From contig QHYJ01000176.1 of the NCBI GenBank assembly GCA_003223255.1, positions 1 to 35,009 on the forward strand: 35,009 nt of DNA. The letters are read 5' to 3'. The notes under the pieces were generated by a model. That model had not been told where the DNA came from. It made no database searches and saw only the letters and a program-made list of their open reading frames with translations. Position 1 is the stretch's first letter, and each line of letters starts with the position of its first letter. Of this stretch, positions 1 through 35,009 are shown piece after piece. Source of the DNA: Acidobacteriota bacterium (GTDB lineage: Bacteria > Acidobacteriota > Terriglobia > Acidiferrales > UBA7541). The position numbers were made by a program, and so were the translations under genes.

Positions 1-346
1 AGGTCAGAGAAGAGGAGAAATAGGTCCAGGGGATGAGCGCGGCGAAGTAGAAGACGGGATACGGGAGGCCGTCGGAAGGAAGCTTGGCGAGGCGGCCAAA
101 GAAGAGCGTGAAGACCAGCATGTTAAGAACAGGCTGCAAAATGACCCAAAGGACGCCGATGGTGGTTTGTTTGTAGCGAATTTTGACGTCGCGCCAGACG
201 AAGAAGTAAAGGAGCTCGCGGTAGGCCCAGACTTCGCGGAGGCGCAGCTCGAAGAGGCTGCGAGGAGGCTCGATGCGGATGGTGGCGGCGGCTCCGGAAT
301 GGAGCGGGAGAGGAGCGGATTGTGGCCATGCCGTGAGCAAAACCAT
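1..346 (-). CDS. ABC-2 type polysaccharide exporter permease (partial)
   Basis: This is the N-terminal 115 residues of a Wzm-type inner-membrane permease; the rest lies beyond the window edge. Such permeases pair with a Wzt-like ATPase to export undecaprenyl-linked polysaccharide or O-antigen. After a variable 30-residue head comes the family's typical block: a helix ending in WRDVKIRYKQT, then a first membrane segment (TIGVLWVILQPVLNMLVFTLFFG), and the short loop LPSDGLPYPVFYFAALIPW. The ATG at 346 gives a normal family N-terminus, but the frame stays open upstream and no strong Shine-Dalgarno is seen, so the exact start is uncertain. It follows the exopolysaccharide genes on the same strand. 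Family assignment is firm; the substrate is unknown. Confidence 0.85.
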   Translation of the reverse strand, partial: MVLLTAWPQSAPLPLHSGAAATIRIEPPRSLFELRLREVWAYRELLYFFVWRDVKIRYKQTTIGVLWVILQPVLNMLVFTLFFGRLAKLPSDGLPYPVFYFAALIPWTYFSSSLT

Positions 347-805
347 GCGTTGCGGGCAAGGTCCCCTGAGAAAGATCGACCGTGTGCTGCAGGTCCAGCT
401 AACCCCGAAATAGGATAGCAAAGAATGGATTGGAAAATGGAAAAGGGAAAAAAGTGCGAACCGCTGGGGCTGCCCCGAAAGATGACTTCATTTTTCCGGT
501 GGATGGTTTTCAAGTTGCTGGAGGTCGCGCTGCTCGATTTGTTGCATTAGAGCTCTAAGAGAGGCCGTCCCCAAACGGACAGCAGGCAAAGAAAATGTAA
601 AAGGCTTGTAGGAAGGCGGCGAACAAAGGACCGCCGACGCGCGGAGTGCGGCGCCGGAAAGAAAAAGGGCGAGAACTTCGTCCAAAGAATCTGCAGGTCA
701 TGCAAGGAAGAGAACAACCGTACGAAATACTTAGATGAACGCCAAGCGCCTTGCAAGCAGAGGATGAAGGTCTGCCTTCCAGGTTCGCTGAACAAAAGGA
801 GCAGC
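347..805. other. Intergenic gap with no convincing gene
   Basis: About 460 bases separate the epimerase stop from the ABC permease start. Open frames here are short, compositionally odd and resemble no family I recognise. I see no clear terminator hairpin with a T-run, no tRNA and no repeat. It may carry the promoter of the downstream export genes or be the residue of a lost gene. Confidence 0.5.
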
Positions 806-1813
806 TTAGTCGGCGCTGGCGGTCGCGACTCTTGGGTGCTCGAGCCCTTCGATTTTCTGCTGGAAGTGCTCGGCGACGCGGTCAATGATTTCATTTAAAG
901 AGATCTGGGGACGGAAGCCGGTCAACGCGTGGAGTTTGTCCACGCAGGGCACGCGGCGCAGCATGTCCTCGAATCCGGGTTCGTAGGCCTGGTCATAGGG
1001 GATGTACTCGATAAGCGAGGAACTAGCGGTGCGCCCCTTTACACGATGGGCCAGGTCTTCGATGCTGATTTCTTCGGTGTTGCCTACATTCACGACCTCG
1101 CCAACGGCGCGCGCGGTTTCCATGAGACGAATCAAGCCTTCGATGGTGTCGCGCACGTCGCAAAAACACCGCGACTGCTTGCCGCTTCCATAGATGGTGA
1201 TCGGCGAACTCTCCAGAGCGGACTTGACGAAGTTGGGAAGCACCATGCCGTAGCGCCCGGTCTGGCGCGGCCCCACGGTGTTAAACAGGCGCACGACGAT
1301 CACGGGAAGCTTCTTTTCCTTCCAGTAAGAAAGTGCGAGGAATTCGTCGAGGGCCTTTGAGGCCGCGTAGCTCCAACGGCCCTTGGTAGTAGGGCCGAGA
1401 ACGAGGTCAGAATCCTCGCGAAAAGGAATGTTGGTGCTCTTGCCGTACACCTCGGAGGTAGAAGCAGTGAGGACAAGCTTTCTTTTCTTGCAGGCAGCCT
1501 CGAGAATCAACTGCGTGCCGTTAACGTTGGTTTCAATCGTCCTCACAGGGCTTTCGACGATCAACTTTACGCCCACAGCTGCAGCCAGGTGCACGATCAC
1601 ATCGGCATCATCGACAAGTTCCGCAAGCAACTGGCGATTTTCGATGTTGTCCAGGTGGTATTCGAGTCGGGGAAAAGACTTGAGATGGCGGATATTCTCG
1701 ACGCTGCCCGTCGAAAGATTGTCGAGCAAGACGACGCGATCGCCGCGGTCCAGCAGGGGCTCCGCAAGATGAGATCCGATAAAACCAGCGCCGCCAGTAA
1801 TCAGAAAGCGCAA
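806..1813 (-). CDS. NAD-dependent sugar-nucleotide epimerase/dehydratase (extended SDR)
   Basis: A 335-residue cytoplasmic extended short-chain dehydrogenase acting on nucleotide sugars, presumably supplying a precursor for the exopolysaccharide. The Rossmann glycine motif GGAGFIG starts at residue 7. The catalytic triad is visible as S118-T119-S120 with Y149-x3-K153 (SYAASK). The later GPRQTGRYGMVLPNFV block is typical of UDP-glucose 4-epimerase and UDP-glucuronate decarboxylase relatives. The start chosen is TTG at 1813: it has a perfect AGGAGG nine bases or fewer upstream and puts the Rossmann strand at residue 2. The longer open frame upstream is only the shadow of the kinase tail. It begins 10 bases after the kinase stop, so the two are co-transcribed. 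Exact substrate (epimerase versus decarboxylase) cannot be fixed by eye. Confidence 0.9.
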   Translation of the reverse strand: MRFLITGGAGFIGSHLAEPLLDRGDRVVLLDNLSTGSVENIRHLKSFPRLEYHLDNIENRQLLAELVDDADVIVHLAAAVGVKLIVESPVRTIETNVNGTQLILEAACKKRKLVLTASTSEVYGKSTNIPFREDSDLVLGPTTKGRWSYAASKALDEFLALSYWKEKKLPVIVVRLFNTVGPRQTGRYGMVLPNFVKSALESSPITIYGSGKQSRCFCDVRDTIEGLIRLMETARAVGEVVNVGNTEEISIEDLAHRVKGRTASSSLIEYIPYDQAYEPGFEDMLRRVPCVDKLHALTGFRPQISLNEIIDRVAEHFQQKIEGLEHPRVATASAD

Positions 1814-1823
1814 AGAGCCCTCC

Positions 1824-2510
1824 TCAAAGAGCTTGCGAATCGTCGTCGTGATGGCGGGAGATGGCCCCGCCCACTGACTCCGAAGCCTCGCCCTGTGCCG
1901 CTTCCCCAGCTTCCTGAGGACCGTAGCCATACGAATACGGGTAATAGCGATACGAGTAGTAATAATCGGGCGCACTGGAATCCACCGCATTGAGAACCAC
2001 ACCCAGGACGCGAGACTTCACGCTGGCGAGCAGATCGCGCGTTCGCATGAAGGCCACCTTGGGAGTTTCACCGCTGCGCACCACCAGCAGCACGCCGTCG
2101 GCGTGCACGGAAAGAATCACGGCATCGGTCGCCGCCATGATCGGCGGAGAATCGACGACGATGAACTTGAATTTCGCTCGTAGCTCAACGATGGCGTCAG
2201 CGAGCTTGTGTGAGGAGAGCAGGTCCGCGGGATTCGGCGGGAGCGGTCCAGTGGGAATGGCGACCAGGTTGGGAATCGCGGGATGGGGCACAGAGACGAG
2301 ATCCAGACTGGATACGCCCGCGAGATAGGAGCTCAAGCCCGCATACTTACCGGTGCCGAGATTGAGAAGCCGGCCGATTCCCGGCTTGCGAAGGTCGGCG
2401 TCGACGAGCACCGTGCTGTCGCCGAGCTGCGCCAGAGTCACGGCCAGATTCGCGGCTGCCGTGGTCTTCCCTTCCCGCGGCAGGGCGCTCGTGACCAGAA
2501 TGACTTGCAG
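1824..2510 (-). CDS. Bacterial tyrosine kinase domain, C-terminal part of a frame-broken Wzc-like protein
   Basis: This frame carries the BY-kinase half of a Wzc/EpsB-type co-polymerase. It contains Walker A (SALPREGKTT), Walker A' (VLVDADLRKPG) and Walker B (FIVVDSPP), and ends in a tyrosine cluster (DYYYSYRYYPYSYGYG), the expected autophosphorylation tail. Homology starts abruptly at about 2510, where the preceding 539 residues stop matching in another frame. The earliest in-frame conventional start is GTG at 2441, which would cut off Walker A, so this piece would be catalytically dead if translated alone. If the lesion is an assembly error, the joined protein would be near 777 residues, normal for the family. 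It lies just upstream of the epimerase. Confidence 0.85.
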   Translation of the reverse strand: MQVILVTSALPREGKTTAAANLAVTLAQLGDSTVLVDADLRKPGIGRLLNLGTGKYAGLSSYLAGVSSLDLVSVPHPAIPNLVAIPTGPLPPNPADLLSSHKLADAIVELRAKFKFIVVDSPPIMAATDAVILSVHADGVLLVVRSGETPKVAFMRTRDLLASVKSRVLGVVLNAVDSSAPDYYYSYRYYPYSYGYGPQEAGEAAQGEASESVGGAISRHHDDDSQAL

Positions 2511-4125
2511 AGGTGCGCAAGGCCCGGAAGGCTTCCGACATCTGTGACTTGGGCAGATGCTGAGCTACCAATTCGATGCGCTTCTCATGACCGTTGGCGG
2601 AGAAGGCCGGGAGCATGCCGCGGCGCCTGTGGCCATTAGCACCGACAAATTGTGGAACGACCGCGAGAGACGGCAAGCGCGCGAGAGTTTCAATATCATC
2701 CGGTGTCTTCACGGTGTTGTCCAGATACTCGCGCAGCAGCGCCAGCCCGATACCGCCAACCAAGCCGACCAAGAAGGACAAAATGATGTTTTTTGTTTTC
2801 GCGGGGCGAGCCGGTGTTGTCGGGACCATGGCAGGGTCGACGATGCGAATGTTGGAGGAATGCAGCGCGCCGGAAATCGCAGTTTCCTTCATTTTGGTCA
2901 TCAGCCCTTCGTAGAGCGCTTTATTGGCTTCCGCTTCACGCTTGAGAATGTTGTATTCGACCATTTTCTCGGCCATTTGGTTGGTTTCGGCCTTGGCCTG
3001 GTCGAGAGCCTCGCTCATCAAGGTCTCGCGCTGACGGGCTTCACGGTAGTCGCTTTCAAGAACATCGAGGATTTTCTGCTTTTCTTTCTCGACGTTGTCG
3101 TCAATGTCTTTCAATTGGGCCTTGAGGCGCACCACCTTCGGAAAATTCGGGCCATACTGAGCGAGAGCATCGGCGTAGTCCGCCGAGGTTTCGCCGCGCT
3201 TCTTGAGCAAGTCCGTGAGCGCGGTGTTGCTCTCGACCTGGGGCACGGCATCCAGGTTTCCCGCTTTGGCGAATTCGTAGAGCGATTCTTTTCTCATGCG
3301 CTCGGCCTGGGCGTCGGTGAACTGCTTGTTGATGTCGCTCAGGCGTTGCGTGGTCATGTTCTGCTTGTCGTCGAGCGTCCATATCTGGTTTTGGCGCTCG
3401 TAGGCGATGCGCGCGTCTTCCGACTTCTGCACTTTGATTTTGAAATCCTTGAGCTGGTCGGCCAACCAGTCGGAAGCCTGAGAGGTGGATTCATACTTGC
3501 TTCGGTAATTCTGTTCCACATAGGTGGCGATGTGCGCGTTGACCGTGCTCGCGGCAAGCTGCGGGTTCGTGGATTCGAAACTCACATCCAGCAAACGGCT
3601 GTTGGGAACACGCTTCACACTGAGACTGCTCAGAAATGCGGCGAGTTCGGGCGGGCGAACCTGGTTCGCGAGATTGCCGCTGGCGACGGCTTCAGAAAGG
3701 AAGCCGGAGGCGGGGGAATCGGGACGCAAGGCCAGACCGTTGTTCCGGATGGTCTGGAGCGCGAGGGTCTCGCTGGTCAAGATTTTTGACTGCGTCTCAA
3801 TGTAATTGTCCGAATCCACCATGTAGTCGTAAGAGTCCGCGCCTTGAAAGGGAAGGATATTGGCGTTCTCCCGGTCGATTTCAATGCGCGCGGTGGCCAC
3901 GTAAACAGGCTGCATGCGGAAGGTGGCGATGCTCACGATGGTCACCACAGAGAGCATGAAGGAAAGGATCAGCCACTGATGCTTCCGGAGGATCAGCAAA
4001 TAATCGTAAAGGTGCGGTTCTCTAGGCGAGAGATCAAACGAGGCAAAGCGGTTGGAGATGGGGAGTAACTCGACCTGACCTTTGGAGCCTGATTCGTGGG
4101 AAACGAGTTTGTTGTCGTCTGTCAT
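2347..4125 (-). CDS. Wzc-like polysaccharide co-polymerase, N-terminal part (frame-broken)
   Basis: An inner-membrane chain-length regulator that couples polymerisation to export. Residues 1-539 look authentic: a Wzz domain with a first membrane helix near 51-69, a long periplasmic coiled-coil-rich region, a second membrane helix at 446-465, then the linker into the kinase ending SEAFRALRTS at 530-539. Beyond residue 539 the frame runs into arginine- and glutamine-rich nonsense to a stop at 2347, while the kinase continues in another frame from 2510. About ten residues normally found between RTS and the kinase strand QVILVTS are also missing, so the lesion is a deletion of roughly 30 bases (3m-1), not a single-base slip. 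The start is ATG at 4125, two bases after the OPX stop, implying translational coupling. Confidence 0.85.
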   Translation of the reverse strand: MTDDNKLVSHESGSKGQVELLPISNRFASFDLSPREPHLYDYLLILRKHQWLILSFMLSVVTIVSIATFRMQPVYVATARIEIDRENANILPFQGADSYDYMVDSDNYIETQSKILTSETLALQTIRNNGLALRPDSPASGFLSEAVASGNLANQVRPPELAAFLSSLSVKRVPNSRLLDVSFESTNPQLAASTVNAHIATYVEQNYRSKYESTSQASDWLADQLKDFKIKVQKSEDARIAYERQNQIWTLDDKQNMTTQRLSDINKQFTDAQAERMRKESLYEFAKAGNLDAVPQVESNTALTDLLKKRGETSADYADALAQYGPNFPKVVRLKAQLKDIDDNVEKEKQKILDVLESDYREARQRETLMSEALDQAKAETNQMAEKMVEYNILKREAEANKALYEGLMTKMKETAISGALHSSNIRIVDPAMVPTTPARPAKTKNIILSFLVGLVGGIGLALLREYLDNTVKTPDDIETLARLPSLAVVPQFVGANGHRRRGMLPAFSANGHEKRIELVAQHLPKSQMSEAFRALRTSASHSGHERPAAGREDHGSRESGRDSGAARRQHGARRRRPSQAGNRPASQSRHR

Positions 4126-4127
4126 TT

Positions 4128-5369
4128 CTAGCGATATGCCAGCCGATAGAGAGCCACGCCGGATCCCAGCGCGAGCCCAAATTCCATGGCGCGGAACAGC
4201 GCCTGCTTGGAGCCGCTTTCCGGAACGTATAAAATGTCGCTCGGTTGAAGCCGCAAGTCTTCCGCTTTGCGATTAAGCACCTTCTTCAAATCGATGGGGA
4301 CTTCATGCTGTTGCCCAAGATTGTCCTTGCGCACGATGACCGCTTTGTCGGACTTCGCCGTGCGGGTCAGACCGCCTGCCAGGGACAAGATCTTCAGAGT
4401 CGTCAGTTGCGTGCGATCATTGGAAAGAACGTAGCCTCCGGCGCGACTCACCGCGCCCAAGACGTAGACAACGCCAGCATGGGGAACCGTAACGACGTCT
4501 CCGGCTTGGAGGGGGATGTTGTTGTTGGTGTCGCCTGTTTCCATCAGGTCGGTCAAATTGATGGTGATGGTATTCGTGAGAGGAGGTGGCTCAGCGCTCG
4601 CGGAAGGTCTCGCCGGCGTTGTGGCCGCTCCGGACGCAGGAGTCGAAGACGCGACGTCTTTCTGGCCGACTTGCGGATTGGAGGAAGTACTGGCTGCAGA
4701 AGAAGAAGCCACAGCGTCAGAAGAACGCGTCTCATCAGCAGGGAGAGCCTTGGCGGGAAGGGGTTGCTCGGGACCGATTTCGGGAGGCTCGCCCGCGTCG
4801 GAAAGTGTCTCCTGGGACGGACGCGAGACAATGATGGTGTCACCTGCATCATTGGAGATTCCGCCAGCTTCCGCGAGAACTTCCAGGAGCGTCACGGGCC
4901 GGTCGGCTTCGTACACCATGGGGTGAAGAACAGCGCCAACAATTGTGATGGGCTTGCTCTTGTGTTCCTTGACGCTGACGCTGACATCCGCGTGCGTGAC
5001 CAGGCCGTTGGCTTCCAGCATCTCCGCGATCTTCTGCTCTGTCTGCATTTCCGTCAGGCCCGCGACGTGCAACCGCACGGGAACCAAAGGGATGCCGATC
5101 GTGCCGGTCTGGCTGACGCGCACCTCGCGGCTCAGCTCTTCTACATCAAAAACGTAAATGCTTAAGAGGTCTCCGGGGCCGATCACGTAGTCGTGGGGCA
5201 TCATCCGCAAAGAAGCGGAGAGTTCCCGAAGGCGGTCATTCACTTGTTGCGGCGTTTCGACAACCGGCTGCGCGCGGACGGCTTGCGCACGGCAAGCCGG
5301 GGAAAGAGGGAGCAGTGCGAGCACGGCTGCAGCACACACCACCCCCCCACCCAGTCTAGCTGGCCGCAT
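4128..5369 (-). CDS. Polysaccharide export outer-membrane protein (Wza/OPX type, SLBB domains)
   Basis: A 413-residue secreted exporter subunit forming the outer-membrane or periplasmic channel that works with the Wzc-like protein. It has an N-terminal signal peptide (hydrophobic run VVCAAAVLALLPL ending near CRAQA). A Poly_export domain follows, beginning HDYVIGPGDLLSIYVFDVEEL, with SLBB-type segments (ITIVGAVLHPMVYEADRPVTL and VVYVLGAVSRAGGYVL). The two SLBB regions are separated by about 80 Ser/Ala/Pro-rich residues, longer than usual. A hydrophobic stretch near the C-terminus (FGLALGSGVALYRLAY) could anchor it. ATG 5369 is preferred over GTG 5390 because GGAGG lies upstream of it and the predicted promoter would initiate between the two. 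It sits between the polymerase and co-polymerase genes. Confidence 0.92.
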   Translation of the reverse strand: MRPARLGGGVVCAAAVLALLPLSPACRAQAVRAQPVVETPQQVNDRLRELSASLRMMPHDYVIGPGDLLSIYVFDVEELSREVRVSQTGTIGIPLVPVRLHVAGLTEMQTEQKIAEMLEANGLVTHADVSVSVKEHKSKPITIVGAVLHPMVYEADRPVTLLEVLAEAGGISNDAGDTIIVSRPSQETLSDAGEPPEIGPEQPLPAKALPADETRSSDAVASSSAASTSSNPQVGQKDVASSTPASGAATTPARPSASAEPPPLTNTITINLTDLMETGDTNNNIPLQAGDVVTVPHAGVVYVLGAVSRAGGYVLSNDRTQLTTLKILSLAGGLTRTAKSDKAVIVRKDNLGQQHEVPIDLKKVLNRKAEDLRLQPSDILYVPESGSKQALFRAMEFGLALGSGVALYRLAYR

Positions 5370-5391
5370 GAGAATAGACGACCTCCGCACG

Positions 5392-5418
5392 ATTATACAG
5401 CGATACGGATAAAGTCAA
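5392..5418 (-). promoter_or_regulatory. Candidate sigma-70 promoter inside the EPS operon
   Basis: On the minus strand, TTGACT (5418-5413) and TATAAT (5397-5392) are separated by 15 bases. Both boxes are near consensus but the spacer is short, so strength is doubtful. The site sits exactly in the 49-base gap between the polymerase stop and the OPX start and could drive the export genes separately. Confidence 0.4.
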
Positions 5419-6684
5419 TTAGGGATTTCGAGAACTGCGATGGTGCCGTTGCGTTGGGGACGCAGAAGGAGGTTGTTGAATTTCGGCCGTTGCCAGGTGC
5501 GCCATAAAGAGAAAAAGCCAGAGATTAGCAGGGATGTGGAAGTTGAAGTCGACCAGCGCATGCACGAGCAATCCAGCACAAGCCACGATTCCAGAAAGTT
5601 GCAGGGCTCCCACAAAGGAAAAGTCATTCTGGCGGAAGCGCGAGAAGGATTTGAGCAGCAAAGCCGCGAGAAACCAGGCACAACAGGAACCGCCCAGGAC
5701 GCCTGTTTCGGCAAGGGCCTCCAGGTAGTCGTTGTGGGAGTGATTGACGATTTTAGCGTCATAGAGAGTTTCGTAGGGCGGATACACGATTTGCAGCGTG
5801 CCGAGTCCCGTGCCTGCCAGCGGATGGTCCAGGAAAATGTGCCAGGAGCCTCGGCGCATGGCGGCGCGCTTGCCTTCAGTCACTTCCAGAGACTGGAACG
5901 AGGAGAAGCGCTGCAGAATCTGGCCAACGCCGAGCCATGTAACCATCAGCAGCGCCGCGAGCAAAACCGCGGCCACGCCCAAGAGATGCTTTCCCAAGCC
6001 GCGGCGACGAAGAAGCAGATAGGTGAGAAGCGCAAGTTGCACACAAAAGCTCACGATGCCGCCGCGAGAAGCCGAGAGGAAGAGCGCGGCGATAGGCATG
6101 ACCGCGAAGAGCGCCACGATGGCGAGGCGTTCGCGGCGGACTCTGCCGAGCACCAGAGGAACCAGCGCCAAGGGCAGGACCAACTCCATCAGTCCCGCGA
6201 AGTGGTTGCGATTCACGTAAGGACCGAACGGTATGCCTCCGTAGCGCAGTTCACGGAACCAATAGAGTTTCCCGTTGAAGGTCAGATGCTGCAGAATGCC
6301 GAACACGCTGACCACAAAACCGAGTCCCATGCCAAACCACACGAAGCTGCGCCAATCGTGAAGCGTTCGAAACGCCTGCACGCATAGAAACAGAAGAATC
6401 AGGCTAGCCAGCAACAACGACAGCTCGATGCGCGTGTTGTAGGGAGAAGCACTCGCGCGAAAGAACCACTGTCCCAGACCGACAAGAAAAAAAGCCGCAA
6501 GCGGCGGGAGCAGCGGCGAGAGAACCGGCTGCTCTTTTTCGTGGAAATAAAAGCGCAGGGCCCAGATCGAAAAGAGAAAGGCGGCGCCTGTTTCCAGGAC
6601 GGCGCGCGCCCAATCTTCCACGCCCCCATGGGCGGCCACAGCAAAGCTGATCAGGACGCAGAGGCCCAGGCGCAAAAACTTCAT
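5419..6684 (-). CDS. O-antigen ligase/Wzy-type polysaccharide polymerase
   Basis: A 421-residue multi-spanning inner-membrane protein with about ten hydrophobic helices, of the Wzy_C/WaaL superfamily. It would polymerise repeat units on undecaprenyl pyrophosphate or ligate chains. Family signatures are visible: NRNHFAG at 158-164, SASRGG at 204-209 in the central core, and the periplasmic-loop motif HSHNDYLE at 315-322. The hydrophilic C-terminal tail is short. Its ATG overlaps the stop of the upstream TPR gene by four bases (ATGA), so translation is coupled. In this operon, next to Wza/Wzc homologues, a polymerase role is more likely than a lipid-A ligase role; sequence alone cannot separate them. 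Confidence 0.9.
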   Translation of the reverse strand: MKFLRLGLCVLISFAVAAHGGVEDWARAVLETGAAFLFSIWALRFYFHEKEQPVLSPLLPPLAAFFLVGLGQWFFRASASPYNTRIELSLLLASLILLFLCVQAFRTLHDWRSFVWFGMGLGFVVSVFGILQHLTFNGKLYWFRELRYGGIPFGPYVNRNHFAGLMELVLPLALVPLVLGRVRRERLAIVALFAVMPIAALFLSASRGGIVSFCVQLALLTYLLLRRRGLGKHLLGVAAVLLAALLMVTWLGVGQILQRFSSFQSLEVTEGKRAAMRRGSWHIFLDHPLAGTGLGTLQIVYPPYETLYDAKIVNHSHNDYLEALAETGVLGGSCCAWFLAALLLKSFSRFRQNDFSFVGALQLSGIVACAGLLVHALVDFNFHIPANLWLFLFMAHLATAEIQQPPSASPTQRHHRSSRNP

Positions 6685-7991
6685 GGCTTGGGAGGCTCCG
6701 ATGCGGCAGGGGTTTGCGTGACCGGAACCAGGGCGACGTCATCTACCCAAGTCATCCCCTGAATCTTGTCATCGACTTCTCGGCTGGGCAAACGCTCCAG
6801 GCAAACTTGCATTTGCTGAACATTTTTTCCGGAAGACCAGGGAATCTCGACGCGGCTCCAGGGTTGGGTGCCGCGAAAATCGCTTGTATCAACCGGCGAA
6901 GCGTCCGGGGTTCCCAGCGGGCGCAATTGGAAGCGGATGCCCTGTTCCGTGGTTATGGATTGAGTCCGCACCCAGGCGGAGAAGTCGTAGTCCGTGGAAG
7001 GTTCCACCGGAACCTCCACACACGGACCGAGGAGATGGAGATTGTATCGGCCATTGAACAGCAGGCGCAGCGATTGCTTACCCGAGTGCTTTTCGCGGGT
7101 ATCCAAGCTAAATTGGGCGCCCTGGGCTCCCGCGGGCAGCGCCCAGGCAAAACCACTTCCAAAGATACCGGCTTCGAAACCCCCATCCCAAAGTACAGAA
7201 CCGGCGGGCTCAGGAAGGTTGCCCAGGCCGGCAAAATCCACGGCTTGCTCCCAAACGCGCTGGGCTTCCGCGACTTGTCTTTCTCTTAGGAGAGCGCTGA
7301 CCAAAGAAAAAGAGTAGTTTCCCAGGCGCAGCTTGGGACGAAGAGCGGCGAGGCGGTTCCAGACCTGAAAGGCATTCATTGTATGGCCCTCGCTGATCTG
7401 TTCGGCAATTGCGCTTACATAGGCGTCACTCAACGGTGGAAGGACGCGGTCAAGAACGAGGTTAGTGTTGGGCTCGGCGCTTAGAGCCCGAGAAAGCGCT
7501 TCGGCGCCACGCTTCGGTTCGGTCTCCACGGCATGGCGCATCTCGAGGAAGGCGTTGTTGGTTTCACCTTCCCGGAGGAGAAAGTTGCCGTAGCGCCAGG
7601 AAATCTCGGCGGAAAGAGGATAGGCTTTTTTGGCGTGAAGAAACGCATCGCGCGCTGCTGTGGTGTTGCCTTCGGCTTCGTACGCGGCGCCCAGATCGGC
7701 CCAGATGTCCGCGGAACGAGGATTGAGTGACAGCGCGACGAGATAGGCCTGGACAGCGCGGGCGGTATCCGTGTCTTCCAGGTTGTATTGCCAATAGCGG
7801 CCCAACAGGTACCAATTCTCAAAGTTCTTTGGCTCCAGCCGGGTGGCGCGCTCGTAACCCTGGAGAGTCTGAAGGCCGGCATAATGAGCGGCGAGCGCGT
7901 TGCGAATGCTGAAATAAGAAAGAAGCAGCACGCAAACAAGAGCAACGGCGGGGACGACAGCACGACGCGAGGAACTGGAAGGCTGGCTCAT
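6681..7991 (-). CDS. Membrane-anchored TPR protein with C-terminal carbohydrate-binding-like domain
   Basis: A 436-residue protein beginning with a signal-anchor helix (AVVPAVALVCVLLLSYFSI, residues 11-29). Tetratricopeptide-type repeats follow (YERATRLEPKNFENWYLLGRYW, the next two repeats through about residue 150). From about residue 255 a beta-rich domain starts WDGGFEAGIFGSGFAW, with an SLRLLFNG strand and a closing WVDDVALVP. That pattern is typical of carbohydrate-binding-module-like or discoidin-like folds in acidobacterial proteins. It is the first gene of the EPS operon and faces the RiPP cluster across a 278-base divergent region. A scaffold or glycan-sensing role in the exopolysaccharide machine is inferred. 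ATG 7991 has no obvious Shine-Dalgarno. Confidence 0.85.
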   Translation of the reverse strand: MSQPSSSSRRAVVPAVALVCVLLLSYFSIRNALAAHYAGLQTLQGYERATRLEPKNFENWYLLGRYWQYNLEDTDTARAVQAYLVALSLNPRSADIWADLGAAYEAEGNTTAARDAFLHAKKAYPLSAEISWRYGNFLLREGETNNAFLEMRHAVETEPKRGAEALSRALSAEPNTNLVLDRVLPPLSDAYVSAIAEQISEGHTMNAFQVWNRLAALRPKLRLGNYSFSLVSALLRERQVAEAQRVWEQAVDFAGLGNLPEPAGSVLWDGGFEAGIFGSGFAWALPAGAQGAQFSLDTREKHSGKQSLRLLFNGRYNLHLLGPCVEVPVEPSTDYDFSAWVRTQSITTEQGIRFQLRPLGTPDASPVDTSDFRGTQPWSRVEIPWSSGKNVQQMQVCLERLPSREVDDKIQGMTWVDDVALVPVTQTPAASEPPKP

Positions 7992-8110
7992 GCCACGGTA
8001 CTCTGCCTAGACCGCGTGGCAGTTGCAAGACAAAATTCGCTGTTCTGCAACGGCTTTGAAGCCCGATTGGAATGCGACGGAGTTTGGCAATGTATGGTAA
8101 CAGAACGAGG

Positions 8111-8140
8111 TTGCCGTCGACCAACGGCCGACGGTAGAAT
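8111..8140 (+). promoter_or_regulatory. Candidate promoter with embedded inverted repeat for the RiPP operon
   Basis: TTGCCG (8111-8116) and TAGAAT (8135-8140) lie 18 bases apart, about 130 bases before the cyclase start. Between them, CCGTCG (8114-8119) and CGACGG (8129-8134) form a 6-base inverted repeat with a 9-base centre, positioned where a repressor would block RNA polymerase. This is a sequence-pattern prediction only. Confidence 0.35.
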
Positions 8141-8269
8141 GCGATTCCAGCCTGGGAAGCTGTTCAAACCTCAACGGGGAAATTCGGGAGTCCTGCGGGT
8201 TGCCGTGGCGGCGAGAGCGTCCCCCTTTCGAACGTCAAACGGCCGAATTTCGAGCAGGGGTGTGTTCAT

Positions 8270-10099
8270 TTGAGTGGTTTCATTTGCATCCTCCATTGGG
8301 ACAACGCGCCGATTGACCGGGCGCTGCTCGAATCCCTGACCGATTTTCTGTCTTTTCGAGGTCCAGACGCGTGCGAAGTTTGCCTCGATGGCTCCATCGG
8401 CATGGGTCATGCTCTGCTGCGAACGACGCACGAGTCGAAAAACGAGCGGCAGCCGGCGAGTCTCGAAGAACGCTACCGGATTGTCGCGGATGCCCGGCTG
8501 GACGCTCGGGAGGAACTCATCGATGAGCTGCAGCGGACTGGGCGTAACGTTTGCCCAGACATGCCGGACGGCGATTTGCTTTTGCATGCCTATGCGGCTT
8601 GGGGCGCATCGTGCGTCGATCACTTGCTTGGGGATTTTTCTTTCGCGCTCTGGGACGCCCGCTGTAAACAACTTTTCTGCGCCAGGGATCATTTTGGTGT
8701 CAAGCCCTTCTACTATGCGAGCATCGGCGCGCTTGTTGTCCTGAGTAACACGCTGAATTGCATCCGGCACCATCCAGCCGTCTCGGCACAGCTGAACGAC
8801 CTCGCGATTGCTGATTTTCTGCTATTCGACACGATCCGGGAGTCGGGAGCTACGTCTTTCCGCGACATCCAGAGGCTGCCACCCGCGCACATTCTTGCGT
8901 GCGAGCAAGGAAGAATTTCCGTTCGCCGCTACTGGACGCTGCCAGTGAGCGACCCGATTCATCACAAGCGGCCGGGCGAATGCCTTGACGAATTCCGGGA
9001 ATTAATGGATCGCGCTGTCGCAGACCGCATGAGAATGGACAGTGTGGCGGTGTTGATGAGCGGAGGGCTCGATTCTCCCACCGTGGCGGCGATCGCCAAG
9101 CGGGCACTAAATGGCAATAAGACCCCTGCCGGATTGCGCGCCTATACGGAAGTGTTTGAAAGGCTGATTCCGCACGAAGAACGCCGGTATGCCGAACTCG
9201 TTGTGGGGGCGCTGAAAATCCCGATTGAATTTCAAGTGAGTGATGAGATCGGGTTGTGGAAGGATGCAGATCAGCACGGGAATGGTTGGCCCGAGCCCAT
9301 ACATTCGCCGTTCTCCGATGGTGGGCTGAGCCAGTTACGCCAAGTTGCAGCCGGAAACTGTGTAGCTTTGACCGGATTTGGAGGCGACCCCGCACTTTCG
9401 TGTCAGCTTTCCGTCCATTTTTCCCTGTTGCTTAAGAACAGGCAGATTCGTCGAGCGCTGAGCGATGTGGTGCGATACTTCGCTGCGGAAGGCAGGTTCT
9501 CGCGGTTGTACCTTCGCACGCGCTGGCAGATATGGTTTGGAGACAAGAGTCAAACTCCGCAGTATCCCGTATGGCTGAACCAGGACTTGGAAAAGCCCCT
9601 GGGTTTGCGCGAGCGTTGGGAAACGTTTATGCGCAGTCCGGCCCGCCCCGGAGCCTCACGCGCAACAGCCCAGGAGGCAGTGGCCGATCCCTTTTGGCCA
9701 AACCTGTTTGAGGGTTACGATCCCGGTGTGACAAGCATCCCCGTGGAAGTTCGCCATCCCTTTTTTGACCTTCGGCTTGTAACCTTCTTGCTGGCTTTGC
9801 CAGCGCTGCCCTGGTGCTCCGACAAGGAGCTGCTGAGAGAGGCTGCTCGCGGCGTCCTGCCGGACGCGGTGCGGCTGCGGCGGAAGTCACCGCTCCCGGC
9901 CGACCCTTTGATTGCGCTTCTCGAGCGGCCCGAATCAAAGTGGGTGGATTCTTTTGAAGCCGTCCCGGAGCTCGGTCGTTACGTGGAGCGGAAACGCATC
10001 CCGAAAGTGTTTGGGGAAAAAGATGCTTGGACAGCGTGGATTCATTTGCGTCCGCTCAGTCTGAACTTTTGGTTGCGGTCGAGGGCGGCAGCGGGATAG
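8270..10099 (+). CDS. Asparagine-synthetase-like lasso-peptide macrocyclase (C protein)
   Basis: A 609-residue AsnB homologue. In lasso peptide pathways this enzyme adenylates an Asp/Glu side chain and closes the macrolactam ring. The N-terminal class II glutaminase-like domain (about 1-200) starts MSGFICILHW, so the Cys2 nucleophile of true asparagine synthetases is Ser. A functional ammonia-producing site is therefore absent, as in many lasso cyclases. The synthetase domain keeps the PP-loop SGGLDS at 264-269 and GFGGD at 369-373. The latter replaces the GEGGDE of ordinary AsnB, again cyclase-like. The start is TTG at 8270, with AGGGG nine bases upstream. The precursor peptide gene starts 19 bases after its stop, which makes the lasso-type assignment strong. 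Ordinary asparagine synthesis is unlikely. Confidence 0.88.
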   Translation: MSGFICILHWDNAPIDRALLESLTDFLSFRGPDACEVCLDGSIGMGHALLRTTHESKNERQPASLEERYRIVADARLDAREELIDELQRTGRNVCPDMPDGDLLLHAYAAWGASCVDHLLGDFSFALWDARCKQLFCARDHFGVKPFYYASIGALVVLSNTLNCIRHHPAVSAQLNDLAIADFLLFDTIRESGATSFRDIQRLPPAHILACEQGRISVRRYWTLPVSDPIHHKRPGECLDEFRELMDRAVADRMRMDSVAVLMSGGLDSPTVAAIAKRALNGNKTPAGLRAYTEVFERLIPHEERRYAELVVGALKIPIEFQVSDEIGLWKDADQHGNGWPEPIHSPFSDGGLSQLRQVAAGNCVALTGFGGDPALSCQLSVHFSLLLKNRQIRRALSDVVRYFAAEGRFSRLYLRTRWQIWFGDKSQTPQYPVWLNQDLEKPLGLRERWETFMRSPARPGASRATAQEAVADPFWPNLFEGYDPGVTSIPVEVRHPFFDLRLVTFLLALPALPWCSDKELLREAARGVLPDAVRLRRKSPLPADPLIALLERPESKWVDSFEAVPELGRYVERKRIPKVFGEKDAWTAWIHLRPLSLNFWLRSRAAAG

Positions 10100-10118
10100 A
10101 CTTCCTTGGAGGCGCCGA

Positions 10119-10268
10119 GTGACGTCGAATTCGCGGGAAGGTAGCAAGAAAAAGCCATACCAGAAACCTAACCTCCGCGTCTACGGAGACATCCGAACGA
10201 TGACCCAGACCGTCCCGAGAGGGAGCGGAAAGGCAGACGCCACAAAGGGCTCCAATAAAACTCACTGA
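10119..10268 (+). CDS. Lasso-type RiPP precursor peptide (49 aa, GTG start)
   Basis: A small gene missed by length filters. GTG at 10119 has GGAGG at 10108-10112, six bases upstream. The peptide contains the canonical lasso leader signature Y14-x2-P17-x-L19-x3-G23-x5-T29 (KPYQKPNLRVYGDIRTMTQ), recognised by the B1/RRE component and marking the leader end by the penultimate Thr. With canonical cleavage the core is TVPRGSGKADATKGSNKTH (residues 31-49): strongly basic, Gly-rich, without aromatic or aliphatic plugs. The only acidic residue in it is D40, at core position 10, outside the known 7-9 ring range. The gene lies between the cyclase (19-base gap) and the kinase (21-base gap). Leader identification is firm; core boundary and topology are open. 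Confidence 0.88.
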   Translation: MTSNSREGSKKKPYQKPNLRVYGDIRTMTQTVPRGSGKADATKGSNKTH

Positions 10269-10289
10269 CGGTCACCCTCCGAGGAACTT

Positions 10290-11300
10290 TTGTCAGTATC
10301 GCATACTGTCTATGGGCTGCGAGTTGCAGCCAACATAGCTATCCCCGGCATCTCCCCACGGCTTGATTCAAACGCGTATGATGTACGAGTGCGGCTAAGA
10401 AAGTGGCCTAAATTCCCCTCGACATTTCTTGAGTCCATTGAGGTTTTCCATACGAGTTCAAACGTGATGGCCGGCGGCCAGCCAAACCTGCGCGTCGGTC
10501 TGTTCCCCGGCGGAGAGCATTTTGGCTTCTTTTATGGGGATGGAGCGCGATTCATCGTCGACCGCCGCGGATGCGAAGTGTGGGCTGATTGGCCGGAAGA
10601 TTATTCGCTCGAAGACGCTTGCACCTATTTGCTCGGGCCGGTGATGGGATTTGTGTTGCGCCTCCGCAGAACGGTTTGCCTCCATGCGAGTGCCGTGGCC
10701 ATAAATGATCGCGCTATTACGCTGGTGGGCCCTCCGGGTGCTGGCAAATCAACCGCCGCGGCAGCCTTTGCGCGCGCAGGGTTCCCGGTCCTTTCTGACG
10801 ACGTCGTTGCGCTTGTTGACCATGGAACCGAGTTTCTTGTGCCTCCGGGTTATCCCAGGGTGAACTTGTGGCCGGATTCAGTTCGGAGATTATTTGGATC
10901 CGAAAATGCTCTGCCGCGCATCGCGCCCACGTGGGACAAGCGTTACTTGGCACTTGGCCAGAACGGCCACGGTTTCGCTTCCAGCCCGTTACCGCTCGGG
11001 GCCATCTATACCCTGGACAGTCGCAACGCAGCCGTTAGCAGTCCTGTCTTGGACGAAATTTCCGGTGAAGAGGCATTCATGGCGCTCGTGGCCAACACGT
11101 ATGTGAACTATCTTCTTGACCAGGAGATGCTGCGCACAGAGTTTGATGTGCTTGGCCGCTTGGTCTCGAGCATCCCTATTCGTCGAGTGCGGCCTTCCGC
11201 CGAATCCTCGGCCACCTTCAACCTTTGCGGGTCCATTGCTGCTGACGTCAAGCGAGTGATGACACGCGCTGCTGCCACTGCAGCTGCAGTACGCGGATAA
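10290..11300 (+). CDS. HPr-kinase-like RiPP peptide kinase
   Basis: A 336-residue protein whose C-terminal half resembles the HPr kinase/phosphorylase catalytic domain. It has HASAV with H132, the P-loop GPPGAGKST at 147-155, and the metal-binding or general-base acidic pair SDDVV at D170-D171. The N-terminal 120 residues are divergent and may bind substrate. Homologues in lasso clusters (PadeK, ThcoK) phosphorylate the C-terminal residue or side chain of the precursor. The core here ends SNKTH and has several Ser/Thr candidates. The start is TTG at 10290, with GAGGA at 10281-10285. It follows the precursor by 21 bases and precedes the methyltransferase by 7, one transcription unit. The role as a tailoring kinase is inferred from family plus context. 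Confidence 0.85.
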   Translation: MSVSHTVYGLRVAANIAIPGISPRLDSNAYDVRVRLRKWPKFPSTFLESIEVFHTSSNVMAGGQPNLRVGLFPGGEHFGFFYGDGARFIVDRRGCEVWADWPEDYSLEDACTYLLGPVMGFVLRLRRTVCLHASAVAINDRAITLVGPPGAGKSTAAAAFARAGFPVLSDDVVALVDHGTEFLVPPGYPRVNLWPDSVRRLFGSENALPRIAPTWDKRYLALGQNGHGFASSPLPLGAIYTLDSRNAAVSSPVLDEISGEEAFMALVANTYVNYLLDQEMLRTEFDVLGRLVSSIPIRRVRPSAESSATFNLCGSIAADVKRVMTRAAATAAAVRG

Positions 11301-11307
11301 ACCCCCC

Positions 11308-12456
11308 ATGTACAGCCTGGGTGCCTATGGCTCGATGATAGCGGATCGCGTTCGCGTCGACGCTTATAAGGAAGCTCTACGAAAGACCGTTCGGAAGGGA
11401 TCCGTTGTCGCGGAAATTGGCACGGGACCGGGTGTCTTCGCGGTGCTGGCATGCCAGCTCGGGGCCGAACGAGTCTTTGCCATCGAGCCGGCTGAGATTA
11501 TTCAAGTGGCGCGCGAGGTTGCTGCCGCCAATGGCTGCGCTGGCAGAATCGAGTTTTTCGAGGGGCTTTCTAGCGGGGTGACCCTTCCCGCTCGGGCCGA
11601 CGTCATCCTCTCCGATCTCAGGGGCATCCTCCCGCTTTTCGAGCGCCACATCCCCGCTATCGCGGACGCACGGCGCCGCTTTCTTGCCCCCGGCGGGACC
11701 ATTGTTCCACGAAGGGACACCCTTTGGGCTGCGATCGTGGAAGCTCCAAGACCCTACGGCGAAGTCGTGGATCCTTGGGACCTGAATCCTTTCGGTCAAA
11801 ACCTGAGTCCAGTGCGGCAGCTCGCGGTGAACAATGTGCAAAAAGTGCGTGTAAGTCCTGCCCAGCTTTTGACTGGGCATAAACTCTGGGCCACGCTGGA
11901 TTATGCCAGCATTCAAAACCCTGATGTTCGGGGGAATTTGGAGTGGACAGTGGACCGCACCGGAACCGGCCACGGAATCGTCGTGTGGTTCAATGCGGAT
12001 CTCGCGGAAAACATAGGCTTCTCCAATGCTCCCGGTGCACCCGAGACCATCTACGGATCTTTCTTCTTCCCCTGGACGCAACCTATGCCTTTAAGACAGG
12101 GGCAAACCGTGTGTGTCGACCTCGCGGCGAAGTTGGTCGAAAATGACTACCTCTGGCGATGGACCACGCGCATCAAGCCGCTCTTGGGATCAAGCACTTC
12201 TCCTGTCCATTTTGACCAATCGCAGTTTGCCGGAGCGGTCTTGTCCGCCGCGCAGCTTCACAGAATCGCCGCGGATTATATTCCCCGGCTATCGGACGAG
12301 GGAGTCCTGCGCCGCAGAACTTTCGAGTTGATGGACGGGAGAGCTTCGCTCGAAGAAATCGCGCACAAGCTCGTGGCCGAATTTCCCCATCGATTCTCGA
12401 GCTGGCAACAAGCTTTGTCGTACGCCGGTTTGCTCTCGCAAGAATTCAGCCGCTAA
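11308..12456 (+). CDS. PRMT-like SAM methyltransferase with C-terminal PqqD-like (RRE) tail
   Basis: A 382-residue class I methyltransferase in the protein arginine methyltransferase fold. It has SAM motif I (VAEIGTGPG, 34-42), the acidic end of strand 2 (FAIEP), motif DVILSDLRG where classical PRMTs have the double-Glu hairpin, GGTIVPRRDTLW, and a beta-barrel-like middle part. The PRMT Glu loop is not conserved, so arginine may not be the target. Residues about 322-380 (LSDEGVLRRRTFELMDG, then LEEIAHKLVAEF and a final GLLSQE) look like the winged-helix part of PqqD, the leader-binding RRE or B1 module. The fusion would bring the methyltransferase to the leader. It is the last gene of the operon; no strong Shine-Dalgarno before ATG 11308, so coupling to the kinase is likely. 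Confidence 0.8.
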   Translation: MYSLGAYGSMIADRVRVDAYKEALRKTVRKGSVVAEIGTGPGVFAVLACQLGAERVFAIEPAEIIQVAREVAAANGCAGRIEFFEGLSSGVTLPARADVILSDLRGILPLFERHIPAIADARRRFLAPGGTIVPRRDTLWAAIVEAPRPYGEVVDPWDLNPFGQNLSPVRQLAVNNVQKVRVSPAQLLTGHKLWATLDYASIQNPDVRGNLEWTVDRTGTGHGIVVWFNADLAENIGFSNAPGAPETIYGSFFFPWTQPMPLRQGQTVCVDLAAKLVENDYLWRWTTRIKPLLGSSTSPVHFDQSQFAGAVLSAAQLHRIAADYIPRLSDEGVLRRRTFELMDGRASLEEIAHKLVAEFPHRFSSWQQALSYAGLLSQEFSR

Positions 12457-12520
12457 GCAAATCCAGATTCAGCCTGGCGAGGAAATGCAGACGGCGCAGC
12501 ACTTTGCTTTGTCATTCGGT

Positions 12521-13702
12521 TCAGTCTTTGCCGGCGCGACTATATTTTCGTGCCAAGCGGAAGGGCCGGCGCAAGGCGTCGAGTACAGGATTGCTGCTCA
12601 TCATCTTGCCATCGGCCTGCCAGTCCTCTTCCGTGGGTGAAAAAGAAAGTCTTAGCAGATACGCCGGAGCCGCGAGAAAGTTGCCGCGCATGCGCAGGCG
12701 AAACGCCGCGCGTTCGAATAGACCGAGGTGAGCGTACCCCGGGGCAGGCAGCCAGTGAAGCACGCGCGCCGCAAGCTTTGCGGCCACGGCGTCTTCCCGC
12801 ACGCGCGCAGCAATCGGTTCTGGAAGTTCGGCATGGAGAACATCCATAGCCAGCCGCAAGCCGGTGTGTAGTAGATGCTCGGCCTGCACGGCGTTTGCGG
12901 ACAAGCCAGCGCGCTCCCAACCGATGCCCGGTTGCCGCGCCATCAAGCCCGCGACGTCCGCGATCGAGCCGAGTCTCTTCCAGAAATGCTTCGCGCCATG
13001 AACGCAAATAAGCACGAGATGATCCTCGAGTGAAGGTGCGGGCACTTCATGCCCATCGACGCGCACGCGAATCCGCCGGGCGATGAAATCTTCGATGGGA
13101 ACGGGACGGGGAAAATAACGCAGCGTCAAGTTATTGTGAAGCTCGACGAGCAATTTCGAATCAGGCTTGCAGAAAAGATATTGCCCCGGAATTTTGCCTG
13201 CCCGAATGGCGTCGAGAGAAACCGTTGCTTGGTAGCCAGAACCAATCAGCAACCCCGTAGCGCGCCGGATGTCCCGCTGCCGTACGAGCAGGTCGAGATC
13301 GCCGTAGCTTCGCATTGCTGGGTCGGCGTAAGCCTCGACAGCTAGGACTGGTCCCTTGATGACCAATGCTGAAATTTCATTTCGGTTGAAAAGTTCCAGC
13401 AGACGAAAGAGCTCTCCCGTCAAGCGAAGCGTGAGGAAATTCTGCTCGCGCTGTCGTTCGAGTAGCGCCTGTTGGATTTCGGGAGGCATGGCGGCGTCGC
13501 AATCGTTCAGGCAAGCCGCGAGCTGTCCAACCAGGCCATGCTTGTCAGCGAGCATGAGCAAGCGAGGCCAGTCCACGGTGGGAAAATATTGCCGCAGCCG
13601 TTCTTTGTCGCTCCAAGGAGAAACGCATTCTCGCAGCGCGGTCCATTCGCGCTCGAACGCGCGGTTGTCGGAGATCCGCTCCGCTGAAAGCAGTTCAGCC
13701 AT
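12521..13702 (-). CDS. Nucleotidyltransferase family protein (NTP_transf_5 type, RiPP-associated)
   Basis: A 393-residue cytoplasmic protein with the nucleotidyltransferase signature of this family: IKGPVLAVEAYADPAMRSYGDLDLLV, with the GDLDLLV metal-binding aspartates and the upstream Lys. A helical region follows, containing HGAKHFWKRLGSIADVAGLM. Members are frequent beside lasso clusters carrying a kinase (PadeN in the paeninodin cluster), though their function there is not established. It is convergent with the methyltransferase (64-base gap), so it is not in the same transcript. ATG 13702 is chosen because AGGGA lies just upstream. Assignment to the RiPP system rests on family co-occurrence. 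Confidence 0.85.
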   Translation of the reverse strand: MAELLSAERISDNRAFEREWTALRECVSPWSDKERLRQYFPTVDWPRLLMLADKHGLVGQLAACLNDCDAAMPPEIQQALLERQREQNFLTLRLTGELFRLLELFNRNEISALVIKGPVLAVEAYADPAMRSYGDLDLLVRQRDIRRATGLLIGSGYQATVSLDAIRAGKIPGQYLFCKPDSKLLVELHNNLTLRYFPRPVPIEDFIARRIRVRVDGHEVPAPSLEDHLVLICVHGAKHFWKRLGSIADVAGLMARQPGIGWERAGLSANAVQAEHLLHTGLRLAMDVLHAELPEPIAARVREDAVAAKLAARVLHWLPAPGYAHLGLFERAAFRLRMRGNFLAAPAYLLRLSFSPTEEDWQADGKMMSSNPVLDALRRPFRLARKYSRAGKD

Positions 13703-13940
13703 GGTGATCCCTGAGCTTATCAATGAATCGGTTTGCTCTCACGAATCGAATCGTGGCTTAGGGTGGTTTTCTGGAGAGCTTACAAATCAAAACGACGGGG
13801 CCATCCAACCTCAGGAGTCAAACCTGGGCAAGTTACTTTCTCCTCGCAATGAGCCCACACGATAAGCCAGCTCGCGGCTTCGACGGCGCCGTTTGGAACT
13901 TCTCCCCATTTTTGTTTGTCAGGGTCCGGAAACCGTGGAG

Positions 13941-14723
13941 TCATTGTTTGGCCAGCTTCTTAGCCAGACGCACCTGCAATTGCGCTCGACCGCAATCTCC
14001 TGTCCACCTACCGAACGTTTGGCCTCCCCATATGTAAGCGTAGCAGAAGGGTTGTTTAATTCTAGTGTCGAACCCGTTCTCGTAATCCAGAAGACCTTCA
14101 GCGATAATGTAGCTCTCGGTGTTCATTACCTGCAGGAATTCCGATGGGCTCAACTCGAAGGGGTAAATGAAATCCGGACTAGAGGTGACGGCAGTTGGAG
14201 GAATGGCCGGAACAGTTTCCGCTTTCGAAAGAATGGTACGGCCGCGAGCCGCAGAATCTTCGCTGGTTCTTTGAAGGGTTACCGACAATGTGAGGTGGAT
14301 ATCATGCGCTAAAACGTGGCCGCTATTTACGAGGTTGGCTCTGGCTTCGCCAAATGGAGGGACAGGGAAATCAATGGAAACTCCGTGAGGAATGTCAACG
14401 ATAGCGGCGACGATCCCTTCCATTTGTTTCCGAGCGAGGTCGCCACTGTCCTTCGCGGCTAGTGCCGAGCGTTGCGAGGCGTGCGTAGCCTTTTGCATTT
14501 CAGACCACTGGAGAGCCGCAAAAATCGCATAGACCGCGGTCGAGATGAAAAGCAGGGCGCTAAAGACGGCCACCAAAGCGTTGGAGTGTTGGGGCACGAT
14601 TATGAAATGCCATGTTCTTTTCCACCATCCCACACCGCCTCTGGTCTCCGCGGGGATGGAAGGAACATCCTGGTCGTGAGATCCGGCGTGATTCCAGTCT
14701 TGGGAGTCTGCTGGTTGTTTCAT
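13941..14723 (-). CDS. Hypothetical single-pass membrane protein
   Basis: A 260-residue protein with a polar head (about 45 residues), one clear membrane helix (ALVAVFSALLFISTAVYAIFAAL), a short helical stretch (WSEMQKATHASQRSALAAKDSGDLARKQ), and a beta-rich soluble region to the C-terminus. I do not recognise a named family; the layout of tryptophan-rich helix after the membrane segment followed by a beta domain is a recurrent acidobacterial hypothetical. ATG 14723 is taken as start, with GTG 14735 the alternative. It is not clearly linked to its neighbours, and base composition looks less GC-rich than the flanking genes. Whether it is expressed cannot be judged. Confidence 0.6.
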   Translation of the reverse strand: MKQPADSQDWNHAGSHDQDVPSIPAETRGGVGWWKRTWHFIIVPQHSNALVAVFSALLFISTAVYAIFAALQWSEMQKATHASQRSALAAKDSGDLARKQMEGIVAAIVDIPHGVSIDFPVPPFGEARANLVNSGHVLAHDIHLTLSVTLQRTSEDSAARGRTILSKAETVPAIPPTAVTSSPDFIYPFELSPSEFLQVMNTESYIIAEGLLDYENGFDTRIKQPFCYAYIWGGQTFGRWTGDCGRAQLQVRLAKKLAKQ

Positions 14724-15082
14724 TTGGCTTCTCACGGGAAGAGTATCATTCTCCAGTCGACGCTAGCAGCTCAGCATCCTTTCTGCCAGCAAGGCTTCGG
14801 TCGACTCTGAGAGCGCAGCACCAAGGCTCTTACATACAACATTTCCTTGACAGAGAGCGAGTAAATTTCCTTCCCCTGTAGCGTAACGACGAACTGCGAA
14901 ATGGCAGACGCGGGGGGGTACCGTCGGTCTTAATTTCCAGGTTGCGGATTGCCAGAGAACGGAGTCAGCTACCAGGGCTCGAGTAGCGCCCGCGGACGGG
15001 AGAACGGGCACCCTGGCCCGGGCTGCTCTCTTGATTTAAATCGAATGAATGCTATGATGCGGCGCGTTTTCGGAGAATCTCC
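14724..15082. other. Divergent intergenic region
   Basis: About 360 bases between the minus-strand hypothetical protein and the glycoside-hydrolase-like gene. Apart from the plus-strand promoter at 15031-15058 I see no gene, tRNA or repeat. The 82-codon minus-strand frame in it has no family resemblance. Confidence 0.5.
15031..15058 (+). promoter_or_regulatory. Candidate promoter with palindrome, upstream of the glycoside-hydrolase gene
   Basis: TTGATT (15031-15036) and TATGAT (15053-15058) are 16 bases apart, 25 bases before the start codon. The perfect palindrome GATTTAAATC (15033-15042) overlaps the -35 box and could be an operator half-site pair for a sugar-responsive repressor; that part is speculative. 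Confidence 0.5.
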
Positions 15083-15781
15083 ATGATTACTGTACGGCTC
15101 GCGGTTCTATTTTTCACGTTAACTCTGAACCTCGGCGCTCTTTTCGCGCAATCCGCTCCCGATGCCACCGTCCACGTCGACACCACTCCCTCTCACCAAA
15201 TCAATTCCTTCGATCCCGACTCCGCCCTCGGCAGCTCCCTGGACGTTCTCTCCCGGCGCGACATCGACCGCGTCCACACGCCGCACATCGTTCAGGAGTC
15301 CGTCTCCGCGGGCTGGGGGCCCATCACCTATCGCAACAACAGCGAGCTCCGCATGGCCGCCTGGCACTGGACGGAATCGGGCACCTGGAGCGACGAAGCT
15401 CACAAGAGCGGATACTTCACCGGCAGTAGCGAGCTCAAGGAGCCGCTCCGCTACATCCTGAGCTACGCGCTACCCCAAAAAGCAATCCCTACCTCAGCGG
15501 CAAATTCACTGGCGAATCGGATGCACTCCATCCACAATGGGTCATCGTCGATCTCCAATCCGAGAAACAAATCAATGCCACGCGCATTCGGTGGGCTTCT
15601 CCGTTCGCAAAAACCTATCAAGTCGAATATTGGGTGGGCACTGACGCGCTCGATTTCGACGGCGGCCCCCAAGGCCAATGGAAAGTTTTCAATTCAGGCA
15701 AAATTGAAAACGCGCAAGGTGGAACGCAAATTCTCAAGCTTGCAGACGTGCCCGTCTCCTCGCGTTACGTCCGCATTCTGA
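15083..15781 (+). CDS. Secreted glycoside-hydrolase-like protein, N-terminal part (frameshifted)
   Basis: The authentic part is residues 1 to about 131: a signal peptide (AVLFFTLTLNLGALFAQ) and a beta-rich region (HQINSFDPDSALGSSLDVLS, TYRNNSELRMAAWHW) similar to the heads of large acidobacterial glycosidases. At 15473-15481 (CCCCAAAAA) the frame is lost. One added base restores L-P-x-K-S-N-P-Y and the discoidin-like domain in the frame that continues to 17181. After the tract this frame codes for Ser/Lys-rich nonsense up to 15781. The intact gene would be about 699 residues. ATG 15083 has GGAGA eight bases upstream and a good promoter. The lesion could be a sequencing slip in a homopolymer or a genuine mutation. 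Confidence 0.8.
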   Translation: MITVRLAVLFFTLTLNLGALFAQSAPDATVHVDTTPSHQINSFDPDSALGSSLDVLSRRDIDRVHTPHIVQESVSAGWGPITYRNNSELRMAAWHWTESGTWSDEAHKSGYFTGSSELKEPLRYILSYALPQKAIPTSAANSLANRMHSIHNGSSSISNPRNKSMPRAFGGLLRSQKPIKSNIGWALTRSISTAAPKANGKFSIQAKLKTRKVERKFSSLQTCPSPRVTSAF

Positions 15782-17181
15782 TGTCAGAATCGTCGAACAC
15801 TTGTGATGAACACGATCCAAACGACAGTCGCAACTGCGTCGGCTATGCCGTCCAACAAATCGAGCTCGGCAGCATCGATGCTAGCGGCAGATTCGCGCCT
15901 GCGCCAAGAGATCCCGCGGAACGCGCGACAACCTATACTGGCTCCTCCATCGATCCCTGGCATTCTGCAGAAGACATCCGCGATGGCGGCGACTATCAGC
16001 ACACCGGCTTCGATCTCTTCTTCACCAGCGGTATCACCAACAATTTGCCCGCGATGATTCCCGTCACCATGCTCTACGGCACTCCCGAAGATGCCGCCGC
16101 GCAAATTGCCTACATCGAAAAACGCGGCTATCCCATCAGCTATATCGAAATGGGCGAAGAGCCCGACGGCAAACATACCATGCCGGAAGATTATGCCGCT
16201 CTGTACATCCAGTGGGCCGGCGCAATCCACAAGGTCGATCCAAAATTGAAACTTGGCGGCCCCATTTTCGAAGGCGTCAACAAGGACATCACGCTGTGGC
16301 CCGATTCCAAGGGCCGCATCTCGTGGATGGGCCGATTTGTCGCTTATCTAAAAGACCACCACCATCTTTCCGATCTCGCCTTCGTTTCCTTCGAGCACTA
16401 TCCGTTCGAGCCCTGTACCATCACCTGGAAGGATCTCTATCGCGAACCGCAACTCATGAAAGGCATCCTGCAAATATGGCGTGCTGACGGCGTGCCGAAA
16501 GACGTTCCCCTCATGGTCACCGAGAATCATCTCTCCTGGCAGCTCACGGGTCCCATGACCACAATTTTCGCGGCGCTTTGGCTCGCCGATAACGTCGGTT
16601 CATTTTTCGAAGGTGGCGGCGCCGCCTTTTACCACTCGCCGATTCAGCCGCAGGGAGTGAACAACACCTGCCTCGGTTGGTCATCCTGGTCGAATTTCGT
16701 CTCCAATGAAAACTACGAAATCAGAGGCTACACCTCGCCGTACTACGCGGCTCGCTTGATCAATCTCGAATGGGTGCAGCACCGCTCGGGCGTTCATCAA
16801 ATGTTTCCATCCGCAACCAACATCAAAGATGCTGACGGAAATCTCCTGGTCACTACTTACGCGCTGCATCGTCCTGACGGCAACTGGTCACTCCTGCTCG
16901 TTAATCGCGACGAAAATAATTCGCACACCGTTCGCGCCTCTTTCGAAGATGCAAAAGAAAAACGCAATTCATCTTTCTTCGGAAATGTTTTCCTCCTTAG
17001 TTTCGGCTCCGATCAATACGTCTGGATCAACGACGGCCCCAACAGCCATCCCGACCCCAATCTTCCTCCCTCCGCCGCAATCATCGACACCGACTCGCAA
17101 ACCATCTTCACGCTGCCCAAAGCCTCCATTACCGTCATCCGCGGACGATTGCGAAAGTGGCCGCAACAACTACCGGTGTAA
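15481..17181 (+). CDS. Secreted glycoside-hydrolase-like protein, discoidin plus TIM-barrel part
   Basis: Continuation of the gene beginning at 15083 in the shifted frame; the first conventional ATG is 15634. It starts with an F5/8 type C-like (discoidin) domain: PQWVIVDLQSEKQINATRIRW, then VEYWVGTDALDF, closing with SSRYVRILMSESS. A barrel-like catalytic region follows with YIEMGEEPDG (candidate acid/base Glu, at the strand 4 position of clan GH-A enzymes) and VPLMVTENHLSW (candidate nucleophile Glu). A C-terminal beta domain (WSLLLVNRDENNSHTVRASF) completes it. The fold suggests a clan A glycosidase of GH39/GH30-like type; the substrate is unknown. It is a single-gene unit, possibly for polysaccharide degradation outside the cell. 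Confidence 0.8.
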   Translation, partial: SNPYLSGKFTGESDALHPQWVIVDLQSEKQINATRIRWASPFAKTYQVEYWVGTDALDFDGGPQGQWKVFNSGKIENAQGGTQILKLADVPVSSRYVRILMSESSNTCDEHDPNDSRNCVGYAVQQIELGSIDASGRFAPAPRDPAERATTYTGSSIDPWHSAEDIRDGGDYQHTGFDLFFTSGITNNLPAMIPVTMLYGTPEDAAAQIAYIEKRGYPISYIEMGEEPDGKHTMPEDYAALYIQWAGAIHKVDPKLKLGGPIFEGVNKDITLWPDSKGRISWMGRFVAYLKDHHHLSDLAFVSFEHYPFEPCTITWKDLYREPQLMKGILQIWRADGVPKDVPLMVTENHLSWQLTGPMTTIFAALWLADNVGSFFEGGGAAFYHSPIQPQGVNNTCLGWSSWSNFVSNENYEIRGYTSPYYAARLINLEWVQHRSGVHQMFPSATNIKDADGNLLVTTYALHRPDGNWSLLLVNRDENNSHTVRASFEDAKEKRNSSFFGNVFLLSFGSDQYVWINDGPNSHPDPNLPPSAAIIDTDSQTIFTLPKASITVIRGRLRKWPQQLPV

Positions 17182-17421
17182 TCAGCAGGGGCTCCATCCG
17201 AGTCGTCGATTCTCCCATCTTCAAAAAGGATTCGCCGAAGAAGCTGCAGAGGAAACCAGAGGCTCTCGGGATAATCAACCGGCGGGCCGAGCGCAGGACC
17301 TGGAAGTAGTTTAGAAGGAATAGCGCGCTTCTTGTCGGGGCGTAGCGCGGACCGGTAGCGCGCCTGGCTTGGGAGCATCCTCGATTGCATCCTCGGTTTG
17401 CACGTCGCTCCCGGCGCGGAG

Positions 17422-18891
17422 CTATTTGCCCGAGCTGGCGCCCAAGGCTTCGTCGCGGCCGCGCCGCCGGACCTCGATGGCCAAACGCTTGATTTTCTGG
17501 TTTAGCGTCGAAAGGGGAATGAGAAACCGCTCGGCCGCTTCGGTTTGGTTCCAGTTGGTGCGCTCGAGCATGTCCACGATGATGCGGCGTTCGATCTCGT
17601 CCATGATTTGAAACAGCGAAGGTTGCGGGCTATCCGCCGCCGAGCGGGCGCCCGGCTCGCCGGGAATCGCCGCGATAAACTCCGTGAGTTGCAGCCGCAC
17701 GCCGCGAACGATCTCCTTGCTGCGAATGGCTTCGGGCAGCAAGTCCACGTCCATGCGGTTTTGCGTCGAAAGCACCACGGCGCGCTCGGCGACGTTTTCC
17801 AGTTCGCGCACATTGCCGGGCCAGTCGTAATCCATCATCAATTTCATGGCGCTCGGCGTAAACTGCAGAAGCGGCCGTTTATTTTCCAGGCAGAAGCGCT
17901 CTAGGAAATGCGTCACAAGCAGCGGCACGTCTTCGCGGCGCTCGCGGAGCGGCGGGATTTGCATGTGAATAACATTCAGGCGGTGGAACAAATCTTCGCG
18001 GAAGCGGCCCTCGCGCACCAGCGTGAGCAGATCGACGTTCGAAGCGGCCACAATGCGCACGTCCACCCTAATTTGTTCGGTGCCGCCCAGGCGCATGAAT
18101 TCGCGCTCCTGGATGACGCGCAGCAGCTTGGCTTGCGTTTCCGCGCTGATGGTGGCGATTTCATCAAAGAAAATGGTGCCCTGATCGGCCACTTCGAAGA
18201 GGCCTTTTTTCGAAACTACAGCACTGGTGAAAGCGCCTTTTACGTGGCCGAACAGCTGCGATTCAAGAAGATCAACGGGGATGGAGCCGGTATTGACGGG
18301 CACGAAGGCTTTGTCCGCGCGCGGAGAAGCCGAGTGCAGCGCTTTGGCAATAAGTTCCTTGCCCGTGCCGCTCTCGCCGCTGATGAGCACGGTAGACCGC
18401 GAAGGCGCCACTTGGGCCACGAGATCCAGCAGCACCTGCATCTTGTCGCTCTTGCCTACGATGTTCGGGAAATTGAAGCGCTGCTTGAGGGCGCGCTTGA
18501 GATGGATATTTTCGTCGCGTAGGCGGCGCGATTCCACGGCTTGCGCCACCTGGGCGAGCAGTTCATCGTTGGACCAAGGCTTGGTGATGTAATCCATTGC
18601 GCCGTTTTTGAAAGCGGCGCGCGCCATATCGATGGAGCCGTAAGCGGTGATCAGGACAACGGAGAGGTCCGGGTCGCGGCGGCGAATTTCCTTCAGCATG
18701 TCAAGGCCGTTGCGGTCCGGCAGGCTGACGTCCAACAGCAAAAGGTCGAAGGGCTGCTCTTCCAGCTTGGCGAGGCCGGATTCGCCGGTTTCGGCACTGG
18801 CTACGCCGTAGCCTTCGCCCCTCAGCAGAACTTCCAGGCCCTCGCGAATTTCGCATTCGTCGTCGACGACCAGAATGGAACCCTTAGACAT
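17422..18891 (-). CDS. Sigma-54-dependent response regulator (NtrC type)
   Basis: A 489-residue cytoplasmic transcription activator in three domains. The receiver (1-120) has D10-D11, phosphoacceptor D54 and K104. The AAA+ domain has Walker A GESGTGKE, the sigma-54 loop as GAFTSA at 219-224 (consensus GAFTGA), Walker B GTIFFDE, and the arginine-finger region LFHRLNVIHMQIPPLRERRED. The Fis-type helix-turn-helix is NWNQTEAAERFLIPLSTLNQKIKRL near the C-terminus. ATG 18891 starts directly at the receiver; longer upstream starts would lie in the kinase gene. It overlaps the histidine kinase by 8 bases, so the two form a coupled two-component pair. Targets are unknown, but a candidate sigma-54 promoter precedes the kinase, suggesting autoregulation. 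Confidence 0.93.
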   Translation of the reverse strand: MSKGSILVVDDECEIREGLEVLLRGEGYGVASAETGESGLAKLEEQPFDLLLLDVSLPDRNGLDMLKEIRRRDPDLSVVLITAYGSIDMARAAFKNGAMDYITKPWSNDELLAQVAQAVESRRLRDENIHLKRALKQRFNFPNIVGKSDKMQVLLDLVAQVAPSRSTVLISGESGTGKELIAKALHSASPRADKAFVPVNTGSIPVDLLESQLFGHVKGAFTSAVVSKKGLFEVADQGTIFFDEIATISAETQAKLLRVIQEREFMRLGGTEQIRVDVRIVAASNVDLLTLVREGRFREDLFHRLNVIHMQIPPLRERREDVPLLVTHFLERFCLENKRPLLQFTPSAMKLMMDYDWPGNVRELENVAERAVVLSTQNRMDVDLLPEAIRSKEIVRGVRLQLTEFIAAIPGEPGARSAADSPQPSLFQIMDEIERRIIVDMLERTNWNQTEAAERFLIPLSTLNQKIKRLAIEVRRRGRDEALGASSGK

Positions 18892-21703
18892 GAGCCGCTT
18901 TCCTGGCTGCGGGGAATTCGACGTGGAACGAAGTGCCCTTCCCGGGGGTCGACCGCACATCAATCTTTCCCGCGTGCTCTTTGATAATACCGTAGCTCAC
19001 CGAGAGCCCCAGGCCGGTGCCGCGGCCGTTGGCCTTGGTGGTGAAGAAAGGATCAAAGATGCGGTTGATGTCTTCTCGGGCGATTCCTCCGCCGGTGTCC
19101 GCGATTTCGATTTCCACGCTGCCATTGTGCGCGGCGGTGCGAACTTCCAGCATGCCACCGCTGGGCATGGCATCGCGCGCGTTCAAAAAGAGATTCAAGA
19201 AGACCTGCTGCAGCTTGTTCGCGGAGCCGTGCACGGGCGGCAAGGACTCGGAGAGTTCTTTCACCACTTGAATCTGCGACGTCTTCAGCGGATGGGCCAC
19301 CAGCGAGAGAGTTTCCTCGACCACGTGGTTTACGTCCACGCTCGCCGCTTCGGCCGCCCCGGTGCGTGAGAAATTGAGCAGATTGTTGACAATCTCGCTG
19401 GCGCGGAACGTCTGCTTGACGATCTTATCGATGATCGACTGGCGCGGGTCGCCTTCCGGCATCTGCTTGGCCAGCATTTGGATGTAATTCGAAATCACCG
19501 CCAGCGGCGTGTTCACTTCATGCGCCACGCCGGCAGCGAGCAGGCCAAGGGAGGTCAGCTTTTCCGTCTGCGTCATTTGCTCTTCCATGCGCTCGCGCTG
19601 CGTCACATCGTCAAAGAGCAGCAGCCGTCCAATGCGTTCATTGGACTTGCTGACCAGCGGCGTGATGGAGACGTTCAACGTCAAATGCTTTCCCTGGTGA
19701 TGGAGTCTCTGTTTATAGATGCCGGTAATGTGTTCCTGGTCGCCGCGGGCGGCAATTTCCTGTGCCAATTCCTCCGGAAGCAGGGAGCTGAGCCTGCGGC
19801 CCACCGCGTCGCGGCGCAGGACTCCGAACAGCTGCTCCATGCGCGTGTTCCAGGATTCGACGATGCCCTCCAAATCCACCGCGAGCACGCCCACGTTCAA
19901 GGATTCCACGATGTTTTCGCTGAAATCCTTAAGGCGAGCAATTTCCAGCGCTTTCTGTTCAAGAGAGCTGTAAAGTTGGGCGTTATCGAGCGCAACGGCA
20001 ACATAACCTGCGATGGTTTCCACCAACTCGACATCGTCGCTCGAAAGGAAATCCCCGTCAACCGTTTTGCCAAGGCCGAGAACGGCGACGGTGTGCTCGC
20101 GAATGCGGCAGGGAATGAAATAGTTCAGATCCAATTGTTCCAGAGTCCCGCGGACGGAGTCGCTCACGTCTTTCGCCGCACGGGGCGACTCAAAGAAGAG
20201 CGCCCCCCGGGCGAACTCGGGCCGGGCCGGATCGAGGAAGCTAAGATCCATGGACCCCGAAAGACGCACGCCCATGGAGCGCGCGAGGCGCATCGTGCCG
20301 GGTTGCTCGGGGTCGTCCACGAAAATCGCCAGGCGATCCACCAGCAGCGTTTGCGAGATGCGGTCCATCACCGAACCCAGCATCGGATCAAGGCGCACTT
20401 CGTTGGTCAGCGTGCGGCCAAATTCGATCAAGGTGCGGCGGTAGTCGAGCCGGTCGCGGTAAAAGAAGCGATCGAGGCGCGCTTGAATCCATTCGCGGAA
20501 GGGCTGAAACAAGAACGCGGCAATGACCATCGCGATCATGCCGCCAACCGGCCCCGTGGCGGGAGCGTGGAAGAAATAAGTGATAAGGGCCACGAGCGAA
20601 AAATAAACCGTGGCCACAGCGGCGGTGGCCGCGGTGTATGCCAAGCCGCGCTTGAAAATAATGTCCACGTCCATCAGGCGGTAGCGAATAATGGCATAGG
20701 CAAAGCACAGAGGAATGAGTACGAGGCTTACCACAGTGAGCTTCATCCAAACAGGCGGCGCAAGACCGAACAAGGGCGGAAGAATGTATAGGAGCGACAC
20801 GGGGAGGCTGCCAGCCAGTGTGCCGCCCGTGAGCCACTTGAGCTGCTGCCGAAGAACACCGGAGGGCGCTTCGCGGTAATTCCGGTAGAAGACAACGCCC
20901 GCGGCAATGAAGCAAGCCGCGAGATAGGCAAACTCAAGTTTATCCAGCAACAGATAAGCGCCGAGCCACGGCACAAATCCCAAAGCGGCCAGCGCCGTGC
21001 TTACATGAACCAGCAGCAAAACCAGGGGCAGGAGATAGACGGCCAGCAGTTTCGCTGTGGCGCGCGCCTTCGATTCGGTCCGTCCAGGAAAGACCAAAGC
21101 GAAATGGAGCAACAAGCCGGGCACCAGCAAACGCGCCACGACTTCGGACCAATAAATCTCCCAGTCGAAAGCGTCCAGTTTTCCGCTGAAGTGGAACGAC
21201 CAAAGGCTGAAAGAAGCCAGGCAAAAAATGTAGAAGTGCACGGCCCGGGGAGCATTCCACCGGCGGACGAAAATGAACAGGCCGATGAACAGGTAAAACA
21301 AGCCGACAACGCGAAGGTAATTTTCAATGGCCAAGGGCTTAACAGCAGGAGCGGTCACCAGGGGCGTTTCAAACTCTTCCCCATTGCGGGAGAGCTTGTA
21401 GTGGACAATGGTCCAGAGGCCGGCGCGATCTAGCCGCCGAGCCACGTCTGCTGCTCTAGTGATAGAAGCATCGTTAAATGCCAGCAGGATATCGCCAGGG
21501 CGAATGGCGGTATGACTGGCGGGAGAATTGGGCTCAATAGACTCGGCTTTGACGCCGTGGTCGGTGTCCAGCCAAATCACGCCATCGTAGACCTGCTCGT
21601 AGCGGGAGCGCTGGTCAAAATTCAATAGGGCAAAAATGACCGCCGCCAGCGTGGCGAGCGCCAGCACCACCACTCCGAGACTGACTCGCAGGTTCTGCTT
21701 CAT
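18884..21703 (-). CDS. Membrane sensor histidine kinase with PDZ, GAF and PAS domains
   Basis: A 939-residue hybrid-free kinase. After a first membrane helix (LGVVVLALATLAAVIFALL) a periplasmic PDZ-like domain (about 45-120; AESIEPNSPASHTAIRPGDI) precedes about eight further membrane helices (to about residue 390). Then follow a GAF domain (GRTLTNEVRLDPMLGSVMDRI onward), a PAS domain (NIVESLNVGVLAVDLEGIVE), the HisKA dimerisation helix with H728 (GVAHEVNTPL), and an ATPase domain with N-box LNLFLNARDAM and G-boxes DTGGGIA and GTGLGLSV. It would phosphorylate the overlapping NtrC-type regulator. The stimulus is probably membrane or periplasmic state, inferred from the PDZ sensor. ATG 21703 is preferred to the in-frame TTG at 21715; neither has a strong Shine-Dalgarno. 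Confidence 0.92.
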   Translation of the reverse strand: MKQNLRVSLGVVVLALATLAAVIFALLNFDQRSRYEQVYDGVIWLDTDHGVKAESIEPNSPASHTAIRPGDILLAFNDASITRAADVARRLDRAGLWTIVHYKLSRNGEEFETPLVTAPAVKPLAIENYLRVVGLFYLFIGLFIFVRRWNAPRAVHFYIFCLASFSLWSFHFSGKLDAFDWEIYWSEVVARLLVPGLLLHFALVFPGRTESKARATAKLLAVYLLPLVLLLVHVSTALAALGFVPWLGAYLLLDKLEFAYLAACFIAAGVVFYRNYREAPSGVLRQQLKWLTGGTLAGSLPVSLLYILPPLFGLAPPVWMKLTVVSLVLIPLCFAYAIIRYRLMDVDIIFKRGLAYTAATAAVATVYFSLVALITYFFHAPATGPVGGMIAMVIAAFLFQPFREWIQARLDRFFYRDRLDYRRTLIEFGRTLTNEVRLDPMLGSVMDRISQTLLVDRLAIFVDDPEQPGTMRLARSMGVRLSGSMDLSFLDPARPEFARGALFFESPRAAKDVSDSVRGTLEQLDLNYFIPCRIREHTVAVLGLGKTVDGDFLSSDDVELVETIAGYVAVALDNAQLYSSLEQKALEIARLKDFSENIVESLNVGVLAVDLEGIVESWNTRMEQLFGVLRRDAVGRRLSSLLPEELAQEIAARGDQEHITGIYKQRLHHQGKHLTLNVSITPLVSKSNERIGRLLLFDDVTQRERMEEQMTQTEKLTSLGLLAAGVAHEVNTPLAVISNYIQMLAKQMPEGDPRQSIIDKIVKQTFRASEIVNNLLNFSRTGAAEAASVDVNHVVEETLSLVAHPLKTSQIQVVKELSESLPPVHGSANKLQQVFLNLFLNARDAMPSGGMLEVRTAAHNGSVEIEIADTGGGIAREDINRIFDPFFTTKANGRGTGLGLSVSYGIIKEHAGKIDVRSTPGKGTSFHVEFPAARKAAHV

Positions 21704-21742
21704 GACCGTCAGCAAATCGACAAGCGAAGACTACAATCCGGT

Positions 21743-21758
21743 AGCAAGCCAATGTCCA
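21743..21758 (-). promoter_or_regulatory. Candidate sigma-54 (-24/-12) promoter before the histidine kinase
   Basis: On the minus strand TGGACATTGGCTTGCT has the invariant GG and GC exactly ten bases apart and a consensus TTGCT -12 element. The -24 element matches only TGG of TGGCAC. It lies 40 bases before the kinase ATG. With a sigma-54 activator encoded in the operon, self-regulation is plausible. Confidence 0.35.
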
Positions 21759-21886
21759 CTGTTTGTTAGATTAGCACAACGCCAACCCTTGCGTATTCAA
21801 TAGCATACGGGCGTGGCGGGCCGGCCAGCCCCGGTTCATCCAGTTTCCGGGAGGGTGGATACAGCTTTTGAGAACTTCCGAACTCA

Positions 21887-23632
21887 CTAGAACTGCACGC
21901 TCAGCCCGCCCCGAAAGGTCCGGAAGGCGGGGACGAGGACGACGTGGCCATCCCTGCTACTGGTTGAAACATAGCCCTGTGCCAACAAATTGTCGCAGTC
22001 TGCGATAGCCTCCCATCTTCCTAAAGCCCATTTTGGTAGCGGCTGGCGAACCATCAGATGGAAATAGGGATCCATCTGATAAAGGGACTCGCCGAAACCA
22101 TCGAGACGCGAGACCGCCTGACCGCTAATCCACTTGTATCCTGCGTGAACCTTGGTGCCGAACCGCGGCACCTTGGCCGAGATGCCAGCGCCAAGGGAGT
22201 GGCGCGGAACCGTCTGCAGCACATCCCGCAGCAGGTTGTCCACGTCATTTACCGGCGCAAGGGTGCTGGCGATGGAATAAAGCGCAGTGAGTTCGGTGTC
22301 GCCTTCCAGTTTCTTTCGAAAGGCCACGCGCGCTCCCCACCTGCTGGAGGCGCCGCTGTCATACGCAAATCCCTTCGAGAAATAATCCTGGAAGTAATCG
22401 GTGGCGGGCAAAGCGTCATGGCCCAAACCATAGACGGCCGTGTGGCGGTTGTCGTCGTGGAAGCCTGCGAACTGAAGAACGCCGTTCCCGCCCATCTTGC
22501 GATTTGCAGCGAGTTCCTCGTGCCAGCCGTTCTGCAACACCGGGCGGCCATCCCGCATGAGCAAAGCCGGGAACGCGTCCAGCTCGTTCAAAGCCGACGC
22601 CAGCATGGTGTTCTGTTGGGGATCCGCGGCTTCCAGCGGCCCAAGCGCGGTGGGCATCGAAGCAAAAATCAGCTCGGTATACCAACCTTGAGAAACCTGG
22701 TAGTTAAGCTGTGCGCGCGGACGCAGGGAGGAGGCCGTGGCGCCAAGTCCGACCAGAACATATTCGCCGCCGTAGCGCAGCAGCAAGCGATTGCCGAGCG
22801 ACAGGGCACCGCCTTGATCCAATCGCACACCGCGGAAGTTCGGCCCATCGGGCCCGATCTTGGATTCTCGTAACACCAGCGCCGTGTGCGGGCCTGCGCC
22901 GAGAGTGCCGGTCGGTAGCCAAACCGTGGCGATGCCGCCGCCAGGCGCGTATTCGTCATAGCTCATTTGCCCGGCGAAGAGGAGGCTACTCCGCCCTCCG
23001 AGTTTCTGGTTGTAAGCCACGGCAGTGGCGGGCGCAGGAGCAATACTGGAGGCAGAAGCAGCCCGGCGCGCTCCGTCTGTGAACTCCATGCGAACGCGCG
23101 GCACCTCGGGTCTGTGGTTTTCCCCTCTTAGCGCGGAGAGGGAATTGGATTCGTCCATCCATTCCAGAACCGGCCGCGCCGAGGCCGCGGAGCGCAGCAC
23201 CCATTTCCAATCATCGGGATTCGTGGGCGCATTCGAAGGCATGCGGCGGAGCTGCTCCAGAGTCGCGTACATGGATTCCAGTTCCACGCGAACCACGGTA
23301 GTCAAATTGGGACTCACACGAACGTGTTTTTCGAGGGTGGGAAGAAATCCGGCAAGGGTAACGCGCAAGGTGTACAGGCCGGGGACAAGCTTGTTGCCTT
23401 GGAAAATGCCTTGCGTGTTCGTCAGCAGGCTGTGCGGCGCAGCAGCTCCCAAAAATTCAGGAGCCAGCTCGACGCTCGCGCCCATCTGCGGCGTACCCGC
23501 CGTATCACGCACCACTCCCGCAAGCTTGCCAAGGACGGGCTTGGCTTGCGCGGCCGCTGGTTTCGCAACGAATGGGGAAACAGCAGCGGTTAGGACCAGG
23601 GCCCCCAGGACTCGGAGTCGCCCTTGTTTCAC
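21887..23632 (-). CDS. Outer-membrane beta-barrel protein with carboxypeptidase-regulatory-like N-domain
   Basis: A 581-residue secreted protein. It has a signal peptide (VLGALVLTAAVSPFVAKPAAAQA), then a carboxypeptidase regulatory-like domain at about 35-115 (LAGVVRDTAGTPQMGASVEL, with GLYTLRVTLAGF), a domain typical of acidobacterial TonB-dependent receptor relatives. The remainder is beta-strand-rich with alternating patterns (AQLNYQVSQGWYTELIFASMP, AGYKWISGQ) and ends GGLSVQF, an aromatic terminal residue as expected for barrel insertion. No TonB plug is obvious, so it may be a barrel without TonB dependence. The GTG start at 23632 is five bases after the GWxTD stop, with GGGAGG overlapping that stop, so the two are co-translated. 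Its ligand is unknown. Confidence 0.75.
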   Translation of the reverse strand: MKQGRLRVLGALVLTAAVSPFVAKPAAAQAKPVLGKLAGVVRDTAGTPQMGASVELAPEFLGAAAPHSLLTNTQGIFQGNKLVPGLYTLRVTLAGFLPTLEKHVRVSPNLTTVVRVELESMYATLEQLRRMPSNAPTNPDDWKWVLRSAASARPVLEWMDESNSLSALRGENHRPEVPRVRMEFTDGARRAASASSIAPAPATAVAYNQKLGGRSSLLFAGQMSYDEYAPGGGIATVWLPTGTLGAGPHTALVLRESKIGPDGPNFRGVRLDQGGALSLGNRLLLRYGGEYVLVGLGATASSLRPRAQLNYQVSQGWYTELIFASMPTALGPLEAADPQQNTMLASALNELDAFPALLMRDGRPVLQNGWHEELAANRKMGGNGVLQFAGFHDDNRHTAVYGLGHDALPATDYFQDYFSKGFAYDSGASSRWGARVAFRKKLEGDTELTALYSIASTLAPVNDVDNLLRDVLQTVPRHSLGAGISAKVPRFGTKVHAGYKWISGQAVSRLDGFGESLYQMDPYFHLMVRQPLPKWALGRWEAIADCDNLLAQGYVSTSSRDGHVVLVPAFRTFRGGLSVQF

Positions 23633-23637
23633 GTCTT

Positions 23638-25203
23638 TTACCTCCCCGGTGCGGTGCTCGCGGTGGTCTTGACTACTTGCGGCGCCTTCACGGTGAAATC
23701 CGCAGTACGCGAAATGGTCTGATTGGAATGCACATCCGTGGCGTCCACTTCCAGCGTGTACTTGCCTGGTGGAAGCGTGGCGAGAGGCAAGAAACGCTCG
23801 ATGGTGATCTGCTCCCCGGTCTGCTTCAGGTCTTCGGACGTTTCCTTGAACTGCATGCCCGGTACGGGCTCATTTCCCCTCTTAACCGTAAATTGGAAAT
23901 TCGCGCTGGATTTGTGCGTAGCATCATCCGGCTTCAAGTTGTAAACCTGCATGTAAATGCCGAGACGGTCGGCTGTAGTGAAATCGCCCTCCAGCCGCGG
24001 CCGGACCTTAGACGAGCCCAACACAAACTGGCCGGTGCCGATTTGCTTCGCGGGTACCTGCTCGATCTGGTCGGCAAGGATCAACGAGCTGGCTTCGAGC
24101 TTGTCGTCCTGATAGCGGGGGACGGCCAGGCGGTTGTTGACCGCGCCGATGTTTCCGCTCTGGACATCTTTCAGCACCAAATCCAGGCGATAGAGTCCCG
24201 GACGCAGCGGGACGGCCTTTTGATAAATCGATTGCAACTTCAAGGATTGCTGGAAGAGGCTGTCCGGAAAATCACGACTCACGGAATCCTCAAAAGTCTG
24301 CACCACCCGGCCGGTGAGCGTCGTGATGCGTCCGAAAATATTGAGCATTGCGGAGTGAATGCCGTCTTTTGCCTGGAAGGAGAGCTGGCTGTTGGGAATT
24401 TGTATGGTGATGGGGACGAGGACCGTGTCGTTGGTGACCTTCAGGTAATCGGTGCGCCAGTTGAAGTGCATCTGATCGCGGACGATGCGCGAGGTCACTA
24501 CCGCTTCCAAGTCCTTGAACTTGACTTCGGGAGGCTTTTGGACTTTGGCGTAGAGCTCAAGGCGGTTGAACTCGTCCATGCTGGCCGGCGTCCCACCGAG
24601 AGAGGTGGGAAGGTTCGTGCCGTCCGAGCGCGTGAAGCGATCCGTCTTCGAAGCCATGCCCATGGATTCCAGCAAGCTCAGACCCGCCCCGGGAACGTGC
24701 AAGAGCGCGTCCTTTTCCGAGGGATCCATGGTCAGGTGGTATTCGCCCGAGCCGCTGGGATCGACGAATTCCAGGATAATGTTCTCGCCTATGCCTTCCA
24801 GGTAGCGCCAGCGCCAGGTTTCCCATGGGTACGTAGTAGTGGAGCCTCCACCCTCTTCCATCGGTCGGTCGTAGGTGCCGCCGGTCGGGTGCGACTCAAT
24901 TTCGTCCGGCCGACCCCACATGATGTACATGCGGCCACGATCGGTTTTCCAGCCAGGGATGCCCGAAGCAAAATGTTCGTTCGCGTAAGCAATCCGGCGG
25001 TAATGCTCTTCCTTGAAATCGTTGTCCGGGAGGTCGGGATTGCTGCTGCGGCGCAGCCAGAACTGCTCGATAAATTGCTCGCGCTCTTCGTTGGTCTCCA
25101 ACTGCAGGAAGGCATTGCGCTCTTCGGGAGTAATGATGTACGCCACGTCTTCGTTGAGCCACTGCTTGTAGGCGCTATCGAGTTCCTTCAAGGTGCGCTT
25201 CAT
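23638..25203 (-). CDS. GWxTD domain-containing protein
   Basis: A 521-residue protein of a family common in Acidobacteriota and Bacteroidota but without known biochemical function. The N-terminal GWxTD domain is clear: KQWLNEDVAYIITPEERNAF (14-32), REQFIEQFWLRR, and GWKTDRGRMYIMWGRPDEI at 84-102. The long C-terminal region is beta-rich and reads like stacked Ig-like domains (GLYRLDLVLKDVQSGNIGAV, LPPGKYTLEVDATDVHSNQ). Family members are secreted, and the frame upstream of ATG 25203 encodes a plausible mature N-terminus with an ALA cleavage site (to about 25290) that is then cut by a stop. The native signal peptide therefore seems lost or deleted. ATG 25203 lacks a Shine-Dalgarno. It is followed by the barrel gene. 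Confidence 0.85.
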   Translation of the reverse strand: MKRTLKELDSAYKQWLNEDVAYIITPEERNAFLQLETNEEREQFIEQFWLRRSSNPDLPDNDFKEEHYRRIAYANEHFASGIPGWKTDRGRMYIMWGRPDEIESHPTGGTYDRPMEEGGGSTTTYPWETWRWRYLEGIGENIILEFVDPSGSGEYHLTMDPSEKDALLHVPGAGLSLLESMGMASKTDRFTRSDGTNLPTSLGGTPASMDEFNRLELYAKVQKPPEVKFKDLEAVVTSRIVRDQMHFNWRTDYLKVTNDTVLVPITIQIPNSQLSFQAKDGIHSAMLNIFGRITTLTGRVVQTFEDSVSRDFPDSLFQQSLKLQSIYQKAVPLRPGLYRLDLVLKDVQSGNIGAVNNRLAVPRYQDDKLEASSLILADQIEQVPAKQIGTGQFVLGSSKVRPRLEGDFTTADRLGIYMQVYNLKPDDATHKSSANFQFTVKRGNEPVPGMQFKETSEDLKQTGEQITIERFLPLATLPPGKYTLEVDATDVHSNQTISRTADFTVKAPQVVKTTASTAPGR

Positions 25204-25312
25204 CTTGCGCTTGGCGTCTTTATCCAGCTTTTTAGGAGCCGGCAGGGCGTTTGGATCCTGTGGGTCTTGCGCCTGTTGGGCCAGAGCTTACGGTTCGTGC
25301 TACCCTGGACAT
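25204..25312 (-). other. Probable disrupted signal-peptide region of the GWxTD gene
   Basis: Reading minus from 25312, ATG has an excellent GAGGT Shine-Dalgarno and begins MSRVARTV, a positively charged signal-peptide head, but terminates after 25 codons. In the GWxTD frame the sequence from about 25290 reads ALAQQAQDPQDPNALPAPKK, a typical signal cleavage site, preceded at once by TAA. The hydrophobic core between the two is absent, as if about 30 bases (3m-1) were deleted at AGCTCTG. Confidence 0.6.
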
Positions 25313-25342
25313 GAAGACACCTCAAGCTATAGGACGGTAGGA

Positions 25343-25372
25343 ATTCTACCTCCCCGGCAAGTTCTCCGTCAA
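25343..25372 (-). promoter_or_regulatory. Candidate sigma-70 promoter for the GWxTD gene
   Basis: On the minus strand TTGACG (25372-25367) and TAGAAT (25348-25343) are separated by 18 bases. Transcription would start near 25336, leaving a short leader before the ATG at 25312 with its GAGGT ribosome-binding site. This supports 25312 as the ancestral start. The rest of the gap to 25542 shows no gene. Confidence 0.55.
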
Positions 25373-25542
25373 TCCGCGCAATCGCCACATTTTGTGACAC
25401 TTGGCCCCGTGTGGCGTTAGACCGCACAAGCAAAGTTTTGGTTGCCTGGCAGTTCTTGACCTGGGGCAATTCGGTGCATCCCAAGGCTGGCCCCACAAAA
25501 CGCGAAAAGTCCTTTGAAAAAATTTGAAAACGCTAGTTCAAC

Positions 25543-26094
25543 TCAGCGTGGACGGGACGTTAACCCGGCTTGCTTCCACAGTTTCTCCCATTGCCAGATG
25601 CCATACATTGCTTCGTGCATGCGATAGCCCAGTTGGCGCGCAAGCATCAGGATTTGACCGCGATGGTGCGCTTCGTGGGAGAACATGTAGGCGAACATGG
25701 CTGCGCCGGCGGGCCAAGGTCTGGCCCAACCGTCCCGGCGGAATTGCTTGACGCGGCTGCCGGGACCAGCGAAGGCTTCGGCAAGCATCGCCGAGCAGCG
25801 CTCAGCGCTTTCCGCCAACGCCGCGCTAGCCTGTTGCTGCGTGCAGCGGGTGCGATCGAGCTCGGCTGGCAGTTTGAGATGAGGAGCGGAGAGCCTCAGC
25901 CACTTGCGGCGGATGTTGTGGATATGGGCGAAGATGGCAGCGATGGTGCGCGCGTTGCGGCCGGGAGGCTTTGCGCGCCAAGCGCGGGGATCGAGATGCT
26001 CGAGGATGAGCTGGTTCATGCGGTCGTTGATCGCGTAGGTTTCCAGGAGGGTGTTGCGCAACTCACGCAGAGCCCGCTCGGACTGCAAGGCCAT
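25543..26094 (-). CDS. DinB-like family protein
   Basis: A 183-residue four-helix-bundle protein of the DinB/YfiT-like putative metalloenzyme superfamily. Helix 1 holds NTLLETYAINDRMNQLIL; the metal-ligand histidines are suggested by FAHIHNIRRKW (H57, H59) and SHEAHHRGQILML near residue 148. Family members are linked to thiol-dependent transferase or stress functions, but this one's reaction is unknown. ATG 26094 is selected because GGAG lies five bases upstream. The small gene 26127-26414 sits 32 bases before it on the same strand, so both may share a transcript. Confidence 0.88.
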   Translation of the reverse strand: MALQSERALRELRNTLLETYAINDRMNQLILEHLDPRAWRAKPPGRNARTIAAIFAHIHNIRRKWLRLSAPHLKLPAELDRTRCTQQQASAALAESAERCSAMLAEAFAGPGSRVKQFRRDGWARPWPAGAAMFAYMFSHEAHHRGQILMLARQLGYRMHEAMYGIWQWEKLWKQAGLTSRPR

Positions 26095-26126
26095 GAAAGC
26101 TCCACTGCTGAACAAGGATGGGGAGA

Positions 26127-26414
26127 TTATTGTACGCGCTGCGGCTGGCCGTCGGACCCAACCAGTGCATCGAAGATCGCCAGCACGTGACGGCGATAGT
26201 CCACCATGCGCTCAAAGATGTCTTTCAATTGTGGGTCGCGCTCGGCTTCGCGGTGCCACTTGGCGAGGACGGCGCTGGGTACTTCGATGTCCTGGCGCAG
26301 CTTGTCGGCGGAATGGCCTCGCAGAAACAGGCCGTAAAAAAACGCCGCCTCGCGCTGCGGATACTCGAGATCCTGCAGCAGGTCGACGGGAACGAATTGT
26401 GGCAGCGTGGCCAT
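26127..26414 (-). CDS. Small conserved hypothetical protein with HTH-like helices
   Basis: A 95-residue, highly charged, helical protein. The central part (FFYGLFLRGHSADKLRQDIEVPSAVLAKWHREA) reads like a helix-turn-helix in which the second helix follows IEVPSAVLAKW. The tail (DPQLKDIFERMVDYRRHVLAIFDALV) is amphipathic. I do not recognise a named family; a DNA-binding or adaptor role is a guess. ATG 26414 is used; TTG 26417 is directly upstream and no strong Shine-Dalgarno is visible. Confidence 0.65.
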   Translation of the reverse strand: MATLPQFVPVDLLQDLEYPQREAAFFYGLFLRGHSADKLRQDIEVPSAVLAKWHREAERDPQLKDIFERMVDYRRHVLAIFDALVGSDGQPQRVQ

Positions 26415-26527
26415 CAAGAAACAGGCAGTTTACCCAAAAGCGTTTCCGCGTCAAGTAGGACTTACGTTTTCGTGAGGCCTGGCAGGTAACCCTCCCATTT
26501 CCCGGAGGTTCCGCCCCTCCAACAGGA

Positions 26528-26549
26528 AACGCCGGCGCTGAACGGCGTT
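26528..26549. other. Hairpin in the leader of the EcsC-family gene
   Basis: AACGCCG (26528-26534) and CGGCGTT (26543-26549) form a perfect 7-base stem with an 8-base loop, 38 bases before the EcsC ATG. Just upstream, GGAGG and CCTCC form another short inverted repeat. There is no T-run, so it is not a terminator; an mRNA structure is possible. Confidence 0.3.
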
Positions 26550-26586
26550 GCAGGGTGGGCGCTGAAGGCCGTAAGATGCGAGAGGC

Positions 26587-27273
26587 ATGGGGAAGTTACA
26601 CAATTCGCGGCAGGCCTCCTTTCCGGGCCGCGTGGCACGCCGCTTCTTGCGATTCGGCGCCTTGCGAGGAATGCGTTCCATCGAAATCGATCCGGAAGCG
26701 TTCCGCCGCCGGCTTGCGGAAAAACATGGCTTGTGGGTCCCGAATTTCGCGCGGATGAAGGACGTTCCGATCGAACATTTGGACGCCATCGCCGCAGCGT
26801 TGATCCGCGATGCGGAGCGGTTGGCGCTCGTCGAGGGCGCGGGATTCGGCCTGGGCGGCATGATTACCTTTCTTCCGGACGCCTGCTTCCTGACCATCAT
26901 TACGCTGCGCCTGATTCAGCGCCTGGCGTTGCTCTACGGATTCGAGACACGCGAAGCCGACCAGCGGATAGAAATGTGGAAAGCGGCTGCGGCGGCGTCC
27001 GGAATTGATTACGGCAGGGATTTGGCCGGGAAACAAATGTGCGAGAAAATCGCGCCGCGTGTGGCGCAGCGTCTCGCGGCCAAGCTCGGAACGGAGACCG
27101 CGGAGAAGTGGGTTGGACGGCTGGTTCCTTTGGCGGGCTCGGCCATTGGCGGGGCGCTGAATTTTTCATTTGTGCGCGGCTGGGGCCGGCGCGTGCAACG
27201 CCATTTGCGCGCAAGGCATCTCGAAGCAAGAGCGTCCGCGGCGCGAGCGTCGCAAGCGTATACCGCTCCGTAG
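26587..27273 (+). CDS. EcsC family protein
   Basis: A 228-residue protein resembling EcsC, an accessory protein named after the Bacillus Ecs ABC transporter locus, of unknown mechanism. Family traits are visible: helix DAIAAALIRDAERLALVEGAG, the hydrophobic FLPDACFLTIITLRLIQRLALLYGF, and the C-terminal glycine-rich segment LVPLAGSAIGGALNFSFVRGWGRR before a basic tail. The first 28 residues are basic and poorly conserved, so ATG 26671 (starting MRSIEIDPEAF) is a real alternative. It is a single gene on the plus strand, with no transporter genes nearby. Confidence 0.8.
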   Translation: MGKLHNSRQASFPGRVARRFLRFGALRGMRSIEIDPEAFRRRLAEKHGLWVPNFARMKDVPIEHLDAIAAALIRDAERLALVEGAGFGLGGMITFLPDACFLTIITLRLIQRLALLYGFETREADQRIEMWKAAAAASGIDYGRDLAGKQMCEKIAPRVAQRLAAKLGTETAEKWVGRLVPLAGSAIGGALNFSFVRGWGRRVQRHLRARHLEARASAARASQAYTAP

Positions 27274-27341
27274 AGTGCGCTCATTCAGATAGAGTTTGGT
27301 GTTTTCAAAAGCTCCAGTCGCAAGAATTCTGGGAGGTGAGT

Positions 27342-27833
27342 ATGCAAGGCATTGCGAAAGTCGGGGGCGCGGCAGTTCTCTTTGGCGTGGCTTTGGCGCT
27401 CACTTTTGTACCATTGACGGCGACTTCCAGCTCGTCCGAGGAGCAAGAAGCAGCGCAGCAGGCAACGGACAACGATATCCCGGCGTATCACGCGCAAGCT
27501 CCTAAGGGTGAGCTGCCGGAAACGATGAAGCCCGAACATTTTTCCGATCCATTGGTGCAAAACGCGTATGCCGTTGCTGCGAAGATTAAGAAGACGCTCT
27601 ACCAGCAGCCTTGCTATTGCCATTGCGATCGCAGCAAAGGCCACACCAGTTTGCTCGATTGTTTCGCCAGCGAGCACGGTTCCGGATGCGGCACTTGCAT
27701 CTACGAAGATCTGTACAGCTACGAACAGGTACACAAAGGCAAAACCGCGGCGCAAATTCGCGCCGGAATCATCAACGGTGATTGGAAGTCCGTGGACGCC
27801 GCGAAATACCGTCAGCCTCTGCCAGCGAAGTGA
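27342..27833 (+). CDS. PCYCGC-motif cysteine-rich exported protein
   Basis: A 163-residue protein with an N-terminal membrane or signal segment (VGGAAVLFGVALALTFVPLTA). Past a Ser/Glu/Gln-rich linker it has a compact cysteine domain: QQPCYCHCDRSKGHTSLLDCF, then GSGCGTCIYEDLYSYEQVH, and a helical end (GKTAAQIRAGIINGDW). This is the PCYCGC-domain arrangement, here with His in place of Gly (CYCHC). Six cysteines plus histidines suggest metal binding or disulfides outside the cytoplasm; function is unknown. ATG 27342 has an ideal GGGAGGTGAG ribosome-binding site; the longer frame upstream is the shadow of the EcsC gene. Confidence 0.85.
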   Translation: MQGIAKVGGAAVLFGVALALTFVPLTATSSSSEEQEAAQQATDNDIPAYHAQAPKGELPETMKPEHFSDPLVQNAYAVAAKIKKTLYQQPCYCHCDRSKGHTSLLDCFASEHGSGCGTCIYEDLYSYEQVHKGKTAAQIRAGIINGDWKSVDAAKYRQPLPAK

Positions 27834-27872
27834 CCTCCCGCTTTCTCAAACAACTGGCACCAAACTGCCGCT

Positions 27873-27925
27873 CTCCGCGCACGGAATGAGCAGGTTCGAT
27901 GTTGCGCGGGGAATGACTTATTTTT
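27873..27925 (+). terminator. Weak candidate terminator after the PCYCGC gene
   Basis: CTCCGCGCA (27873-27881) can pair with TGCGCGGGG (27903-27911), allowing one G-T pair, across a 21-base loop. TTATTTTT starts seven bases later. The loop and spacing are poor for a Rho-independent terminator, but the position between convergent genes is right. Confidence 0.25.
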
Positions 27926-29237
27926 CCTCCTCGGCGGATGAGGGCGTGCGGAAGGCCCGAAGAGCGGAATAGCCAAGAAGCACTACGGCCACACCCAGGG
28001 CAATCCACAACAAGTTGGGATGACGCTCCGAAAAGGGGCGAGGATCGGCGTAATTGGCGGTGTCTTCTTCGGGTCCCAGGCCAGGGTGGTACATCGCCTG
28101 GAGCGCCGGAATCTGCAGTGTGCGTGCCAAGTCGTATTGCGGCGCGTGGGCCCGCGCGTTGCTGTAAATCAAACGATAAGAGCGGTTCGGTTCGGGATGG
28201 AAGAGCACAAACCGCAGCGGCATGGCCACCGAAAGACGGACCCCGGAAAGCGGTGCGTCGTTGCCGTTGAGCACCTCCACGCGCCAGTAACGCGGCCCCC
28301 ACAACTCGTAGGATTGCGCCGCCAGGGATTCCTCGGTTTTGCCTCCCGCCACATAGCGGTGGATTTCCCCGCCCCCTGCAAACTGCCATTCGTTCTGATC
28401 GTTGCTTGTGAGGATGCGGACAGCACGATAAAACTCCGGCTGGCTGGTTTCAAATTTGAACTTCGCCACGGGAACATTGCTGCTGCCGAGGTCGACGGTC
28501 CATTGCGTCTGCGAACCTTCACCGGCCGTGTCCGGATCTAGCGAGGCGAAAAGTGGAGCCGGCTCAGCGGGACGCGCAGTTTTCGTTTCGGGGGAAGAAA
28601 AGACTTCGATGTCTGACACCTGAAACGAGTGGCCGGCCTCCTGGATGCGCACGCGTAGGTAACGCGCGTTGTTTTCTGAATAGCGTATAGTCTGGTTGCC
28701 TTCCAGATTGTCTTTGCGAAATCGCGAAATGGGCGCGTGCGAGTTGACCATGCGCCAGACGTGCGCGTCGTCGCTCGCGGCCACCTGCACCCAATTGATG
28801 AAATCGGACTCCGTGGTCTGCACGCGAAAATTATTGTGAAATCTCGGACGTTCCCCCAGGTCGACAATCACCTGCGTGAACTGGCCGGGGACGAAACTGT
28901 TTTCTCGAAGCGTGGTGGGAAGTCTCACAGGTGCCGGGGGCGGTGCGATTTCGGAGCGGAGCTCGTAAGGAAGCTGCTGGCCTGAATCGTCAATGATGCG
29001 AAGATCCGCGAGCTGGTTCTCCGAGTGTGAGAACACTTGGCGGTCCAGCGTGATGTAGTTCAGCGTGTCCGCGCGCGGCGATTCAATGGGCCGCGAATAC
29101 CGCCAAGGACGCCACGCGGAGGGCAGATCGATGGCCATGGCGGCTGCACCGAGCGTGGCCAACAAGAGTGGGAAGCAAAAGAATCTTCGATTCATTTTTC
29201 GCGTCATTTTCCGCTTATTTTTCTGACCATTTCTCAT
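27918..29237 (-). CDS. DUF3999-type exported membrane protein
   Basis: A 439-residue protein with a signal peptide (FFCFPLLLATLGAAAMA), beta-rich discoidin-like segments (QFTQVIVDLGERPRFHNNFRV, NNARYLRVRIQEAGHSFQVSDIEVF) and a C-terminal membrane helix (LLWIALGVAVVLLGYSALRAF). This matches the DUF3999 layout, a family whose genes habitually follow a DUF2339 gene, as here. The ATG at 29237 directly abuts the DUF2339 stop (TGAATG), so they are translationally coupled. Internal ATGs (MTRKMNRRF) are alternative starts. Their joint function in the envelope is unknown. Confidence 0.85.
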   Translation of the reverse strand: MRNGQKNKRKMTRKMNRRFFCFPLLLATLGAAAMAIDLPSAWRPWRYSRPIESPRADTLNYITLDRQVFSHSENQLADLRIIDDSGQQLPYELRSEIAPPPAPVRLPTTLRENSFVPGQFTQVIVDLGERPRFHNNFRVQTTESDFINWVQVAASDDAHVWRMVNSHAPISRFRKDNLEGNQTIRYSENNARYLRVRIQEAGHSFQVSDIEVFSSPETKTARPAEPAPLFASLDPDTAGEGSQTQWTVDLGSSNVPVAKFKFETSQPEFYRAVRILTSNDQNEWQFAGGGEIHRYVAGGKTEESLAAQSYELWGPRYWRVEVLNGNDAPLSGVRLSVAMPLRFVLFHPEPNRSYRLIYSNARAHAPQYDLARTLQIPALQAMYHPGLGPEEDTANYADPRPFSERHPNLLWIALGVAVVLLGYSALRAFRTPSSAEEEK

Positions 29238-31202
29238 TCAAGCTTTGTTTTGCAAAGAACGCTCGCGAGCCACTTTGCGTTGATAGAGAAACGAAACGAC
29301 GAGCAAAACCAGCCCAAGGATGAAGAACGAGACGATGCGGTAAAAGCGCTCGAGATACGAGCTGTCATAAATGAACACTTTGATGACCACTAGGCCAAAG
29401 AGCAAGAGGGCCTGCCAGCGAAGCAGTGGAGCTTTGCGCTGGATGCCGAACCCGATCAAAGCGGAAGCGTAGGCCGTCCAGAGTAGAGAAAGAGCAAGAT
29501 GCTGGGCCAGGCCGGAGTCGATTCCCAGGCCGGACGGTCGGCCGAAATAATCCCACAGCTCGAGAGAAAGGGCGAACAGGGCGAAGAAGTTGGTTGCCAC
29601 AGAAAGAAAGGCGAGCAGACCGTGTTCCTCCGAGGAGACGGAGGGAAGTCTTTCCCGAGCGGAATAAAGTACCGCAGCAAGACAGGCGATGAGAACCAGG
29701 TAGGTCGCAAATCTTTCGTTGAGCAGGAACTGCGGGGCGGGCAGAGGGAAGGCGAGCAGGCGCACGGCGGAGATCGCAAGCAAAAGATAACCGGCGCCAC
29801 GCAAGCCCGCGAGCGCGGAGCGGAAACCCGTCCAGACAAGCACGGCGCCCTCCACGGCAAACGCGAGGGTAATCCATTTGCCATCCAGGCGGAGAGGAAT
29901 CGCCAGGGTAGCGAACGTGAGTGCCACACCGGCGTACAGAAATCGCATCAAAGGTGACTCGCCGGATTTTGGCGGTGGAATCACTCGCGCTACCGTGACG
30001 TGTCCAGCGGATAGGGCGAGAGCCAGCAGCGTCAGCGGCCAGCGGTCTTTCGGCCACAGCATGACGTACAGAGCGGCAAAGTAGGCAAAAGGATTGGCAA
30101 GAACCAACAAGAAATCAATTTCGTTCACGCTGGATGACTTGACCGCGCGCAGAATGGGCAAAACCGCGTAAAGAAGCAAGAAAAGCGTGGCGAAGATCAG
30201 CGTGCGTCCGAGTTTCGCAGGTTGATAAAACTTTTCGTACCAGCCCCAGAAATAGATGATGCTGAACACGAAAGAAACGGGCGTGAGGGCGCGCCAATTG
30301 CGGCGAAGTTCAATGACCAAAAGTCCGAGACCGAGCATCAGGAGGTAGCTGAAGAGAACGACCTGTTCGTCTTTGCCGCTGCTGACCAGGAGGGGCGTGA
30401 GAAACCCGCCCACCAGGGAAAGAAGAGCAATGCGCTGGGAATTTCTGCCGAGCGCCACGGCGGCCGTGCCCGCGGTGACCAAAAACATTGCGTAAAAACC
30501 GACATCCCGCGTGTACAAGGTGTAGTATTGGCAGCCCGCCCAGAAAGAAAGGTACATAACCGCGGCGCCAAGCCCTGCGATTCCCTCGGAAAAATAAGAG
30601 TAGCCGCGGCTCAGGAGCCATTGGCTCCACGGCAGCATGGCTGCGCCAAGGACGATGCCGATGGCCACGCGGCCGCGGGGGCCAATCCAGTCGTTGTCAA
30701 AGGCATATTTCAGAAAGAAAGTCGTGGCGCCAATCAAGGCCACAATGCCGATGCGATTTAGCCACCGGCCACCAATGACCGTTTCCCAATCCAAGGAGGA
30801 AGTGGATTTGGATTGCGAGGCATAAAGTGGAGGAGCCGCGAAGATGCTCGGCTGCGGAGGATGCGCAGCAAACTCGTGCGGCTTAGGTGTTTCCGGGAGA
30901 GGCCCGCGCGATCCCAGAGCGGTTGGCGCAGGCGGCGGGGGTGGGCTCTGTGGAGGAGTTGACACCGGAGCGGCCGGGGATACAACCGGTTTCGGCGGCG
31001 CTGCGGCAGGCGGCTGGCCGGAGGAGAGCGTTTTTTCCATCGCCGCGAGTTGCCGTTCCAGTGTGGAGAGCCGGTCGGAGACTTTGTCGAGCGGGAATGT
31101 GCGCAGTTGCTCTGACAATCTCTGGACGCGAACGAAGGCGGAGATCGCGAGAATGGGCGTGATGATGACCAGAGCGACCGCGAGGAAGATGAGAAATTCC
31201 AT
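29238..31202 (-). CDS. DUF2339 multi-spanning membrane protein
   Basis: A 654-residue protein. One N-terminal helix (EFLIFLAVALVIITPILAISAF) is followed by a coiled-coil segment (VQRLSEQLRTFPLDKVSDRL) and a Pro/Ala-rich linker (about 65-115). The remainder is a long membrane domain of more than fifteen helices beginning after LDWETVIGGRWLNRIGIVALI, the hallmark of DUF2339. The last helix is followed by a basic tail. It is the first gene of the DUF2339-DUF3999 pair. The family is proposed to act in envelope biology, but no activity is established. Confidence 0.9.
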   Translation of the reverse strand: MEFLIFLAVALVIITPILAISAFVRVQRLSEQLRTFPLDKVSDRLSTLERQLAAMEKTLSSGQPPAAAPPKPVVSPAAPVSTPPQSPPPPPAPTALGSRGPLPETPKPHEFAAHPPQPSIFAAPPLYASQSKSTSSLDWETVIGGRWLNRIGIVALIGATTFFLKYAFDNDWIGPRGRVAIGIVLGAAMLPWSQWLLSRGYSYFSEGIAGLGAAVMYLSFWAGCQYYTLYTRDVGFYAMFLVTAGTAAVALGRNSQRIALLSLVGGFLTPLLVSSGKDEQVVLFSYLLMLGLGLLVIELRRNWRALTPVSFVFSIIYFWGWYEKFYQPAKLGRTLIFATLFLLLYAVLPILRAVKSSSVNEIDFLLVLANPFAYFAALYVMLWPKDRWPLTLLALALSAGHVTVARVIPPPKSGESPLMRFLYAGVALTFATLAIPLRLDGKWITLAFAVEGAVLVWTGFRSALAGLRGAGYLLLAISAVRLLAFPLPAPQFLLNERFATYLVLIACLAAVLYSARERLPSVSSEEHGLLAFLSVATNFFALFALSLELWDYFGRPSGLGIDSGLAQHLALSLLWTAYASALIGFGIQRKAPLLRWQALLLFGLVVIKVFIYDSSYLERFYRIVSFFILGLVLLVVSFLYQRKVARERSLQNKA

Positions 31203-31277
31203 GATGGTCGATCCGCGAAAGGACGAATTAGAACACAGCTACGGACTCCAAACAACGGCGTTATCTTGAAAACTGTC

Positions 31278-31306
31278 TTGTCACTCTGCGGGGCAATCCG
31301 TACACT
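31278..31306 (+). promoter_or_regulatory. Candidate promoter of the PA2779-like operon
   Basis: TTGTCA (31278-31283) and TACACT (31301-31306) are separated by 17 bases, 31 bases before the start codon at 31338. It lies in the 135-base region divergent from DUF2339. Confidence 0.45.
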
Positions 31307-31337
31307 AGATTCATCCCAGCCAACAATAGGAGGAAGA

Positions 31338-31742
31338 ATGCATTCTCGCCTCAAGTGGAGTGTGTGTCTGCTGGGAATCGCTGCTTTGTTCGTGGCGGCA
31401 GAGCCCCCGGCACGGGCGCAGGACCAGCAGCACGTCGTGTCTCTGAGCGATTTGAGCAAAGACGCGGCGCGTCCGGCTCAGACCCGTCAAGCCAATGAAG
31501 AAGCTGTACGAACATTGCTTTCTTCCGACCAGGGCCAAAAGGCGCTGAAATCCGCCAAGCTCGATTACCAGAAGATAAACCAAGCCATTGGCCAATTGAG
31601 CGACGAAGACGTCGCCAAACTGGCGGAGCGTTCCCGGCAAGCGCAAGCCGACTTTGCCGCCGGACGCATCTCTGACCGCGACCTGCTTTGGATCATTGTG
31701 ATTGCGCTCGGCATCATCGTCCTCGCGCTGGTGCTGCGCTGA
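31338..31742 (+). CDS. PA2779-family-like small exported protein
   Basis: A 134-residue protein with a signal peptide (WSVCLLGIAALFVAAEPPARAQ) and a conserved helical middle (TRQANEEAVRTLLSSDQGQKAL, then LSDEDVAKLAERSRQAQADFAAG). A C-terminal membrane helix (DLLWIIVIALGIIVLALVLR) ends it. This fits the PA2779-type family, whose genes sit beside C39-like cysteine peptidases (PA2778-type); the same order occurs here. ATG 31338 is preceded by AGGAGGA; the longer upstream frame is rejected. Function is unknown; a partner of the adjacent peptidase is inferred. Confidence 0.82.
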   Translation: MHSRLKWSVCLLGIAALFVAAEPPARAQDQQHVVSLSDLSKDAARPAQTRQANEEAVRTLLSSDQGQKALKSAKLDYQKINQAIGQLSDEDVAKLAERSRQAQADFAAGRISDRDLLWIIVIALGIIVLALVLR

Positions 31743-31746
31743 TTCC

Positions 31747-32325
31747 GTGGAGTTCTTCGCTACGCTCTGGAGGCAGGCCACTCTCGGTTTGTTCCTGACG
31801 CTGTTCATGGGGCGCGCCCTGCACGCCGCGCCTCAGGCCAGTGCGGGGGTTTGGCTCGACGTGCCCTTCGTCGAGCAAAGCCAGGATGGCTGTGGGTCCG
31901 CGGCCATTTCCATGATTCTGCAGTATTGGAACGCGCATGGCATGCAAATCGGTGCGCCGCGCGTCGGTGCCGCTGCCATTCAGAGGCGACTCTACTCGCG
32001 CAAAGCCCGCGGCATCTTCTCTTCGGACATGCAGAGTTACCTCAAAGCTTCTGGCTTCCTGGTTTTTGCGTTGGCTGGAAGTTGGATCGATTTAGAAGAA
32101 AATCTGAAGCAGGGACGCCCGCTGATTGTGAGTATTCAGCCGGGCAGCGCGAGCGCGCCGCTGCACTATGTTGTGGTCACAGGTATCGACTGGCAACGCG
32201 ACGCGGTTTTCATCCACGACCCCGCCCGTGGCAAACTGCTTCGCGTCGAACGGGCAGACTTCGAAAAGCAATGGCGGTCCAACCGCAATTGGATGTTGCT
32301 GGCGGTCCCCGAAAAGGCGGCGTGA
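31747..32325 (+). CDS. C39-like papain-fold cysteine peptidase (PA2778-like), exported
   Basis: A 192-residue protein with a signal peptide (ATLGLFLTLFMGRALHA) and a C39_2-type peptidase domain: WLDVPFVEQSQDGCGSAAIS with nucleophile C49, PLHYVVVTGID with H140, and VFIHDPARGK with D158. All three catalytic positions look intact. GTG 31747 lies four bases after the upstream stop and gives a clean signal peptide, so it is preferred to ATG-like codons further up. The stop overlaps the next start (GTGA). In PA2778 the peptidase and TPR domains are fused in one protein; here the TPR protein is separately encoded directly downstream. The substrate is unknown. Confidence 0.88.
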   Translation: MEFFATLWRQATLGLFLTLFMGRALHAAPQASAGVWLDVPFVEQSQDGCGSAAISMILQYWNAHGMQIGAPRVGAAAIQRRLYSRKARGIFSSDMQSYLKASGFLVFALAGSWIDLEENLKQGRPLIVSIQPGSASAPLHYVVVTGIDWQRDAVFIHDPARGKLLRVERADFEKQWRSNRNWMLLAVPEKAA

Positions 32326-34028
32326 TCCGCTTCTTACTTGCGTCGCTTGCGTTGTTTTTTCTTTGCGTTGCCGGTTTTTCTCAAGATCGCAGTTCAGAGC
32401 CAGCGCGCCTTGCGGCGGCGCAGAGTGCCTTTGATGGCGGACATTGGGATGAAGCTGCGCGGCTTGCTCAGGGTCCCGCGGACGAGTCAGCTGATTTCGA
32501 TTTTCTGCGAGGGATGGCATTTTCACGCCTGACGAAATGGGATGAGGCGAAACTGGCGTTCGAGGCAGGCGCGCGAAAGTCGCCTCACGATGCGCGGTTC
32601 CCGGTAGAGTTGGCGGGCATCGCCTACAGACACAATAATCTCCGCCTCGCCAAGAAACGCCTGCACGCAGCGCTACTGTTGAATCCGCGCGATGCCTACA
32701 CGCATGAGTTTCTCGCCACGATTTATTTTCTTGACGGAAACCTCGAAGCCGCTCTGAAGTATTGGAATTTCGAAGACAAGCCGCGGCTGCGAAGTGTTGG
32801 TTTCGTGCCACCGTTGCAATTGTCCGAGCCGCTCCGCAGCCGCGCCTTGGCTTTCAATGCCCCGCAGGTTCTGACCGGAAACGCATTACACACTACGGAA
32901 TCGCGGTTAGAAAACCTGGGCATTTTTTTCAGCCGCCGGATCGAACTAACGCCCGCGCAATCCGGGAATTATGATCTCACGCTGCACCTGGCGCAGAGAA
33001 ATCTCCGGGGCCATTCGAAGGCCGAAGGAATAATCTCTGTTTTGAGCGGATTGCCCTACGCGACCGTTTATCCCGAACTCTACAATCTGGGCCACGGCGC
33101 CATTAACCTGACCTCGCTCGTGCGGTGGGATGCGCAGAAGCGCCGCGTCTTCGCCGATCTTTCTCTGCCGGCTTACGACAACCCAAGTCTGCGTTTGCGT
33201 CTTTACACGGATGCCCGCAATGAGAATTGGAACTTGTCGCAAACTTTCCTTGGTGCGGGGACTCCGCTGACCGACTTGAACCTGCGGGGGATTGTAGCGG
33301 GCGCTGAATTTCGCAAAATTGCGAATGGCCGCTGGAGTTGGTGCGCCGGCGCCGACGCTGCCAATCGCAAATTTCGCACTCTAAGCAGTCCACTTTCGCC
33401 AGCGCAGCGCACGTTTTTCACCGGAGGAAACTCGCTCGCTGGCTGGCTAAGTGCCGAAAGGACTTTGGCGCGCATTCCCGAGCGCCGCTTTACGTTAGGC
33501 TCCTCCGTGAAGGCTAGGGCGGGGCGCGAATTTGCAAACGCGCTAGGGCCCTTCGCAACCCTCCGAGGATCGCTGAACGCGCACTGGTTCCCGCGAGCCA
33601 AAGGAGACGATTACGCGATGCGCGCCCAGGTACGCGCGGGCGCAGCCGCCGGTAAATTGTCGCTCGACGAACTTTTCCAATTGGGCGTGGAACGTGATAA
33701 CGATCTGTGGCTCCGCGGCCATGCCGGAACGACCGATGGCCGAAAAGGAGCCGCGCCGCTCGGACGGCGTTACTTTCTGGCGAATTGGGAGATGGACAAA
33801 AACGTTTACGGAAATGGTCTCTTGAGCATGAAACTCGGGCCATTTTTCGACAACGGCGCCATCGCGGATTCCTCCGGGTTTTTTGGTTCGCGGAACTGGC
33901 TGTGGGATTCCGGCGTGCAGTGCAAAGTAAGTCTTTTGGGCGGAGTCACCGCGGTCTTTTCCTATGGGCGCAATCTGCGAGGCGGAAAAGGAGTTTTCTA
34001 CGGAACCGTCTTGCGTTCCGGCAAATAG
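32322..34028 (+). CDS. Exported TPR protein with C-terminal barrel-like domain
   Basis: A 568-residue protein starting at GTG 32322, which overlaps the peptidase stop by four bases. It has a signal peptide (FLLASLALFFLCVAGFSQ) and TPR-like repeats at about 25-150 (DFLRGMAFSRLTKWDEAKLAF, LAGIAYRHNNLRLAKKRLH, THEFLATIYFLDGNLEAALKYW). A long beta-strand-rich region runs to the C-terminus (YDLTLHLAQRNLRGH, RFTLGSSVKARAG, GVTAVFSYGRNLRGG). The last part looks like an outer-membrane barrel. As third gene of the PA2779-peptidase unit it probably forms an envelope complex with them. The open frame continues upstream but only shadows the peptidase gene. Confidence 0.82.
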   Translation: MIRFLLASLALFFLCVAGFSQDRSSEPARLAAAQSAFDGGHWDEAARLAQGPADESADFDFLRGMAFSRLTKWDEAKLAFEAGARKSPHDARFPVELAGIAYRHNNLRLAKKRLHAALLLNPRDAYTHEFLATIYFLDGNLEAALKYWNFEDKPRLRSVGFVPPLQLSEPLRSRALAFNAPQVLTGNALHTTESRLENLGIFFSRRIELTPAQSGNYDLTLHLAQRNLRGHSKAEGIISVLSGLPYATVYPELYNLGHGAINLTSLVRWDAQKRRVFADLSLPAYDNPSLRLRLYTDARNENWNLSQTFLGAGTPLTDLNLRGIVAGAEFRKIANGRWSWCAGADAANRKFRTLSSPLSPAQRTFFTGGNSLAGWLSAERTLARIPERRFTLGSSVKARAGREFANALGPFATLRGSLNAHWFPRAKGDDYAMRAQVRAGAAAGKLSLDELFQLGVERDNDLWLRGHAGTTDGRKGAAPLGRRYFLANWEMDKNVYGNGLLSMKLGPFFDNGAIADSSGFFGSRNWLWDSGVQCKVSLLGGVTAVFSYGRNLRGGKGVFYGTVLRSGK

Positions 34029-34033
34029 TCTTG

Positions 34034-34065
34034 AAAAAAGTCGATCAGGCGTTGCCCGAGTTTTT
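34034..34065. terminator. Bidirectional terminator between convergent genes
   Basis: An A6 run (34034-34039), a short hairpin TCAGGC-GTT-GCCCGA (34045-34059, one mismatch) and a T5 run (34061-34065) lie in the 41-base gap between the convergent TPR and barrel genes. The stem is weak but the symmetric A-run/T-run layout is typical for a terminator serving both strands. Confidence 0.4.
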
Positions 34066-34069
34066 AGAC

Positions 34070-34831
34070 TCAGAAGTGAATGACGGCTCCGCCGGCAAAC
34101 AGGAAATGGTCTTGCGTTTGATGAAAGAATCTCGTGCCAACGTAATCGCCTTCCGCACGGAAGGAAAGGTGCGGGTTCCAGCGATAATCCGCCCCGCCGC
34201 CGGCCATGAGGGAATACGAGTTGCGGCCGCCAACCGACGTCTGCGGACCTTGGTGAGCGCCGCCAAAAATCCCATGCAGCCACGGCTCCCATCGCCTCTG
34301 GCGCCAAGCTACCTTGGGGCCCCCGCCGTAGACGGCTATTTTCCCATCCTGACCTCCGTTACCGACGGGCGCGCCAAAGGCGGCGGTCAGGTCCCCCTCC
34401 ACCCCTAGCCACTCGTTCAAGAAGTAAGTAACCGTCGTCTTTACTCCGAATTCGTTGGAATTGTAAACCGAGGAGCGGAAGCGAAACCAAACGAAGGCCA
34501 GGCTGAGTTGCCAGCGATAATCCTCCCGCCCTCCATAAACAAAGCGGGGCTCGGGGGAAGACGCAGCCGGCTTGGCAGGTTCGGGCTCCGCCAGCAAAGC
34601 GGTGCTCAGGTTCGGAGGCGAGAAGGTGGGCGCTCGAGTTGCATGCGGGTGGGAGAAGGAATCAGCGACGGCAAGAAAATTCGGAAGCGTAACCTTCGCT
34701 GCGGAGGTCGCGGAGAAATCCGGCCCGGCATTGTCCGTGTTGAAAGGCGGCTCCGCCACGCTGACTTGCGCTTGCGATGCACTGACGCTCCCAAGCAGCA
34801 AGCATGCACACACCCATAGCCTCTTCCTCAT
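34070..34831 (-). CDS. Outer-membrane beta-barrel protein (OmpA-barrel-like)
   Basis: A 253-residue protein with a signal peptide (LWVCACLLLGSVSASQAQ), a disordered Pro/Ala-rich segment (about 40-95), and an eight-strand-type barrel. Typical strands are WQLSLAFVWFRFRSSVYN, FGVKTTVTYFLNEWLGVEGDL, AVYGGGPKVAWR, LMAGGGADYRWNPHLSFRAEGDYVG and the final FAGGAVIHF ending in Phe. This matches small porin-like or OmpW/OmpA-barrel proteins common in Acidobacteriota. ATG 34831 has GAGAGG just upstream. It is a single-gene unit; ligand unknown. Confidence 0.85.
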   Translation of the reverse strand: MRKRLWVCACLLLGSVSASQAQVSVAEPPFNTDNAGPDFSATSAAKVTLPNFLAVADSFSHPHATRAPTFSPPNLSTALLAEPEPAKPAASSPEPRFVYGGREDYRWQLSLAFVWFRFRSSVYNSNEFGVKTTVTYFLNEWLGVEGDLTAAFGAPVGNGGQDGKIAVYGGGPKVAWRQRRWEPWLHGIFGGAHQGPQTSVGGRNSYSLMAGGGADYRWNPHLSFRAEGDYVGTRFFHQTQDHFLFAGGAVIHF

Positions 34832-34935
34832 TCGCCTCTCCGAGGGCTGCCCACACGCATTTCAGCCACCCCGCTACGGTAAACAAGACCAGGGGCGTTT
34901 GTCTACGCTCTTTCGCTGCTAGGTCTAGACTTTTG

Positions 34936-34958
34936 CACTTTAGGCCACCACTTTAGCC
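34936..34958. repeat. Tandem imperfect 10-mer upstream of the barrel gene
   Basis: CACTTTAGGC (34936-34945) recurs as CACTTTAGCC (34949-34958), offset by 13 bases. It lies about 105 bases upstream of the barrel gene and could be a regulator-binding direct repeat, though two copies may be chance. Confidence 0.35.
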
Positions 34959-35009
34959 CATTCCACAAGGGGTTTCAGGATTTTTCGCGTAGGCGCATCC
35001 AATCTGGGG

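Follow-up and report, generated by a model that had tools for sequence, protein, structure and literature searches.

A candidate split lasso-type RiPP pathway with a PRMT-fold methyltransferase in an acidobacterial genome

Described systems and the acidobacterial locus

Paeninodin- and pseudomycoidin-type clusters combine a cyclase, a precursor with a leader motif and T(-2), an HprK-like kinase and, in pseudomycoidin, a nucleotidyltransferase-like protein. All of these are found in the acidobacterial locus described here, which lies in a window of 35,009 nucleotides (the whole stretch of DNA analysed). The locus differs from these clusters in having no local leader binder (B1) or leader peptidase (B2), no noted transporter gene and an added PRMT-fold methyltransferase. 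Moreover, its predicted core lacks a terminal Ser, carrying a conserved [K/R]T instead, and its ring Asp stands at position 10. The Bradymonas bsf cluster (BsfK, BsfN), a phosphorylated lasso system from outside Firmicutes, likewise has a kinase, a nucleotidyltransferase and a discrete B1, and its kinase residues H, K, S and D match those of the window kinase; however, B1, B2 and D sit in one cluster, Ser3 is phosphorylated, the ring has 8 residues and no methyltransferase is listed (PMC10368454).

SAM-dependent methyltransferases are also found in lasso clusters, as lassomycin-type C-terminal O-methyltransferases (StspM) and PIMT-type aspartimide enzymes (LihM), but these belong to different enzyme families from the one found here. 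Unlike in the LihM system, the cores from methyltransferase-bearing (MT+) clusters have no free Asp for aspartimide formation; compared with StspM, methylation of the C-terminal carboxylate would be possible. It is proposed, with a probability of roughly 0.6 for the full scheme, that the window encodes one half of a split lasso-type RiPP pathway, the half that cyclises and tailors the peptide.

Cyclase, precursor, kinase and nucleotidyltransferase

Five intact reading frames were found at 8270-13723 in an ORF check within the window. A sequence-only reading had proposed a lasso-type RiPP cluster with a cyclase, a precursor, a kinase, a methyltransferase and a convergent nucleotidyltransferase in 5.4 kb, and each gene was confirmed by its ORF and by profile matches (Asn_synthase, GATase_7, PRMT_C, NTP_transf_5, NF033535, NF033528 and HprK_rel_A). 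The NCBIfam matches fall below curated cut-offs, marking the cluster proteins as divergent family members. The end point given in that reading, 13702, is an internal ATG of the nucleotidyltransferase gene.

The cyclase gene (C; 8270..10099, plus strand) has a TTG start and encodes an AsnB-like protein of 609 aa that matches Asn_synthase (1.8e-26) and GATase_7 (1.4e-22). It scores better against the lasso cyclase family NF033535 (1.1e-104) than against the asparagine synthase family TIGR01536 (3.4e-56). Its N-terminus reads MSG, so that Ser2 replaces the glutaminase Cys2, while the SGGLDS ATP site is kept; M1, S2, G3 and SGGLDS are invariant in 13 homologues. In a tree, a branch of full support (100) separates the window cyclase from the genome's own asparagine-synthetase paralogues. 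An ordinary asparagine synthetase was thus ruled out by Ser2, the NCBIfam ranking and the tree. The sequence-only reading had named grouping with true asparagine synthetases, or homologous loci without the precursor, as evidence against itself; the cyclase does not group with them, and the precursor is present in homologous loci.

The precursor gene (A; 10119..10268, plus strand; 49 aa) begins with GTG behind a Shine-Dalgarno GGAGG (10108..10112, plus strand), and TTGGAGGCGC upstream of the GTG is kept in the window and in the related loci L036, L037 and L038. The peptide matches the lasso precursor profile NF033528 (8.4e-6). Its leader (residues 1-30; 10119..10208, plus strand) contains YQKPNLRVYGDIRTMTQ and follows the YxxPxLxxxG pattern with Y(-17)xxPxL, G(-8) and T(-2), in line with the lasso leader motif assigned earlier; T(-2) is found in all MT+ precursors listed. 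The register set by this motif predicts the core TVPRGSGKADATKGSNKTH (residues 31-49; 10209..10265, plus strand), whose sole acidic residue, Asp40 (10236..10238, plus strand), is core position 10 and the predicted isopeptide acceptor. Bulky plug residues are few in the tail. Between the window precursor and its nearest relative 8 amino-acid changes were counted against a neutral expectation of 13.9 (P = 0.0014), which shows purifying selection. A DNA pattern for this kind of precursor matched no second copy in the genome, but it missed the window's own copy as well and so carries no weight.

Neighbourhood comparison showed the order C-A-K-M again in 14 or more related loci, usually accompanied by the nucleotidyltransferase gene (N), and showed that the cluster layout is kept in four relatives. 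The recurring order in relatives, together with purifying selection on the precursor, is more than chance. The kinase gene accompanies the methyltransferase gene in 26 of the 26 lasso-linked methyltransferase loci read, which come from Acidobacteriota, Alphaproteobacteria, Nitrospira, Deltaproteobacteria and Planctomycetota records.

The kinase (K; 10290..11300, plus strand; 336 aa) matches HprK_rel_A (2.5e-13) and has the H-K-D-D motif, which was compared with BsfK (PMC10368454). H132, K153, S154 and D171 are invariant in 14 homologues, and position 170 is Asp in the window and Glu in some relatives; the assignment as an HPr-kinase-like enzyme stands. A [KRH]T pair occurs within the last 5 residues of 13 out of 14 MT+ cores and of 29 out of 38 MT- cores of the order. 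This conservation points to the C-proximal Lys47-Thr48 (10257..10262, plus strand) as the predicted kinase site, with Thr48 the likely phosphosite. A paeninodin-like C-terminal Ser is unlikely to be the target because the core ends in ...NKTH.

The convergent gene N (12521..13723, minus strand) encodes an NTP_transf_5 protein (2.9e-50) with a GDLDLLV DxD motif, and its pairing with a kinase agrees with what was expected from paeninodin/pseudomycoidin-type loci. By analogy, a role like that of PsmN in pseudomycoidin is possible. Most homologous loci have N beside M, but some do not; N is absent within several kb in L036 and L040 and is therefore not obligatory.

The PRMT-fold methyltransferase

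The methyltransferase (M; 11308..12456, plus strand; 382 aa) consists of a SAM-binding fold, then a PRMT-type beta barrel ending near residue 295 and a helical C-terminal domain. The PRMT_C profile matches at 1.7e-8, and comparison with the PDB gave E 1e-42 to PRMTs and a Foldseek TM of 0.71, so that the enzyme called PRMT-like from its sequence has a true PRMT fold. No description of a PRMT-fold methyltransferase in a lasso pathway was found in the literature searched, in keeping with the earlier remark that its combination with cyclase, kinase and nucleotidyltransferase was not known to be characterised. A PIMT or aspartimide enzyme was ruled out by the PRMT fold and by the MT+ cores, none of which offers a free acidic side chain.

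It is doubtful, though the idea has some merit, that the enzyme truly N-methylates arginine (or lysine), with basic residues of the peptide as its targets. Its SAM fold and beta barrel match those of PRMT1/6/8 from about residue 8 to 290 (E 1e-42); moreover, Lys or Arg occurs in all MT+ cores of the window's clade, and a basic residue precedes the conserved Thr. However, the canonical double-E and THW loops of these PRMTs are altered: Asp103 takes the place of the first double-E Glu in each of the 16 members (S-D for S-E), position 112 is variable, and the THW loop reads T-I-Y in the window enzyme. As canonical PRMT active-site residues are missing, arginine methylation cannot be read off from the fold. 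Lys and Arg are also absent from the cores of the more distant methyltransferase clusters L056, L095 and L101, and the peptide-pathway context and the extra C-terminal domain further set the window enzyme apart from PRMT1/6/8. The methyl group is probably placed near the C-terminal end of the peptide, with a Lys/Arg side chain, the C-terminal carboxylate or the phosphoester as candidate sites.

The C-terminal helical domain (about residues 300-382; 12205..12453, plus strand) is typical of the lasso-linked members. Its resemblance to PqqD/RRE proteins is weak: Pfam PqqD matches the methyltransferase at E 0.14, PqqD 3g2b is the top Foldseek match of the helices at a non-significant E 0.92, and the lasso B1 6jx3 ranks 14. 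An MDGRASLEEIA stretch aligns in register with PqqD/RRE proteins, but the beta-hairpin half of an RRE is missing from the model. A first profile comparison with PqqD gave 1.4% probability; with a wider alignment, the hhalign score of 19.0 exceeded the maximum of 40 shuffled controls (15.6) but corresponded to a probability of 4%. Sequence and model no more than hint at an RRE identity. Of the "RRE-methyltransferase" named earlier, the methyltransferase part holds, whereas the RRE part is unproven because the PqqD resemblance is sub-threshold.

A separate B1-B2 pair, ring size and the proposed pathway

B1 and B2 are absent from the window cluster. A search of the same genome found B2 on contigs C62 and C317 only. 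On C62 an orphan PqqD-B2 pair, with conserved Cys and His kept, stands behind a TPR gene that is 50-78% identical to the TPR gene at the head of the intact operons of L047 and L048; such intact operons in relatives read B1-B2-C-A-K-M-N. Among genomes with a B1/B2-less cluster, 13 of 14 carry an orphan B1-B2 pair, as judged from draft assemblies. This co-occurrence in draft genomes suggests that the orphan pair may act in trans on the window precursor. The B2 on C317, which lies at a contig edge beside a cyclase fragment and is 22% identical to the C62 protein, is a less likely partner. The sequence-only reading mentioned neither the missing B1/B2 nor the position of Asp10 outside 7-9.

It is improbable that the window cluster is instead a decayed or dead remnant which lost B1/B2 while the orphan pair serves another pathway. 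The lack of both genes within the window, the second B2 beside a cyclase fragment on C317, and one genome (G024) with a B1/B2-less cluster in which B2 was not found at 96% completeness would fit such decay. However, the five reading frames are intact, the layout is kept in four relatives, the precursor is under purifying selection, and in the split genomes the orphan pair recurs (13/14) behind the same TPR gene as in intact operons.

In the proposed split pathway, the 49-aa precursor would be made by ribosomes and phosphorylated by the kinase while still linear, most likely on conserved Thr48 beside the basic residue. The PRMT-fold enzyme would methylate it, and its C-terminal helical domain may help substrate recognition. 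B1 (PqqD/RRE) and B2 (peptidase), supplied by the separate TPR-B1-B2 locus, would bind and remove the leader, the cut falling after Gln30 with Thr29 at -2. The cyclase would activate Asp40 with ATP and join it to the Thr31 amine, closing a macrolactam of 10 residues and leaving a tail of 9. Like PsmN in pseudomycoidin, the NTP_transf_5 protein may decorate the phosphate. The monoisotopic masses calculated for the core are 1910.99 Da when linear and 1892.98 Da as the macrolactam; for the macrolactam they become 1972.95 Da with phosphate, 1906.997 Da with methyl, 1986.96 Da with both and 2149.02 Da with phosphate, methyl and hexose.

The ring size deserves separate consideration. Each MT+ core has one acidic residue, at position 8, 9, 10 or 11; it is Asp10 in the window and Asp11 in one relative, whereas characterised natural lasso peptides have the ring Asp/Glu at core positions 7-9 (PMC13352647). 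By leader register, the predicted ring exceeds by one residue the rings of the natural lasso peptides found characterised. Since the Asp lies at 10, the name lasso-type is given on account of the enzymes and does not mean that a lasso peptide is proven; the ring might not close or thread, or the leader might be cut at another site. The methyltransferase was considered as the cause of the enlarged ring and rejected: the raw Fisher P was 3e-5, but a test on phylogenetically independent pairs (5 pairs) was not significant.

If threading fails, the product would be a branched-cyclic macrolactam RiPP made by lasso-derived enzymes, whose 10-11-residue ring holds no tail. We consider this rather unlikely. 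Ring sizes predicted at 10 or 11 residues, the scarcity of aromatic plug residues in the tails and the 7-9 range of natural rings characterised so far (PMC13352647) favour it; on the other hand, an engineered 10-residue fusilassin ring variant is tolerated (PMC8498205, PMC13352647), cyclases with ring-9 precursors are closely related to the window enzyme (L037), and the tail Thr could be turned into a plug by a phosphate or sugar. Slightly less probable still is a core that begins one or two residues later. An ordinary 9-residue ring from Val32 to Asp40 would then result, with Asp at position 9, and leaders with Ile/Val(-2) are known exceptions to the Thr(-2) rule (PMC10368454). Against such a shift, the Thr is 16th from the leader Tyr in all MT+ precursors, whether the Asp is at 8, 9, 10 or 11, and a later cut would leave Gln, Arg or Leu at -2.

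If the split-pathway proposal is true, another, unrelated methyltransferase fold joins lasso tailoring, short ribosomal peptides become a new substrate class for the PRMT fold, and the first natural 10- or 11-residue rings are predicted. Leader processing in a lasso pathway could then be encoded apart from the cyclase, and mining that expects B1/B2 beside the cyclase would drop such clusters as incomplete. A more speculative extension, which we consider rather unlikely, is a natural lasso family with 10-11-residue rings in which phospho- (and methylated or glycosylated) Thr serves as the plug for small tails, the PRMT-fold peptide methyltransferase carries its own degenerate leader-recognition domain, and B1-B2 act in trans from a second locus.

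Upstream of the cyclase gene lie polysaccharide genes (Poly_export/SLBB, Wzy_C O-antigen ligase and a TPR protein; 4128..7991, minus strand), which adjoin the lasso cluster in many relatives; they are given as context, with no claim of pathway membership.

The cluster and its cyclase

The window, contig C116 of a draft genome of 6.66 Mb in 428 contigs, carries a real, conserved lasso-type cluster of five genes. All five genes claimed by the sequence-only reading were found with the expected family matches in profile searches: a cyclase (C), a precursor (A), an HprK-like kinase (K), a PRMT-fold methyltransferase (M) and an NTP_transf_5 protein (N). NCBIfam scores were below the curated cut-offs, which marks the proteins as divergent family members. 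The cluster is more unusual than that reading had it in two respects, its split pathway and its ring position, and less certain in one, the RRE. The precursor gene starts with GTG, and the GGAGG upstream of it is conserved in three relatives. Compared with its nearest relative, the precursor has 8 amino-acid differences where 13.9 would be expected if neutral (P = 0.0014).

About 100 related loci were read for the neighborhood comparison. Of the order's 95 genomes, 57 have window-type lasso cyclases, usually in the layout B1-B2-C-A-K (B1, PqqD/RRE leader binder; B2, leader peptidase), with M and N added in a subset of loci. A protein search matched M in 21 of the 95 genomes, partly as non-lasso PRMT-like paralogues. 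The nearest named relatives of M are Acidobacteriota records, and on that ground the genome is taken as probably acidobacterial. Lasso clusters that include M also occur in Erythrobacter donghaensis, Tropicimonas, and Nitrospira, Deltaproteobacteria and Planctomycetota MAGs. K is present in all 26 lasso-linked methyltransferase loci with a readable neighborhood. Many of these loci adjoin genes of polysaccharide metabolism (for a TPR protein, a Wzy_C ligase and an export protein), an adjacency that need not be functional. Within the order such neighbors of lasso clusters recur: genes for polysaccharide export, an O-antigen ligase and a TPR protein lie at 4128-7991 of the window and in L036-L042, L046, L051 and L188-L196. 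At 15083-17181, a glycosyl-hydrolase-like frame is broken into two overlapping frames (15083-15781 and 15634-17181), which suggests a frameshift or assembly error.

Whether the cyclase groups with true asparagine synthetases, a possibility named in the earlier reading, was checked with a tree. The window cyclase groups with lasso-context cyclases, and five own-genome paralogues are split from them by a starred branch (100). In 13/13 homologues the N-terminus is MSG, which lacks the nucleophilic Cys2 found in glutamine-dependent asparagine synthetases, and these homologues retain SGGLDS at the ATP site. Three own-genome paralogues start with MCG, as extracted. A sixth (L009, contig C17) is Cys-less and groups with lasso-type cyclases, on a long branch that makes its placement unsafe. 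The Cys-less AsnB-like proteins at L009 are apparently tandem; similar tandem cyclases adjoin a B2 in L151, L152, L156 and L157, possibly representing a further kind of RiPP cluster, one that has two cyclases.

B1 and B2 on other contigs

Neither B1 nor B2 was found in the window. In the same genome, a PqqD-B2 pair lies on contig C62 and another B2 on C317 (L106, 1-777; B2 at 358-777, minus strand), beside a cyclase fragment cut off by the contig edge; C317 is a second lasso-type locus of this genome. A cluster lacking B1 and B2 with an orphan PqqD-B2 on another contig was also found in G012, G025, G008, G007, G015, G010, G023, G014, G016, G018, G020 and G029, giving 13 genomes including the window's, all of them drafts in which the two loci may yet be linked at long range. 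The TPR gene preceding orphan B1-B2 has 50-78% identity to its counterpart in L047 and L048, where it heads intact operons (TPR-B1-B2-C-A-K-M-N). Most simply, C-A-K-M-N would have moved from this TPR-B1-B2 locus to the polysaccharide locus, with B1-B2 staying behind and now acting in trans.

The sole exception to the orphan-pair pattern is G024 (L195, genome 96% complete), whose cluster lacks B1 and B2 and in which no B2 was detected, reflecting either a gap or a B2-free pathway. The strength of the argument for a split is further limited by G013, G017 and G026, which have an orphan B2 but in which no window-type cyclase was found; PqqD was seen beside the B2 in G013 and G026.

The methyltransferase

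The methyltransferase assignment of M (METHYLTRANSFERASE) held: a 16-member profile matches PRMT structures (E 1e-42), and the predicted model (pLDDT 86) aligns to PRMT1 with a TM of 0.71. However, where PRMTs have S-E in the double-E loop, M has S-D (Asp103, invariant) with a variable second Glu position, and T-I-Y replaces THW. With these residues altered, arginine is not assured as the substrate. Three distant methyltransferase-linked cores (L056, L095, L101) are without Arg or Lys.

The RRE label given to M in the earlier reading is less certain. From about residue 300, nearly every lasso-linked member has a helical domain (L058 and L094 stop near 320); most of the non-lasso PRMT-like proteins found lack it and end before about 300 (L066 and L098 are borderline). 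In a structural search with this domain alone, PqqD ranks first and lasso B1 14th, at E-values near 1 and above. Profile comparison places it in register with PqqD, with a score above 40 shuffled controls but a probability of just 4%. On these comparisons, the domain may be a degenerate form of the helical half of PqqD. A literature search that covered few subscription journals found no lasso cluster described as containing a PRMT-fold enzyme. Bacterial PRMT-like proteins outside lasso clusters, mostly without the C-terminal helical domain, occur at L064-L067, L102-L104 and L054.

Core peptide and proposed maturation

With the leader register Tyr(-17)/Thr(-2) taken from characterized precursors (PMC10368454), the predicted core is TVPRGSGKADATKGSNKTH, in which Asp10 is the sole acidic residue. 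The 14 cores from loci with M have their acidic residue at position 8 in one case, 9 in five, 10 in seven and 11 in one. In 38 cores of the order from loci without M it is at 9 (30), 8 (seven) or 10 (one), a count including L198 and L210, which stop at a contig edge after the kinase and could have M, as could L150 outside the count. Structurally characterized lasso rings have 7, 8 or 9 residues (PMC13352647, a 2026 review), and a ten-residue ring has been reported for an engineered fusilassin variant (PMC8498205). Large rings are strongly associated with M in raw counts (P = 3e-5); with shared ancestry accounted for, the association is not significant. The tail keeps a basic residue followed by Thr in 13/14 cores with M and 29/38 without, and this conserved feature is the leading candidate site for the kinase.

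All enzymatic steps are inferred from homology. Phosphorylation and methylation would most likely take place on the linear precursor, by analogy with ThcoK, SyanK and StspM, which act on this form (PMC8498205, PMC9266682). B1-B2 would next cleave the leader in trans, and a macrolactam would finally form between Thr31 and Asp40. N may glycosylate the phosphate, an activity that PsmN also appears to have (PMC9266682).

Two other loci contain two precursors. L039 (G089, contig C3) has tandem A-K-M units with different precursors, the predicted ring Asp being at 10 and 11. In L190 (G040, contig C131), one precursor carries a short core, RTGTNRRGDCKR, behind a leader with an altered end (DLRL), and is possibly a decaying copy.

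Follow-up and report, generated by a model that had tools for sequence, protein, structure and literature searches.

A GTG-initiated precursor gene of a probable kinase-type lasso pathway in an Acidobacteriota genome, with aspartate at predicted core position 10 and an unlinked B1-B2 pair

A short gene between the cyclase and kinase genes

A short gene encoding a putative lasso-type precursor peptide (precursor A) is located on the forward strand at positions 10119..10268 of the window, by which we mean the whole 35,009-nt stretch of DNA that was analyzed and that comes from an uncultured Acidobacteriota lineage. It is flanked by two larger genes in the same orientation, encoding a lasso macrolactam synthetase-like C protein (the cyclase; 8270..10099) and an HprK-related kinase, which is the proposed peptide kinase (10290..11300). 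The kinase gene is followed on the same strand by a gene for a methyltransferase with the fold of protein arginine methyltransferases (PRMT) and altered catalytic motifs (11308..12456). The reverse strand carries a nucleotidyltransferase gene of the NTP_transf_5 family (PF14907, E 2.9e-50; 12521..13723), which is often found beside such clusters, and, in divergent orientation to the lasso operon, a group of exopolysaccharide genes encoding Wzz/GNVR, Poly_export/SLBB, Wzy_C and a TPR protein (2347..7991).

The precursor ORF starts with GTG at 10119 and ends with the stop codon TGA at 10266-10268. Its translation, (M)TSNSREGSKKKPYQKPNLRVYGDIRTMTQTVPRGSGKADATKGSNKTH, comprises 49 amino acids, of which residues 1-30 form the leader and residues 31-49 the predicted core. 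A Shine-Dalgarno sequence, GGAGG (10108..10112, forward strand), is separated from the start codon by a 6-nt spacer (10113-10118). This ribosome-binding site is identical in the related loci L035, L036 and L037 and reads GGGGG in L038, and the start of the precursor, GTGACGTC, is identical across the four closest relatives. Within the leader, the residues Y14-x2-P17-x-L19-x3-G23-x5-T29 are an exact fit to the lasso pattern YxxPxLxxxGxxxxxT. A sequence-only reading of this DNA had proposed a lasso precursor on the basis of the GTG start, the 49-residue length, the GGAGG six bases upstream, the exact leader pattern and the location between cyclase and kinase genes. All of these features hold in the sequence and its translation, and the assignment as a lasso precursor is supported by the leader motif, conservation, codon evidence and the families of the neighboring enzymes.

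In its nucleotide form, the leader motif occurs once in 35 kb when both strands are considered, compared with 0.05 occurrences expected from dinucleotide shuffles. The leader matched the NCBIfam model NF033528 (lasso_cyano) with an E-value of 8e-6 and 25.7 bits, which is under the curated cut-off of 33, and it was the top match to this model genome-wide. For comparison we used 38 loci from related genomes encoding the cyclase (37-75% identity). An equivalent precursor ORF with the strict motif was found downstream of the cyclase in 36 of these 38 loci and also at further loci, with the codon of the motif Tyr positioned 60-90 nt past the cyclase match in most of the 36. The kinase gene comes after the precursor in nearly all relatives. 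The sequence-only reading would have been refuted by a lack of conservation in relatives retaining cyclase and kinase; this check was made, and the peptide is conserved there.

Comparison of the close pair L037 and L038 revealed 13 synonymous and a single non-synonymous change in the region from KKPYQ to the end of the precursor. Between the precursor in the window and that of L035, dN/dS was 0.21 for the leader and 0.56 for the core, which is the pattern expected for a recognized leader combined with a freer core. A chance ORF inside the cyclase-kinase gap could likewise be short and start with GTG, but this explanation is hardly conceivable in view of the rarity of the motif in the window, the retention of the precursor across dozens of loci and the strong excess of synonymous changes. 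The codon pattern clearly points to a real, coding gene under codon-level purifying selection.

Enzymes and other neighbors

The cyclase-like protein consists of a GATase and an Asn_synthase domain. Ser2 replaces the glutaminase Cys, and the SGGLDS loop is intact; in the form SGGxDS, this loop is invariant in the cyclases compared. The best match of the protein was NF033535 with 351 bits, under the cut-off of 525.

The kinase shows the His, GxxGxGKS and DD motifs (H...GPPGAGKS...SDD) and matched TIGR04352 with an E-value of 2.5e-13, under the cut-off. Every one of the 49 cores compared has a Thr within its last five residues, and 36 of 42 tabulated precursors have [KRH]-T near the end of the core. 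As Thr is the most conserved core hydroxyl, we propose it as the phosphosite: the conserved near-C-terminal Thr of the K/R-T motif, T48 in the window precursor, is the likely target judged from this pattern.

The predicted structure of the methyltransferase (mean pLDDT 75) has a PRMT fold with the oligomerisation domain and a three-helix region at the C-terminus, and its best match among solved structures was PRMT6 (4c08, Foldseek E 4e-23). The double-E and THW loops are absent; across the lasso-linked relatives, SDLRGxLPLF stands in place of SEWMGYxLxxE and IYG in place of THW. Due to these altered catalytic loops, arginine methylation was not assumed, and the reading as an arginine methyltransferase was rejected on the motifs; the L035 core is also free of Arg. 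An RRE-like domain at the C-terminus of the enzyme was considered and rejected too, the only indication being a PqqD match under the threshold in the relative L077 (E 0.017). We found nothing on point about lasso clusters with a PRMT in the accessible literature, an absence that is weak evidence.

As for the nucleotidyltransferase, an enzyme of this kind is needed in the pseudomycoidin pathway to add a hexose to the phosphate (PMC9266682). The exopolysaccharide neighborhood is kept in many relatives, divergent in the genus of the window and co-directional in others. Since the Wzy gene was also found in genus genomes without a cyclase, the link to the lasso genes may be mere neighborhood, and the exopolysaccharide genes were rejected as functional partners. 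Judged from its length of 37,184 bp and its identical precursor, a contig with the label 'Betaproteobacteria bacterium' (L079/L167) appears to be the same as contig G006:C58 of the window's genus; the filing is a probable taxonomic mislabel.

An unlinked B1-B2 pair

Neither a B1 (RRE) nor a B2 (leader peptidase) gene was found in the 35-kb window. A PF13471 search of the window's genome led to two places, on contigs C317 and C62. The latter (G000:C62) carries, about 53.9 kb in, a B1-B2 pair (PqqD E 9e-16), whose B2 scored 73.5 bits against NF033537 (lasso_biosyn_B2), over the cut-off of 33. B1 and B2 are available in the genome as one unlinked pair. On C317 (L073, G000:C317; 1-756), a second B2-like gene lies at the contig end, next to where another asparagine-synthetase-like gene begins, and would belong to an additional lasso- or RiPP-like system of this genome.

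Elsewhere in the family, most genera carry B1-B2 directly upstream of the cyclase gene. In the genus of the window, the C62-type pair has a PDZ-protein gene on one side and, on the other, a TPR gene with queC and queE behind it. The window's genome shares this gene order with 12 further genomes, as far as the contigs reach. No genus genome has more than one copy of the C62-type B2, whether linked or unlinked. Among the 25 genus genomes with a cyclase, B2 is linked to the cyclase in 10, and the orphan pair is present in 13 of the 15 with an unlinked cyclase. Altogether, B2 was detected in 23/25 genomes with and in 3/11 without a cyclase (Fisher p 2e-4, the counts being related genomes). The pairs without a cyclase of this clade are those of G018 and G023 and a truncated copy in G025.

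The two cyclase-bearing genomes without B2 both have decayed clusters. In G017 (L053), the precursor leader is corrupted, with no B2 in the genome and no kinase on the contig; in G030 (L166), the cyclase is in two pieces and no precursor was found. The pathway seems to have been lost as a unit in these genomes. At L056, one of two cyclases precedes a corrupted leader and the other set is intact; this cyclase and that of L053 account for the two of the 38 loci that have no equivalent precursor ORF. From synteny and co-occurrence among related, fragmented genomes (428 contigs in the case of the window's genome), we infer that the C62 B1-B2 pair serves the precursor in the window.

Predicted core, ring size and proposed pathway

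The acidic residue at predicted core position 10, the lack of B1 and B2 in the window and the PRMT-fold methyltransferase after the kinase gene all go beyond the sequence-only reading. The core was assigned using the register rule of Y at -17 and T at -2, for which cleavage of BsfA is experimental (PMC10368454). With Y14 and T29 in these positions, the predicted core is TVPRGSGKADATKGSNKTH (10209..10265, forward strand). It ends in N-K-T-H, has no aromatic plug residue in the tail, and contains D at position 10 as its sole acidic residue. According to the published rule, the ring-closing acidic residue is found at 7-9 (PMC8498205; PMC10368454), a range that the window core reaches, as D9, only with a one-residue cleavage shift. 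The first acidic residue of the 42 tabulated precursors is at position 9 in 26, at 10 in 8, at 8 in 6 and at 11 in 2, and further D10 cores are present at L056, L157, L162, L163 and L183. The occurrence of D at position 10 or beyond (D≥10) changes about ten times on the cyclase tree, so that the predicted D10/D11 spacing is recurrent across it.

If cleavage were shifted by one residue, V32 would be the first core residue and the product a lasso peptide with an ordinary nine-residue Val1-Asp9 ring, free of any novelty in ring size and with the commonest spacing of the family. We regard this as possible but rather doubtful. The leader is ungapped, and each of the 42 tabulated precursors has T at -2, as does the YxxPxL leader of the window precursor; the very similar sister cyclases of L036 and L038 meet D9 and D10 cores behind leaders that are equal in register. 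Furthermore, L039 (D11) would require a shift of two residues. In all 13 of the D10/D11 cores compared, the first residue is T, S or A, whereas the second is varied (V, I, K, L, Q and T among others); the cleavage register therefore seems to be kept, and a mere displacement of the cut by one residue is disfavored. With the fusilassin/fuscanodin enzymes, a lasso ring of ten residues was produced in vitro (PMC8498205), and this is the only one that we found in the accessible literature, where the absence of others is weak evidence. That macrolactam is of the same size but belongs to an artificial analogue, whereas the spacing in the window would be natural and recurrent.

Taken together, we consider it quite likely that the ORF at 10119-10268 encodes the precursor of a lasso-type peptide that is phosphorylated, probably methylated, and matured in part by trans-acting proteins. 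In the proposed pathway, the stand-alone RRE protein B1 would bind the YxxPxL leader, the HprK-like kinase would phosphorylate the precursor, most likely at T48, and the PRMT-fold enzyme would methylate it. The transglutaminase-like B2 would then cut after Q30, placing the start of the core two residues beyond T29, and the cyclase would close the ring between the N-terminal Thr1 freed by this cut and the Asp10 side chain. The unlinked C62 gene pair would supply B1 and B2 in trans. An enzyme-modified product that is not a lasso, namely an unthreaded macrolactam or a linear phosphorylated and methylated peptide, appears unlikely. Threading cannot be read from a sequence, the core has neither a disulfide nor an aromatic plug, and the tails in the window's closest group are short (7-9 residues after D10/D9). 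However, an intact cyclase has been conserved, Lys/Arg close to the tail end could serve as plugs, and precursor, cyclase and B2 decay together.

Among known systems, it is closest to the kinase-type lasso pathways (paeninodin, pseudomycoidin, Bradymonas BsfA; PMC9266682, PMC10368454), and we class it as a variant of these. It shares with them the YxxPxL leader, separate B1/B2 proteins, an asparagine-synthetase-like cyclase, an HprK-like kinase and a nucleotidyltransferase nearby. What is new is the recurrence of the predicted D10 spacing, the separate location of the B1-B2 pair and the addition of a PRMT-fold methyltransferase. It also differs from these pathways in the candidate phosphosite, a near-C-terminal Thr instead of a C-terminal Ser or Ser3, and in that no ABC transporter was recognized beside the lasso operon of the window. 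The precursors of NF033528 and NF033521 (lasso_leader_L3) have a similar leader, with the window's match below the curated cut-off, but differ in the core and the C-terminus. A methyltransferase in the lasso operon is common to the lassomycin/StspM type and the PIMT type (cellulonodin-2, lihuanodin; PMC9266682), but the enzyme in the window has a protein arginine methyltransferase fold. Lasso mining presumes a 7-9-residue ring and B1/B2 beside the cyclase; the family of the window would score low on both, and its precursors are short enough for gene callers to miss. The family offers natural test cases for the ring-size stretch of lasso cyclases, for trans-acting leader peptidases and for the use of a PRMT-fold enzyme in modifying a peptide natural product.

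In a wider sense, these precursors may represent a natural lasso-type group in which rings of ten or even eleven residues evolved repeatedly, for the most part in clusters with a PRMT-fold methyltransferase, and whose maturation in the genus depends on an unlinked B1-B2 pair that is inherited vertically and works in trans. We put this forward tentatively, as something quite possible though short of probable. In raw counts, the PRMT-like gene was associated with D≥10 (13/20 against 2/37, Fisher p 2e-6), but the association lost significance when independent pairs on the cyclase tree were compared (median p 0.5), and the link between D10 and the PRMT-fold methyltransferase is therefore suggestive only. 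As a separate observation, L155 (4891-5300) contains two precursors in tandem; their cores are AVDMMGMADGGGGMMNKT and AVDMNGMADGGGGGMNKT, and a PRMT-like gene belongs to the same cluster.

Follow-up and report, generated by a model that had tools for sequence, protein, structure and literature searches.

A lasso-type precursor peptide of an Acidobacteriota bacterium with a predicted ten-residue ring

The rings of lasso peptides have seven to nine residues according to the relevant passages of one review (PMC8498205), which also mention an analogue with a ten-residue ring made in vitro, and the ring of fusilassin tolerated seven to ten residues as summarized in part of a 2026 review (PMC13352647). 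In the fusilassin/fuscanodin variants treated in these passages a ten-residue macrolactam was accepted by the lasso cyclase, as would be needed here, but that ring was engineered, whereas the one discussed here is predicted in natural precursors. No natural lasso ring of more than nine residues appears in the passages of the two reviews, and our literature searches among open-licence papers found no natural example with a ten-residue ring.

Among the described systems, that of BsfA from Bradymonas sediminis resembles our locus in its split B1/B2 proteins, in an HprK-like kinase with the same motif and in a YxxPxL leader at positions -17 to -12, as described in the pertinent part of PMC10368454. 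The leader cut of BsfA was confirmed in vitro, its residue -2 is Ile, the ring is predicted between Gly1 and Asp8, and Ser3 is phosphorylated (same part of PMC10368454); in our locus, by contrast, there are Thr at -2, Asp at core position 10, a C-terminal basic-Thr motif, a gene for a protein similar to protein arginine methyltransferases (PRMT), and B genes located elsewhere. The paeninodin/pseudomycoidin class shares with our locus an HprK-like kinase directed at the C-terminal region of the precursor, and the pseudomycoidin cluster also a nucleotidyltransferase; however, the passages on this class in PMC8498205 refer to a C-terminal Ser, while our precursor family has a Thr near the end, mostly after Lys or Arg, plus the PRMT-like gene. 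Metanodin, as presented in part of PMC12670498, is comparable in that its ring start was inferred from the Thr two residues upstream and its first residue is non-standard, but this residue is Asn1 and its ring has the expected size.

The window, by which we mean the whole stretch of 35,009 nucleotides analysed, corresponds to contig C116 in a draft genome of 6.66 Mb. On its forward strand, between a lasso cyclase homologue and an HprK-related kinase, lies a 49-residue ORF (precursor A, 10119..10268) that starts with GTG at 10119 behind a ribosome-binding-like site, TTGGAGG, and ends with a stop codon at 10266-10268. Its translation divides after Q30 (codon 10206-10208) into the leader MTSNSREGSKKKPYQKPNLRVYGDIRTMTQ (residues 1-30, 10119..10208) and the core TVPRGSGKADATKGSNKTH (10209..10265). 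The NCBIfam model NF033528 (lasso_cyano) matches it with E 8e-6 and 25.7 bits, which does not reach the curated cut-off of 33 bits. Locus L026, the best relative of the window, encodes a peptide 84% identical, with the same GTG start and TTGGAGG element in front, and between the two dN is 0.112 and dS 0.288, indicating purifying selection, on few sites (leader 0.045/0.218, core 0.233/0.412, likewise on few sites). A profile built from 15 homologues matches 57 of the 95 genomes of the order at E<=0.001. Given this close relative, dN below dS and the distribution in the order, the ORF is not a chance ORF and is a conserved lasso-type precursor. A wider sampling of the class brought few further precursors: they were found in 58 of 399 genomes, and 54 of these genomes belong to the window's own family.

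In split-B systems Tyr is found at -17, Pro at -14 and Leu at -12 relative to the cut, according to the part of PMC10368454 dealing with them. Applied to Y14, P17 and L19 of the precursor (with G23 at -8), this register makes T29 residue -2 and Q30 residue -1; the core would accordingly begin at T31, with D40 as its residue 10. The first-pass annotation had likewise placed D40, as the only acidic residue of the core, at position 10 after a cut behind Q30, and both the register and the ORF agree with it. Among 78 precursor rows from the fetched loci, 77 are distinct after removal of one identical pair (L031 and L076), and none was dropped for a missing anchor. Since the anchor pattern required Y/W/C, P, a hydrophobic residue and G/A, the conservation of these positions is partly built in; Thr at -2 is no part of the pattern, and its occurrence in 75 of the 77 (the other two have Arg and Ile) is independent of it. 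Cleavage of the window precursor is therefore predicted after T29-Q30.

The cyclase homologue C (8270..10099, forward strand) adjoins the precursor and is asparagine-synthetase-like (PF00733 1.8e-26, GATase_7 1.4e-22), with an ATP loop SGGLDS whose pattern SGGxDS occurs in 73/73 C sequences. The best NCBIfam family for it is the lasso cyclase model NF033535 (E 1e-104), at 351.4 bits against a curated cut-off of 525 bits. The locus has an asparagine-synthetase-like cyclase homologue beside the precursor and the YxxPxL leader with Thr at -2, as in the lasso class, but the acid that in this class stands at core position 7, 8 or 9 is here an Asp at 10, and for this reason we file the peptide as lasso-type and not as a standard lasso peptide. 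It is a testable variant of the known lasso class and not a new class.

Counting from the start of the core, the first acid stands at position 9 in 45 of the distinct precursors, at 8 in 20, at 10 in ten, at 11 in one and at 1 in L124, where another Asp follows at 9; 73/77 cores have a single acid. The Asp-10 precursors are those of the window, L026, L028, L077 (its core identical to that of L028), L031, L036, L037 and L079, together with two from L029, whose remaining precursor is the Asp-11 one. Locus L029 holds its three precursors (Asp 10, 10 and 11) within 7 kb together with two methyltransferase and two kinase genes, and in one of its leaders Cys and YA replace Tyr and YG. With 11 precursors having Asp at 10 or 11, the window copy is not a lone degenerate; it follows its own group and is no outlier. 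A single origin of this group is not supported, as the cyclase tree (63 rows, quick method, SH-aLRT only) implies six changes, at least five of them forced by starred branches.

The residue that is fixed before the Asp, for which the first-pass annotation had proposed an alignment, turned out to be one of three: after the conserved T-x, core residue +1 is Ser (4), Ala (4) or Thr (3) in all 11 Asp-10/11 precursors. This pattern speaks against one of the options raised earlier, an unusual start residue, and leaves the larger ring as the best supported. The residue nine before the Asp, which would start a nine-residue ring, is Ile in three, Val in three, Thr in three and Lys in two. The Pro start that an eight-residue ring would have in the window was discarded, Pro being found at that place in the window and L026 only. 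The acid-9 precursors are more varied at +1 (Thr 12, Ala 8, Ser 7, Lys 6, Arg 5 and others). A conserved Gly seven to nine residues before the Asp, with the window as an outlier, had been named as the pattern that would speak against the irregular geometry; it occurs in part of the family, with Gly at +3, seven before the acid, in 32/45 acid-9 precursors, but not in the Asp-10/11 group (1/11). In the acid-8 set (n=20) Gly is at +3 in 10 and at +4 in 12, and seven before the acid in 7, so its position is tied to the leader no less closely than to the acid.

Neither B1 nor B2 is present in the window. Two PF13471 matches lie elsewhere in the genome, on contigs C62 and C317. The first belongs to a stand-alone B1-B2 pair (L172, 6862-7669), and within 14 kb around it no cyclase, precursor or kinase matches were found; this pair apparently serves clusters elsewhere in the genome. 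The second is beside the start of another cyclase: contig C317 (L182, whole length 5.7 kb) carries a second lasso-type locus, with B2 followed by a cyclase start cut by the contig end, and in L177-L180 of relatives one B2 is accompanied by two cyclase matches in a row. The four closest relatives (genomes G006, G019, G002 and G001) have no B genes in the fetched cluster sequence, and each has a matching remote B1-B2 pair (B2 identity 63-68%). In the genus, where 23/36 genomes have a precursor match, B2 (E<=1e-10) is found in 23/23 of these, in 13 of them on another contig than the precursor, and in 3/13 of the precursor-negative genomes. The Fisher p for this co-occurrence is 1.1e-6 (5.4e-5 for unlinked pairs only), a value that overstates it because the genomes share ancestry and are not all complete, the neighbours having been inspected for five of the 13 remote pairs. 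The co-occurrence suggests that the remote pair may act in trans on the window precursor. In known RRE proteins a Tyr is said to touch Thr -2, in the part of PMC10368454 concerned, and its counterpart, a YFG/YYG motif, is present in 15 of 16 B1 rows, the remaining one, L030, being in the wrong frame.

Taking these data together, the precursor probably gives a lasso-type peptide with canonical cleavage and a ten-residue ring, and on this best reading the ring would exceed by one residue those known from natural lasso peptides. The B1-B2 pair encoded elsewhere in the genome would bind the YxxPxL leader and cut at the predicted site; the cyclase would then link the T31 alpha-amine with the D40 side chain, leaving a ten-residue macrolactam with a nine-residue tail. 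The kinase may phosphorylate a tail hydroxyl, most likely that of T48, before or after ring closure, and the PRMT-like enzyme may methylate the core, with the K47-T48 motif as the likeliest site. Weighing against the ten-residue ring are the absence of an aromatic plug in the window core and the scores of cyclase, kinase and precursor below the NCBIfam cut-offs.

If the leader peptidase cut one residue later (T31|V32), the ring would have nine residues starting with Val (Ile, Thr or Lys in relatives) and would stay within the known range of seven to nine (passages of PMC8498205). A cyclase that measures nine would also be expected to be similar between Asp-9 and Asp-10 loci, and indeed the cyclases of L027 and L077, with the precursor Asp at 9 and 10, respectively, are 92.1% identical over 609 positions. 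However, the conserved Thr, which keeps its distance from YxxPxL in the Asp-10 set, would become -3, and the uniform S/T/A at +1 would give way to V/I/T/K/A at +2 as first residue. Moreover, the remote B1 proteins of the L027 and L077 genomes (L174, L176) are 96.2% identical over 105 positions, so altered cutting would not be expected, and we consider the later cut unlikely. At these identities one kind of cyclase and B1 seems to accept both Asp-9 and Asp-10 substrates, as a tolerant cyclase would. In the cyclase tree the window groups with L026, L027, L028 and L077 (branch value 100, starred), and the Asp positions in this clade are 10, 10, 9, 10 and 10. The Gly of the acid-9 relatives could mean that there the cut is two residues later; extended to the whole family, a cut two or three residues later would give seven-residue rings, mostly with Gly first and with R34 here, where the Gly would have been lost. 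Such a shift is very improbable, since the acid-8 Gly follows the leader and a start at Gly +3 would leave six-residue rings in that set, the conserved Thr would fall at -4 or -5, and the Gly is nearly absent from the Asp-10/11 group. Because this group does not have the Gly pattern and the acid-8 Gly keeps to +3/+4, we favour a single register for the whole family and a ten-residue ring in the window.

A macrolactam without a threaded tail, that is a branched cyclic phosphopeptide and no lasso, is compatible with a ten-residue ring and has a modest chance of being the product. The core without F/W/Y and the larger ring point in this direction, and threading is a prediction for all members found here; on the other hand, the nearest NCBIfam family of the cyclase is the lasso one, and cores free of aromatics are so common that their absence does not single out the window. 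The core had been described at first as basic and lacking an aromatic residue, which is confirmed (net charge +3, one His), but no F/W/Y is found either in 25/45 acid-9, 12/20 acid-8 and 6/11 Asp-10/11 cores, and 30/45 acid-9 cores have a net charge of +3 or +4, so these traits appear common within the family. Decay of the cluster, with B1/B2 lost, the core drifting and no product made, would explain the lack of both genes in the window and is the least probable of all: cyclase and kinase motifs and the SAM site are intact, dN is below dS for precursor, kinase and methyltransferase, the layout is common to four close relatives, and all five genomes carry a remote B1-B2 pair.

The kinase (K, 10290..11300, forward strand) has the motif LHA..GPPGAGKS..DD intact, with the His, P-loop GxxGxGKS and paired Asp given for lasso peptide kinases in part of PMC10368454, and matches TIGR04352 (HprK_rel_A) at 2.5e-13, below the cut-off; the strict pattern is found in 51/68 K sequences. 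It would presumably act on a Ser/Thr of the core, most likely T48. In 52/77 cores the last six residues include a basic residue (K, R or H) with Thr after it, as opposed to a mean of 10.7 and a maximum of 21 in shuffled tails (2000 shuffles). The motif is present in 11/11 Asp-10/11 cores and in 36/45 acid-9 cores, mostly from loci without the methyltransferase, and being common there it more likely belongs to the kinase than to the methyltransferase. In two L029 cores and in L032 its K/R is the sole K/R of the core, so any methylation of a core Lys or Arg in these must hit that residue. Locus L033 has the methyltransferase and no K/R-Thr in the core.

The methyltransferase homologue M (11308..12456, forward strand) matches protein arginine methyltransferases over the catalytic SAM-binding core and the beta-barrel, about residues 8-270 (PF22528 PRMT_C 1.7e-8), and its family profile matches PRMT1/PRMT8 chains among PDB sequences at about 1e-42; the structure model has a pLDDT of 86.3. 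The motif of these enzymes is the double-Glu loop. Unlike them, M has SDLRGILPLFE at this place, with Asp instead of the first Glu, the second position is E/Q/N/D/other among M relatives, and there is an extra helical C-terminus. With these replacements the arginine pocket is not kept, and methylation of Arg by a classical PRMT pocket is doubtful, the more so as several M-linked cores contain Lys but no Arg (e.g. L028, L032). Profile comparison with the 16 B1 rows, L030 in its wrong frame among them, did not support a PqqD-like (RRE) domain suspected in the C-terminal part of M (probability 1.2%). The gene is found in 19/89 genomes of the family. A strict link between M and Asp-10 was also rejected: L079 has Asp-10 without a neighbouring M, and the M-linked near-clade loci L027, L030, L032, L033, L038, L039 and L078 have Asp at 8 or 9. 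Scarcely any joint mention of a lasso peptide and an arginine methyltransferase was found in the parts of the open-licence literature covered. Homologues of M beside precursor-like ORFs and kinase matches occur in Erythrobacter donghaensis (L125), Tropicimonas (L126) and Nitrospira (L128).

The rule of seven to nine residues is built into descriptions of the lasso class and into the prediction of lasso precursors. If natural rings of ten or eleven residues occur, such clusters are being missed or mis-cut, and the L027/L077 pair would allow the measuring of the ring by the cyclase to be tested directly. The combination of a peptide kinase with an adjacent PRMT-type enzyme would also be unusual for tailoring. 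Tentatively, and with rather less confidence than in the ring itself, these loci might represent a natural lineage of lasso peptides whose rings have ten and eleven residues, where a phosphorylated Thr beside a methylated Lys/Arg replaces an aromatic residue as stopper of the wider ring and the leader-peptidase pair of the split system is remote. All data come from sequences, mostly of draft genomes.

Convergent to the cluster in the window is a PF14907 nucleotidyltransferase gene (N, 12521..13723, reverse strand; 2.9e-50), which adjoins M in many relatives and is possibly an accessory gene. Polysaccharide export genes (SLBB/Poly_export, Wzy-type ligase and a TPR protein; 4128..7991, reverse strand) lie directly upstream of the cluster, and a sensor kinase and NtrC-like regulator pair, judged from ORF reading, is encoded at 17422..21715 on the reverse strand.
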